Shown one piece after another: positions 1-48,761 of a DNA stretch of 48,761 nucleotides. The DNA lies in contig NZ_JABFVK010000106.1 in NCBI RefSeq assembly GCF_013362815.1, positions 1-48,761 on the forward strand. Direction: 5' to 3'. The translations under genes and the position numbers were made by a program. The notes beneath the pieces are model-generated. The model did no database searches, was not told the DNA's origin, and saw only the letters and a program-made list of their open reading frames with translations. The DNA is from Hamadaea sp. Lineage in GTDB: Bacteria; Actinomycetota; Actinomycetes; Mycobacteriales; Micromonosporaceae. Within the stretch, counting starts at the first letter, position 1. Each line of letters opens with the position of its first letter.

Positions 1-1428
1 CACGATGTGCACCTCGACCGTCGAGCCGGCGCCGGCGTTGCCGGTGCAGCCCGAGATGGTGATCAGGGACTCGACCGTGGTGTTGTCTGGGATCGTCACA
101 TCGGTCGCGTTGGTCTGCGAGCACCCCGCCGGTCCGTTGACCGTCAGGCTGAACGTCGTGCTGTGGGTCGCCGACGTCCCGGTGCCCGTCAAGGTGATCG
201 CATAGGTCCCGGGTGCGGCCGAGGCCGACGCCGTGATCGTGGCGGTCGAGGAGCCTCCGGTAGTCACCGTCGACGGACTGAAGGACACGGTCACGCCGCT
301 CGGCGTACCAGTTGACGTGAGCGAGATGGATTGCGCGGACCCGTTGGTGAGCGCGGTGCTGACCGTCGTGGACAGTGAGCCGCCGGGGTTGACCGAGCCC
401 GAGGTGGGCGAGGCCGCGATCGAGAAGTCGTTGCCCGCAGGAGTGCCCACCGCGTAGTTCCACAGCGCGTAGGCCGCCGCGTCGCCCGCACGGTCGAGGA
501 CGGTGTCGTTGATATTGCCGGGGTAGGTGTCGCAGGCGCGGTGGTAGCACGCGTCGTAGGACGCGCCCGCGGTGCCGCCCCACTTGGTGGCCTGGGCCGA
601 GGTCTTCGTCGCGCTCGCGCCGGCGGCGATTCCGCTGGTCTGGATGCCCGCGCTGTTGAACGACGCGTCGTCGGACCGGCCGGCGCCCTCGGTGTTCTCC
701 TCGGTCTGGATGCCGATCGAGTCGTAGTACGCCTTGACCGTCTGCCCGATGGAGCTGGTGATGCGGTTGATGAAGTAGCCGGCGTTCGTCGAGGCCACCA
801 TGTCGAAGTTGAAGTAGCCCTTGATCTTCGCGCGCTCGGTGGAGTTCAACGTGGACACGTAGTACTCCGAGCCGTTGAGGCCCTGCTCTTCGTCGGTCCA
901 CCAGCCGAACCGGGCGTGGTTGAGCATCGCCGGGTTCTGTGCGGCGAGGGTCAGCGCGATCTCGAGGATCGTCGCCGAACCAGAGCCGTTGTCGTTGATG
1001 CCGGGCCCGGCGGAGACGCTGTCGAGGTGCGCGCCGAGCATGTAGACGATGTTGGCGTCACCGCCACCGCCCGGCCAGTCCGCGATGATGTTCGGCCCGG
1101 CGCCGCTGGTGCAGCCGGACGCGCAGGTCTGCTTGACGACCGAGAATCCGGCCGCAACGAGCTTGTCGTAGACATAGTTCACCGACGCCGTGTAACCGGC
1201 CGTGGTAGAGCGTCGGGTGCCGCCGTTGTTGGTCGCGATCGTCTGCAATTGCTGGAGATGCGCCTTGGTGTTGGCCAGCGAGATGTCGGGCGCGGCTGCT
1301 GCTACCGCGGTGACACTCGGGGCTGCGACGGCCACAGGGATCGTCGCCGTCGCGGGGGTGGCGGGGACTGCGAGGGTCAGCGCGGCTGCCAGGGTGAGGC
1401 AGGCGCGCCAGATCGGTTTGTGTGTCAA
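1..1428 (-). CDS. Secreted M28 family zinc aminopeptidase, 3' end beyond window
   Basis: The reading frame is open from a TTG at 1428 to the left edge, so the C-terminus lies outside. A GAGGAG ribosome site sits 7 nt before the TTG. The first ~45 residues form a signal peptide and an Ala/Val-rich propeptide. The peptidase M28 metal ligands of the Streptomyces griseus aminopeptidase type are visible: AHLDS (His134), [17 protein letters not shown] (about 178), FNFDMVAS (about 209), and CYHRACDT (His296). Co-catalytic zinc aminopeptidases of this family release N-terminal hydrophobic residues outside the cell. After residue ~330 comes an Ig-like Ser/Thr-rich module, then the start of a module (TDVTIPDN) resembling a proprotein convertase P domain. 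The family is clear; the complete domain list is not visible. Confidence 0.9.
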
Positions 1429-1512
1429 CGCCGTACTCCTCGTTACAGGTAGGTGAACCGGGGATCACCGGCTGCTGCGAGGATACGGATGACTACGATG
1501 TATGTGAATACC

Positions 1513-2751
1513 TCAGCTCGGAGTTGGCTCAGGGCTGGCTGAAGAGCTCGCCGGGATCGCGCTTCCTTGCACGTACTCGTCCCAGGTCTTGTCGAAATCC
1601 GTCCAGCCGTTGCCGTACTGGAGTTGCCGGGAGGTGCCCTTCACGACGACGGGATCGCCGATCCTCGTCTGCTGGAACAGCCACTTCGCGTTCGCCGCCG
1701 ACATGTTGATGCAGCCGTGCGACACGTTGCGCTTGCCCTGGTCGGAGACGGACCACGGGGCCGAGTGGATGAACTCGCCGCCCCAGGTCAGCCGCTGTGC
1801 CCAATCGATGTCGACGCGATAGCGGTTGGCCGGATTCGGATCGGTACGCGTGTCGAACACGGTCTTCGCGAACTTCTCGATCACCACCATCGTGCCGCTG
1901 GACGACGGCATACTCGGGCGGCCGAGGCTCACCGGGATCTTCTTCAGGACCGTGCCGTCCTTCGTCACCGTCATCACCTTCGGCGACGCCTTGTCGTCCA
2001 CCGTCATCACCAGCGCCGGGCCGATCGTGCAGTCCAACGTCAGATCCGTACGCCCGAAGTAGCCGTCGCCGCAGGGCAGCCCGCCGACTCGCAGGTCTAC
2101 GCGTACCTTGGTGCCGGTCTGCCAGAACTCCTTCGGCCGCCAATGCATCTCGGTGTCGGTGTACCAGGTCCAGATGCCTTCCTGCGCCGGCTCGGCCGAC
2201 ACGAGGAGCCGCCGCTGAACCTCGGCCCGCTGATCCTTCGGGATCGCCCGGCTCAGCTGGATGATCAGCGGCATGCCCACCCCGACGACCGCGCCGTCGG
2301 CCAGGAAGCTGATGAACCGGACCTGCTTCGACGGCTTCGCCATCACGGTGAACTTGCTGGTGGCGGTGGCCGTCTTCCCGTCGGCGTCGGTCGCCGTCAC
2401 CGTCGCGGTGTAGGTCTTGCCGTACTCCAGCGTCTTGGCGGGCAGCCAGCCCTTGCCGTCCGGATGCATCGCCCCGTCGACGGCCGTCCCGTCACTGCTC
2501 TTCAGCTCGACGGCGGTCTGCTGGGCGTCGGTGGCGGCGAACACGATCTCCGCCGAGGCCGGCACGTCCTTCGCGTCGGCGGCTGGAGCCGAGATGGTCA
2601 CCTTCGCCTTCGAATCGCTCTTCCCGCCGCCGTTGCTGCCCTGCGAACCCGGCGTCTTCTTGTCATCGGTGCAGGCTGCGAGGCTGGTCAGCCCGGCGCT
2701 CGCGCCCACGAGGCCCAGTGCGGTCAACGTGCGGCGTCGTGTCCAGCTCAT
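1513..2751 (-). CDS. L,D-transpeptidase lipoprotein with Ig-like domain
   Basis: A 412-residue protein. An arginine-rich start (SWTRRRTL) and a lipobox ending at Cys27 (TSLAAC) predict a lipoprotein, possibly exported by Tat. A Ser/Lys linker is followed by an Ig-like domain (about 55-145) and the YkuD catalytic domain with the SHGCINMS motif (catalytic Cys347, His345). This is the arrangement of mycobacterial LdtMt2-type enzymes, which make 3-3 cross-links between peptidoglycan stems on the outer face of the membrane. The tail is Ser/Pro-rich. The gene is separated from the amidohydrolase behind it by an inverted-repeat element. Family certain, start well supported. Confidence 0.93.
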   Translation of the reverse strand: MSWTRRRTLTALGLVGASAGLTSLAACTDDKKTPGSQGSNGGGKSDSKAKVTISAPAADAKDVPASAEIVFAATDAQQTAVELKSSDGTAVDGAMHPDGKGWLPAKTLEYGKTYTATVTATDADGKTATATSKFTVMAKPSKQVRFISFLADGAVVGVGMPLIIQLSRAIPKDQRAEVQRRLLVSAEPAQEGIWTWYTDTEMHWRPKEFWQTGTKVRVDLRVGGLPCGDGYFGRTDLTLDCTIGPALVMTVDDKASPKVMTVTKDGTVLKKIPVSLGRPSMPSSSGTMVVIEKFAKTVFDTRTDPNPANRYRVDIDWAQRLTWGGEFIHSAPWSVSDQGKRNVSHGCINMSAANAKWLFQQTRIGDPVVVKGTSRQLQYGNGWTDFDKTWDEYVQGSAIPASSSASPEPTPS

Positions 2752-2789
2752 GACTCATCTATACCCCGAATTTGTTCCCGCTGCTTCGG

Positions 2790-2850
2790 GCGCTGGATCA
2801 GGGTTCTCGGTCGAATCTTGGGGCGGGATCGACCCAGATCCCTGATCCGG
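2790..2850 (-). repeat. Inverted-repeat element, copy A
   Basis: A 61-bp imperfect inverted repeat. Arms of 19 nt (GGATCAGGGTTCTCGGTCG and its partner, 17 of 19 paired) enclose a loop that reads CCCCAAGATTCG on the minus strand. It lies 15 nt beyond the stop of the amidohydrolase gene and may act as its terminator. It is 59 of 61 identical, in inverse orientation, to copy B at 4629-4689. Confidence 0.85.
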
Positions 2851-2865
2851 CAGGACAACACAGGG

Positions 2866-4020
2866 TCAGCGGACGCGTACGCCCCCACGCCACACGCCGA
2901 CGACGTCGTGCATGGCAGCGGTGTCGACCAGCGGATTCCCGGCGACGGCCAGCAGATCGGCCTCGTAGCCGGCGCGAATCCGGCCGACCCGGTCACCCAC
3001 CCGACACAGGTCGGCGGCCCGCGAAGTCATCGATCGCAGCGCGTCGGCCGGGGCGTACCCGAGGAGGGTCACCATCTCCCCCACGCCGTAGGGCAGGCAG
3101 TCGTGCGGTTTCGCCGGGCCGATGCCCGCGTCGCTGCTGCACACGACCGGTACGCCGGCCTCCCGGATGCGATGGAACACCGCCGACAGCTGGGGGATCA
3201 GTGCGGCGATCCGCGGCGGCAGTTCGAGCCCGGGCAGGTGCCCGAGGGTGGCCGACACGGTCACCCCGTTCGCCAGCAGCGCCTGGATGACCGCGTCGTC
3301 GGCGGACGCTCCCGTCTCGGTGGTGAAAGAGCAGTGCTCGACGGAGTCGAACCCGGCCGCAGCGGCGTTGAAGATGCCGGGCGCACCGTGGGCGTGCGCG
3401 GTGATCGGCAGCCCGGCCCGGTGCGCCTCGTCGACCGCGGCGCGCATGGCGGCCATCCCGAACTGGGCCAGGTGCGGGTGCGTACCGGCGGTCAGTTCAC
3501 CACCGGTCGCCATGACCTTGACGACGTCGACGCCACGTTCGGCCCGCTCGCGGACGGCCTGGCGTACGCCGTCCACCCCGAGTGCCTCACCACCCAGGAA
3601 CCAGCAGTGCCCTTTGACGGAGGTGATCGGCGGGCCCGCGCTGAGAATCCGGGGCAACCCCGGCTCGTCGCGCAGCGCCAGCGTCACATAGTTCCGATCG
3701 CCGAGATCGCGTACGGTCGTCACCCCGGCGCGCAATGCTCGGGCGGCCGCTTCGCGAGCTCCGGTGAGTAGTTCGGCGTCGTCCACCCGATCGAATCGCC
3801 CGACGGCGTCCCGCGAGGCGTCGAAGGTCAGATGGATGTGCGCGTCGACCAGACCCGGCATGAGCGTCGCGTCGCCGAGCTCGACGACTTCGGCGTCGGC
3901 GGGCGGCTCCAGCCCGGCGGCCGCCGCCACGATTCTTCCCTGTTCCACCAGTACGACCGGCTGTTCCAGCAGAGCGGCGTGCTCTCCGTCGAACAGGCGG
4001 GCGGCTCGCAGCGCCAGCAT
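2866..4020 (-). CDS. Amidohydrolase family metal-dependent hydrolase
   Basis: About 384 residues from the ATG at 4020; a GTG at 4044 would add eight residues. Neither has a clear ribosome site, and ATG is preferred because LALRAARLFDG is a usual family start. Amidohydrolase metal-site motifs occur in order: DAHIHLTF, VDVVKVMATGG (bridging Lys), ITAHAHG, SVEHCSF, and SSDAGI (Asp). The C-terminus YEADLLAVAGNPL is the typical return of the small beta-sandwich. The sequence resembles the imidazolonepropionase/Xaa-Pro dipeptidase subgroup of cytoplasmic hydrolases that open cyclic amides or cleave dipeptide-like bonds. The substrate cannot be deduced. It is divergent from the unknown gene at 4125. 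Confidence 0.88.
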   Translation of the reverse strand: MLALRAARLFDGEHAALLEQPVVLVEQGRIVAAAAGLEPPADAEVVELGDATLMPGLVDAHIHLTFDASRDAVGRFDRVDDAELLTGAREAAARALRAGVTTVRDLGDRNYVTLALRDEPGLPRILSAGPPITSVKGHCWFLGGEALGVDGVRQAVRERAERGVDVVKVMATGGELTAGTHPHLAQFGMAAMRAAVDEAHRAGLPITAHAHGAPGIFNAAAAGFDSVEHCSFTTETGASADDAVIQALLANGVTVSATLGHLPGLELPPRIAALIPQLSAVFHRIREAGVPVVCSSDAGIGPAKPHDCLPYGVGEMVTLLGYAPADALRSMTSRAADLCRVGDRVGRIRAGYEADLLAVAGNPLVDTAAMHDVVGVWRGGVRVR

Positions 4021-4124
4021 GCAGACACGGTACCGGTCGGACACCTACGGTTGACCAGAGCGCTGCCGCAGATCACGCGCGCGTCTTATTGCACATGGAT
4101 GGCAACAACGGGCACAGTAGCTTG

Positions 4125-4613
4125 ATGATCCCGGGCTCAGGCATCCCGACCACCGTGGAAGTCATCCTGCTCTCTCAGCGGGACGGCCGGCTGCGCTATC
4201 GCACGGTACGCGCCGGACTGCGGAGCGGCGCGTTTCCCGACGACGTTGCGCTCGGCTTGTCCGGCCTGAAGTTGTGCACCCCCGGTGGGTTGCTGCACTC
4301 GACGTCCTGGCGGCATACCGCCGACACCCTGGTGCTCACGTATGCCGCCCTCCCCGATCCCCGGCCGGACCTGGCCTCGGCCGACGTCTCCGTCGACGGT
4401 ATGCGCTCCGGCCTCGGCCCGCTCGTGCCCAGCCCGCCCAGCATCGACGCCGACGCCGTGGCCGCCCACGCCTGCCGCCACCTGGCACTACTGCGTACCA
4501 CCGACGATTTGGCCGCCGACGCCGCTCGGTCGCAGCCCGAACTCTGGACCCTCATCGCGAAGCTGATGCCGGGGACGGCGGGGAGTCCGCACCCTCCGCA
4601 CCTCGTCTGCTGA
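4125..4613 (+). CDS. Uncharacterised actinobacterial protein
   Basis: About 162 residues from the ATG at 4125; an in-frame ATG at 4095 is an alternative and neither has a Shine-Dalgarno sequence. Nothing recognisable. There is no signal peptide or membrane segment. It opens with a beta-rich stretch (VEVILLSQRDGRLRYRTVRA) followed by a Gly/Leu-rich part, and ends with an alpha-helical region (HACRHLALLRTTDDLAADAA). Codon use has the strong G/C third-position bias of its neighbours, which supports coding. It is divergent from the amidohydrolase and followed 15 nt later by inverted-repeat copy B. Confidence 0.6.
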   Translation: MIPGSGIPTTVEVILLSQRDGRLRYRTVRAGLRSGAFPDDVALGLSGLKLCTPGGLLHSTSWRHTADTLVLTYAALPDPRPDLASADVSVDGMRSGLGPLVPSPPSIDADAVAAHACRHLALLRTTDDLAADAARSQPELWTLIAKLMPGTAGSPHPPHLVC

Positions 4614-4628
4614 CCCCTTCGGGCTCTA

Positions 4629-4689
4629 CCGGATCACGGATCTGGGTCCATCCCGCCCCAAGATTCGACCGAGAACCCTGATCCAGCGC
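4629..4689 (+). repeat. Inverted-repeat element, copy B
   Basis: Plus-strand counterpart of copy A, differing at only 2 of 61 positions. The ends are CCGGATCACGGATCTGGG and CCGAGAACCCTGATCCAG around the loop CCCCAAGATTCG. It starts 15 nt after the stop of the gene at 4125-4613, the same position relative to transcription as copy A, which suggests a 3'-end or terminator role. Copies A and B face each other and bracket the 2866-4613 gene pair. Confidence 0.85.
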
Positions 4690-4719
4690 AGAAAGGACAG
4701 GTGAGGTTAGAGTCACCGC

Positions 4720-5058
4720 ATGCTGCTCCCCCGACTGCGTGTGACCGAAGCGGACGGCGACTCCTGGGACGACCCGTCGGAGGAGCAGTTGGGCGTACTC
4801 GTCGACGGACTCGGTCCCGATCGGCGGTTCCTCGTCGTCGAGCGCCACGATCGGCCGTCCGCCTGGCAGCATTTCATCCAGGCGTACCGGGAAGACGACG
4901 GCACGTTCCGAGTGGAGTTCCGCGAAGGCGGGCCGGAGGCTCACTTCGAAGCGCGGACCACGGACGAGAAGCTGGTCCGCCAGGTCGTCACGGCGTGGGC
5001 GTTCGACCAGCCGGGGTGGCGGGAGCAGCTGCCGTGGCAGTTGTGGCAGGCGGGCTGA
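4720..5058 (+). CDS. Small uncharacterised acidic protein
   Basis: A 112-residue protein without signal peptide or membrane segment, rich in Asp/Glu and Trp. A central block (RFLVVERHDRPSAWQHFIQA, then DDGTFRVEFREGGPEAHFEA) looks like two beta hairpins, followed by a helix ending in QLPWQLWQAG. I do not recognise the family; small immunity-like proteins have a similar look, but there is no toxin gene nearby. The start is an ATG preceded by GGTGAGG about 13 nt upstream. The last 71 nt overlap the 3' end of the convergent TetR gene. Confidence 0.6.
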   Translation: MLLPRLRVTEADGDSWDDPSEEQLGVLVDGLGPDRRFLVVERHDRPSAWQHFIQAYREDDGTFRVEFREGGPEAHFEARTTDEKLVRQVVTAWAFDQPGWREQLPWQLWQAG

Positions 5059-5638
5059 ACAGCCCGGCTCGCAACGCGACCGCTCCGACGGCCGCCGCTC
5101 GCCGGGCGAACGCCTCGTCGATCGGTGCGCGGGTGACGAGCAAGCGCAGGAAGAACGGCGCGCCGATGGTCTCGATGGCCGCCCGCGCATCCGTCCCGGC
5201 CGGGAGTTCTCCGCGCGCGACGGCATGGTCCACGATGGACTCCGCCAGCCCGAACCGTTCGAGGAAGAAGCCGCGGACGACCTGAGCCGCGCGTTCGTTT
5301 CGCGGGGCTGCGGCCGCCAGTCCCATCACGAGATCGCCGGGCTCGCCGGCCATCCCTCGCCGGATGAGCAGCGCCAACTCGACGAGGTCCTGTTCCAGAT
5401 CGCCGGTGTCCGGGATCGGCACGGCCTCGGTCGCGTAGTCGGTCAGCAGGTCGCCGAGGATCCCTTCGAGATCGGTCCAGCGCCGGTAGATCGAGGTCTT
5501 GTTGACGCCTGCTCCGGCGGCGATGCGGTCGACGGTCAGTTCGGCGTACCCGTCGGTCATCAATTGCCTGGTCGCAGCCATGACCGCGGCGCGAACCCGA
5601 GCGCTGCGCCCACCTGGCCGCCGAACTGTCTCCGTCAT
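4988..5638 (-). CDS. TetR/AcrR family transcriptional regulator
   Basis: About 216 residues from the ATG at 5638, preceded by AAGGTGGG; a GTG at 5647 adds three residues. The N-terminal helix-turn-helix is typical of TetR (LTVDRIAAGAGVNKTSIYRRW, about residues 34-54). The C-terminal ligand domain matches the common actinobacterial type (GDLEQDLVELALLIRRGM and IGAPFFLRLLV). The last ~20 residues (Ala/Pro/Thr-rich) are antisense to the end of the gene at 4720-5058 and may be an unselected extension. It is divergent from the FAD monooxygenase, so it most likely represses that gene and itself through sites in the 90-bp gap. Confidence 0.92.
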   Translation of the reverse strand: MTETVRRPGGRSARVRAAVMAATRQLMTDGYAELTVDRIAAGAGVNKTSIYRRWTDLEGILGDLLTDYATEAVPIPDTGDLEQDLVELALLIRRGMAGEPGDLVMGLAAAAPRNERAAQVVRGFFLERFGLAESIVDHAVARGELPAGTDARAAIETIGAPFFLRLLVTRAPIDEAFARRAAAVGAVALRAGLFSPPATTATAAAPATPAGRTPTP

Positions 5639-5662
5639 GACACCCACCTTATCGCACCGACT

Positions 5663-5720
5663 GTTGCTTTAGAGCGGGACTCGTGGCAAACTCAAACGCA
5701 ACGGGAGTTGCTATAGGGGA
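5663..5720. promoter_or_regulatory. Divergent promoter region with probable TetR operator repeats
   Basis: Two similar direct repeats, GTTGCTTTAGAGCGGGA (5663-5679) and GTTGCTATAGGGGA (5707-5720), stand 44 bp apart. A short palindrome, GCAAC-GGGA-GTTGC (5698-5711), overlaps the second. CTATAG may serve as a -10 element for the monooxygenase. Assignment to the neighbouring TetR protein rests on position only. Confidence 0.45.
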
Positions 5721-5727
5721 GGAACTC

Positions 5728-6927
5728 ATGGAGACCACGGTTTGCGTCGTCGGTGGCGGTCCGGCTGGACTGGTGCTCGGTCTGCTGCTCGCGCGTCAGG
5801 GCGTCGACGTCACGGTGCTCGAAAAGCATGCGGACTTCCTGCGGGACTTCCGCGGCGACACGGTCCACGCCTCGACCTTGACCCTGCTCGACGAGATCGG
5901 CCTCGGCCAGAAGATCGACGAACTTCCCGGGCGCAAGGTCCGCGGCCTGCGCGTCAGCTTCGACGACGGCACCTACCAGGTCGCGGACTTCGGGCGGCTG
6001 CCCGGTCCGCACCCCTACCTCATGTTCCTCCCGCAATGGGACTTCCTTGAGCTGCTCGCCCGCGAGGGCGCCCAGCTGCCGACCTTCCGGCTGCTGCGCT
6101 CGACCAAGGTCACCGGACTGCGGCGCGGCCCCGACGGCTCGGTCACGGGAGTGGTTGCGGAAGGGCCTGAGGGCGTGGTCGAGATTCGCGCCCGGCTCAC
6201 GGTCGCTTGCGACGGCCGAGATTCACTTGTACGCGATGAGCTGGGGCTGAAGCCGGAGACCTATGCCGCCCCGATGGACGTCCTGTGGTTCCGGGTGTCG
6301 CGGCGACCGTCCGACCCCGACGGTCTGGACATGCGCGTCGGCGCGGGAGGTCTGCTGTTGTGCATCGACCGGGGCGAGTACTTCCAGTGTGCGTTCGTGA
6401 TCGCGAAGGGCGGTTATGCGGCCATCCGGACGCAAGGGTTGGACTCGTTGCGGGCGCATGTGGCACGCCTGGCGCCGGCGCTGGCCGACCGCGTCGGCGA
6501 ACTGTCCACCTGGGACGACGTGAAGCTGCTGACGGTGACGGTCAACCGGCTCGACGAGTGGCACGCCCCGGGCGCGTTGCTGATCGGCGACGCGGCGCAC
6601 GCGATGTCGCCGATCGGCGGGGTCGGAGTGAACCTGGCGGTGCAGGACGCCGTGGCCGCCGCTCGCCTGCTCGGCCCGATCCTGCAGGCGGGGCGTACGC
6701 CGACCGCCGCCGAACTGGCCCAGGTGGAGCGCCGCCGTCGTCGGCCCACCGTGGTCACCCAGAACATCCAGCGGCTGGCTCAGCGCCGGATCGTCGACCC
6801 GCTGCTGCACGCGACCGGCCGGATCGTCGCGCCGTTGCCCATCCGCCTGCTGCGCCGACTGCCCGCGCTCCAGGGACTGCCGGCCCGGTTGATCGGCTTC
6901 GGCGTCCGGCCGGAGCATCTGAAGTAG
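5728..6927 (+). CDS. FAD-dependent monooxygenase of the PHBH fold
   Basis: 399 residues from the ATG at 5728, which has a strong GGGGAGG site 5 nt upstream; an earlier in-frame start at 5683 lacks one. The N-terminal dinucleotide motif is VVGGGPAG (residues 7-14). A later FAD-binding block LIGDAAHAMSPIGGVGVN (about 283-300) is the para-hydroxybenzoate hydroxylase signature GD. Such enzymes use NAD(P)H and oxygen to hydroxylate aromatic or polycyclic substrates in the cytoplasm. The C-terminus is basic and helical (RIVAPLPIRLLRRLP). Divergence from a TetR repressor suggests induction by its substrate or a related xenobiotic. It could also be a tetracycline-destructase-like or antibiotic-tailoring enzyme; sequence alone does not decide. 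Confidence 0.9.
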   Translation: METTVCVVGGGPAGLVLGLLLARQGVDVTVLEKHADFLRDFRGDTVHASTLTLLDEIGLGQKIDELPGRKVRGLRVSFDDGTYQVADFGRLPGPHPYLMFLPQWDFLELLAREGAQLPTFRLLRSTKVTGLRRGPDGSVTGVVAEGPEGVVEIRARLTVACDGRDSLVRDELGLKPETYAAPMDVLWFRVSRRPSDPDGLDMRVGAGGLLLCIDRGEYFQCAFVIAKGGYAAIRTQGLDSLRAHVARLAPALADRVGELSTWDDVKLLTVTVNRLDEWHAPGALLIGDAAHAMSPIGGVGVNLAVQDAVAAARLLGPILQAGRTPTAAELAQVERRRRRPTVVTQNIQRLAQRRIVDPLLHATGRIVAPLPIRLLRRLPALQGLPARLIGFGVRPEHLK

Positions 6928-6935
6928 CGGACGCA

Positions 6936-6971
6936 CGGGAAGGGAGGGCCGGCCGGGGCCCTCCCTTCCCG
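6936..6971. terminator. Bidirectional terminator hairpin
   Basis: Perfect 15-bp arms (CGGGAAGGGAGGGCC and its complement) with a 6-nt loop between the convergent monooxygenase and DUF397 genes. There is no T-run, as is usual in high-GC actinomycetes. Confidence 0.8.
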
Positions 6972-6978
6972 CACGGTG

Positions 6979-7200
6979 CTACAGGTCGAACTCGCCGTCC
7001 TTGGTTCCCGCGACGAACGCCGCCCATTCCTGCTCGGTGAACAGGAGAGCGCCGCCGTCGGGGTTCTTCGAGTCCCGGACGGCCACACCGGCCGGGACGA
7101 AGGCGACTTCGACACAGTTGTCGCCGCTGGGGCTGCTGCGGGCGCTCTTTCGCCACACCGCGTCCGCCAGCTTCGGATCGGTACTGCTCTGGTCGTTCAT
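6979..7200 (-). CDS. DUF397 domain protein
   Basis: A 73-residue protein with the DUF397 hallmarks: AVWRKSARSSPSGDNCVEVAF, then VAVRDSKNPDGGALLFTEQEWAAFVAG. These small actinomycete proteins are usually encoded next to an XRE-type helix-turn-helix regulator and belong to whiJ-like developmental or antibiotic control loci. Here no XRE gene adjoins it: upstream is a 140-bp gap and the glycosyltransferase remnant. It is therefore an orphan copy. The only helix-turn-helix gene of that general type in the window is ~28 kb away at 35017-35952. Confidence 0.92.
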   Translation of the reverse strand: MNDQSSTDPKLADAVWRKSARSSPSGDNCVEVAFVPAGVAVRDSKNPDGGALLFTEQEWAAFVAGTKDGEFDL

Positions 7201-7340
7201 CGATTACCCCCGAACGCACCTCGAGGTTGATGGTCACCTTTTCGTACCACGCCGCGGCCGGTTCGCGGGCACGAAACGGCGATCGCAAGCCTTCCGGGCG
7301 ACCGTGGCGAGGCAAGCCTGAGAATAGCCTGAGCGTTCAG

Positions 7341-8058
7341 TCAGTGAAGCACCGACCTATAGACCTCTTCATATCCGGCGGCCATCGTGGCCACGTCGAA
7401 TCGCTGTTCGACATGGGAGCGGCAGGCACGGGCAGTCAGTTCCGGAAGGCGGCCGAGAGCGGCGGCCAGTTCCTCCGGCTCGGTGCAGACGAACCCCGTA
7501 CGCCCGTGGTCGACGACTTCGGGGACGGATCCGTCGGCCAACGCCACGACCGGAGTGCCGCACGCCATCGCCTCGATCATCACCATCCCGAACGGCTCCG
7601 GCCAGCGGATCGGGAAGAGCAGCGCGGAGGCCTTGGCGTACAGCTCTCGTTTTAGTTCGGCGTCGGCCTCGCCGACGTAGGTGACGCCACTGCCGAGCAA
7701 CGGGCGGACGACCTCGTCGAAGTACGCCTCCTCGGCCGGTTCGTTCATCTTCCCGGCCAGCACCAGTGGACGCCCGGCCTCCCGGGCGGCCTTGATGGCG
7801 AGGTCGGCCCCCTTGTCCTCGGTGAACCGCCCGATGAACAGGACCCAGTCCTCCTTGGTCTCGCAGAACGGATAGTCCGCGACCTGGAGTCCGTTGTAGA
7901 CGGTGGCGACCCAGTTCAGGTCGGGGGCCCGGGAGCGCTGCGACTCCGAGATGGCGACCAGCGCCAAGTCCTTGCCGAATTGGCGGTAGTACTCGCCCGG
8001 CTCGCCGTCGAGCGGGCCGTGCATCGTCGCCACCGTCGGAGCGTGCCGCGCGGCCGCG
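7341..8058 (-). pseudogene. Glycosyltransferase family 4 remnant, N-terminal domain missing
   Basis: About 239 native residues remain. They show the GT4 C-terminal Rossmann domain: VLFIGRFTEDKGADLAIKAA, then PEPFGMVMIEAMACGTPVVA (the nucleotide-sugar-binding E-x7-E region), and a tail that ends normally at 7341. Upstream, PTVATMHGPL belongs to the end of the acceptor domain, so roughly the first 100-130 residues are gone. Beyond 8058 the frame runs on only as antisense of a discoidin domain; a GTG at 8099 is the first possible start but encodes no family sequence. The gene would have joined a nucleotide-sugar donor to a glycan or lipid acceptor. Without promoter and acceptor domain it is probably dead. 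Confidence 0.8.
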
Positions 8059-9957
8059 TTCAGCGATCCGCAATGGCTGCGGATCGATCTCGGCTCCACC
8101 GCCTCCGTCAGCCAGGTCGTGCTGCGGTGGGAGGCGGCTTACGCGACGGCGTACCAGATCCAGGTCTCGGCCGACGGAGCCGCGTGGACCACCGTGTACA
8201 GCACTTCCACGTCGACCGGCGGTACGCAGACTCTCGCGGTCACCGGTTCCGGCCGTTACGTACGCGTCTACGGCACGGCCCGGGCGACGGCGTACGGGTA
8301 TTCCCTCTGGGAGTTCCAGGTCTACGGGACCACCGGCTCGACCGGCTGCAACACAAGCACGAACGCGGCGCTCGACAAGCCCGCGACCGCCTCTTCGACC
8401 GAGAACGCCGGTACGCCCGCTTCCGCCGCGGTCGACGGCAACGGCGGGACTCGGTGGTCGAGTGCGGCCGCCGATCCACAGTGGATCCAAGTCGACCTCG
8501 GGTCGACGCAGTCGATCTGCCAGGTGACGCTCACCTGGGAGACCGCGTACGCGACGGCGTACCAGATTCAGGTGTCGGCCGACGCGGCGACGTGGACCTC
8601 GGTCTACAGCACCACCACGTCGACCGGCGGCACCCAGACGCTGACCGTCGCCGGATCGGGCCGCTACCTCCGGGTCTACGGAACGGCCCGGGCTACCCAG
8701 TGGGGCTATTCCCTCTGGGAGATCGCCGTACGCACCACCGGCGGTACGCCGCCGACCAGCAGCCCGCCCCCGACCGGTGGCGACGTTCTGCTCTCCTACA
8801 ACAAGCCGGGCGTGGCCTCGACTTCGCAGAGTGACGCGAACTGCTACGAGTGCACCCCGGCCCGCGCGTTCGACCTCGATCCCGCGTCCCGCTGGGCGAC
8901 CAGTTCCACGACGGGCTGGGTCGATCCGGGCTGGATCTACGTCGACCTGGGTGCGACCGCCGCGATCCATCAGGTGATCCTCCAGTGGGATCCGGCGTAC
9001 GCGACGGCGTACCAGATCCAGGTGTCGCCGGACGCCGCGAACTGGACCACGATCTACAGCACCACGACCGGGCACGGGTTCAAGGAGACCCTGACGGTCA
9101 ACGGCACCGGTCGCTACGTGCGGATGTACGGCACCGCCCGGAGCAGTGCGTACGGCTATTCGATCTGGGAGTTCCAGGTCTACGGCACCGGTGGCAACCC
9201 GACGACCCCGCCGGCCCGCCAAGCCGATCCGACCTTCCCCGCGACCCACCTCGTGTTCAGCGACGAGTTCAACGGGGCCGCCGGCACCAAGCCGGACGCT
9301 GCGAAGTGGACGATCGACACCGGCACCGGCCAGAACGGCGAGCTGCAGTACTACACAAACAACGCCAACGCGTCGATGAACGGGACGGGTTCACTGGTGA
9401 TGGAGGCTCGCCGGGAGACCGTCGGCGGCAGCAGCTACACCTCGCACCGGATGAACACCGGCGGCAAGTTCACCTTCCAGTACGGCCGCGTCGAGGCCCG
9501 GATCAAGGTCCCGAAGGGCAACGGTTTCTGGCCCGCCTTCTGGATGATGGGGGCCGACTTCCTCACCGGGCGGCCCTGGCCGTACAACGGCGAGGTCGAC
9601 ATCATGGAGATCCTCGGCAAGGACACCACTCGCAGCTACACCACTCTGCACGCGCCCGCGTACAACGGGGGTGGCGGTTATGGGTTCGAGAAGATCTGGC
9701 CGACGGACCTGTCGGCGGACTATCACGTGTACGCGGCCGAATGGGACAGCAAGGGCATCCGCTTCTTCGTGGACAGCACGGAGGTGTTCTACGCGAGCAA
9801 GGCGACCGTCGAGGCGACCCGCGGACCGTGGGTGTACGACCACCCGTTCTACGTGATCCTCAACCTCGCGGTCGGCGGTGACTGGCCCGGCGCGCCCGAC
9901 GCCACCACGCCGTTCCCGTCACAGATGCTCGTCGACTACGTCCGCGTCTACCAGTAG
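8059..9957 (+). pseudogene. Discoidin (F5/8C) x3 - GH16 glucanase, 5'-truncated
   Basis: The frame encodes three coagulation-factor 5/8 C-type (discoidin/CBM32-like) domains, each with a DPxW...DLG core and a GRYVRxYGTAR strand, then a GH16 catalytic domain with the signature GEVDIMEILG. The nucleophile and acid/base Glu are present at ~9592-9609. It ends normally in VDYVRVYQ. GH16 enzymes cleave beta-1,3/1,4-glucans outside the cell. The first discoidin domain starts in the middle (FSDPQWLRIDLGS), no signal peptide is present, and no ATG, GTG or TTG lies in frame between a stop at 7987 and a GTG at 8119 inside the domain. A shortened 612-residue product from 8119 is conceivable but would not be exported. 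Confidence 0.85.
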
Positions 9958-9975
9958 GACCAGCAGTACCGGCCC

Positions 9976-11025
9976 CTAGGCCGAGCCGCGCTCGACGAGT
10001 TCCGGATGGAAGATCACCGAGCGCGGCCGGCCGTCGGGCTCGCGGATGCGGGCCAGCAGGAGGCGGGCCATCTCGGCGGCCATCTCCTCGATCGGCTGCC
10101 GGATGGTGGTCAGCTGCGGACGGCAGGCCAACGCCGAGACGCTGTCGTCGAAGCCGACGACGGCCACGTCCTCGGGAATCCGCCGGTCGAGGTCGCGTAA
10201 CGCTTGCAGGGCGCCCTCGGCCATCAGGTCGTTGGCGACGAAAAGCGCGTCCGTCTCCGGGTACGCACTCAGCAGCGCCCGGGCGGCGCGTTCACCGCCG
10301 GCTCGGGTGAAGTCGGCCGGCTCGGCCGGGACGAAGGCGTACCCGTGGACGGCGAGGGCCGAGCGGAACCCGGCGAGCCGATCCTGCCCGGCGGTCGTGT
10401 CGAGCGGGCCACAGACGGTCGCCGGATGCTTACGCCCCGACGCGATGAACCGTTCGGCGGCGAGCCGGGCGCCGGTCTGCTGCTCGACGTCGACATAGCT
10501 CATGGGCAGCGGTCGGCCGGGCCGGGCCGACAACACCGCCGGTACGCCCAGATCACACAGCTGCTGCGGGAGCGGATCGGCGACGTGGCTGGAGATGAGC
10601 AGCACCCCGTCGACGTGGCCCTGGCGCAGATAGCGGAGGACCTGCTGCCGGGCCGGCGCGTCCGCAGGCATGATCACCAGGTGGATGCCTTCCGGGCGCA
10701 GCACTTCCAGCGCGCCCGCGGTGATCCGGCCGAGGTACGGGTCGGTGAAGATCCGGCTCAGGAACGGCTCGGCGAACTCCCGGTCGGCCGGTTCGGAGAC
10801 GACCAGCGCGACCGAATCGGTCCGGCGGGTCACCAGCGATCGTGCCGCGTGGTTCGGGACGTAACCGGTCGCCTCGATCGCCCGTTCCACGATCTCCCGG
10901 AGTTCGGGGTCGACTGTGGACACCTGATTGATCACGCGGGACACGGTCGACCGGCTCACGCCCGCGTACTCCGCGACCTGCTCTAGCGTGGGCGCACGGG
11001 GCGCGGGCGGACGAGGGGCGGCCAT
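9976..11025 (-). CDS. LacI family transcriptional regulator
   Basis: About 349 residues from the ATG at 11025; a TTG at 11034 is also in frame. The N-terminal DNA-binding domain is classical LacI (TLEQVAEYAGVSRSTVSRVI), with a hinge helix ending NHAARSLVTRRT. The periplasmic-binding-like sugar domain follows (VALVVSEPADREFAEPF, VVGFDDSVSALACRPQLTTI). Such proteins repress sugar-uptake or glycoside hydrolase genes until an oligosaccharide binds. The gene is convergent with the GH16 remnant, whose lost promoter may have been its original target. A GAGCGCTC palindrome in its own promoter suggests autoregulation. Confidence 0.94.
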   Translation of the reverse strand: MAAPRPPAPRAPTLEQVAEYAGVSRSTVSRVINQVSTVDPELREIVERAIEATGYVPNHAARSLVTRRTDSVALVVSEPADREFAEPFLSRIFTDPYLGRITAGALEVLRPEGIHLVIMPADAPARQQVLRYLRQGHVDGVLLISSHVADPLPQQLCDLGVPAVLSARPGRPLPMSYVDVEQQTGARLAAERFIASGRKHPATVCGPLDTTAGQDRLAGFRSALAVHGYAFVPAEPADFTRAGGERAARALLSAYPETDALFVANDLMAEGALQALRDLDRRIPEDVAVVGFDDSVSALACRPQLTTIRQPIEEMAAEMARLLLARIREPDGRPRSVIFHPELVERGSA

Positions 11026-11034
11026 GGTGCCCAA

Positions 11035-11065
11035 TCTATAGCAACGAAGCCGGAGAGCGCTCCCC
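11035..11065 (-). promoter_or_regulatory. LacI gene promoter with GAGCGCTC operator
   Basis: A palindrome with core GAGCGCTC (11055-11062, extended to GGAGAGCGCTCCCC) lies about 15 nt upstream of a TATAGA -10 element (11035-11040, minus strand). It resembles the TGGGAGCGCTCCCA operator of CebR/BglR-type LacI regulators. The site would cover the -35 region of the LacI gene. Confidence 0.6.
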
Positions 11066-11085
11066 CGCTCAACGCTCCGACGGCC

Positions 11086-11625
11086 TCAGGCGCTCGCCCC
11101 GTTGGCCTGCCAGTTCAGGCGTACGAGCAGCTGACGGGCCTGCTCGGCGTGGTCGGCCGAGACGGCGATGGCGTACTCCCCGGCGGTCAGGGCACTGCGG
11201 GAGGTGAAGTCGCGCTGCCCACGGGTGGCGGCATGGGCGATCGCGCCGAAGATCGCGCCCCAGACCGCACCGATGAGCAGACCGGCGATCACGACGCCGA
11301 ACCAGTTCCCGACGGCGAAGATGCCGAAGAGCAGGCCGATGAACAGACCGAACCACGCGCCGCTGGCCGCACCGGCCAACGCCGCCCGGCCGACGGTCAT
11401 CCGGCCCAGCACGTTCTCCACGAGGCGCAGGTTGGTTCCGACGATCGAGGTGTGCTCGACCGGGAACTTGTTGTCCGAGAGGTAGTCGACGGCGCGCTGC
11501 GCGGAGGCGTAGTCGCCGTAGGTCGCGACGGTGACGGTCGCCTGCCCCTGGCCGGCCCCGGCGGTGGCGATCGCGTCGGCGGCCGGGCCCACGGCCGGGC
11601 CGGTCGGGATCGAACTCATGGTCAT
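11086..11625 (-). CDS. General stress protein 17M-like membrane protein
   Basis: 179 residues; GGAGG lies 4 nt before the ATG. An Ala/Gly-rich leader precedes a domain like Bacillus YflT/GSP17M (VATYGDYASAQRAVDYLSDNKF, VEHTSIVGTNLRLVENVLGR). Next comes a glycine-zipper hairpin with two membrane-compatible helices (about residues 82-130, GAWFGLFIGLLFGIFAVGNW), then a C-terminal strand-helix part (EYAIAVSADHAEQARQLL). These proteins are common in actinobacteria and induced by stress; no biochemical activity is established. It has its own gap on each side and is not obviously in an operon. Confidence 0.85.
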   Translation of the reverse strand: MTMSSIPTGPAVGPAADAIATAGAGQGQATVTVATYGDYASAQRAVDYLSDNKFPVEHTSIVGTNLRLVENVLGRMTVGRAALAGAASGAWFGLFIGLLFGIFAVGNWFGVVIAGLLIGAVWGAIFGAIAHAATRGQRDFTSRSALTAGEYAIAVSADHAEQARQLLVRLNWQANGASA

Positions 11626-11704
11626 CTGTCCTCCTTCATCCCCTCGATCATCACCTGTCCCCCGATGCGCCCGCAGGGTAAACGGAGGAACTCATCGGCC
11701 CAGT

Positions 11705-12253
11705 TCAGCGGGTGCGCCGGGCGCGAGCGCGCTCGGCGAGCTGACGCGAGAGCACCGAGGCGGTCGTCGCGAGGACGGCCACGTTGAAGAACATCTGTAC
11801 GCACAACACCCCCCGAGCGAACTGCCCGTGCGCGGAGACGTCCCCGAAGCCGACGGTCAGCAGCGTCGCCGTCGCGTAGTAGAGCGCGTCGATCCGGGTG
11901 GACAGGCCGATGAACTCGCTCGGGGCGTACACGGCTATGGCGTAGTCGATCAGGGCGAAGAGCAGCAGTCCGCCGAGGATGCCGACGGTCAGCCCGCCGA
12001 GCGGGGCGTCGGGCTGGTCGAGCTGCCGGAGCAGCTGATTCTTGAGCCCGAACAACAGCGCGATCAGGGCGACGAGGGTGAGCCCGATCTGGAGGAAGAT
12101 CAGCCAGTCGCCGGTACGCGGCCGGATCGGCACGGCGAAGTAGAGCAGCAGCAGCGCCAGGCAGGTCAGCCCACTGCGTTCGAGGATGCCCCGGGCGGTC
12201 GCCTTTCTGAGGCGATGAGTGGAGCCCTGCGACTTTTCCGGTGGCATGCCCAA
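11705..12253 (-). CDS. Potassium channel family protein
   Basis: 182 residues with about four membrane helices. The last two frame a pore loop containing TLLTVGFGDV, a K+ selectivity filter of the TVGFGD type seen in two-pore-helix (Ion_trans_2) channels. Helices 1-3 are ERSGLTCLALLLLYFAV, WLIFLQIGLTLVALIALLF and LTVGILGGLLLFALIDYAIAV. There is no cytoplasmic RCK domain or voltage-sensor arginine pattern, so gating is unknown. Small channels of this kind set potassium permeability of the cell membrane. Next to the stress protein it may belong to a stress or osmotic response, but the 79-nt gap gives no proof of co-transcription. Confidence 0.85.
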   Translation of the reverse strand: MGMPPEKSQGSTHRLRKATARGILERSGLTCLALLLLYFAVPIRPRTGDWLIFLQIGLTLVALIALLFGLKNQLLRQLDQPDAPLGGLTVGILGGLLLFALIDYAIAVYAPSEFIGLSTRIDALYYATATLLTVGFGDVSAHGQFARGVLCVQMFFNVAVLATTASVLSRQLAERARARRTR

Positions 12254-12285
12254 ATTGTGCCCTGCGGCGGCGGTCCCGAGAGCAC

Positions 12286-12342
12286 CAGATCACGGATCTG
12301 CATGCGATCAAGGCCCAAGATCGCATGCAGATCCGTGATCTG
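12286..12342. repeat. Perfect 24-bp inverted repeat at GH6 3' end
   Basis: Two perfect 24-nt arms (outer part CAGATCACGGATCTG, inner part CATGCGATC) with the 9-nt loop AAGGCCCAA. It starts 19 nt beyond the stop of the GH6 gene and is probably its terminator. It shares GATCACGGATCTG and the loop-side word CCCAAGAT with the 61-bp elements, so it looks like a regularised member of the same family. Confidence 0.85.
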
Positions 12343-12361
12343 CAGGAATGAAAGCAGGAGG

Positions 12362-13762
12362 TCAGGAGCCGGTGATCAAGTGCATCGCCAGGTCGGGGCT
12401 GAACTGACCGGCCGGGATGCCGGCACCGATCCCGCAGTCGCCGTCGGAGTCGCCGGGCACCTTCACCCACAACAGCATTTCGGCTCCGCCGCCGACCTGG
12501 GCCGGCGACCCCAGCTGCCGCTCGGCCGGGTTGCACCACTCGCCGTTGGTGCCCTTCCCGTTGCGGCTGGTGTCGACGACGAACGGCTTCGCGTCCGCGC
12601 CGAGTTCGGTGTTCACCGCCGCCCCGTACGCCACGTCGTCGCTGGTGGCGAAGTAGTTGGAGACGTTGATCGAGAAGCCCCGGACGTTGGTCAGCCCGGC
12701 GGCGGTCAGCCGGTCGGCCATCGTCCCGGCCGCCACCCAGCCCGGGTTCCCGGCGTCCAGGTACGCCCACGTGTTGGGCGCCTTGTCGTGGAACTGCTGC
12801 GTCGCGTACAAGATCATGTCATTGCGGGTCTTGATGGCCCCCGAATCCATGCAGCCGAAGTCGGCGAGCGAGTCGGGTTCGATGATCACGACGGCCGGGC
12901 GGCTGCCGATGGCCGAGGCGAACGCGGCGATCCAGGTCTGGTAGGCGTCGGGTGAGCCCGCGCCGCCGCCGGAGTGACCACCGCAGGCGTCGCGCCCGGG
13001 GATGTTGTACGCGACCAGGACCGGAAGCTTGTCGGCAGCGTCGGCCGCCCCGACGAACGAGCCGACGGCGGTGCCGATGTCGCCGCTCCACGCGCCGAAC
13101 CACCGGGCCATGGGCTTGGTCGCGATGGCCGCGTTGATCTGAGCGGCCCGGGAGTCGCCGCCGTTGTTCCGGACCCAGACCGCCGGATTGGAGTCGGGAT
13201 CGACGTAGAACCCGCTGGTCAGGTCGAGCGGCGAGCCGCTGCCGGTGGTGGCGTCCACGAGCGACACGTTGTCGATCCAGAAGTTGTACGCACCACCGGC
13301 GAGCCCGCCGAGTTGGAAGGTGATCTCGCCGTTCGTGGTCTCCAGCGTGCCGGTGAAGGTCCAGCTGAAATGCCGCGAAGTCGCGTCCACCGTGAACAGC
13401 TGGTCGATCGTGGCCGGGTACGGGTCGGCGTTGAGCTGCACAGTCGTGCGTACTGTGCGAGTGGCCGTGGCGGAGGCGTCGAAGGACAGCGTGTAGCTGT
13501 GGTTCTGATGCAGCGTCAGGGCCGGTGACTTCTCGCCGAACATGGCGTCCCAGCGGTTGGCGGTGCCGCCGGGGACGGCCGCCTTGAGGCGTCCGCCGTC
13601 GACGCTCAACGGCAGGTTGCCGGTGCTCCACCACGGCGAGGTCGACGATGAGAACGTGCCGTTGGTGATCAACTCCGGACCGGCGTACGCGGCCGGCGCG
13701 GCGAACAGCGCGAGCGGCAGAGCGAGGGCGGCCGCGCCGAGCAGCCGGGACAACTGTCGCAT
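12362..13762 (-). CDS. Secreted GH6 cellulase with N-terminal CBM4/9-like domain
   Basis: 466 residues from the ATG at 13762, with GGGGAGG 5 nt upstream. Signal peptide of ~27 residues (ending PAAYA). Residues ~28-155 form a jelly-roll carbohydrate-binding module of CBM4/9 type (ELITNGTFSSSTSPWW ... FWIDNVSLVDA). The GH6 domain follows with family signatures YNIPGRDACGG, VVIIEPDSLADF (catalytic Asp region), AYLDAGNPGW, FVVDTSRNGKG and LLWVKVPGDSDGDC. GH6 enzymes cut cellulose with inversion; endo- versus exo-action depends on loops I cannot judge. Unusually the binding module is N-terminal and not CBM2. A TGGAA-N4-TTCCA operator-like palindrome lies 27 nt upstream of the start. Confidence 0.93.
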   Translation of the reverse strand: MRQLSRLLGAAALALPLALFAAPAAYAGPELITNGTFSSSTSPWWSTGNLPLSVDGGRLKAAVPGGTANRWDAMFGEKSPALTLHQNHSYTLSFDASATATRTVRTTVQLNADPYPATIDQLFTVDATSRHFSWTFTGTLETTNGEITFQLGGLAGGAYNFWIDNVSLVDATTGSGSPLDLTSGFYVDPDSNPAVWVRNNGGDSRAAQINAAIATKPMARWFGAWSGDIGTAVGSFVGAADAADKLPVLVAYNIPGRDACGGHSGGGAGSPDAYQTWIAAFASAIGSRPAVVIIEPDSLADFGCMDSGAIKTRNDMILYATQQFHDKAPNTWAYLDAGNPGWVAAGTMADRLTAAGLTNVRGFSINVSNYFATSDDVAYGAAVNTELGADAKPFVVDTSRNGKGTNGEWCNPAERQLGSPAQVGGGAEMLLWVKVPGDSDGDCGIGAGIPAGQFSPDLAMHLITGS

Positions 13763-13789
13763 GAGTTCCTCCCCAGGATGTCGCGAACA

Positions 13790-13803
13790 TGGAAACGATT
13801 CCA
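13790..13803. promoter_or_regulatory. Operator-like palindrome upstream of GH6 gene
   Basis: TGGAAACGATTCCA: perfect 5-bp arms around ACGA, the shape of a LacI-family operator, just upstream of the cellulase. It does not share the GAGCGCTC core of the LacI gene promoter at 11055, so a different regulator is implied. Confidence 0.5.
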
Positions 13804-13908
13804 GAGGCATGCTCCGCCCTAGACATCGACACTGTCAAGATTGTCACTGGCTGTCCCCGATCGGCGGTCCGGCTGCCAAGATCACCCGTCGGCCGGGAGA
13901 ATGGAGAC

Positions 13909-14766
13909 GTGATCGACCTTCACACGCACTCGACCGCCAGCGACGGCACCGACACTCCGGCCGAGCTGGTCCGGCAGGCGGCCGCGGCCGGTCTGGACGT
14001 CGTCGGGCTGACCGACCATGACACGACCTCCGGGTGGGCGCCGGCGGTGGAGGCGCTGCCACCTGGGCTCACCCTGATCCGGGGAGCCGAGGTGTCATGC
14101 CGCTGGTTCGGCCCGGATCGCACGGTCGGGCTGCACATGCTCGCGTACTTGTTCGATCCCGCGGAACCGGCGTTCGCCGCCGAACTCGCCCGGGTCAAGC
14201 AGGCTCGGGAGTCCCGGGCCGAACGCATGGTCGGGCTGCTGCGCGCCGACGGCGTCGACATCGACTGGGACGAGATCCACGCCTTCGCCGCCGGGGGCAC
14301 CGTCGGCCGCCCGCACATCGCCCAGGCGCTCGTCCGCGCCGGCTTGGTGGGCACAGTCTCCGAGGCGTTCGCATCGCACTGGCTGGGTTCGCGGTATCGC
14401 GTACCCAAGGAAGACGTCGAAGTGTTCACGGCGCTGAAGCTGATCCGCGGAGCCGGCGGGATTCCGGTCTTCGCCCACCCCCTGGCCGCGCGCCGGGGCC
14501 CGATCGTGCCGGACGAGCTGATCGCGGAGCTCGCTGCCGCAGGCCTGTTCGGCATCGAGGCGGACCACGAGGACCACACTCCCGCCGAACGCGCGCACGT
14601 GCGCGAGCTAGCGGCCGACCTCGGCCTGGTCGTGACGGGGTCCAGCGACTACCACGGCCACAACAAGGTGGTGCGGCTCGGCGCGAACACCACCGCGCCC
14701 GAGGTTCTCGATCGCATCGTGGACGCCGCGACCGGCGCGAAACCCGTCGTGGGCGCTCACGCGTAG
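13909..14766 (+). CDS. PHP domain phosphoesterase (RNase AM/YciV type)
   Basis: 285 residues from a GTG at 13909; GGGAGAATGGAG lies just upstream. PHP-domain metal-site motifs occur in order: DLHTHSTASDG (residues 3-13), VGLTDHDT, RGAEVSC, and the late GSSDYHG. Length and motifs match the YciV/TrpH group, which includes RNase AM, a 5'-3' exonuclease and 3',5'-nucleotide phosphatase that trims RNA 5' ends. A cytoplasmic trinuclear-metal hydrolase role is expected; the exact substrate is inferred from family. It is divergent from the cellulase and overlaps the next, convergent gene by 10 nt. Confidence 0.9.
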   Translation: MIDLHTHSTASDGTDTPAELVRQAAAAGLDVVGLTDHDTTSGWAPAVEALPPGLTLIRGAEVSCRWFGPDRTVGLHMLAYLFDPAEPAFAAELARVKQARESRAERMVGLLRADGVDIDWDEIHAFAAGGTVGRPHIAQALVRAGLVGTVSEAFASHWLGSRYRVPKEDVEVFTALKLIRGAGGIPVFAHPLAARRGPIVPDELIAELAAAGLFGIEADHEDHTPAERAHVRELAADLGLVVTGSSDYHGHNKVVRLGANTTAPEVLDRIVDAATGAKPVVGAHA

Positions 14767-15743
14767 TCGGCCCGCTCGCTGGTGAAGGCGACGACGGTCG
14801 CTTCCGGCACGTCGAAACTCACGGTCAGGAAACGTCCCGGCTCGAGCTCCACACTGGACGGATTCGCCTGGTCCGGGTGGCCGGAATCGTAAAGGTGGCG
14901 GTCGGTCCCGATCCACTCACCCTGCGGGTGGGTCACGATCCGCGCGACGGTGCTGCGGCGCGGTGAGAAGCGTTTTGAGATGTCGCCATACGCGATGAGC
15001 AGCGCTCCGTCAGCGAGAAGCAGCACGTGGTGCGACGACGCGGGTAGGTCGGTCTCCACGGGAGCCGTCCAGGTGCGACCGCCGTCGGCCGAGCGCGCCA
15101 GATAAGCGTGCTCCACCGACGTACGCAGCAACGCGACGACCTCGCCGCTCGGCAGAACGGTCAACGTGGGCTCGCGGAAGTGGAACTCGGTGCTGATCCC
15201 GAGCGGCACCGCCGTCTCCGCCGCCCACGTACGCCCACCGTGGGAACTGCGTACGGCGAAGGCGCTGTCGAGCCCCGTCCCCTGCCGGGGATCGACTCCG
15301 TAGACGGGCAGCAGAAGATCGCCGTCCGGCAGCTCCACCGCCGCTCCGTGGGAGACCGCCCAGAGCAGCTCGTCTCCCCCGGCGACCACCGGATCCGACC
15401 AGGTTTCCCCGCCGTCTTCGCTGCGCATCACGCTGGTGCCGAGACAAGTGAACGTGCCGTCCGGATGCCAGTCGAGGATGAAATAGCTCACCAGGACGGT
15501 GCCGTCGCGCAGCTGGACGAGCTTGGGATCACGATCGTCGTACTTGCCGTCGGCGACGACGCGGGGCTCGGACCAGCTCCGGCCCTCGTCGGCGGACTCG
15601 ACGAGCATGATCCGCCCGTCGGCGCGCACGTGACCGGTGCTCTCCCGGTACGCGCACAGCAGCCGCCCGTCGGCGAGGGCTACGAGGTCGGGGAAGTGCG
15701 GAAGCGTGCCGGATGTGGCTCGGGCGACGATCACCCCCGACAC
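14757..15743 (-). CDS. BNR/Asp-box sialidase-like beta-propeller protein
   Basis: 328 residues with four Asp-box (BNR) repeats: SADEGRSW, SEDGGETW, SSHGGRTW and SADGGRTW. These are the blade turns of a six-bladed propeller. The FRDPK/RIP-like arginine region of true sialidases is seen only loosely (YDDRDPKLVQLRDG). No signal peptide is visible, so this would be a cytoplasmic exo-alpha-sialidase-like glycoside hydrolase or a non-catalytic propeller. Family annotation in actinobacteria is usually 'sialidase family protein'; activity on sialic acid is not shown by the sequence. Confidence 0.85.
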   Translation of the reverse strand: MSGVIVARATSGTLPHFPDLVALADGRLLCAYRESTGHVRADGRIMLVESADEGRSWSEPRVVADGKYDDRDPKLVQLRDGTVLVSYFILDWHPDGTFTCLGTSVMRSEDGGETWSDPVVAGGDELLWAVSHGAAVELPDGDLLLPVYGVDPRQGTGLDSAFAVRSSHGGRTWAAETAVPLGISTEFHFREPTLTVLPSGEVVALLRTSVEHAYLARSADGGRTWTAPVETDLPASSHHVLLLADGALLIAYGDISKRFSPRRSTVARIVTHPQGEWIGTDRHLYDSGHPDQANPSSVELEPGRFLTVSFDVPEATVVAFTSERADYA

Positions 15744-15817
15744 GCTACCCCGCTGCTCAGCGGTTTCGGTGGACTCCCCGCGTCGTACTCACCGGCGTCC
15801 GGGCGAAACCATCACGG

Positions 15818-15867
15818 TTGACAGGCGTTGGCTATGTGCCGTAGCTTTAAAGCTATGAGAGATAGCC
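15818..15867 (+). promoter_or_regulatory. Promoter with nested 38-bp dyad operator
   Basis: A -35 box TTGACA (15818-15823) and a -10 like TAGCTT (15842-15847), 18 nt apart. The perfect 14-bp palindrome TAGCTTTAAAGCTA (15842-15855) covers the -10. An outer pair, GGCTAT (15830-15835) and ATAGCC (15862-15867), is centred on exactly the same point, giving a 38-bp two-layer dyad. It is the probable autoregulatory site of the TetR protein that follows. Confidence 0.7.
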
Positions 15868-15888
15868 AAGCGCTCGGGGGTGATCGGG

Positions 15889-16452
15889 ATGCCTAGGGTC
15901 GGACTCACCCCGGACCGGGTCGTCGACACCGCGATGACCCTCGTCGACGAGCGCGGTCTCGACGGGCTGACGCTGGCCGCAGTCGCCGACCGGTGCGGTG
16001 TGGCCGCACCGTCGCTCTACAAGCACGTGAGCAACCTGGCCGACCTGCGCACTCTCGTCGGCGTACGCGTGCTGCGGGAAATGGCCGATCAGTTCGCCAC
16101 CGCCGTCATGGGACGCAGTGGAGCCGACGCGGTCGCGACGCTGATGCGGGCGTACCGGGGTTATGTGGTGGCACACCCCGCCCGGTACGCCGCGGTTCCC
16201 GCCGATCCGCTGCACCAACCCGAGTACGCCGAAGCCGGCCGGCGGCTCCTCGAAGTGATGGGGGCCGTATTGCGTCCGTGGCAGTTGACCGGCAACGACC
16301 TCGTGCACGCCATGCGAGCCGCACGGGTGATCACCCACGGCTTCGCCTCCCTGGAGTCGGCCGGCGGCTTCGGCCTGCCCCAGGACCTCGACGAAACCTA
16401 CGAACGCCTCATCCACATGTTCTTGACCTCGCTCACCCCTCAGGAGTCCTGA
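15889..16452 (+). CDS. TetR/AcrR family regulator with WHG-type C-terminal domain
   Basis: 187 residues from the ATG at 15889 (GGGGGTGATCGGG upstream); a GTG at 15880 is the alternative. The N-terminal helix-turn-helix LTLAAVADRCGVAAPSLYKHV is TetR. The C-terminal half (MRAYRGYVVAHPARYAAVP, ARVITHGFASLESAGGFG) matches the TetR_C_33/WHG ligand domain. Its stop overlaps the start of the six-helix membrane protein that follows (TGATG), so both are translated from one transcript. A strong dyad over the promoter suggests autorepression relieved by a small molecule. Confidence 0.92.
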   Translation: MPRVGLTPDRVVDTAMTLVDERGLDGLTLAAVADRCGVAAPSLYKHVSNLADLRTLVGVRVLREMADQFATAVMGRSGADAVATLMRAYRGYVVAHPARYAAVPADPLHQPEYAEAGRRLLEVMGAVLRPWQLTGNDLVHAMRAARVITHGFASLESAGGFGLPQDLDETYERLIHMFLTSLTPQES

Positions 16453-17051
16453 TGTCTCGCAACCGTCTCGCCGCGATCGCGCTGGCCGTGTCCGGTGTGC
16501 TGTTCCTTCTCTACCCCGCCCTGCGTCCGTGGGCCGATGAGACCACCGCGGCCGGAGCCCTGCACTCGATGGGGTCGCCCTGGTGGGTGGCCACGCATCT
16601 CTTCGCAATGATCGGCTTCATCCTGGTGCCGCTGGCCCTGTTCCGGGTCGACAAGACGGCCGCCGTGATCATGTGGATCGGCGCGGGCCTCACGCTGCCC
16701 TACTACGGCGCCGAGGACTTCGCCCTCAACACCCTGGCGCGCAAGGTCAAGGACGGGCAGTCACTGGATCTGCTGGACCTGTCGGACAGCATCCGATTCC
16801 ACCCGGCAGCTGTCGCCACCTTCTTCGTCGGCCTGCTGCTGCTGGGCATCGGCGCGGTCTGGGCGGCCGTCTCGGTGTGGCGCGGAAGCGTACTGCCGAA
16901 GCTGTCCGCGCTGCTGTTCGGAGCGGGATTCGCTCTGTTCATCCCGCAGTTCTTCACCGGTGAAGCGGTCCGCATCGGCCACGGTGTCCTGATGCTCGCC
17001 GGATGCGTCTGGCTCGCCGCCGCCCTGTGGCGTACGCCGGACCCCGCCTGA
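16452..17051 (+). CDS. Six-helix membrane protein coupled to TetR
   Basis: 199 residues with six predicted membrane helices, e.g. LAAIALAVSGVLFLLYPAL, THLFAMIGFILVPLALF, VATFFVGLLLLGIGAVWAAV and GVLMLAGCVWLAAALW. Conserved-looking charged residues lie in loops (RPWADE, YYGAEDF). I do not recognise a named transporter family. Its ATG overlaps the TetR stop codon, so the regulator probably controls this gene directly. It may extrude or sense the TetR ligand; this is inference. A strong terminator hairpin follows 13 nt after the stop. Confidence 0.75.
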   Translation: MSRNRLAAIALAVSGVLFLLYPALRPWADETTAAGALHSMGSPWWVATHLFAMIGFILVPLALFRVDKTAAVIMWIGAGLTLPYYGAEDFALNTLARKVKDGQSLDLLDLSDSIRFHPAAVATFFVGLLLLGIGAVWAAVSVWRGSVLPKLSALLFGAGFALFIPQFFTGEAVRIGHGVLMLAGCVWLAAALWRTPDPA

Positions 17052-17063
17052 CGGCATCCACAA

Positions 17064-17100
17064 GCGAGAGGCCACGCGGCGCAGCCGCGTGGCCTCTCGC
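17064..17100 (+). terminator. Terminator hairpin of the TetR/membrane operon
   Basis: Perfect 17-bp arms (GCGAGAGGCCACGCGGC and its complement) with a 3-nt loop GCA, 13 nt after the stop at 17051. Confidence 0.85.
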
Positions 17101-17188
17101 GAACCCGCTGCTCAGGATGGGTGGAGGTTTGACGATCAAGCGATCCGGCTATGGCAGTACGCAGATTGAGGAGAATGGAGCGACCGAC

Positions 17189-17542
17189 ATGCGGATTGAC
17201 GACGTTCTCAGCGCCATCCTGATCGGCCTCGTCGTCGGCACCCTCGCCCGGCTCGTGCTGCCGGGCAAGCAGAGTATCGGCATCGTGGCCACCTGGCTGG
17301 TCGGATTCGGCGGGGCGCTCGGCGGCTCGTGGGCCGCCAAGCGGCTGGGCGTCTCCGACGACGCCCGGGCCGCCCTGGACTGGAACTCGGTGAACTGGCA
17401 CTTCTCGTGGAGCTGGGCGGAACTGGCGATCCAGGTCGCCGTCGCCGTCATCGGCGTCGCCCTCGTCGCGGCGGTTTCCCGGCCGTTCTACGCGTACCGG
17501 GAGACGCATCCCCGGCGCAGCCGCCGGTCCAGCCACGCCTGA
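17189..17542 (+). CDS. GlsB/YeaQ/YmgE family stress membrane protein
   Basis: 117 residues from the ATG at 17189. Three hydrophobic segments typical of the transglycosylase-associated (YeaQ/YmgE/GlsB) family are seen: LSAILIGLVVGTLARLVLPG, GIVATWLVGFGGALGGSWAA and LAIQVAVAVIGVALVAAVS. The GLVVGTLARLVLPG glycine-rich helix is diagnostic. The protein is somewhat longer than the usual ~85-100 residues because of a Trp-rich insert (LDWNSVNWHFSWSWAEL) before helix 3. These proteins are inner-membrane and stress-linked; biochemical role unknown. It is followed by a 20-bp inverted repeat. Confidence 0.85.
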   Translation: MRIDDVLSAILIGLVVGTLARLVLPGKQSIGIVATWLVGFGGALGGSWAAKRLGVSDDARAALDWNSVNWHFSWSWAELAIQVAVAVIGVALVAAVSRPFYAYRETHPRRSRRSSHA

Positions 17543-17563
17543 CCTCCCCCAGGCAACTGACCG

Positions 17564-17626
17564 GTGCAGATCAGGGTTACGCAGGCCTCCCCGACCGCGG
17601 GAAGCATGCGTAACCCTGATCTGCAC
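17564..17626 (+). repeat. Perfect 20-bp inverted repeat at 3' end of GlsB-like gene
   Basis: Arms GTGCAGATCAGGGTTACGCA (17564-17583) and its exact complement (17607-17626) around a 23-nt loop, 21 nt beyond the stop. The outer GATCAGGGTT matches the arm of copies A and B. Likely a terminator derived from the same element family. Confidence 0.8.
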
Positions 17627-17653
17627 GAAAAGAGCAGGCGGTAGATTCGCCGC

Positions 17654-18928
17654 GTGGCGGAAGCGAAACAGCAGGGGTCGCCGGTGCTGGCGGCGATCAT
17701 GGGGGCGGTCGCGGGTGCGGCGCTGACGGCGGGCGCGGGTGGCCTGGCCATCGCGATCGGCTCCGTCGTCGGCGCAGTCGCCGTCGGCGTCGCCGAAGCC
17801 GTCGCCCGTCGGCGTCAGCAACCCGGGCAGATCCCGCCGTTGTGGTCGCGCATCGTCATGAGCGGCGTAGTCGCCGCCCCGGTGGGCTGGCTGCTCGGCG
17901 TGCTCACCGGCTGGGGGCCGATCGTCATCGGTCTGCTCGCCGGTCTCGTGTCCGGTGCGATGGGTCTCCGGCCGCAGAAGGTGGTGCTCGGCCCGGTCGT
18001 CGGCGTCGCCTTCGGGTGGACGCTGGGCGCGCTGTGGCCGGAGGTGAACTCAGCCATTGTCGCCGCCGTCGTCGTGGTGGGTTTCCGCTGCGTGTCCGCC
18101 CTCGTCTTCCGCGATCCCCAGGTCAGCCTGCTCGCTGAACGCGTACGCCCGGAGGAGCTTCCGTTCGTCGTTCCGCTCGCTGCGCGTACCAAATATGTCG
18201 GCACGGGCTATGTGCGCGACTTGGCGGAAGTGATCGGCGGTGACTACACCCCGGCTGCCGCGGACATGGGCATCGTCGCGTCGCTGGACCACCTGGCCGG
18301 GCCGGAGTTCGACCCCGCAGCCGTCGACCCGCTGGTGCGCGAGTTCTACGAGCACACCACGCGGTTCACATTGGACATCGTGCCGGAGTGGCGGCTATGG
18401 GTGCGGCCCGGCTATCTGTTGTACCGCTACCTGGTGGCGCGGCCGCTGGGTCAGGCGAACGTGCCGATGAACCAGCGGGAGACGCAACGCGGCGTAGTCA
18501 GCCGGATCGACACGGTCACTCGGCCCGGCGAACCGGTGGTACGCGGCTGGATCCGCTCCTACGCCGACACCGACGAACCCATCTACGTCGGCATCTACAC
18601 GACATATCGGCGGGACGACCGCGGCTACGTCAGCGTCGGATTCCCGTTGCCGCAAGCCAGCTTCACCGCCACGCTGGCTCCTCGCGCGCGACCCGGCGGC
18701 GGCCTGATCCTCAGCAGCCGCAGCGAACTCGACCAGCCCGGGCACTATCTGACCTTCATCGATCCGGACTCGGGCGAACTGACCGCGGCCGAGGTCGCCG
18801 GCTTCGCCGAACAGCTCGACGTCTACACCGACAACGGTCAGCTACGCGCCGAGCACGCGTTCTGGGTGTTCGGGCTGCCCTTCCTGGTCCTGCACTATCG
18901 CATCGACCGGAAGCATCCCACTCCCTGA
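17654..18928 (+). CDS. Conserved actinobacterial membrane protein of unknown function
   Basis: 424 residues starting at GTG. Residues 1-155 hold five or six Gly/Ala/Val-rich membrane helices ([55 protein letters not shown]). The remaining ~270 residues form a soluble domain without a motif I can name; it contains [19 protein letters not shown] and a beta-rich end (GRTD-poor, [20 protein letters not shown]). The glycine-rich helices suggest packed oligomers. It has its own upstream gap with the inverted repeat and no clear operon partner. Function unknown. Confidence 0.75.
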
Positions 18929-19025
18929 ACTGTTCTTCCCAAGAAGCGGTCTGATCAGGCAAGGTATCTTCGAGCGCAGCGCCGGGCTCCGATGGCCGAC
19001 CGTCCCACGAAGATGGAGCCCACCC

Positions 19026-19448
19026 TTGCTCGCGACCACCCGCGCCCGCCGGCCGCTTCTGCTCGACGTACCGCTCGATCTCGCGCTGTTGCGCGGTTCG
19101 CGCGTCACTTTCGCGCCGTCCTGGCATCTGCCCGCGCTCCCGCCCGGTTGGCGGCCGGTCGCCGGCAGCCGGATCCGCACGCCTTCTCAGCGGTACGCCG
19201 TCCACGCGACCGAGGACGGCATGCTCGTCAGCCTGCACTCCACGGTCGGGCTCGACGAAGGCGACCTCGGCCGGCGGCTGGCCTCGATCAGCCTCAGCGG
19301 CCACCGGATCGGAGTCCATCCCGACGATTCCGGGTTCACCGCCGTCTGGGAGGCGCACGGCGTACGGCATCGGCTGACCGCCCGCCCCTGCTCGCTCGCG
19401 GCGTTCATGGAACTGCTGATGTCGCTGACCTGGCCGGGAGCCTCGTAA
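19026..19448 (+). CDS. Small uncharacterised protein
   Basis: 140 residues from a TTG with GGAG 7 nt upstream. A beta-rich soluble protein without signal peptide; blocks such as SQRYAVHATEDGMLVSLHST and SGFTAVWEAHGVRHRLTARP alternate strands. No family recognised. G/C-rich third codon positions agree with coding. It is convergent with the DUF1801 gene 25 nt away. The TTG start is the weakest part of this call. Confidence 0.55.
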   Translation: MLATTRARRPLLLDVPLDLALLRGSRVTFAPSWHLPALPPGWRPVAGSRIRTPSQRYAVHATEDGMLVSLHSTVGLDEGDLGRRLASISLSGHRIGVHPDDSGFTAVWEAHGVRHRLTARPCSLAAFMELLMSLTWPGAS

Positions 19449-19473
19449 GGTCCCGGCCGTCACCCGTGGGGGG

Positions 19474-19896
19474 TCAGGAGACCGCGCGCTCGATGAGGGC
19501 GGCGAGCTTCTTCTCGTCGGCAGCGGTGACTTCGGTGATCGCGTAGTACGCCGGCCACATGGCGCCGTCGTCGAGGTTGGCCTGGTCGCTGAACCCGAGC
19601 ATCGCGTACCGGGTGTTGAACTTCGCAGCGGGCTGGAAGTGGCACACGATCTTGCCGTCCCGGGCGTACGCCGGCATGCCGTACCAGGTCTTCGCGGTCA
19701 GCATCGGCGCGTACGCCTTGACGACAGCGTGGATCTTCTCGGCGATCGCCCGGTCGGACTCGCTCATCTCGGCGATCTTCGCCAGCACCTCGACCTCGGG
19801 ATCGGCCTTCGTGCCCCGCTTCTTCAGTTCGGTGGCCCGCGCCTTCATGGCACTACGCTCGGCCTCGGTGAACCCGTCGTAAGTCTTGGTCGTCAT
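19474..19896 (-). CDS. DUF1801 (YdhG/iron-chaperone-like) protein
   Basis: 140 residues from the ATG at 19896 with GAAGGAG 8 nt upstream; longer in-frame starts have no ribosome site. The DUF1801/YdhG core is recognisable: AIAEKIHAVVKAYAPMLTAKTWYGMPAY, followed by KIVCHFQPAAKFNTRYAMLGF. The family shares the frataxin-like/YdhG fold and is annotated as iron chaperone in Bacillus (Fra), though most members are uncharacterised. The N-terminal ~35 residues are charged and helical (ERSAMKARATELKKRGTK). Cytoplasmic. No linked iron genes, so the iron role is family inference only. Confidence 0.88.
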   Translation of the reverse strand: MTTKTYDGFTEAERSAMKARATELKKRGTKADPEVEVLAKIAEMSESDRAIAEKIHAVVKAYAPMLTAKTWYGMPAYARDGKIVCHFQPAAKFNTRYAMLGFSDQANLDDGAMWPAYYAITEVTAADEKKLAALIERAVS

Positions 19897-19986
19897 CGTG
19901 GTGGCTCCTTCGGCTCGCATCTCGTTGTGCCTTGAGCTTGCCGTCCGGAGCACCCGGGTCACATCCGTGACGACCACGGAACCCAC

Positions 19987-20026
19987 CACGGACCCCGCCC
20001 ACGTATCGGTGTGGGCGGAGTCCGTG
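19987..20026 (-). terminator. Terminator hairpin after the sigma-partner gene
   Basis: 16-bp arms (CACGGACCCCGCCCAC with its partner, 15 of 16 paired) and an 8-nt loop, directly beyond the stop at 20035. A TTTT follows the hairpin on the plus strand only. Confidence 0.7.
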
Positions 20027-20034
20027 TTTTCCGG

Positions 20035-20910
20035 TCAGTTGGCGCGTACCACGTCGGTCGGGCGCTTGACCTGCACCGGGAGGCCGTAATCGGACAGCTG
20101 CATGGTCGAGAGAACCGTGCCGCTCTGGAGCTTGCCCTTGACGGTGCTCTGCCACTGGACCCTCATGGCCACCATCGCCACCCGGCCGTCGGCGTCGAAG
20201 GTGACGTCGCCGGAGGCGTTCGCGGTGGTCAGCCCGTTGTCCGACGGCTGGGCGTACGCGAAGTGCACCGTGCCGTCCGGCTTCCGGGTCACCGTCGCGC
20301 CGACCGCCTTCAGCGCCTTGAACAGCGCGGCGGGGTCGGGAGCGGCCGCCCCTTCGACGGTGTCCTGATCGCCGTAGATGGAGAGGTGGTCGTACTTGCC
20401 GGGATAGACGCCGTACCGCCCGTACGTCTCGCCGAGTCCCTTGTCGGACGGCAGCGGGCTCTCCGGGCGCTCCCCGCCGATGTATCGGGTGCCGTTGATC
20501 AGCAGCTCGACCATGACCGAGTCGTCCTGCGGCGCCCGGACGTATCCGGTGGCCGTCCGCGGGTCGAACGCGCCTTCATAAGTCATGAGGGACTGCCCCG
20601 ATTCGGTGGCGGTGGTCAGCCGCATCCGATAACTGATGTTCTCGCTCTTCGTCACGGCCGCCACCAGCTCCAGCCGCGGATCGGTGGCGCTCGCCGTCGC
20701 GGCGGGGCGGTCGGGCGTACCGCTCGTCGCCACGGCGACTCCGCCGACGGTGCCCAGTGCGACGACTGCCGCCAACGACGCGCTGGTCACCGCGGCTCGC
20801 CGATGCCGGGCGCGCCGGCCCCGCTCCAGCAGCCGTCCCGTCGGCGCGTCCGACGGCGCGACGTCGGCCAGTTCCTGCAGCCGATGCGTGAGCTGCTCCA
20901 TGTCACTCAT
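20035..20910 (-). CDS. Membrane-anchored partner protein of SigE-type sigma factor
   Basis: 291 residues. A cytoplasmic N-terminus of ~38 residues (MEQLTHRLQELADVAPSDAP, RLLERGRRARHRR) precedes one membrane helix (AAVTSASLAAVVALGTVGGVAVA) and an extracytoplasmic beta-rich domain of ~220 residues (ISYRMRLTTATESGQSLMTY, TRYIGGERPESP). It starts 3 nt after the stop of the sigma factor gene, so the two are co-transcribed. Position and topology suggest an anti-sigma factor. The short N-terminus lacks an obvious zinc-binding ZAS motif (no HxxxCxxC), and the outer domain is lipoprotein-sensor-like (LolA/LppX-type shape). Role inferred. Confidence 0.75.
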   Translation of the reverse strand: MSDMEQLTHRLQELADVAPSDAPTGRLLERGRRARHRRAAVTSASLAAVVALGTVGGVAVATSGTPDRPAATASATDPRLELVAAVTKSENISYRMRLTTATESGQSLMTYEGAFDPRTATGYVRAPQDDSVMVELLINGTRYIGGERPESPLPSDKGLGETYGRYGVYPGKYDHLSIYGDQDTVEGAAAPDPAALFKALKAVGATVTRKPDGTVHFAYAQPSDNGLTTANASGDVTFDADGRVAMVAMRVQWQSTVKGKLQSGTVLSTMQLSDYGLPVQVKRPTDVVRAN

Positions 20911-20913
20911 AAG

Positions 20914-21426
20914 TCACCTGTTCGCTAGATCCGGTTCGGACATCACGTGACGGAGCTTGGCCAGCGCCTTCGAATGCTGGCTCTTGACGGTGCCCGGCGA
21001 ACAGCCGAGCACCCGGGCGATCTCCCGTTCGGGCAGATCCTCGTAATGGCGCAGCACAACCACCGCACGTTGCTTCGGTGGCAGCGACCGCAGCGCTTCG
21101 CGTACCGCCAGAGCTTCCGCGGAGAAGTCGTCCGACGGCCCGGGCCGGTCGGGGACTTCGTGCACGAGGCTTTCCCGGCGGCGACGACGCCAGATCGAGG
21201 TGTGGTTGTTCACCAGCACCTTGCGGAGGTACGCGTGGAGGTCGTCGGTTCGCGACAGCCGCCGCCACCGCTCGTAGATCCGCACCAGACTGTCCTGGAG
21301 CAGCTCCTCCGCCTGCCATCGATCGCCGGTGAGCAGCAGAGCCAGCCGCAGGTGCCGTTGCCAGGCGGCCTCGACGAAGTCGGCGTACGCCTGGTCGGCT
21401 CGGCTGGTTGCGTTTCGATCCGTCAC
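20914..21426 (-). CDS. SigE family RNA polymerase sigma factor (ECF type)
   Basis: 170 residues from a GTG with GGAAG upstream. Region 2 (ADFVEAAWQRHLRLALLLTG, AEELLQDSLVRIYERW) and region 4 (LRSLPPKQRAVVVLRHYEDL, EREIARVLGCSPGTVKSQ) match the 'SigE family' group abundant in Micromonosporaceae. A linker of ~25 residues separates them. It directs RNA polymerase core to its own promoter set, and the following membrane protein probably controls it. Its upstream region holds a repeated CCCACGGTCGG word that could be an autoregulated promoter. Family certain, regulon unknown. Confidence 0.93.
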   Translation of the reverse strand: MTDRNATSRADQAYADFVEAAWQRHLRLALLLTGDRWQAEELLQDSLVRIYERWRRLSRTDDLHAYLRKVLVNNHTSIWRRRRRESLVHEVPDRPGPSDDFSAEALAVREALRSLPPKQRAVVVLRHYEDLPEREIARVLGCSPGTVKSQHSKALAKLRHVMSEPDLANR

Positions 21427-21489
21427 GCTTCTTCCACGGTTCGACCACCCACCTGGTTGCCCGTGACGCCGCGGGATTTCCGGCTCGTA

Positions 21490-21560
21490 CCCACGGTCGG
21501 TGGTACGTCAGATACCTCACCGGACGACGATCAGGTACGTGGTGTACCACCCACGGTCGG
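21490..21560. promoter_or_regulatory. Direct repeats in sigma-factor/CNNM divergent gap
   Basis: CCCACGGTCGG occurs twice in the same orientation, at about 21490 and 21550, each next to GTAC/GGTAC words (TGGTACGTCA and GGTGTACCA). The 198-bp gap must hold promoters for both divergent genes. Function of the repeats unknown. Confidence 0.4.
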
Positions 21561-21624
21561 CACCTGCTCGACGCGGATCAAGGTACGGTGGTGGCCACTA
21601 CGCGTGAAGGAGTGAGCTCAGACC

Positions 21625-22914
21625 GTGGGCGGATACGGCACCCAAGTGGTGCTTGTCCTGATTCTCGTACTGGTCAACGGAGCCCTCTCGGGCAGTGAGA
21701 TGGCACTCATCTCGCTGCGGGAGAGCCAGATTCAACGGCTGGAGCGCTCCTCGCGGGGCGGACGGGTGCTCGCGCGCCTGTCTCGCGATCCGAACCGCTT
21801 CCTCGCGACCATCCAGATCGGCATCACGCTGGCCGGCTTCCTCGCCTCGGCGGCGGCCGCCGTCTCGTTGGCGAAGCCGCTGGTGGAGCCGCTGTCGTTC
21901 CTCGGAACGGCGGCCGAGCCGGCATCCATCGTGATCGTCACGATCGTGTTGACGTTCGTCACGCTCGTCCTCGGCGAGCTGGCCCCGAAGCGGATCGCGA
22001 TGCAGCGCGCCGAGAGCTGGGCGCTGATCGCCGCGCGTCCACTCGACTGGATGGCCGTCGCGTCGCGGCCGGTGGTCTGGCTGCTCGGCAAGTCGACCGA
22101 CCTCATCGTGGCGCTGACCGGCGGTGATCCGCGGGCGGCCCGCGAGGAGATCAGCGCCGAGGAGATCCGCGAGCTCGTGGTGGCCCAACGCGGGTTCACG
22201 CCGCAGCAACGCGAGATCATCTCGGGCGCGTTCGAGATCACCGAACGCATGGTCCGGGAGATCCTGGTGCCGCGCCGGGACGTCACGACGCTTCCGGTCG
22301 GGATGTCCGTCGACGAGGCGCTGGCCCGGCTCGCCGAGTCTGGGCATACGCGGGCTCCGGTGGTCGGCCCGGAGGGCCTCGACGACGTCTTCGGCGTCGT
22401 CCACCTGCGCGATCTGCTGGGCGGCGATCGGACGCAGACCGCGGTGGAACGCGTACGCCCGGCGGTGTTGATGCCGGAGACCCTGTCGGTCTCCGACGCC
22501 ATGCGGCAGCTCCGCCAGCAGCGGGAGCAGTTCGCCCTCATCGTCGACGAGCGCGGCGCCATCGACGGCATCATCACGATGGAGGACCTCGTGGAGGAGG
22601 TCGTCGGCGAGATCTACGACGAGACCGACCGCGACATCCAGGAGGTCGTGACCGAGGCGGACGGCGTACTGCTCGTCCCGGGCGCGTTCCCCATCCACGA
22701 TCTGCCGGATCTCGGCATCGACGTCGAGCGGCTCGGCGACATCGACTACACGACCGTCGCCGGGCTCGTCCTCGACCGGCTGGGCCGGATTCCCGACAAG
22801 CCCGGCGACGTGGTCAAGGCCCCGGGGTTCACCGCCGAGGTCGTCGAGGTCACCGGCCGCGCCATCACCAAGGTTCGGTTGCGGCTCGCGCCTCGCCGGT
22901 CCGCCAACGACTAA
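21625..22914 (+). CDS. CNNM/HlyC-CorC family membrane protein with CBS domains
   Basis: 429 residues from a GTG; AAGGAG stands somewhat far (12 nt) upstream. Order of domains: DUF21/CNNM transmembrane domain (residues ~5-190, with [19 protein letters not shown] and [13 protein letters not shown]), paired CBS domains (~205-330, including [20 protein letters not shown]), and a CorC_HlyC domain (~345-425, [20 protein letters not shown]). Bacterial members (MpfA/CorB/C) take part in Mg2+ export or resistance with nucleotide-binding CBS domains. The old name 'hemolysin' is historical. Its stop overlaps the convergent ATPase gene by 4 nt. Confidence 0.93.
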
Positions 22915-25358
22915 GCACTGGTACGCCGCGGGCGCAGTCGGCGCAGGAGGAGTGCGTTGACCGTCACGATGATGGTCGACGCGCTCATCAACAACGCCGC
23001 CCATTCGGGCCGGAGCAGGATGCCGAGGCTGGGATAGAGCACCCCGGCGGCGATCGGGATGGCGAGCAGGTTGTAGATCGCCGCCCAGAAGAGGTTCTGC
23101 TTGATCTTCGTACGCACCGCCCGAGCCACCTGGAGGGCGTACGCGACGTCGGCGGGATCGTCGCGCACCAGAACGACGTCGGCTGTCTCCACGGCGACGT
23201 CGGTACCCGCGCCGATCGCGATGCCGACGTCGGCCTGCGCGAGGGCCGGGGCGTCGTTGACCCCGTCGCCCACCATGGCCACCTTCGCACCGTCGCCTTG
23301 CAACCGGGTGATGTTGGCGGCCTTGTCTTCCGGCAGGACGTCGGCGAGCACCTGGTCCACCCCGACCTGGCGAGCAACCGCTTCCGCCGTACGCGCCTGG
23401 TCGCCGGTCAGCATGACGGTCTTGACCCCGGCGCCGTGCAGGGCGGCGATGGCCTGCTTCCCGGAGTCCCGGACTCTGTCGGCGACGGCGATCAGACCCC
23501 ACGGCCGGCCGTCGACCGCGACGTACATGGCGGTCTTGCCGTCGGCGGCCAACGCTGCGGCTGGATCGGGCAGTCCGTCGACGGCGACCTGCTCCCGGTC
23601 GAGCAGACGGGCGTTGCCGATCAGCACCCGACGACCCTCCACAGTGGCCACTACGCCATGACCGGGTACGGAGTCGAAGTCCTGCGGCGGGTTCACTTCC
23701 GAGCCCCGGTCGCGGGCGGCGCTCACGATCGCCTCGGCGAGCGGATGCTGTGACGGCTGATCCGCCGACGCCGCCAGCCGCAGCAGGTCGCCTTCGTCGA
23801 CGCCGTCCAACGCCACGACGTCCGTCACCGACGGCGCTCCGGCGGTGAGCGTACCCGTCTTGTCGAAGACTGCGGTCGTGACACCTGCCGTGGCCTCGAG
23901 CGCCGTGGCGTTCTTGAAGAGGACGCCGCCGCGCGCTCCCTGACCGACCCCGACGGTGATCGCGGTGGGGGTGGCCAGGGCGAGCGCGTCTGGGCAGGCG
24001 ATGACGACGGCCGACACGGCGGCGGTGATCGCGAAGCCGATGCCGTGCGTGCCGAGGATCGCCCAGGCCAAGAAGGTGATCGCGCCCGCGCCGAGCGCGA
24101 CGTAGACGAGGTACTTGCCCGCGGTGTCGGCGAGCCGCTGGGCCGGCGCTTTGGACGCCTGCGCGTTGCGGACCATCTGGACGATCCGGGCGAGCGCGGT
24201 GTCCGCCCCGACCGCGGTCGCGCGGAAGGTGAACGCGCCCGTCGTGTTGATCGTGCCACCCACCACCTTCGCGCCAGTCTGCTTGGCGACGGGCACCGGC
24301 TCGCCGGTGATCATCGACTCGTCCACATAGCTCGCGCCGTCCACGACCTCACCGTCGACCGGCACCTTCTCCCCGGGGCGGACGACGATCTCGTCTCCGG
24401 TCACCACTTGCTCCAGCGGGACCTCAGACTCGCGACCATCACGTCGTACGCGGGCCGTGGGCGGAGCGAGATTGAGGAGGGCCTCGACGGCGCGCCCGGT
24501 CGCGTACCGCGAACGCATCTCCAGCCAGTGCCCGATGAGACTGAGCGTGGTCAGCATCGCCGCGGCCTCGAAGAAGACGTCCTCCTCGCCGAGCAGCGTC
24601 GCGCCGACCGAATACAAGTACGCCACCAGGATGCCGGTCGCGATGAGGGTCATCATCGTGACCTCGCCGCGGCGCAGCGACCGGGCCGCCGCCGAGATGA
24701 ACGGCCAGCCACCCCACCACACCACCGGCGTCGCGAGGATCAGCCCGAACCAGGCCATCGACAGCCCGAACGGCGGGTGGGCGGTGAAACCGATCGTTTC
24801 GCCGATCGGCGAGAAGAGCACGATCGGGATGGTCAGGACGGCGCTGACGAGGAAGCGGCGGAACATGTCCGCGACCATCGACGCGCCGTGGCCCTCGTGC
24901 CCGCCGCTCTCGTGGTCCTCATGCCCGCCTTCATGCTCGCCGGTCCCGTGGCCTGCGGACATCTCGGACATGTCGTGCCCGGCGTGGTCGTCGGCCAGCG
25001 TGGCGTGGGCCGGCGTGGCGTGGGCCGGGTGGTCGGTGTGGGCCGCATGCGCGTCGTCCTTGCCCGCCGCCGGGTGGCCGTGCTGGCAGGTCGAGTCGTC
25101 GCAGTCCCGGCAGGTGCAGTCGTAGCCGGCCTGATGCAGGAACGCCTCCAGCTGCGCGCGGTCGGTCCGCGCCGGGTCGAAGCCGATGTGCGCCACCGAC
25201 CGGGTCCGGTCGATGTGGACAGACGTGACGCCGGGCCGGTTGCGCAGATCGTGTTCGAGGTGGGCCAGTTCGGTGCCACAGAAGCAGGCGGCGAGCGCGA
25301 CCTCCGCGATCTCTGCGACGGCGGGCGCGTGATGCTCGTGGTGATGCTGGGTGGTCAT
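22911..25358 (-). CDS. Heavy-metal P1B-type ATPase, CopB-like, with CPD motif
   Basis: 815 residues. The N-terminus holds a weak HMA-like fold in which CxxC is replaced by CFCG (residues ~25-28) and a long His/Asp/Met-rich stretch (~90-160, e.g. [20 protein letters not shown]). Eight-helix P1B core: actuator TGEPVP, phosphorylation DKTGT (about 498), hinge [11 protein letters not shown], and the HP motif SQHPLAEA. The CPx motif of the sixth helix is [11 protein letters not shown] (Cys455, Asp457), not the CPC of CopA or CPH of CopB. The ATPase exports metal from the cytoplasm at the cost of ATP. Linkage to DUF305 and a CsoR-like operator points to copper. Metal choice is uncertain because of the CPD ligand set. 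Confidence 0.9.
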
Positions 25359-25378
25359 GTCAGTTCCCTCGGGCGATG

Positions 25379-25414
25379 CCGTCGGGCGGGCATAGGAGTA
25401 CGCCCGCCCGACGG
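25379..25414 (-). terminator. Hairpin between DUF305 and ATPase genes
   Basis: Perfect 13-bp arms (CCGTCGGGCGGGC and complement) with a 10-nt loop, 5 nt after the DUF305 stop and 20 nt before the ATPase start. As both genes run the same way it may lower ATPase expression or stabilise the upstream mRNA. Confidence 0.7.
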
Positions 25415-25419
25415 GACTC

Positions 25420-26025
25420 CTAGAGCCGGGCGACGATCTTCTGCAGCTGGGCGACTTCGGCGGTCTGCGCCGAGACGATCGCCTGGGCGAGCGCCTTCAC
25501 CTGCTGATCGGCCCCGTTGGCCAGAACGCTGTTCGCCATCTCGATGGCCCCGTTGTGGTGGGCGATCATCAACTGGGCGAACTTCTTGTCGAAGGCGGTG
25601 CCCTGCGCAGCAGCGAGCAGCTTCATGTCGTCTTCGCTCATCAGACCCGGCATGCTCATCATGTCGTGGCCCATCGGCGCGGCGGTCGACTTGCCCCAGG
25701 CGGTCAGCCAGCCGGTCATCTTGTCGATCTCCGGCTGCTGCGCGCCCTTGATCTGCGCCGCCAGCGACTTGACCTCGGCGTCGCTCGCCCGAGTCTCGGC
25801 GAGCGTGGCCATCTCGACGGCCTGCTGGTGGTGGACGATCATCATCTGCGCGAACTCGACGTCGGCGGCGTTCGCCGAGCCGGTCGCCGGAGCGGACGCC
25901 GAGGACGTGCTTCCGTGGTTCATCCCTGACATGCCGTTGTCCTCCGAGTCGTTGCAGGCGCTCAGCGCGACGGCGAGCACGGGGACGATCCCGAGCATCA
26001 ATGCCCGGTTGACGGTGCGGTTCAT
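25420..26025 (-). CDS. DUF305 copper-linked lipoprotein
   Basis: 201 residues from the ATG at 26025, with GAGGAG 8 nt upstream. Lipobox ALSAC at Cys24 anchors it outside the membrane. A Met/His-rich linker ([12 protein letters not shown]) precedes two ferritin-like DUF305 halves, each with the motif [13 protein letters not shown] or [13 protein letters not shown]; a second Met/His patch ([15 protein letters not shown]) lies between them. DUF305 proteins are four-helix bundles often found with copper efflux genes, and the HH/Met pattern is consistent with metal binding. It lies between the DUF6153 gene and the P1B-ATPase in one direction, so probably one transcription unit. Confidence 0.92.
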
Positions 26026-26078
26026 GAAGTTTTCTCCTCTATGGACGGATGTTTCGGACGCTGGTCGAGCCAGGCGTC

Positions 26079-26537
26079 CTAGTTCCGCAGCACCGAGAGG
26101 TCGGCGAGGAGAAGTCCGACAGGCGTACGCGGTGGGCCCCGGCCGAAGAGATTCCGGACGGCGATCGGCTGCGCCGGGCGTACGCCGGAACCGGCCAACC
26201 GGCGCACGAGGAGGACCAGAACGAAGGCGATGAGAGCGACCCCACCGAGGATGGCCAGGCACATGACGGTCGGGTCGGTCATCGGCCCGCCGTGCCCGGA
26301 CCCGCTTTCCCACCGGATCACGGTTCCGGGTCGGTCCGCGCCCCGAGATTCGGCCGACATCCCTGATCCGGCGCTTACGGCAGCGCTCATGGCGGAGCTG
26401 TGCACCGGGTTGTGGGCTGGGGTGTGCGAGGCATGCCCGAGGGTGTGCATTCCCGCGACTCCGGCCGCGAGGAGCAGCAGCAACAGCAGAAGCGGACCCG
26501 ACCGGCGGGTACGCATCCGGTGAACACTGCTGCTCAT
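26079..26537 (-). CDS. DUF6153 family membrane protein
   Basis: 152 residues. An N-terminal membrane helix (PLLLLLLLLAAGVAGMHTLG), a His-rich outer segment (HTLGHASHTPAHNPVHSSAM), and a second helix (VMCLAILGGVALIAFVLVLLV) are the DUF6153 pattern, including the conserved MCLA start of helix 2. The family is known from actinobacteria next to DUF305 and copper genes. About 20 codons between the helices are written by an inverted-repeat element copy (26313-26374), giving SAESRGADRPGTVIRWES, which looks unlike the rest. Function unknown; a His-rich periplasmic face suggests metal binding. Confidence 0.82.
   Translation of the reverse strand: MSSSVHRMRTRRSGPLLLLLLLLAAGVAGMHTLGHASHTPAHNPVHSSAMSAAVSAGSGMSAESRGADRPGTVIRWESGSGHGGPMTDPTVMCLAILGGVALIAFVLVLLVRRLAGSGVRPAQPIAVRNLFGRGPPRTPVGLLLADLSVLRN
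26313..26374 (+). repeat. Inverted-repeat element, diverged copy inside DUF6153 gene
   Basis: 62 bp aligning with copies A and B: CCGGATCACGGTTCCGGGTC at one end, CCCCGAGATTCG in the loop, CATCCCTGATCCGGCGC at the other end. It lies antisense within the coding sequence and keeps the frame open. Confidence 0.75.
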
Positions 26538-26548
26538 GACGACACAGC

Positions 26549-26565
26549 ATACCCCAGGTGGGTAT
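26549..26565 (-). promoter_or_regulatory. CsoR-like copper operator
   Basis: ATACCC-CAGGT-GGGTAT: perfect 6-bp arms around a 5-nt centre, 12 nt before the DUF6153 start. The form matches copper-sensing CsoR operators (TACCC...GGGTA), which are emptied of repressor when Cu(I) binds. No csoR gene is in the window. Confidence 0.6.
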
Positions 26566-26612
26566 TAATGCACGGACAGGTGCCCGTGATTCGTGATCTG
26601 CAGCCCAAAAGG

Positions 26613-27029
26613 CTAGGCGGCGAGGAGTCCGATCCCGAGGGTCAGCGACCCGGCGGCGAGGCAGGCCGCGCCCAGCCAGAGGATCACGACAGCCTTGGTC
26701 GGCTGGGTCACGTTCCGGCCGGCTGAAGCGGCGAAGAACCCGCCGGACATGAGAATGGCGGCGGCGGGGATGAGCAGCCGGACGAGCCAGCCGGTCGCAC
26801 CGTCGAAGGTGGTCGCGTCAGCGAGCACCTGGGCGACAAGCCCCAGCGTCACCAGTACGCCCGCGTGCGCGTGCCCGGCTCGCGCGAAGGCCTTCTGGAA
26901 GTCGGTCATCGGCACCTGGCCCCGGACGATCTTCGTCATGAACCAGCCGCCGAACTCGATGGTCACGATCGAGAGCAGCAGGATGCCGGAGACGATCCGG
27001 CTGGCGTCGCTGAGCACGAGGTGGTTCAT
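26613..27029 (-). CDS. Four-helix membrane protein
   Basis: 138 residues from the ATG at 27029 with GGAGG 5 nt upstream. Four membrane helices: ASRIVSGILLLSIVTIEFGG, AGVLVTLGLVAQVLADA, WLVRLLIPAAAILMSGGFF and AVVILWLGAACLAAGSLTLG. A conserved-looking loop FARAGHAHAGVL carries a His pair inside the membrane zone. I do not recognise a characterised family; similar proteins are common in actinobacteria. It lies upstream of the copper block but beyond its operator, so it is probably a separate transcription unit, divergent from the GTPase pair. Confidence 0.75.
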   Translation of the reverse strand: MNHLVLSDASRIVSGILLLSIVTIEFGGWFMTKIVRGQVPMTDFQKAFARAGHAHAGVLVTLGLVAQVLADATTFDGATGWLVRLLIPAAAILMSGGFFAASAGRNVTQPTKAVVILWLGAACLAAGSLTLGIGLLAA

Positions 27030-27130
27030 TGCGCCCTCCATCTTGTCACTGTCTAGATTTGGTACGCCTGTGACTGTAGATCTCCGCGTTCCAGATGGCA
27101 AGCGAGCGAGCGTGGGGTATAGAGGACACC

Positions 27131-28831
27131 ATGAGGCTCGCGGAGGCGTTGGGGGCGTTGCGCGACGCGCTCGCGGCGGTGCGGTTTCCGTTGAGCCTGC
27201 CGGAGGCGGCGGAGGCGGCGAAGACCGCTGCCACGACTCGGGCACAGCTGGAGGATTACCTGCTGCCCCGGCTGGCCCGGCTCGACGCGCCGCTGCTCGT
27301 GGTGGTCGGCGGCTCCACCGGGGCCGGCAAGTCCACCCTGGTCAACAGCATCGTGCGCGAACCGGTCAGCGCTGCCGGGGCACGCCGTCCGACGACCCGC
27401 GATCCCGTCCTCGTCTGCCACCCCGACGACGCCGCCTGGTTCACCGAGGCTCACCTGTTGCCCGGCCTTGGGCGTACCAGTGGAGATGACGGCGGCTTGC
27501 GCATCGTGACAAGCGAGAGGCTGACCGCGGGCCTGGCATTGCTGGACGCCCCGGACATCGACTCGGTCGTGGAGAGCAATCGCGCGCTCGCCGAGCGGCT
27601 GCTGGCCGCCGCGGACCTCTGGCTGTTCGTGACGACCGCGACCCGCTACGCGGACGCCGTCCCGTGGGAGCTGTTGCGGGACGCGCGGGCCCGCGGCACC
27701 GCAGTCGCCCTGGTCCTGGACCGGCTGCCGGGCGACGCGGATGCCGAGGTCACGCCGCACCTGATCGAGATGCTCGGTGCGAACGGCTTCGGCGAAGCGA
27801 AGCTCTTCGTCGTGCCGGAGACCACTTTGGACGATCGCCGGCTGCTTCCCGAACCGCTGGTCGCGGAGGTCCGCGGCTGGCTCGACTCGCTCGCCCGGTC
27901 TGCGGCGGATCGCGCGGCGGTGGTGCGGCAGACCGTGGACGGCGCGGTCGCGGCGCTCGATCCGGCCGTCACCCAGCTCGCGACGGCCGCGGACGCCCAG
28001 GTAGAGGCGGCGGAGGCGCTCGAGGGCTCGGCGCGGTCGGCGTACGAGGAGGCCGGGAAGGCGGTCGAGCGCGGCATCCGCGATGGCGCGTTGCTGCGGG
28101 GCGAGGTGCTGGCCCGCTGGCAGGAGCTGGTCGGTGCGGGTGAGTTCATGCGCGGCTTGCAGGCCCGCGTCGCCCGCTGGCGGGACCGGCTCGTCGACAC
28201 CGTCACCGGCCGTCCGCGCCCCGCCGAACAGCTGCAGAGCGCGCTGGAGTCCGGCGTGGTCACCTTCGTGCGGGGGGCGGCGGCCGACGCGGCGGAGCGG
28301 GCCACCGCCGCGTGGCGGGCCCATCCGGCCGGCTCCGCGCTGGTCAAGGCTCATCCCGAGCTCGCCGCTCCATCGGAGGATTTGAGCCTTCGGCTCGATC
28401 GACTGGTACGCGATTGGCAGCGCTCGGTTCTGGAACTCGTCCGGACCGAATCTGGCAACCGCATAGCCTTCGCCCGGGCCGGGGCGTACGCCGTGAACGG
28501 GTTGGGCCTCGTGGTGATGATCAGCGTTTTCGCGGCGACGGCGTTCATCCCGACCGGCGCGGAGATCGCCGTCGGCGCGGGGACGACGATCGCGGCGCAG
28601 AAGGTGCTGGAGGCCATCTTCGGCGATCAGGCGGTGCGGCAGCTCGCCGCCAAGGCCCGCAAGGATCTGCTCGATCGGGTCGACGCCCTCCTCGACGAGG
28701 AGGCCGACCGGTTCCGGGCGGTGCTGGCCGACGCCGGAATCGACGGTGCGGCGGGTTCGTCATTGCGATCCGCGGCGGCGGCCGTCGCGCAGGCCAGGCT
28801 CGGCGACTCCTCGCTCGGGGAGGCCCGATGA
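27131..28831 (+). CDS. Dynamin-like GTPase, first of a coupled pair
   Basis: 566 residues from the ATG at 27131 (AGAGGA just upstream). GTPase motifs: P-loop GGSTGAGKST (60-69), G2-like RRPTTRD, G3-like LLDAPDIDSV. In place of the usual NKxD there is VLDRLPGD. A long helical middle domain follows, then a hydrophobic hairpin near residues 455-505 (GLGLVVMISVFAATAFIPTG) that can insert into membrane. The architecture is that of bacterial dynamin-like proteins, which remodel or stabilise membranes. The stop overlaps the start of the second GTPase (ATGA). In Streptomyces a comparable pair, DynA/DynB, supports sporulation septa; orthology is not established here. Confidence 0.85.
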   Translation: MRLAEALGALRDALAAVRFPLSLPEAAEAAKTAATTRAQLEDYLLPRLARLDAPLLVVVGGSTGAGKSTLVNSIVREPVSAAGARRPTTRDPVLVCHPDDAAWFTEAHLLPGLGRTSGDDGGLRIVTSERLTAGLALLDAPDIDSVVESNRALAERLLAAADLWLFVTTATRYADAVPWELLRDARARGTAVALVLDRLPGDADAEVTPHLIEMLGANGFGEAKLFVVPETTLDDRRLLPEPLVAEVRGWLDSLARSAADRAAVVRQTVDGAVAALDPAVTQLATAADAQVEAAEALEGSARSAYEEAGKAVERGIRDGALLRGEVLARWQELVGAGEFMRGLQARVARWRDRLVDTVTGRPRPAEQLQSALESGVVTFVRGAAADAAERATAAWRAHPAGSALVKAHPELAAPSEDLSLRLDRLVRDWQRSVLELVRTESGNRIAFARAGAYAVNGLGLVVMISVFAATAFIPTGAEIAVGAGTTIAAQKVLEAIFGDQAVRQLAAKARKDLLDRVDALLDEEADRFRAVLADAGIDGAAGSSLRSAAAAVAQARLGDSSLGEAR

Positions 28832-30420
28832 AGCTGGACTCCGTGGTCGATCGGGTCGGCGCGCTCCGCGAATTCGTCGAGACGACCTCGCCGTACCTGC
28901 CCGCCGACGAACTCGCCCCGGCTCAGGCTGTAGTGGACCGGGCCGGAGAACGGCTCGCGCTGTCCCGGGCGCATACCGTGGTGGCGTTGGCGGGTGCGAC
29001 GGGTAGCGGCAAGTCCACCCTGTTCAACCGGCTCGCCGGAGTGGAACTCTCGCCCGCCGGGCGACGGCGTCCCACCACTGGTGAGGCGTACGCGTGTGTC
29101 TGGGGTTCCGGCGCGGACGAGCTGCTGGACTGGCTTGACGTCGTCAAGCGCTACGGCGTCCCGGCCGGCGAGCTCGACGGCCTGGTCCTGCTCGACCTGC
29201 CCGACTACGACTCCGTCGCGGCGTCCCACCGCGTGGAAGTCGACCGGCTTCTGCGAGTGGTGGACCTGATCGTCTGGGTGCTCCACCCCCAGAAGTACGC
29301 CGACAAGGTGGTCCATCGGCAGTATCTCGAACAGTTCGCCGCGCACAAGGACGTGACCGTCGTCGCGTTGCACCAGGCGGATCTGCTGTCGCCCGAGGAC
29401 CTCCGGGAATGTCTGTCCGATCTGGACGATCTGTTGCGGGCCGACGGGCTGGCCGGCGTACCGGTGGTCGCCACGTCCGCCGTCGGGCCGCCGGGGCTGG
29501 ACCCGTTGGTCACCCAGCTGACCGGCGCCGTACGCCGCAGGGAGGCGGCGCTCCGTCGGCTGGACGCCGACGTCACAACGGTGTCGGCGCAGCTCGCCCC
29601 ATTGGTGGCCGCCCCGGCTCCGGAGGTCCCGAAGGCGTCGCAGAAGGCGCTCGTCGACGCGCTCGCCCACGCCGCGGGCGTACCCCTGGTCGCGTCCGCC
29701 ACCGAGCAGGCGTACGTGCATCGCGCCCGGAAGGCGACGGGCTGGCCGTTCGCCCGGTGGGTACGCCGATTCCGCGCCGATCCGTTGCGCCGTCTGCGAG
29801 TGGGCTCCGCGTCGGCCGGTTCCACCGTCGGAGCCACCTCCATCGGACCGGCCGCCCCGGCGGCTCAGGCCGAAGCCTCGCTCGCCGTACGCCAGATCGC
29901 CGAGGACGCCGGACGCGGGCTGGCCCCGCCGTGGCAGGACGCGCTGCGTACGGCGGCTCGGTCGCGCCGGGACGACCTGCCCGACGCCTTGGACGTCGCG
30001 GTCGCGCGTACCGACCTGAAGTTGGATCGCAACCCGCGCTGGTGGCGGACTTTCGGGCTCCTGCAATGGATCGCCGCGCTGGCCGTCGTCGCCGGAGTGC
30101 TCTGGCTGCTCGTGCGCTACGTCATGTTCGCGCTCGCGCTGCCGGAGATCCCGATGCCCGAGGTCGGCCGGGTTCCGCTGCCGACCTTCCTCCTCTTCGC
30201 GGGTCTCCTGGTCGGCCTCGGGCTCGCCTTGCTCGTCCGGCCGATCGTCCGCCTCGCCGCCCGGCGCAAGGGTCGGCGGGCGTACGCACGCCTGCGGTCC
30301 GCCGTCGTACTCGTCGCCGATTCGCACGTGCTCACCCCCGTACGCGGCGTGCTCGACGCGTACGCCCGCGCCCGCTCCCTCCTCGGGACGAAGAGGGAGC
30401 GGGTCGGCGGGGTGGGCTAG
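28828..30420 (+). CDS. YfjP-type/dynamin-like GTPase, second of a coupled pair
   Basis: 530 residues, ATG overlapping the stop of the first GTPase. Motifs: P-loop GATGSGKST (56-64), RRPTTGEA (G2), LLDLPDYDSV (G3), and ALHQADLLSPED in the G4 position. A helical middle region is followed by two C-terminal membrane helices (LLQWIAALAVVAGVLWLLV and LPTFLLFAGLLVGLGLALLV). NCBI-style naming would be YfjP family GTPase. Matching G2 sequences and translational coupling suggest a 1:1 hetero-oligomer with the first protein at the membrane. The stop overlaps the convergent GH8 gene by 4 nt. Confidence 0.85.
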   Translation: MKLDSVVDRVGALREFVETTSPYLPADELAPAQAVVDRAGERLALSRAHTVVALAGATGSGKSTLFNRLAGVELSPAGRRRPTTGEAYACVWGSGADELLDWLDVVKRYGVPAGELDGLVLLDLPDYDSVAASHRVEVDRLLRVVDLIVWVLHPQKYADKVVHRQYLEQFAAHKDVTVVALHQADLLSPEDLRECLSDLDDLLRADGLAGVPVVATSAVGPPGLDPLVTQLTGAVRRREAALRRLDADVTTVSAQLAPLVAAPAPEVPKASQKALVDALAHAAGVPLVASATEQAYVHRARKATGWPFARWVRRFRADPLRRLRVGSASAGSTVGATSIGPAAPAAQAEASLAVRQIAEDAGRGLAPPWQDALRTAARSRRDDLPDALDVAVARTDLKLDRNPRWWRTFGLLQWIAALAVVAGVLWLLVRYVMFALALPEIPMPEVGRVPLPTFLLFAGLLVGLGLALLVRPIVRLAARRKGRRAYARLRSAVVLVADSHVLTPVRGVLDAYARARSLLGTKRERVGGVG

Positions 30421-32723
30421 GGCACCCAGTAGTTGCCGGAGACGACGATCATCACCTGCAACTGGACGGACATGTTGTAGTACTCCGTGCTGCCGAACGT
30501 GTGCGACACCATGTGGTTCCACAGCGCGTCCAGCCAGGCCTGGCTGCCGGAGTCGGTCATCGCCGCGACCGCGAACGGCGCGTAGAAGCACGCGTCGTTG
30601 CCCGAGTCGAGGTTGCTGCCGCTCAGGGAGTAGCCGTCGACAATGCTGGCGGGATTGCCGCCGGTCTTCGACTTGATCCAGGTGTTCATCTTGCGAGCCG
30701 AGGTCAGCGAGGCGGAGTTTCCGCTGGTGACCGCATCCGCGCCGATCCGCCACGGCGTACGGCAGGAGTTCCAGTAGTACTTGCCGTCGTTGGCGCTCTC
30801 CAGAACCTGCCCGGTCGGCGGCTTCGGCGTCGTGTTGGTGGTGACGACGAAGTCCGGCAGCAGCCCGGTGCTGGGGGCGTACTGGCTCTGAAGGTTCGTG
30901 ATGAGGGTCTGGTGGGCGGTGCGGATGGTGTCCCACGCCGAGTCACCGGTCGCGACCCGGAACGCCCGCATGTGGTCGATCATGAAGTCGGACGGCCGGG
31001 TGGTGTAGTACAGCGCGTCGCAGCAGGTGCTCCAGTCGCCGAGCCTCAGCAGGTTCGTCGCCGGGTTGATCTCGCTGGCCTTGATGGCGTTGATCCGCTT
31101 GATCGCCAGCTGCTTGTAGTTGTAGGTCCCGGCGCTGCCCCACTGCTTGTCCGCCAGCAGCAACGCGTACGCCACATCCAGGTCGCCGTCGGTCGCCGAG
31201 TCGGAACCGTTGACGCTCTTGCAACTCGTGTCCTGTTCGGCGGCGAGGAGGTCGGCGTTGTTCACCGAGGGATGGGCCAGGACGTACTTCACCATGCCGT
31301 CGAAGATCGTCTTGGCGCTGGCGTCCGCACCGGCCATCGTCGCCGTGATCACCATGCCGTAGCCCTGACCCTCGGCCACGTACGGGTGGTCGGCGTCCGG
31401 CGAGATGGTCTCGTACCAGCCGTTGCCGCAGTTCTGCTTGACGAAGTTCGCCTTCCACTTGTTGTAGACCGTGATCACTGCTTGGTCCAGAGTGGACTGC
31501 GATCCGGACGGCTTGAGCATGCCGGCGGCGTACGGGAACGAATGGCTCCCGAACGGCACGGCCGGACCGCCGGAGCTGCCACTGGTAGTGGCGGTGACGG
31601 AATTCGAGGCAGCCGAGCTGTTGCCAGCCGCATCATGAGCCTTCACGGTGAACGTGTACGCCGTCGCAGCGGTGAGCCCACCCACGGTGGCAGAAGTTCC
31701 CGCGACGGTGGTGGCGAAAGTGCCGCCCCGGTAGACGTCGTAGCCGGTGACGCCGACGTTGTCGGTGGACGCGTCCCAGGCCAGGCTCACGCTGGACGAG
31801 GTCACCCCGGTCGACCGCAGGTTGCCCGGAACGGTCGGCGCTTCGGTGTCGCCGCCTCCGCCGCCCCCCGTCACGCCGAGCGTGTCGACGTTGGGTCCAC
31901 CGTTCGCGGTCGTCGCGGTGGCCCGGATGGTGTTCGAGCCCGCGGCCAACGAAGCCGTCACCGCTTTGCTCGCCCAGGTGTCCCAGTTCGCGGTGCCCGG
32001 GAAGGAGACTCCGGCCGCGACGACGGTGCCGTTCACGGCGATGTCCATCGGCCGGTCCACGGTCGTGCCGTTGGCGTACCGGAAGGTGAGGGTCTGGCTG
32101 CCCGCGGCGGCCGCGCTGACCGTCCATTCCACGTAGGAGCCCGCGATGTTGGTGTAGTCGACGAACCCGGTGCCGGTGTAGCCGGTGTGGTTGGTCGCGA
32201 CCGCAGCCTGCGAAAGGACCGCGTTCTCCGCCTGGTAGTCGCTCGACGGGGCCGCGATGTCGACGTCCAGGTAGTCCAGGTTGGCGGGCCCGTTGACGGT
32301 CGTCGCCGTCACTCGCACCGTGTTGCTCCCGGCGGCGAGCGTGGCCGTCAGCGTCTTGTTCGCCCAGGTGTCCCAGTTGGTGGTGCTCCCGAAGGCCGAA
32401 GCCGCCGAGACGACCGTGCCGTTCACCGAGATGTCGGCCGGGCGGCCGGTGGTGGTGCCGTTGGAGTAGCGGATCGTCAAGGTGGCGGTGCCCGCGTTGG
32501 CCGCGGTGACCGTCCACTCCGTATAGCTGCCCACGACGTTGTCGCCGTTGACGAAGCCGCTACCGGAGTAGTTGAGGTGGTTGGCCTCCACCACGCCCTG
32601 CGAGATGGTCGCGTTCTCCGCCTCGTATCGGGTCGCCGCCGCCGCGCCGGGCGTCGCCGGCGACAGCGCCGCCACGAGGGCCAGGCCGGTGGCGAGGGCG
32701 AGACCTCTTGCGTATCGCTTCAT
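30417..32723 (-). CDS. Secreted CBM35 x2 - FnIII - GH8 glycanase
   Basis: 768 residues. Signal peptide of ~30 residues (ending PGAAAA). Two tandem CBM35-type modules (about 32-155 and 162-285), each with YEAENA/YQAENA, GSGFV/GTGFV and NWDTWA motifs, are followed by a GGGGGG linker and one fibronectin III domain (~296-385). The GH8 catalytic domain (~395-768) has EGQGYGM (general acid Glu451) and TDGDLDVAYALLLAD (about 510). GH8 enzymes are inverting endo-glucanases, xylanases or chitosanases. A GTTAG-N9-CTAAC palindrome upstream resembles operators of chitosanase genes, weakly favouring chitosan as the substrate. CBM35 modules usually bind uronic acids, mannan or xylan. Confidence 0.92.
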   Translation of the reverse strand: MKRYARGLALATGLALVAALSPATPGAAAATRYEAENATISQGVVEANHLNYSGSGFVNGDNVVGSYTEWTVTAANAGTATLTIRYSNGTTTGRPADISVNGTVVSAASAFGSTTNWDTWANKTLTATLAAGSNTVRVTATTVNGPANLDYLDVDIAAPSSDYQAENAVLSQAAVATNHTGYTGTGFVDYTNIAGSYVEWTVSAAAAGSQTLTFRYANGTTVDRPMDIAVNGTVVAAGVSFPGTANWDTWASKAVTASLAAGSNTIRATATTANGGPNVDTLGVTGGGGGGDTEAPTVPGNLRSTGVTSSSVSLAWDASTDNVGVTGYDVYRGGTFATTVAGTSATVGGLTAATAYTFTVKAHDAAGNSSAASNSVTATTSGSSGGPAVPFGSHSFPYAAGMLKPSGSQSTLDQAVITVYNKWKANFVKQNCGNGWYETISPDADHPYVAEGQGYGMVITATMAGADASAKTIFDGMVKYVLAHPSVNNADLLAAEQDTSCKSVNGSDSATDGDLDVAYALLLADKQWGSAGTYNYKQLAIKRINAIKASEINPATNLLRLGDWSTCCDALYYTTRPSDFMIDHMRAFRVATGDSAWDTIRTAHQTLITNLQSQYAPSTGLLPDFVVTTNTTPKPPTGQVLESANDGKYYWNSCRTPWRIGADAVTSGNSASLTSARKMNTWIKSKTGGNPASIVDGYSLSGSNLDSGNDACFYAPFAVAAMTDSGSQAWLDALWNHMVSHTFGSTEYYNMSVQLQVMIVVSGNYWVP

Positions 32724-32742
32724 CTAACCTCCCCAATGCTCG

Positions 32743-32769
32743 AATGGTTAGACAGTTTGCCTAACCATT
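32743..32769. promoter_or_regulatory. Operator-like palindrome upstream of GH8 gene
   Basis: AATGGTTA (32743-32750) and TAACCATT (32762-32769) around an 11-nt centre; the inner GTTAG...CTAAC resembles the GTTAGGAAAGTTTCCTAAC type site reported for the ROK-family regulator CsnR. It lies 20 nt before the GH8 start. Confidence 0.5.
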
Positions 32770-33000
32770 AAGGAAGTGTCAATGGGTGTCGATCTCATAA
32801 ACAGTTTTGACGGGCCAATCGACCGATGACTGTTAAACGATCTGTCGCCGCGAATTCACGAAGTTCTACGTTTCCCGGCAGCCCCTCGCGGTCGGCGCCG
32901 TGGAAGACCCGGCCGCGAGGCTGGTCCCCCCCTCGCAACGGTCAGTCAGGACGGTGGACCAGCCCCGGAAACGCAGGGGGCGAAATGGGAGGAGGAACCC

Positions 33001-34953
33001 TTGGCACATCGCACCCCCACGGTGGCCGCGGCGCTGTTACTCGCGCTCGCGACCACGCTCACGCCGGCCGCCGCGCTGGCGTCGCCGGCCTCGCAGCCGA
33101 CCGGCGTCATCCGTGCGGCCGACAGTCCGGACGCCGTTCCGGGCCGCTACATCGTGGTACTCAAGGACACCGCATTGCGTACGGCGACCCCGTCCGCGAT
33201 CGCGGCGGCCGCCCGTGATCTGAGCGCCCGCTTCGGCGGGCAGACCCGGCACGTCTACTCCGCCGGGCTGCACGGCTTCTCGGCGAACCTGCCCGAGGTG
33301 GAGGCTCGCAAGCTGGCGGCCGACCCCGCCGTCGCGTACGTCGAGCAGGCGCAGCGGATCGGCGTACAGGACACCCAGAACAACCCGCCGAACTGGGGCG
33401 ACGACCGGATCGACCAGCGCAGTCTGCCGCTGAACCAGACGTTCACCTATCCGGCCAACCCGGGCCAGGGCGTCACGGTGTACATCTTGGACACCGGGCT
33501 CAACGCGAGCCACGTCGACTTCACCGGCCGGGTGAAGCAGGGCGTGGACATGGTCGACAACGACAGCACGCCGCAGGACTGCCACGGCCACGGTACGCAC
33601 GTGGCCGGAACGGCGGTGGGCACCACCTACGGCATCGCGAAGAAGGCGTCGCTCGTCTCCGTCCGCGTCCTGAACTGCCAGGGCAGCGGCACCAACGACG
33701 ACCTCATCGCGGGCATCGACTGGGTACGCACCAACGCCCAGAAGCCCGCAGTCGCCAATTACAGCATCGGCTGCCAGAGCCGGTGCAGCAGCGCCGCGAT
33801 GGACAGCGCGGTGAACAACCTGATCTCGTCGGGAGTGCAGTTCGTCGAGGCGGCCGGCAACTCCGGCGACGACGCCTGCTACTACAGCCCGCAGGGGGTC
33901 TCCGCCGCGATCACGGTCGGCAACAGCACCAACGCCGACGCGCGCAACAGCACCAGCAACTACGGCTCCTGCCTGGACCTGTTCGCACCGGGCACCAACA
34001 TCGTCTCCGCCTCCTACTCCAGCAACACGGGCAGCGCGACGATGACCGGCACCTCCATGGCCTCACCCCACGTCACCGGCTCAGCCGCGCTGTACCTTGG
34101 CGCTAACCCGTCGGCGACGCCCGCCCAGGTACGCAACGCCCTGGTGAACAACGGCACCACCGGGAAGATCACCAGTCCCGGGAGTGGCTCGCCGAATGTG
34201 TTGCTGTACACCGGATTCATCGGCGGCGGCGACCCCGGCAGCCCGTCTGTGACCAACCCGGGCAACCAGAGCACCGCGGTCGGGCAGGCCGTCGACCTGC
34301 AACTGTCGGCCAGTGGCGGGACGAGTCCGTACACGTGGAGCGCGAGCGGGCTGCCGGCCGGGCTGTCCATCGGCTCTTCGACCGGCCGCATCACCGGTAC
34401 GCCGACCACCGCGGGGACGTCGAACGTGACCGTCACCGTGACGGACTCGGCGAGCAAGACCGGATCGGCCCAGTTCACCTGGACGGTCGGCACCGGCGGT
34501 GGCTGCACTCCGGCGCAGCTCGTCGGCAACGGCGGGTTCGAGAGCGGGACCAGCCCGTGGACGGCGTCGCAGTACGTCGTCGGCACCTGGGCGGAGTACC
34601 CGGCTCGGACCGGCACCCGTAACGCGTGGTTCGGCGGACGCGGGTCGGCGCACACCGATACGCTCTCGCAGTCGGTGACCATCCCGGCCGGCTGCACCGC
34701 CACGCTGAAGTTCTGGCTGTACGTCACGACAGCGGAGACCGAGAACGTCGTCTACGACACCTTCACCGTCGCCATCGGGAGCACGACGGTGGCCGGTTAC
34801 TCGAACCTCAGCGTCAATTCGGCATACGCCGAGAAGACCGTGAACCTGTCGCAGTTCGCCGGGCAGACGGTCACCCTCAAGTTCACCGGGATCGAAGACT
34901 GGTCGTTGCAGACCAGCTTCGTCGTCGACGACGTCACGCTGACCGTCGCCTGA
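33001..34953 (+). CDS. Secreted subtilisin-like S8 protease with Ig-like and C-terminal domains
   Basis: 650 residues from a TTG with GGAGGAGG 6 nt upstream. Signal peptide (~28), inhibitor I9 propeptide (~40-118, GRYIVVLKD ... YVEQAQRIGV), then the S8 catalytic domain of proteinase K type with Asp164 (ILDTGL), His197 (HGHGTHVAG) and Ser352 (GTSMASPHVTG). Then a putative Ig domain (~420-495, SGLPAGLSIGSSTGRITGTP) and a C-terminal jelly-roll (~505-650, LVGNGGFESGTSPW) resembling a carbohydrate-binding or P-like module. A secreted endopeptidase for nutrient protein degradation. It is divergent from the GH8 gene over a 277-bp gap that also holds a CCTCGCGG/CCGCGAGG hairpin (about 32885-32924). 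Confidence 0.95.
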   Translation: MAHRTPTVAAALLLALATTLTPAAALASPASQPTGVIRAADSPDAVPGRYIVVLKDTALRTATPSAIAAAARDLSARFGGQTRHVYSAGLHGFSANLPEVEARKLAADPAVAYVEQAQRIGVQDTQNNPPNWGDDRIDQRSLPLNQTFTYPANPGQGVTVYILDTGLNASHVDFTGRVKQGVDMVDNDSTPQDCHGHGTHVAGTAVGTTYGIAKKASLVSVRVLNCQGSGTNDDLIAGIDWVRTNAQKPAVANYSIGCQSRCSSAAMDSAVNNLISSGVQFVEAAGNSGDDACYYSPQGVSAAITVGNSTNADARNSTSNYGSCLDLFAPGTNIVSASYSSNTGSATMTGTSMASPHVTGSAALYLGANPSATPAQVRNALVNNGTTGKITSPGSGSPNVLLYTGFIGGGDPGSPSVTNPGNQSTAVGQAVDLQLSASGGTSPYTWSASGLPAGLSIGSSTGRITGTPTTAGTSNVTVTVTDSASKTGSAQFTWTVGTGGGCTPAQLVGNGGFESGTSPWTASQYVVGTWAEYPARTGTRNAWFGGRGSAHTDTLSQSVTIPAGCTATLKFWLYVTTAETENVVYDTFTVAIGSTTVAGYSNLSVNSAYAEKTVNLSQFAGQTVTLKFTGIEDWSLQTSFVVDDVTLTVA

Positions 34954-34964
34954 CCGGTGTGGTG

Positions 34965-34991
34965 GGCGGCCTCCTCACGAGGGAGGCCGCC
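34965..34991. terminator. Terminator hairpin between convergent genes
   Basis: Perfect 10-bp arms GGCGGCCTCC/GGAGGCCGCC with a 7-nt loop, 12 nt after the protease stop and before the convergent helix-turn-helix gene end. Confidence 0.75.
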
Positions 34992-35016
34992 TGCCCATCG
35001 CTCACTTGGCAGCGGC

Positions 35017-35952
35017 TCATTCCCATTCCCAGCGCATCCCCACGATGCCCGGCGGAACATCGGAGGCGACAAGGTGAGCACCATGCGTAGAGCCGATCCA
35101 GACTTCGCGTACGCCCTGGTCGGGAGCGTGGATGGCCCGGCGCTCGTACCGATAGCACCGGGCGGGGACGGCTCGCTGATCGAACTGCACCTCGAGGACG
35201 TACTCGCTGACGGGCACGTTGAATCCGCGGTAGTAGGTCTCGGTCGGCGTCGCCGAGTCGCTGAGGAAGGCGTACTCGATGACGACGGTGTCACCCCGGG
35301 CGAGCATGCGGTCGAAGATGATCTCGGCCGCCAACAGCCCCGATGCCGCGTCCGTACGCACCCGGCCGAGCCGGCAGTTGCGCAGCGCGCGGATGTCGGT
35401 GAACGCCTGGAGGTCGTCGGTGCGGAAGATGCCGACGGTGCGGCTGAGTCTGTCCACGTTGGATCGGAGCACTTGACGGCAGGTCAGACTGATCTCCTGC
35501 CGTTCGCCGCCGACGAGGTAGAGATCGTGCAGGCTCAACCGGGTCAGTTCGTGGTTGAGCCAGCGGTCGAGCTCGCCGATCATCCGGGACACGCTGGTGG
35601 CGTCCTCGAAGAGGCGGTCGATGTCCAATGTGCCCGGCGGCTGGGTGAGCCAGCGCCCGCGGGGACGGCGCGGCCCGAGCTGTGCGATGAGCGATTCCGG
35701 TGGCAGCGCCAGAATCTCTTCCAGCAGCCGCACGGCTTTCATCGAATCCGGCCGCTCGGGCCGGCTACGCCCGCGCCGCCAATAGCTCAGCGTGGTCAGG
35801 CTGACGGCGATCCCGGCCGCCGCGAGTTTCTCCTGAATCTCCTCCAGGCGTAGCCCGCGATCCTCGATCGCCAGATGGAGGGCGGCCGAGAACGGGCCGG
35901 TCCGCAGCGCGTGCGCGAGATCCCGGCCGAGTTCCGGACGTTCGGACTCCAT
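35017..35952 (-). CDS. Helix-turn-helix regulator with large C-terminal domain
   Basis: 311 residues from the ATG at 35952; earlier in-frame starts would add 12 residues. The N-terminal ~70 residues contain a helix-turn-helix of cro/XRE-like type (LEEIQEKLAAAGIAVSLTTLSYWRRG RSRP), used to bind DNA. The remaining ~240 residues (ERQEISLTCRQVLRSNVDRL, GDTVVIEYAFLSDSATPTET, SEYVLEVQFD) form a beta-rich domain that I do not recognise; it may bind a ligand. Such single-gene regulators are frequent in Micromonosporaceae. It is not next to a DUF397 gene. Regulatory target unknown. Confidence 0.75.
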   Translation of the reverse strand: MESERPELGRDLAHALRTGPFSAALHLAIEDRGLRLEEIQEKLAAAGIAVSLTTLSYWRRGRSRPERPDSMKAVRLLEEILALPPESLIAQLGPRRPRGRWLTQPPGTLDIDRLFEDATSVSRMIGELDRWLNHELTRLSLHDLYLVGGERQEISLTCRQVLRSNVDRLSRTVGIFRTDDLQAFTDIRALRNCRLGRVRTDAASGLLAAEIIFDRMLARGDTVVIEYAFLSDSATPTETYYRGFNVPVSEYVLEVQFDQRAVPARCYRYERRAIHAPDQGVREVWIGSTHGAHLVASDVPPGIVGMRWEWE

Positions 35953-35992
35953 ATCCGCTGAGTATGCACGTCCGGCCGCACGCGGCAAGGTG

Positions 35993-36544
35993 TCAGCGGC
36001 GAGCGCGGAACCGCAACCGGTCCCCCACCTCGACTTCCACGTCGCCGAACCCGGCCGCTGTCAGGCGTCCGGGGAGGGTTTCGGGGTCCAGCGGTTCGTA
36101 GACGTCGCCCTCGTGGAACTCTCGCAAGCGGTCCGACCCGAGACTGTCGGTCCCGGCGAACCAGCCGCCCGGACGCAACAACCGGGCCGCCTCGGCGAAC
36201 AGCTCGTCCTGCGCAGTCGACGGGGTGACGTGGTGGAGCATCGTGAAGCAGACCACCGCGTCGGCGACGCCGTCGGGCAGCGGGACATGGCGGGCGTCGA
36301 CATGGCGTACGTCGGCGGCTGGGAACCGGGCGGTCAGCCCGTCGGCGAGAACGGCGTCGGCCTCGATCACGGTCAGCTTCGACGCCCAGTCCAGCAGGTA
36401 CGCCGTACTCGCGCCGAAGCCGCCGCCGAGTTCGACGGCGTACCCGGGCTTCGGCAGGCCGGCCAGTCCCCAAGGCAGCACCTCACCCACCAACAGCTCG
36501 GCCCACTCCGGGCTGGAGCAGTACGCGTCGTGCAGCGAGTTCAT
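35993..36544 (-). CDS. Class I SAM-dependent methyltransferase
   Basis: 183 residues. Motif I AVELGGGFGAS (about 36-46) binds S-adenosylmethionine; motif II LTVIEAD, and VPLPDGVADAVVCFTMLHHV (motifs III-IV) are typical of Methyltransf_11/25. RLLRPGGWFAGTDSL is the usual post-V strand. The start ATG overlaps the stop of the TetR gene upstream (ATGA), so regulator and methyltransferase form an operon. It acts in the cytoplasm on a small molecule or lipid that cannot be named. The TetR partner may sense the substrate or product. Confidence 0.9.
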   Translation of the reverse strand: MNSLHDAYCSSPEWAELLVGEVLPWGLAGLPKPGYAVELGGGFGASTAYLLDWASKLTVIEADAVLADGLTARFPAADVRHVDARHVPLPDGVADAVVCFTMLHHVTPSTAQDELFAEAARLLRPGGWFAGTDSLGSDRLREFHEGDVYEPLDPETLPGRLTAAGFGDVEVEVGDRLRFRARR

Positions 36545-37086
36545 CGGATCGTCCCTTCGATCAGCATCGGCAGCAGATGAGTACGCGCCTTCGCCGGAGC
36601 CCAGGCGTGCCGGGCCCGCAGGTGCAGGTAGGTCCAGGCGACGGCGTTGAAGAGGATGTCGGCCCGGTCGAGGTCGGTGCCCTTGCCGAGCAGCCGTCCG
36701 GCCGCCCGTGCGTCGCGCAGCACGGCGATGAACGGGTCGAGGAACTTCATCGGGAGGTCCGCCGTCGCGGCCGCCCGGTGGAACATCTCGTCGGAGAGCG
36801 TCAGCACGTCGGTGTGCGCGTCGACGACGTCGCAGAGCGCGTTCATCGTCTTGCGCAGCCGCTCGGCGGGATCGCCACCAGCGGTCAGCACCGGCAGCAT
36901 CGCGTCGCGGTAGTCCTCGGCCAGCCGTTTGAGGAGCCCGTCCAGCAGGCTCTCCCGCGTCACGCCGTTGCGCCACAGGGTCACCCGGGACCGGCCGGCT
37001 TTGTCGGCGACCCGTTCCAGGGTCAGCCCGTCCCACCCGACTTCGGCCAGCACCGCCACGGTCGCCTCGTGGAGATCATCCTTCAC
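36541..37086 (-). CDS. TetR/AcrR family regulator
   Basis: 181 residues from a GTG at 37086 (VKDDLHEATVAVLAEVGW); an in-frame start at 37161 would add 25 residues not like the family. The helix-turn-helix is LTLERVADKAGRSRVTLWRNG, with the second helix followed by TRESLLDGLLKRL. The C-terminal domain is of the common TetR_C_ type with ADILFNAVAWTYLHLRARH. It is translationally coupled to the methyltransferase. Repeated TTGCA words in the upstream AT-richer stretch (37104-37129) may hold its operator. Confidence 0.88.
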   Translation of the reverse strand: MKDDLHEATVAVLAEVGWDGLTLERVADKAGRSRVTLWRNGVTRESLLDGLLKRLAEDYRDAMLPVLTAGGDPAERLRKTMNALCDVVDAHTDVLTLSDEMFHRAAATADLPMKFLDPFIAVLRDARAAGRLLGKGTDLDRADILFNAVAWTYLHLRARHAWAPAKARTHLLPMLIEGTIR

Positions 37087-37160
37087 GAATGAAACATAGC
37101 CGTTGCATTTTCTGAACGCAAGTATTGCATCGATCCGCGTACGCGGCGCATCATGACGCA

Positions 37161-37652
37161 ATGATGAGACTTCCCTTCGCCGAGCCGCTCACTCCGGTCG
37201 CGCCCGGCCCACGCACCCTGCCCGAGCCGCCTCGCCGGGGCGAGCCGGGCGGCGAACCGTGCCGAATCTGCGAGCAGGACGACGGCGTCTGGTCCGACGA
37301 GAACTGGGTGCTGCACGAGCCGGTCGGCGGCAGCCTGCCCGGCACGTTCTGGCTCGCCTCGCGTACGCACGCCGACTCGTTCGCCGATCTGCCACCGGCG
37401 CTGGCGGCCGACTTCGGCCGGATCACCGCTCGGGTGGAACGCGCGATTCTCGCGCTGCCGGACATCGCCCGGGTGCACCTCTACCGCTGGGGCGACGGCG
37501 CGGCGCACTTCCACGTCTGGTTCATGCCCCGGCCGCTGGGCATGCTCGAGGCGACTCGCTACGCGCTTCCCGTGTGGGAGGACACCCTGCCCGCGGCGAC
37601 CGAAGACCAGCTCCGCGCGGCTCGGGAGGTCGTGACGGCCGCGCTGGCATGA
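37161..37652 (+). CDS. HIT-like (histidine triad) domain protein
   Basis: 163 residues from ATG-ATG at 37161. Contains CRICEQDDGVW near residue 35 (zinc or fold cysteines as in HIT proteins) and HFHVWFMPRP near residue 117, a partial histidine-triad motif (HxHxxxxP). HIT hydrolases and transferases split nucleoside phosphoramidates or dinucleotides. Only two of the usual three triad histidines are in place, and the first is at an H-F-H spacing; activity is uncertain. It is divergent from the TetR gene and runs in the same direction as the YkvA gene 41 nt downstream. Confidence 0.78.
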   Translation: MMRLPFAEPLTPVAPGPRTLPEPPRRGEPGGEPCRICEQDDGVWSDENWVLHEPVGGSLPGTFWLASRTHADSFADLPPALAADFGRITARVERAILALPDIARVHLYRWGDGAAHFHVWFMPRPLGMLEATRYALPVWEDTLPAATEDQLRAAREVVTAALA

Positions 37653-37693
37653 CCCTGGCATGACCATGGCTTGATCTGGGTACGCTCAGCGCC

Positions 37694-38053
37694 ATGTCCC
37701 GCGAAGCCTGGATCGTCGTCGGCGTCGTCGCCGGTGTGGTCGCACTGGCCACTTTGTATGGTGCGATTCGGCTGGCCCGTAAGCTCTTCGTGACCAAGCG
37801 CATGCTGGGCGACCTGGGCACCGGCGGGAAGGTCGCGTTCTGGGGCGCGCTGATCTACACGATCCTGCCGATCGACCTGCTCCCCGATCCGATGTACCTC
37901 GACGACATGGGCGTGCTGACCGCCGCCCTGCTCTACCTGACCCACCTGCTCCGCAAACGACGGGCGGCGAACGCCCTGATCAGGCAGCCCGGCGGGCGAG
38001 CACCAGGCCCGTCGTCAGCTGCTGATGCAGCACCCCGCCGCGGCCGTCGATGA
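37694..38053 (+). CDS. YkvA family (DUF1232) membrane protein
   Basis: 119 residues. A first membrane helix (WIVVGVVAGVVALATLYGAI) leads to the DUF1232 signature GKVAFWGALIYTILPIDLLPDP followed by a second helix with LDDMGVLTAALLYLTHLLRK. The family is widespread and of unknown function. The last 74 nt overlap the 3' end of the convergent methyltransferase gene, and the Ala/Pro/Arg-rich tail (GGRAPGPSSAADAAPRRGRR) is exactly this overlap. Confidence 0.88.
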   Translation: MSREAWIVVGVVAGVVALATLYGAIRLARKLFVTKRMLGDLGTGGKVAFWGALIYTILPIDLLPDPMYLDDMGVLTAALLYLTHLLRKRRAANALIRQPGGRAPGPSSAADAAPRRGRR

Positions 38054-38759
38054 GGTCCGCGATCGCCTGGTGCAGGCGTACTCGGCGGTCTTCGGGCAGC
38101 ATGCGGTGCGGGGAGAAGGTGGACAGCAGCCGGAGGTAACGCGGGGTGGGGAAGGGCACGACCCGGATGACGTCCTGCTTCTCGAAATCGGTGAACAGCG
38201 GGGAGATCCGCAGCTCATCGGGGTGGAAGACGTCCGGATGCACGTTCGCCGGCACGCCGTGGGCGATCTCGGGGGCGTACTTGAGGTAGACGTTCTGCAT
38301 CGCCGTGGCGGTGTCGTCGTCGGCGAATCCGAAGTCGTGGGCGAACAAGGCGATGACGCCACCGGGAGCCAGCGCGGCGGCGGCCAACCGCGTACGCACC
38401 TCGCGGCCGACCCAATGCCAGGCCTGTGCGCTGGCCAGCAGGTCGACGCCGGTGACCGGGCTTGTCCAGTCCTCGAACCGGCTGACCTCGATCGCCACGA
38501 GCTCGTCGTCGGCGAACCGCCGTCGCAGGACGCCCGCCATGGCCGCGTCCGGCTCCACACAGGTGATCGGGGCATCGAGCGTACGCAGGACTTCGGTGCC
38601 CTTGCCGGTGCCGGCGCCCACCTCGACGATCGACTGCGGGCGGCGGCCGGCGTACGCGACGATCCGGTCGGCGATCTCGACCGGATATCCCGGCCGGACG
38701 TCGTCGTAATCCGCCGCCACCTCACCGAAAACCTGGCTCTGCACCCGCTCGGAGACCAT
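37980..38759 (-). CDS. Class I SAM-dependent methyltransferase
   Basis: 259 residues from the ATG at 38759. The start MVSERVQSQVFGEVAADYDDVRPGY is a common family opening (ADYDxxRPGYP). SAM motif I is IVEVGAGTGKGTEVL, then ITCVEPDAAM (acidic loop), and DLLASAQAWHWV and LAPGGVIALFAH. It belongs to the Methyltransf_11/25 group of small-molecule methyltransferases, cytoplasmic. Longer upstream frames encode antisense of the next gene and are rejected. The 3' end overlaps the YkvA gene by 74 nt. Divergent from the PrmC-like gene. Confidence 0.9.
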   Translation of the reverse strand: MVSERVQSQVFGEVAADYDDVRPGYPVEIADRIVAYAGRRPQSIVEVGAGTGKGTEVLRTLDAPITCVEPDAAMAGVLRRRFADDELVAIEVSRFEDWTSPVTGVDLLASAQAWHWVGREVRTRLAAAALAPGGVIALFAHDFGFADDDTATAMQNVYLKYAPEIAHGVPANVHPDVFHPDELRISPLFTDFEKQDVIRVVPFPTPRYLRLLSTFSPHRMLPEDRRVRLHQAIADLIDGRGGVLHQQLTTGLVLARRAA

Positions 38760-38798
38760 GCGGGGCACTTTAGTACTCACGGGTATCGTGCGTATGCC

Positions 38799-39566
38799 AT
38801 GTCTGTGACCTTCGCCGGAGCCGTGCTCCGCCTGCGTGCGGCCGGTTGCGTGTTCGCCGAAGACGAGGCGGGGCTGATCCTCGCCGAATCCGCTCCCGAA
38901 GACGTCGACCGGCGGCTGCGCCGCCGGGAGGCCGGCGAGCCCCTCGAACAGATCCTCGGCTGGGCGGAGTTCTGCGGACTGCGGATCGCCGTCGAACCGG
39001 GCGTCTTCGTGCCACGGCGGCGGACGGAGTTCCTCGCCCGCCGCGCCGCCGCGTATGCCCACCCGGGCGCGATCGTCGTGGACCTCTGCTGCGGCACCGG
39101 CGCGGTCGGACGGGCCATCGCCGAAGCGGTGCCCGCCATCGAGGTGTACGCCGCCGACGTCGATCCCGTCGCAGTGCACTGCGCTCGCACCAACTTGACC
39201 GGTGCACTGCTTCACGCGTACCAGGGAGATCTGTTCGAAGCCTTGCCCGGCGCGATCCGGGGGCGAGTCGACGTGCTGGCAGTGAACGCGCCTTATGTCC
39301 CGAGCGAGCGGATCGCGCTGATGCCGCCGGAGGCGCGCGACTACGAGCCGCGCGTCGCGCTCGACGGCGGCCCGGACGGTGTGGCTGTGCATCGGCGGGT
39401 GGCGGCCGAGGCCCGCCCGTGGCTGGCGCGCGGCGGCCGGGTCCTCATCGAGACGAGCGACGAACAGGCGCCGATCACCGCGGCGGCGCTGGCCGAGGGC
39501 GGTCTGCGCGTCGAGATCGCCGTGGACGACGACCTCGGCGCGACGGTCGCAATAGGTCAGCCCTGA
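38799..39566 (+). CDS. PrmC/HemK-like putative protein N5-glutamine methyltransferase
   Basis: 255 residues. The N-terminal helical part with EPLEQILGWAEFCGLRIAVEPGVFVPRRRTE matches the PrmC fold (GxxxFxGLxLxVxPGVLVPRxxTE). SAM motif I is VVDLCCGTGAVG. The catalytic NPPY is NAPYVPS here (about residue 165), then EALDGGPDG as in release-factor glutamine methyltransferases. NCBI has a family called putative protein N(5)-glutamine methyltransferase that carries NAPYV; this fits. Substrate unknown, and the housekeeping PrmC is expected elsewhere. Its stop overlaps the acyl-CoA-binding protein gene by 10 nt. Confidence 0.88.
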   Translation: MSVTFAGAVLRLRAAGCVFAEDEAGLILAESAPEDVDRRLRRREAGEPLEQILGWAEFCGLRIAVEPGVFVPRRRTEFLARRAAAYAHPGAIVVDLCCGTGAVGRAIAEAVPAIEVYAADVDPVAVHCARTNLTGALLHAYQGDLFEALPGAIRGRVDVLAVNAPYVPSERIALMPPEARDYEPRVALDGGPDGVAVHRRVAAEARPWLARGGRVLIETSDEQAPITAAALAEGGLRVEIAVDDDLGATVAIGQP

Positions 39567-39805
39567 AGCTTCTTCACCAATTCGACGTACCGGGCCTGCG
39601 CCTCGGCCGGGTCAGTGCCGGCAAGCTCGCTCCAGGCGTCGAACTTGGCCCGGCCGACCAGGTCGAACACGCCCGGCCGCTTGCCGGTGGCATCGCCTTG
39701 GCTGCCCTGCTTGTAGAGCGCATACAGCTGGAGCAGAACGTCGTTGCCAGGGCGTGTCGGCAGTTGCTTGACGTCGGCCTGGGCCTGCGCGAACTCGTCG
39801 GACAT
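39557..39805 (-). CDS. Acyl-CoA-binding protein
   Basis: 82 residues, the normal ACBP length. The four-helix ACBP motifs are present: LLQLYALYKQGSQGDATGKRPG (KQ...GD in ACBP) and FDLVGRAKFDAWSELAGTDPAEA (the KWDAW block as KFDAW), with Lys and Tyr ligands of the CoA phosphate. ACBPs hold long-chain acyl-CoA in the cytoplasm and protect it from hydrolysis. They are less common in bacteria than in eukaryotes. It lies back to back with DNA polymerase IV, with the SOS box between. Confidence 0.93.
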   Translation of the reverse strand: MSDEFAQAQADVKQLPTRPGNDVLLQLYALYKQGSQGDATGKRPGVFDLVGRAKFDAWSELAGTDPAEAQARYVELVKKLQG

Positions 39806-39831
39806 GCGGCTCAGCCTACCGCTCCCGCTCG

Positions 39832-39847
39832 TCGAACATTTGTTCTA
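39832..39847 (+). promoter_or_regulatory. LexA (SOS) box
   Basis: TCGAACATTTGTTCTA contains a perfect GAAC-N4-GTTC, the actinobacterial and Bacillus-type LexA operator, ending 11 nt before the polymerase IV start codon. Confidence 0.88.
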
Positions 39848-39857
39848 TCATCTCGGC

Positions 39858-41045
39858 ATGGAGGGCGCCTCGATCCTGCACGCCGACCTCGACGCCTTCT
39901 ACGCGTCGGTCGAGCAGCGCGATCGGCCTGCGCTGCGCGGCAAGCCGGTGATCGTCGGGCACGGTGTCGTGCTCGCGTGCAGCTACGAGGCCAAAGCCCG
40001 AGGGGTACGCACAGCGATGGGCGGTCGTCAGGCGCGGGCGTTGTGCCCGGACGCCATCGTGCTCGAACCCCGGATGTCGGCGTACTCGCAGGCCAGCAAG
40101 GATGTCTTCGCGGTGTTCCGGGACATCACCCCGCTCGTCGAGCCGATCTCGATCGACGAGGCGTTCCTCGACGTCGGCGGACTGCGGAAGATCAGCGGGA
40201 CGCCGACCGAGATCGCCGTCCGGCTGCGGGCCGACGTGCTCCAGCGGGTCGGCTTGCCCATCACGGTCGGAGTCGCCCGGACGAAGTTCCTGGCCAAGGT
40301 GGCCAGCCGGGTCGCCAAGCCGGACGGGCTGCTGGCTGTCGCACCCGATCGCGAGTTGGAATTCCTCCACCCGCTGCCGGTCCAGATGCTGTGGGGCGTC
40401 GGCCCGGTGACCGCGGCCAAGCTGGCCGAACGCGGCATCCGGACGGTGGCGCACGTCGCCCGGATCGGCGAGGCGGCGCTCGTCTCGATCCTCGGCGGGC
40501 ACGCCGGGCGGCATCTGTGGGCGTTGGCCCACAACAAGGACGCGCGCCGGGTCGAGACCGGCCGCCGGCGCGGTTCGATGGGCGCGCAACGAGCCCTGGG
40601 CCGGGGCAACCAGTCCTATGAGGAGCTGGACGCGACGGTGGCCGGGCTGGTCGACCGGGTCACCCGCCGCATGCGGAAAGCGGACCGCCCGGGCCGCACC
40701 GTCGTGCTGCGGATGCGGTTCCGCGACTTCACCCGGGCCACCCGATCGCGTACGCTCAGCCGTCCCACCGTGCAGACCGAGGAGATCCTCACCGCAGCCC
40801 GATCCCTGCTGAGCTCGGTTCGCCCGATGATCGCCGTCCGCGGTCTGACGCTGATCGGTATCAGCGTCGGCAACCTGGAGAACCAGGACTTCGTGCAGCT
40901 GGAACTGCCGTTCGGCACGCCCGACCGGGTCGCCCTCGACGGGGCGCTCGACGCAGTCCGGGACCGGTTCGGCAGTAGTTCGGTGACGCGGGGGGTGCTC
41001 GTCGGCAAGAGCCCCGGCATCGAGATGCCGATGCTGCCCGACTGA
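39858..41045 (+). CDS. dinB: DNA polymerase IV (Y family)
   Basis: 395 residues from the ATG at 39858. Y-family catalytic motifs: ILHADLDAFYASVEQ (first Asp and steric gate) and ISIDEAFLDV (Asp-Glu pair). Then a helix-hairpin-helix (WGVGPVTAAKLAERGIRTV) and the little finger (RPGRTVVLRMRFRDFTRATR). The C-terminal QLELPFG is a beta-clamp-binding-like motif. It replicates past lesions with low fidelity. The perfect LexA box directly upstream shows DNA-damage control. In actinobacteria two or three DinB paralogues are common, so paralogue number is not assigned. Confidence 0.95.
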   Translation: MEGASILHADLDAFYASVEQRDRPALRGKPVIVGHGVVLACSYEAKARGVRTAMGGRQARALCPDAIVLEPRMSAYSQASKDVFAVFRDITPLVEPISIDEAFLDVGGLRKISGTPTEIAVRLRADVLQRVGLPITVGVARTKFLAKVASRVAKPDGLLAVAPDRELEFLHPLPVQMLWGVGPVTAAKLAERGIRTVAHVARIGEAALVSILGGHAGRHLWALAHNKDARRVETGRRRGSMGAQRALGRGNQSYEELDATVAGLVDRVTRRMRKADRPGRTVVLRMRFRDFTRATRSRTLSRPTVQTEEILTAARSLLSSVRPMIAVRGLTLIGISVGNLENQDFVQLELPFGTPDRVALDGALDAVRDRFGSSSVTRGVLVGKSPGIEMPMLPD

Positions 41046-41095
41046 CTCCTCGCTACGGTGCGTATCCACTGTGTATACGGACCGTTATCGGTTCA

Positions 41096-41117
41096 GGGTC
41101 GTCGTGAGGCACGACCC
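41096..41117 (+). other. Hairpin in the leader of the SpaA-like gene
   Basis: GGGTCGT (41096-41102) pairs with ACGACCC (41111-41117), 8-nt loop, ending 21 nt before the start codon. A CGTAT...ATACG repeat lies just upstream. May be a 5'-UTR stem; function unknown. Confidence 0.35.
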
Positions 41118-41138
41118 ATCCGAAGAGGAGCCAAATCC

Positions 41139-42737
41139 ATGATCGGAATCAGGCCGCCCCAGGGTGGTCGCCGGCGGGTGCGCATCGCCATCGCGTCCGC
41201 TGCCGCAATCTTCGCGGCATTCACCTTCACCAGCCAGGCGTACGCGCATCCGGACGTCAGCCTGGCGGGCAGCAATTTCGAGATCGACACCGACGCCAAC
41301 CTCAAGGTGGATCACTCCGCTCCGTCACTCGACTGGGCGAATGTGACCGAGATCCGCAAGCAGGACACGGCGAGCGGATCGGGCGACGAGTCGTTCGGCC
41401 AGGGCACCAAAGAGGACACCGCCGTCCCGACGGTCGTCAGTGGGAGCATCCCGCCGAACAAGAGCGACCTGAAGTACTTCGGCATCTACCAGGAGGGGAC
41501 CACCACCACCGGGTTCCTCAACCTCTACTGGGCCCGGGTGCAGGACCCGTCCGGCACGACCAACATGGACTTCGAGTTCAACCAGAGCAAGACGAAGTCG
41601 GCCAACGGAGTGACCCCGGTACGCCAACCCGGCGACCTGCTCATCACCTATGACCTCGACAAGGGTGGTACGCAGCCGACGCTGTCACTGCGCTCGTGGA
41701 GCGGCACGGCGTGGAGCGCGCCGATGAACCTGACCGCGTCCAACCTCGCCACCGGCTCGATCAACTCGTCGGCGATCCCGGCCGCCCAAGCCGACGGACT
41801 CGGCGGGCTGGACCCGCGTACGTTCGGCGAGGCGCAGATCGCCCTCGCCGGGATCTTCTCGCCGACCGTCTGCGAGTCGTTCGGCTCGGCGTACTTGAAG
41901 AGCCGCTCGTCGTCGGCGTTCCCGGCGGAGGTCAAGGACTTCGTGCCACCGCAGACGGTTAACATCACCAACTGCGGCACGGTGAAGATCCACAAGGTGG
42001 ACGACGCCGGTACGCCGCTGAGCGGTGCGGAGTTCACGCTCTACTCCGACGTCGCGCCGACCGGGGGTACGCGCGACAACGGGGACACCGCGACCGCGTT
42101 CAAGTGCACCACCGACGCCGCCGGTGACTGCACGATCAGCAACGTGCCATCCGGTGAGTACTGGGTGGTCGAGACGATCGTCCCGTCGGGCCACGATCCC
42201 GCGATCGACCAGCACATCACCATCACGCCCGGTGGCTCGGTCACCCTCGACCCGGTCACGAACCCGCGGAAGCGGGGCGCGATCCTGGTCACCAAGACGG
42301 AGAAGCACGCCGCCGCGCCGACCGGCTCGCAGCCGCAGTCCGGCGTCTCGTTCACCGTCAACGGAGTCACGAAGGCGACCGACGCCACCGGCCAGGCCTG
42401 CTTCGACGGCCTGCTCTTCGGCTCGTACACGGTGCACGAGACCGTCCCGGCGAACTACGTCGGCGAGCCCGACAAGATGGTCACCGTCGACAATGCGGCG
42501 TCCTGTGCGGACACCGTCTACGCCGGTGAAGGCGTCTCGTTCGTGAACAAGCCGCTGACCACCATCACGGTCAGCTCGACGTCACAGGTGCCCGGCGGCA
42601 CCGCCGCGAAGATCAGCTGCAGCGGGCTCACACCCGACCCGGCCGACGGTACGCCGAACGCGTTCGACGACACCTCGGAGGCGTACAAGGATCTCGCACC
42701 CGGGACGTACAGCTGCACGGTCGTGATCGACCCGTAG
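41139..42737 (+). CDS. Secreted SpaA-type prealbumin-fold surface protein
   Basis: 532 residues, GAGGAG 8 nt upstream of the ATG. Signal peptide ends at TSQAYA (36). Residues ~40-280 form a large domain (DANLKVDHSAPSLDWANVTE, DLKYFGIYQEGTTTTGFLNL) seen in actinomycete secreted proteins annotated as prealbumin-like fold domain-containing. Then two SpaA-type collagen-binding/pilin modules (~281-370, GTVKIHKVDDAGTPLSGAEF; ~385-470, VSFTVNGVTKATDATGQACF). The last ~60 residues (TITVSSTSQVPGGTAAKISC) are beta-rich. There is no LPXTG signal or C-terminal membrane helix, so it is probably released, not sortase-anchored. Role in the envelope or adhesion inferred. Confidence 0.82.
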   Translation: MIGIRPPQGGRRRVRIAIASAAAIFAAFTFTSQAYAHPDVSLAGSNFEIDTDANLKVDHSAPSLDWANVTEIRKQDTASGSGDESFGQGTKEDTAVPTVVSGSIPPNKSDLKYFGIYQEGTTTTGFLNLYWARVQDPSGTTNMDFEFNQSKTKSANGVTPVRQPGDLLITYDLDKGGTQPTLSLRSWSGTAWSAPMNLTASNLATGSINSSAIPAAQADGLGGLDPRTFGEAQIALAGIFSPTVCESFGSAYLKSRSSSAFPAEVKDFVPPQTVNITNCGTVKIHKVDDAGTPLSGAEFTLYSDVAPTGGTRDNGDTATAFKCTTDAAGDCTISNVPSGEYWVVETIVPSGHDPAIDQHITITPGGSVTLDPVTNPRKRGAILVTKTEKHAAAPTGSQPQSGVSFTVNGVTKATDATGQACFDGLLFGSYTVHETVPANYVGEPDKMVTVDNAASCADTVYAGEGVSFVNKPLTTITVSSTSQVPGGTAAKISCSGLTPDPADGTPNAFDDTSEAYKDLAPGTYSCTVVIDP

Positions 42738-42756
42738 CACGCGTCTTCAACAAGTC

Positions 42757-42804
42757 GATCTAGGCGAGAAATGGCGGCTCAGGCGACCATTTCTCGCCTA
42801 GATC
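42757..42804. terminator. Terminator: perfect 18-bp inverted repeat with GATC ends
   Basis: GATCTAGGCGAGAAATGG (42757-42774) and its exact complement (42787-42804), 12-nt loop, then ATTTTG. It lies 20 nt after the SpaA-like stop and 27 nt before the convergent permease end. The GATC ends recall the other inverted repeats of the window. Confidence 0.82.
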
Positions 42805-42830
42805 ATTTTGCCGCTCCAGGAAACACCGAG

Positions 42831-44027
42831 TCACGGGGCGGCGAGCGCCTCCGTCGGCGAGAGCCGGGCGGCCCGGATCGCCGGGTAGAGCCCGGCGATC
42901 GCCCCGATCACCACGGTGGCGGCCAGGCCACCCAGCGTGGCCCATGCCGGAACCACCGCCGGCCACGTCTGCGTATGCGCGTACAGGCTGGTGACGAGGA
43001 TGCCGACGAGGACTCCCCCGATCCCGCCGAGGGCGGCGAGCAGCAGTGATTCGGCGAGGAACTGCACCAGGATCTGCCCTCGGGTGGCGCCGAGCGACCG
43101 GCGGAGGCCGATCTCGGCCCGGCGTTCGAGGACGGAGATCACCATTGTGTTGGCCACCCCGACTCCGCCCACGAGCAACGCCACTGCGCCGAGTCCGAGC
43201 AGCAGCCCGGTGAACGCCTGGTCGGTGGCCTGCCGGGCGGCCAACGCGTCGGACGGGCGGGAGACGCGTACCTCGTTGGGGGCGGCCGGATTCGCCGTCG
43301 CGGCCAACACCGCCCGCACCGCCGTGACCGCGTCGTCCCGCGTACGCGTGTAGACGGTGGTCGGCAGCCCGTCGAAGCCCAGATAGGACTCCGCGGCGGG
43401 GAACCCGATCAGCGCCGCGCTGTCCAGTTCGGGAGCTAACGCGACCGGCTGCAGAATGCCCACCACCGTGAAGTAGCGGCCACCCACCAGGACTTGGACG
43501 CCGTCGCGTACGGAGAACACCCCGAGTCGCCGGGCCGCCGACGCCCCGAGCACGACCGCCGGATAACGGCTGGTCGCGTCGTTGAGCCAGACTCCGTCGG
43601 CGAGCTGGGCCGCGACCGTGGAAGGCAGATCCAGCTGCGCCGCCAGCACCGACATCCCACCGGTCTGAATCACCGGAATCCGATCACTGCGAAACACCGA
43701 GAGATCCGGTACGCGACCGACGGCGGCGACCCCCGTGACCGGACCGATCCGCCTGATCATCGGCACCGAGACGGCTGGCAGAGTCGCCCGGCCACCGAGC
43801 ATCGTCTCGCCGGGCGCGACCGTCAGCAGGTTGGTGCCGAGCGCCGCCAGCTGCTTGTCCAGCTGCGCCCGGCTGGACGAGGAGATCCCGACGACCGCGA
43901 TCATCGCCGCGATGCCGATGGCGATCCCGAGCGCCGACAGGAAGACCCGCAAGGGCCGCGTACGCAGTCCGGCCGAACCGACGCGCAAGACGTCAGCCGC
44001 GCGAAGGCGAGAAGGACTCAAACTCAT
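42831..44027 (-). CDS. ABC transporter permease, FtsX/MacB type
   Basis: 398 residues from the ATG at 44027 (GGAAGGTG upstream). One N-terminal membrane helix (FLSALGIAIGIAAMIAVVGI), a large outer MacB_PCD domain (~50-265), and three C-terminal helices of the FtsX-like core (LLLGLGAVALLVGGVGVANT, LLLAALGGIGGVLVGILVTS, LGGLAATVVIGAIAGLYPAI). The ERRAEIGLRRSLGATRGQIL motif faces the ATPase. It works with the ATPase and adaptor upstream as a mechanotransmission-type transporter rather than a channel. Likely substrates are cell-wall-active peptides, antibiotics or lipoproteins; this is inferred from the family. Confidence 0.92.
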   Translation of the reverse strand: MSLSPSRLRAADVLRVGSAGLRTRPLRVFLSALGIAIGIAAMIAVVGISSSSRAQLDKQLAALGTNLLTVAPGETMLGGRATLPAVSVPMIRRIGPVTGVAAVGRVPDLSVFRSDRIPVIQTGGMSVLAAQLDLPSTVAAQLADGVWLNDATSRYPAVVLGASAARRLGVFSVRDGVQVLVGGRYFTVVGILQPVALAPELDSAALIGFPAAESYLGFDGLPTTVYTRTRDDAVTAVRAVLAATANPAAPNEVRVSRPSDALAARQATDQAFTGLLLGLGAVALLVGGVGVANTMVISVLERRAEIGLRRSLGATRGQILVQFLAESLLLAALGGIGGVLVGILVTSLYAHTQTWPAVVPAWATLGGLAATVVIGAIAGLYPAIRAARLSPTEALAAP

Positions 44028-44097
44028 GCGATCACCTTCCTGCGGCCGGCGCTCACCTGAGGCGAACTGTGCCAGCCGATGATCAGCCTGCGGCTGC

Positions 44098-44772
44098 TCA
44101 TGTGACCACCTGCCCGTCTCGCATGTGGATCTGCCGGGGCAGGCTGTCGGCGATCTCCCGGTCGTGCGTGATGATCACGACCGTCGTCCCGCCCTCGTGC
44201 AGCGCGCGCAACAGCCCCATCACCCCCGCGCCGGACGCCGAATCCAGATTGCCGGTCGGTTCGTCGGCGAGTAGCAGCGCCGGATCGCCGACGATGGCCC
44301 GCGCGATGGCGACACGCTGCCGTTCGCCGCCCGACAACTGATGCGGCCGATGGTCCAGCCGCTGTCCCAGACCGACGCTGACCAGCGCGTTCTCGGCTCG
44401 TTGGCGACGCTGGCGGGCCGGAATCCCGCAATAGAGCAGCCCGTCGGCGACATTGTCCACAGCGGACTGTCCCGCCGCGAGGTGGAACTGCTGGAACACG
44501 AACCCGATCCGGCTCGCCCGCACCGCCGACAGCTGCCGGTCCGACAACCGCGCGACGTCCAGGCCGTCGATGCGTACCGTGCCGCGCGACGGCCGGTCCA
44601 GCGTGCCGATCAGGTGCAGCATCGTGGACTTCCCCGAACCCGACGGGCCGGCGATCGCGACCAGCTCGCCGCGCCCGACCGTCAGGCTCACGTCGCTCAC
44701 TGCCATGACGCCTGGGTACGCCTTGCTGACGCGGTCGAGTTCCACCACGGAATCCGCCCGATTCGAAGTCAT
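44098..44772 (-). CDS. ABC transporter ATP-binding protein, MacB/LolD type
   Basis: 224 residues. Walker [10 protein letters not shown] (about 39-47), Q-loop [10 protein letters not shown], signature [14 protein letters not shown], Walker [14 protein letters not shown]-loop IITHD. The PTGNLDS and FQxFHL motifs are typical of the MacB/LolD/YknY clade that drives FtsX-like permeases. The start overlaps the adaptor stop (ATGA at 44769-44772), so it is coupled to it; 70 nt separate it from the permease. Confidence 0.95.
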
Positions 44773-45824
44773 GACGGCATCCCCACAGTGGTTCCCTCGG
44801 TCAGGCCGTCCCCGGTGACCTCGACCCGGCCGTCGGCGAACAGTCCGGTCTTCACCGCGACGATCCGGGTGGCCGAACCCTCGACGACCTGTACGCCGTA
44901 CCCGCCCTCGGCCAGCGCCAGCAACGCCGCAACGGGAACGGTGAGGACGTTCTCCCGTTTCCCGGCGGTGAAGCCGACGTCGATGGTGGCCTGATCGAAG
45001 GCGGCCAGCGCCTGTTGATCGTCGGGCGCGACCGACACCTTGATCACGGTCTTGGCGGAATTGTTGCCCTCGGCCGGCTTGATCAAAGTACGCGCTCGCA
45101 CGATTTTGCCGGGCACGGTCTTGCCGTCGGGCAACTTCAGCGTGATCGCGCTGCCGACCTTGGCCAGCCGCTGTTCGGCCACGGCCAACTCGACTCCGAC
45201 CAGTTTCTGCGAACCCGTCGTGTTCAGCACCGCCTGGCCGGGGCCGGTCGAGTCACCGACCACCGCCTGCTGGGCGTCTACGCGTACGGGTCCGGGGGCG
45301 TAGTAGATCCGGCCCAGGTCCACCACACCGGTCTGCGACAGCCCGAGCGCTTTCTGCCACTTCTTCACCGCCGTCGTCGTGGACGCCGAGAACGTCTCGT
45401 CGACGGTGAACCCCCGATAGCCCAAGGCGTACAGGTTCTGCTCGAACTGTTTGACGTCCGGTCCCTTGGCTCCGGCCGCCAGCGCCCGATAGGCGGGCAA
45501 CGCACCGTAAAGGAGGACGACCGGCAGATTGTCCACGCGATAGATCGGCTGCCCTCGGCGTACCATTGCGCCTTGTGCGGGCAGCGCGGTGATCGTGCCC
45601 GGCAGCTTGCCGTTGACCTGGACCGAGTCGCCGTAGCCCAGCTCACCACTCTCGGTCTGGCTGTCCACGAGCGTCTGGCGGGTGACCGTCGCCGTGGCCG
45701 GGGGCGTCTTGTCGGCCGCGGCCGTCGACGGGCCGGAACCGATGCCCTTGGCCGCGATCACGGCGACGCCCACCGCGAGCAGCACTGCGATCGTCCCGGC
45801 GGTGGTGAGAAGCCGGCGCCTCAC
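44769..45824 (-). CDS. Adaptor protein with peptidoglycan-binding domain (HlyD/YknX-like)
   Basis: 351 residues. One membrane helix near the start ([17 protein letters not shown]). A beta-barrel/lipoyl half ([22 protein letters not shown], then [14 protein letters not shown]) is interrupted by a PG_binding_1 domain (~115-165, [19 protein letters not shown], ending KKWQKALGL). It ends with a membrane-proximal barrel with [12 protein letters not shown] and [10 protein letters not shown]. This adaptor-with-PG-domain arrangement is typical for actinobacterial tripartite-like ABC exporters. It probably tethers the transporter to the cell wall. Overlaps both neighbours by 4 nt (ATGA). Confidence 0.9.
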
Positions 45825-46381
45825 TTGCCGCTGCCGGTGTTCGTGCCCGCGGACTCACCGACGGGCGGGGGCGCGTACTTCTGGCATTCCTTGTCGGCCG
45901 CCTGGAAGGCCGCGCCGGCTGGGTCGATGCCGGAGGTGTTGCCGTCGAGCTGGAAGCCGTAGTCGGTCGGGTCGGGGAAGTTCTTGATGCCGTGCTCGCG
46001 CATGCATTGGGCGTATTTGCGCAGCTGGTCCAGCCGAGCCGGATCGAGCTTCTTCGGTTCGCCGCCGTTGGGCAGGTAGGGCTTGCACGCCTGCATCGCC
46101 GCGTCGACCTTGGTCGGATCCGCGCCCTCGGGCGCGTCGATCGACACCCCGCCGCCGTCGTTGAACTTCGGGTCCGGCCAGTTCGGTACGCCGTTCTCCC
46201 GCATGCATTTGGCGAACTGCAATGCCCGGGCCTTCTCGTCGACCGCACCGGTGGCGGTTGTGCTGACCCCGGGATTGGCCGTGCCGTTGGCGCTCGCTAC
46301 GCCGTCGCCCGCGCTTTTCGAGCATCCGGCCAATGCCGCCGAAGCGAGCAGGCCGAGGGCGATCGCTGCCCTTATCCTCAT
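45821..46381 (-). CDS. Lipoprotein with duplicated CMRExGxxNxPDP domain
   Basis: 186 residues. Lipobox LAGC at Cys20. Two tandem repeats follow: LQFAKCMRENGVPNWPDP (about 55-72) up to MQACKPYLP, and LRKYAQCMREHGIKNFPDP (about 122-140) up to ADKECQKYAPP. Each repeat has two cysteines (CMRE... and a second 35-40 residues later) that may form disulphides or bind a metal. Function unknown; as first gene of the adaptor-ATPase-permease operon (ATGA overlap), it is likely the substrate-sensing or substrate-handling component outside the membrane. Such proteins are frequent in actinobacteria next to this transporter type. Confidence 0.82.
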   Translation of the reverse strand: MRIRAAIALGLLASAALAGCSKSAGDGVASANGTANPGVSTTATGAVDEKARALQFAKCMRENGVPNWPDPKFNDGGGVSIDAPEGADPTKVDAAMQACKPYLPNGGEPKKLDPARLDQLRKYAQCMREHGIKNFPDPTDYGFQLDGNTSGIDPAGAAFQAADKECQKYAPPPVGESAGTNTGSGK

Positions 46382-46459
46382 GATTTGTCTCCTTCAGGAG
46401 GGATCGTGTCGGCGGTCAGTAGATCGGCCCGGGGTTTTCGCGGCCGTCACCGAATTCGT

Positions 46460-46489
46460 TGACAGCGAAGTGACATCACCGTGTGTCAC
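46460..46489. promoter_or_regulatory. Probable response-regulator binding repeats in divergent promoter
   Basis: TGACA occurs at 46460 and 46471 (11-bp period), followed by an inverted TGTCA at 46484. GTGACA/TGTCAC (46470-46489) forms a perfect 6-bp-arm palindrome. An 11-bp phase suits OmpR/PhoB-type regulators. It sits between the lipoprotein operon and the regulator gene. Confidence 0.5.
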
Positions 46490-46499
46490 CATGGGATTC

Positions 46500-47156
46500 A
46501 TGAGGATCTTGGTCGTCGAGGACGAGCCCCTGGTCGCCGACGCCGTCGCCCAATGGCTACGCGGGGACGCACACGCGGTCGACGTGGTGCACGACGGCGG
46601 GGCGGCGCTGGAACGCATCGGCGTCAACGACTACGACGTGGTCGTCCTCGACCGGGACCTGCCGGTCGTCCACGGTGACGACGTATGCCGAGAGCTTGCC
46701 GGAAGCGGCGGCGAGACCCGGGTCCTGATGCTGACCGCCTCGGCCGACGTCGCCGACCGGGTCTCGGGACTCTCCTTGGGCGCGGACGACTACCTGCCGA
46801 AGCCGTTCGCGTTCGCCGAGCTGTCGGCGCGCGTCACCGCGCTGGGCCGCCGCGCCCGCCCGGCCGCGCCGCCGATCCTGCAGCGCGGCGGCATCCGGCT
46901 GGACCCCCATCGCCGGGAGGTCTACCGCGACGGCCGCTACGTTCCGTTGTCCCGCAAGGAGTTCGCGGTGCTGGCCGAGCTGCTGCGGGCCGACGGCGCA
47001 CCGGTCTCCGCCGAGCAGCTCCTCGAAAAGGCCTGGGACGAGAACGCCGACCCGTTCACCCACTCGATCCGCATGATCATCCTGAAGTTGCGCCGCAAGC
47101 TCGGTGAGCCGCCGATCGTGCTCACCGACCCGGGTGTGGGGTACCGGGTCCCATGA
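46500..47156 (+). CDS. OmpR/PhoB family response regulator
   Basis: 218 residues from the ATG at 46500; an ATG at 46491 (MGF) is the alternative. Receiver domain with acidic pair VEDEP, phosphoacceptor Asp51 (VVLDRDLP), Thr at LMLTAS and Lys at LPKPF. C-terminal winged helix ~125-215 (LSRKEFAVLAELLRADGAPV, HSIRMIILKLRRKL, DPGVGYRVP). Overlaps the sensor kinase start by 4 nt. Being divergent from the lipoprotein-ABC operon, it probably activates that operon and its own gene, through the TGACA repeats. Confidence 0.95.
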   Translation: MRILVVEDEPLVADAVAQWLRGDAHAVDVVHDGGAALERIGVNDYDVVVLDRDLPVVHGDDVCRELAGSGGETRVLMLTASADVADRVSGLSLGADDYLPKPFAFAELSARVTALGRRARPAAPPILQRGGIRLDPHRREVYRDGRYVPLSRKEFAVLAELLRADGAPVSAEQLLEKAWDENADPFTHSIRMIILKLRRKLGEPPIVLTDPGVGYRVP

Positions 47157-48259
47157 AGCGGCTGACCTTCCGGGCCCGGCTGACCCTCGTCTACGGCTGC
47201 CTGTTCCTCGTCGCCGGCCTCGTGATGCTCGGCATCACCTACCTCCTCGTCGCCGACCGGCAGACGCCCAGCTTCAACGTCGGGTATACGGCGGCCGGCC
47301 CCGGCGATGCCGGCGCGCTGGTGAACCAGATTTCGGAGTCCGCCTGGGACGAGGCGCTGAGCGCGCTGCTCGCCCGGGGCGGCATCGCGCTGGCGGTCGT
47401 AGTCGTCGCGGCGACCGCGTTCGGCTGGCTGCTGGCCGGTCGCCTACTGCGGCCGCTCGACAAGATCACCGACACCGCGGTACGCATCGCCGACGCGCCC
47501 GCCGCCGATCGGGGCCTGCACGAGCGCATCGCGCTCACCGGCCCCCGGGACGAGGTCAAACGGCTGGCCGATGCCTTCGACACCATGCTGGAGCGCCTCG
47601 ATCACGCCTTCGACGGGCAGCGGCGCTTCGTCGCGAACGCCTCCCACGAACTGCGTACGCCGCTGACGGTCAACCGGTCATTGCTTGAGGTCGCCCTCTA
47701 CCGGGGCGAGCCGACGCCCGAGTTCCGCCAGCTGGGCCAGACCTTGCTGGAGGTCAACACCCGGCACGAGCAACTGCTGGACGGCCTTCTCGTCCTGGCC
47801 CGCTCGGAACGCGCGGTCACCGAGCGGTCCTATGTGGATGTAGCCGACATCGTGGATCATGTCGTGTCGGTGACCGACTTCGACGGCCTCGATGTTCGGG
47901 TCGCGACTGACGAGGCGGCCGTCTCCGGCAACCCGCCGCTGCTGGAGCGGCTGGTGCAGAACCTCGTCGACAACGCCGTCCGCTACAACGTGCCGTCCGG
48001 GTTCGTCGCCGTCTCCTGCTTCTCCCGGGACGACGCCGTGCTCGTGGTGGAAAACAGCGGGCCGGTCATCCCGAAGTACGACGTGCCGGCCCTCTTCGAG
48101 CCGTTCCACCGGGGCAGCCGTACCTCGCCCCAGGTGCCCGGGGCAGGACTCGGGTTGTCCATCGTCCAGGCCATCGCCCGAGCGCACGGCGGTGACGTAC
48201 GCGCCGAGTCGCGTACCGGGGGCGGGCTGGTGGTGACGGTGACCCTCCCGCCCGCCTGA
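47153..48259 (+). CDS. Sensor histidine kinase
   Basis: 368 residues. Two membrane helices (LTLVYGCLFLVAGLVMLGIT and IALAVVVVAATAFGWLLAG) frame a short ~55-residue outer loop (QTPSFNVGYTAAGPGDAGAL). HAMP linker GRLLRPLDKITDTAVRIAD, H-box ASHELRTPLTVNRSL (His165), N-box QNLVDNAVRYN, G-box GAGLGLSIVQAIARAHGG. The small sensor loop is typical of intramembrane-sensing kinases that watch the cell envelope or associated transporters. With the response regulator and the ABC operon, it forms a putative antibiotic-peptide or envelope-stress module. Confidence 0.95.
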   Translation: MKRLTFRARLTLVYGCLFLVAGLVMLGITYLLVADRQTPSFNVGYTAAGPGDAGALVNQISESAWDEALSALLARGGIALAVVVVAATAFGWLLAGRLLRPLDKITDTAVRIADAPAADRGLHERIALTGPRDEVKRLADAFDTMLERLDHAFDGQRRFVANASHELRTPLTVNRSLLEVALYRGEPTPEFRQLGQTLLEVNTRHEQLLDGLLVLARSERAVTERSYVDVADIVDHVVSVTDFDGLDVRVATDEAAVSGNPPLLERLVQNLVDNAVRYNVPSGFVAVSCFSRDDAVLVVENSGPVIPKYDVPALFEPFHRGSRTSPQVPGAGLGLSIVQAIARAHGGDVRAESRTGGGLVVTVTLPPA

Positions 48260-48333
48260 TGCCATGCAACCTCCCGTCGTCTCTGCTCCGTCGTTCCAGC
48301 GAGCGGATGATGCGCAGAGAACGGGGAGGAAAT

Positions 48334-48761
48334 GTGCGACATACCGATGAGGACGACTTCCACGAGTACGTCACGGCACGTATGGACCGCTGGCGGCGGA
48401 CGGCGTACCTGCTGTGCCGGGACTGGCACCAGGCCGACGACCTGGTCTCGATCCTGATCAGCAAGCTCTACCGGCACTGGGGCCAGGTCGCCCAGGCCGA
48501 GAACCCCGACGCGTACGCGCAGAAGGTCATGACGCGTACGTGGCTCGACGAACGACGCCGGCCGTGGCGGCGGCGAGAACAGGCGACCGACCTACTCCCG
48601 GACGGCATCGTCGAGACGAGCGACCGGGTCGCCGATCGCGAACGCCTGGACCGGCTGCTCGCCGCTCTGGGCCCACGTCAACGCGCGGTCCTCGTACTGC
48701 GCTTCTACCTGGATTACTCGGTCGAGGAGACGGCGGAGATCCTCGGCGTCTCCGTGGGCAC
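48334..48761 (+). CDS. SigE family sigma factor, cut by window edge
   Basis: 142 codons are visible from a GTG at 48334, with GGGGAGG about 5 nt upstream. Region 2 (WRRTAYLLCRDWHQADDLVS) and the start of region 4 (LLAALGPRQRAVLVLRFYLD, SVEETAEILGVSVG) belong to the SigE family of ECF sigma factors. The remainder, including most of the region 4 recognition helix and any following anti-sigma gene, lies to the right. It is the second SigE-family sigma gene in the window and stands 74 nt after the sensor kinase in the same direction, so read-through regulation is possible. Confidence 0.9.
   Translation, partial: MRHTDEDDFHEYVTARMDRWRRTAYLLCRDWHQADDLVSILISKLYRHWGQVAQAENPDAYAQKVMTRTWLDERRRPWRRREQATDLLPDGIVETSDRVADRERLDRLLAALGPRQRAVLVLRFYLDYSVEETAEILGVSVG

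Follow-up and report, generated by a model that had tools for sequence, protein, structure and literature searches.

Two divergent genes meet head to head near position 8,055 of the window, by which we mean the whole stretch of DNA analysed here (bases 1-48,761 of contig 27 in a 7.45 Mb assembly of 124 contigs). How did a GT4 glycosyltransferase (GT) gene and a discoidin-GH16 gene come to lose their N-termini at a single point? The initial annotation had described both genes as broken at about 8050-8065 and offered two explanations, one deletion or a misjoined assembly. Indeed, at 8055-8058 the last 238 codons of the GT4 gene (minus strand) abut the GH16 gene (plus strand) from codon 67. As judged from the sequence of one assembly of one strain, this is probably the result of a true, single and very recent deletion of ~0.7 kb in the lineage of the strain.

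The GT4 remnant (7341-8057, minus strand) corresponds to codons 105-342 of the 342 codons found in a relative. Its open reading frame covers 7341-8099 and has a GTG start (8099) that lies within antisense GH16 sequence. GT4 sequence is present from AAARHAPTV onwards, the point at which the minus frame had been noted to leave the family. In the remnant, Glycos_transf_1 (PF00534) was matched by Pfam and the N-terminal GT4 domain PF13439 had no match. In the intact GT of the Hamadaea relative G002, the N-terminal GT4 match extends over residues 22-129 and is mostly within the lost part. GT-B enzymes require both domains, and the one lost here is the acceptor-side domain. The discoidin-GH16 remnant (8058-9957, plus strand) corresponds to codons 67-698 of the relative's 698; start, signal peptide and the first 28 residues of discoidin 1 are lost. 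As described before, the plus frame ending at 9957 has an in-frame TAG at 7987-7989 and its earliest ATG, GTG or TTG is a GTG at 8119. Three F5/8 type C domains and a GH16 domain were matched in the remnant. Discoidin 1 spans residues 39-151 in the intact G002 protein, its beginning being lost in the window. NCBIfam matches to the beta-glucanases EglC and BglS were far under their cut-offs.

The window was compared with its genus, represented by four genomes: its own, G001 (one contig), G002 (830 contigs) and G003. G001 and G002, two of the three other genomes, are collinear with the window on both flanks for several kb each way at 86-89% identity. Exactly at the join, G001 has 711 bp and G002 722 bp of extra sequence (arithmetic from the alignment registers). 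This stretch encodes GT residues 1-104 on one side and, on the other, GH16 residues 1-66 including the signal peptide; between them lie the divergent promoters and two palindromes resembling operators. Both frames are intact in G001 and G002 (GT, 342 aa; GH16 protein, 698 aa), and the two starts are divergent, separated by 202 bp and 213 bp, respectively. The synteny comparison suggested by the initial annotation thus finds the promoters and both N-termini absent as one stretch. Intact orthologues stand at the same place in both close relatives, and the loss extends to starts, promoters and essential domains, as in a pseudogene pair of the deletion type. G003 offered no orthologous flank pair; against the GT flank it has just two matching stretches, 57 and 95 bases long, and its longest good discoidin match is at 77%.

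Further evidence comes from GT homologues in named genomes. Among the best 80 of 593 homologues, 79 loci have an open frame that continues past the break to a start codon 80 or more codons further upstream (median 122.5); in the exception, L079, the contig end is reached after 61 codons. A natural start at the break is ruled out by these loci, and the window form is therefore no natural variant. Homologues naturally beginning at this point had been named as an observation that would speak against a truncation. No GH16 partner of the GT was detected in 37 loci outside the genus (L024-L059, which are 36 of the 80, and L159) at E 1e-15 in flanks of up to 8 kb, many of them shorter. The GT4-GH16 pairing therefore looks restricted to the genus on these sequences.

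The junction itself could be narrowed to a few bases. Similarity to the left side of the relatives ends at 8057 and similarity to their right side starts at 8055, leaving a 3-bp exact overlap, CGC (8055-8057), that is compatible with both flanks. The relatives bound the join between 8054 and 8058. It had been placed within GCGGCCGC (8050-8057), read as a short GC-rich microhomology. The location holds; the 8-bp microhomology does not, as the octamer sits within the left-hand (GT) sequence and CGC alone fits both sides. With 14 copies in the window (69% GC), GCGGCCGC, a NotI site, has no special place at the join. An 11-bp overlap given by the BLAST ends was cut to 3 bp on inspection of the alignment, because 8058-8065 only partly match the relatives' left side. 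The true overlap may be a few bases longer or shorter, since the ancestor is inferred from relatives at 86-89% identity.

The two ends of the lost stretch resemble each other imperfectly. In the join register, this likeness was compared with that of random pairs sharing a 3-mer over three spans, all selected once the match had been seen. Over the span of 55, picked post hoc, 29 of 55 positions are alike in G001 and 28 of 55 in G002, and 6 of 1143 and 9 of 1146 random pairs, respectively, were as good. The similarity over a span of 36, likewise chosen afterwards, was reached by 1 of 1226 and 8 of 1201 pairs; over a post hoc span of 15 it was weak (42 of 1137 and 159 of 1207). Of the 12 bases beyond the overlap 7 are alike, which is seen in 659 and 665 of 20000 random pairs. 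The likeness of the ends hints at slippage involving imperfect direct repeats. The genome also has three Ku genes, and given these, end joining and slippage are equally possible.

The principal rival is an assembly error, with both genes whole in the strain and ~0.7 kb skipped by the assembler or by a chimeric read. The assembly is a draft in 124 contigs, and the strong palindromes of the missing stretch might have lost coverage. Against this, the window contains no N, and from the way assemblers behave the 3 bp in common at the join would be too short for a k-mer or overlap join. A misjoin might also have left the missing piece elsewhere, and the initial annotation had proposed a search of the remaining genome for the GT N-terminus and the GH16 signal peptide. 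Among the candidates scored, DNA and protein searches of the 124 contigs found no orthologous copy of the missing stretch, only paralogues. With an 821-base G002 query, DNA matches of at least 100 bases were only 69-82% identical (40 of 518 first-look candidates scored), for example 81% over 220 bases at C17 and 71% over ~300 bases at C22. These are paralogues, the identity of orthologous DNA being 86-89%; the same search recovered the known flank beside the break at 95% over 64 bases, and short chance-like matches reached 96% over 27 bases. In each of two protein searches 42 of 42 candidates were scored. The orthologous GT match starts at residue 100, and paralogues of the full-length GT lie at C17 (54% identity) and C22 (56%). 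For the discoidin part there are four relatives at 73-75%, and the nearest paralogue of the GH16 catalytic part (C78) is at 48%; paralogues of both proteins thus exist in the genome. Relocation or inversion of the missing N-termini was likewise considered, and nothing above paralogue level was found in the own genome (40 of 518 DNA candidates scored).

Nor is the region full of such breaks. In the part collinear with G001, 29 of 33 gene-like G001 ORFs are covered to at least 85% in the window, the GH16 gene among them (93%). The four below this value are the GT (68%), an absent 335-aa ORF, a GH6-type ORF (70%) and a 358-aa ORF (34%). In our judgement the GH6-type ORF of G001 is probably read too long, because its counterpart in the window has a signal-peptide-like start of its own, and the 358-aa ORF, which runs antisense to a small ORF of the plus strand where collinearity breaks at 17.1 kb, is probably spurious. 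Six further breaks relative to G001 are located near 14.75, 17.1, 21.5, 26.6, 27.1 and 41.0-42.8 kb. At 26550-26620 G001 is ~1.1 kb longer (window 26595 to 26611 versus G001rc 29704 to 30821), a whole-gene indel in which the 335-aa ORF is unmatched in the window. At 41058-42737 the window has ~1.8 kb with a 559-aa ORF versus 0.3 kb in G001. Judging by the sequences compared, no clear cut through conserved genes other than the GT/GH16 break was found in this stretch. Short similar intergenic stretches (~60-80 bp) lie at 2779-2851 and 4609-4700 and match G002 in both orientations (L105 5655-5716 and 15920-15996); they may represent a dispersed palindromic repeat. The window has no tRNA genes.

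Taken as marks of a misjoin, gap Ns, a long repeat at the join and the missing piece elsewhere were all looked for and not found, a picture that a skip leaving no trace would also give. The single missing stretch bears out the alternative of one deletion or a misjoin, and the lack of Ns, the 3-bp overlap and the lack of an orthologous copy elsewhere favour the deletion. An assembly error is less likely because there is no N and only 3 bp are shared; we regard it as unlikely, yet as an explanation to be taken seriously.

Selection on the remnants was estimated as omega on a three-genome tree (window, G001, G002) with 870 codons pooled. Pooled omega was 0.0825 on the window branch and 0.0826 in the relatives. 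The genes taken singly gave the same result, with 0.092 for the window branch versus 0.093 for the two relatives together (GT) and 0.077 versus 0.078 (GH16). The GT value of the window depends slightly on the alignment (0.083 with 236 codons, local; 0.092 with 238 codons, full). Eight usable control genes nearby had window-branch omega values of 0.063-0.196; a DUF397 row that was evidently out of frame (internal stop, dS near 0) was omitted, and there was no row for GH6. Both remnants are free of internal stops, with frames that stay open as far as the native stop codons. For the window branch the neutral part was estimated at 0 (bootstrap 95% range -0.048 to 0.051), and with 870 codons neutral evolution over more than ~5% of this branch is excluded. 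Relaxed selection after the loss was thus not seen in omega, and old pseudogenes are ruled out. Since there is no decay, the deletion is very recent, the assembly is in error, or the remnants are still in use. A deletion in this lineage would then fall within the last ~5% of the branch that began with the divergence from G001 and G002. The zero relaxation speaks for an assembly error as well, because the genes would then be intact in the living strain and absence of decay is equally expected.

That the remnants still work is very improbable. Under this reading the C-domain of the GT and a discoidin-GH16 protein confined to the cytoplasm would be made from new starts (GTG 8099, minus strand; GTG 8119, plus strand) and be under selection. 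The truncated pair as a working new state, in which loss of the operator-bearing promoter was selected and at least one shortened protein is expressed under purifying selection, is just as improbable. The open frames and an omega equal to that of intact relatives would fit, but recency explains the low omega equally well. Moreover, the promoters and native starts are both gone, the GH16 protein has lost its signal peptide, a GT-B enzyme needs both domains, and the N-terminal half is open in 79 of the best 80 of 593 GT homologues. A gain of 0.7 kb in G001 and G002, starting from an ancestral short arrangement, is a bare possibility for which no support was found and hardly deserves credence, being in effect refuted by the GT homologues, in which the N-terminal part is general, and by the domain matches, the extra stretch completing two conserved protein families simultaneously, one on each side.

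In the preferred reading, a single deletion of ~0.7 kb would have fused codon 105 of the GT4 gene to codon 67 of the divergent gene for a secreted discoidin-GH16 beta-glucanase. With it both starts and both promoters would have gone, along with two operator palindromes of the LacI type. Either slippage between imperfect direct repeats or end joining dependent on Ku, with the 3-bp overlap, may have produced it. Both remnants are probably non-functional pseudogenes, because one is a GT-B enzyme that has lost its N-domain and the other a secreted glucanase that lacks promoter, start and signal peptide.

A LacI-family regulator gene (9976-11034, minus strand) is intact and convergent with the GH16 remnant; it is the probable regulator of the lost divergent promoters. 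An operator-like site, GGAGAGCGCTCCCC (11052-11065, no strand), lies upstream of it and has GAGCGCTCCC in common with the two palindromes of the missing stretch. These palindromes, GAGGGAGCGCTCCCTC and the near-perfect GAGAGAGCGCTCCCTC, were found in the GT-GH16 intergenic stretch of the relatives, and both relatives also have a site like GGAGAGCGCTCCCC at the corresponding distance upstream of the LacI gene. The 16-mer GAGGGAGCGCTCCCTC was not found in the literature searched. GGGAGCGCTCCC is present at 9 places in the genome of the strain, all outside the window. The LacI protein may control itself and the divergent GT4/GH16 promoters, and the deletion would leave it without its two putative targets there.

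If real, the locus shows at a very early stage how one deletion can disable a divergent gene pair along with the operators, and the intact relatives would point to a probable LacI-GH16-GT4 regulon. For annotation, the GT4 and GH16 genes should be treated as partial and not as short natural variants.

The locus can be compared with three known systems. Like other GH16 endo-beta-glucanases with F5/8 type C (discoidin) domains, the plus-strand protein has three F5/8C stretches and GH16 with the EVDIME motif; unlike them, the copy in the window lacks the signal peptide and part of discoidin 1. The event itself is probably an ordinary recent pseudogenization by one short deletion. It resembles the short low-homology-deletion pseudogenes of the illegitimate recombination or NHEJ type, in that one collinear stretch is gone, a 3-bp overlap and Ku genes are present, and the reading frames past the join are intact. 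It differs from them in that a single event disables two divergent genes and their common control region. For the operators, the parallel is CebR of Streptomyces, a LacI-type regulator of secreted cellulases with the box TGGGAGCGCTCCCA, some tabulated boxes having single outer-base changes (PMC5332605). The inner 12 bases of TGGGAGCGCTCCCA are contained in the first lost palindrome, GAGGGAGCGCTCCCTC, and the LacI-family gene, which adjoins the GH16 gene, is itself preceded by a similar site. The full box was not found in either palindrome, the inner 12 bases being present in one of the two; at the outermost positions it has A...T for T...A, the second palindrome has less in common with the box, and the putative targets are GH16 and GT4 genes.
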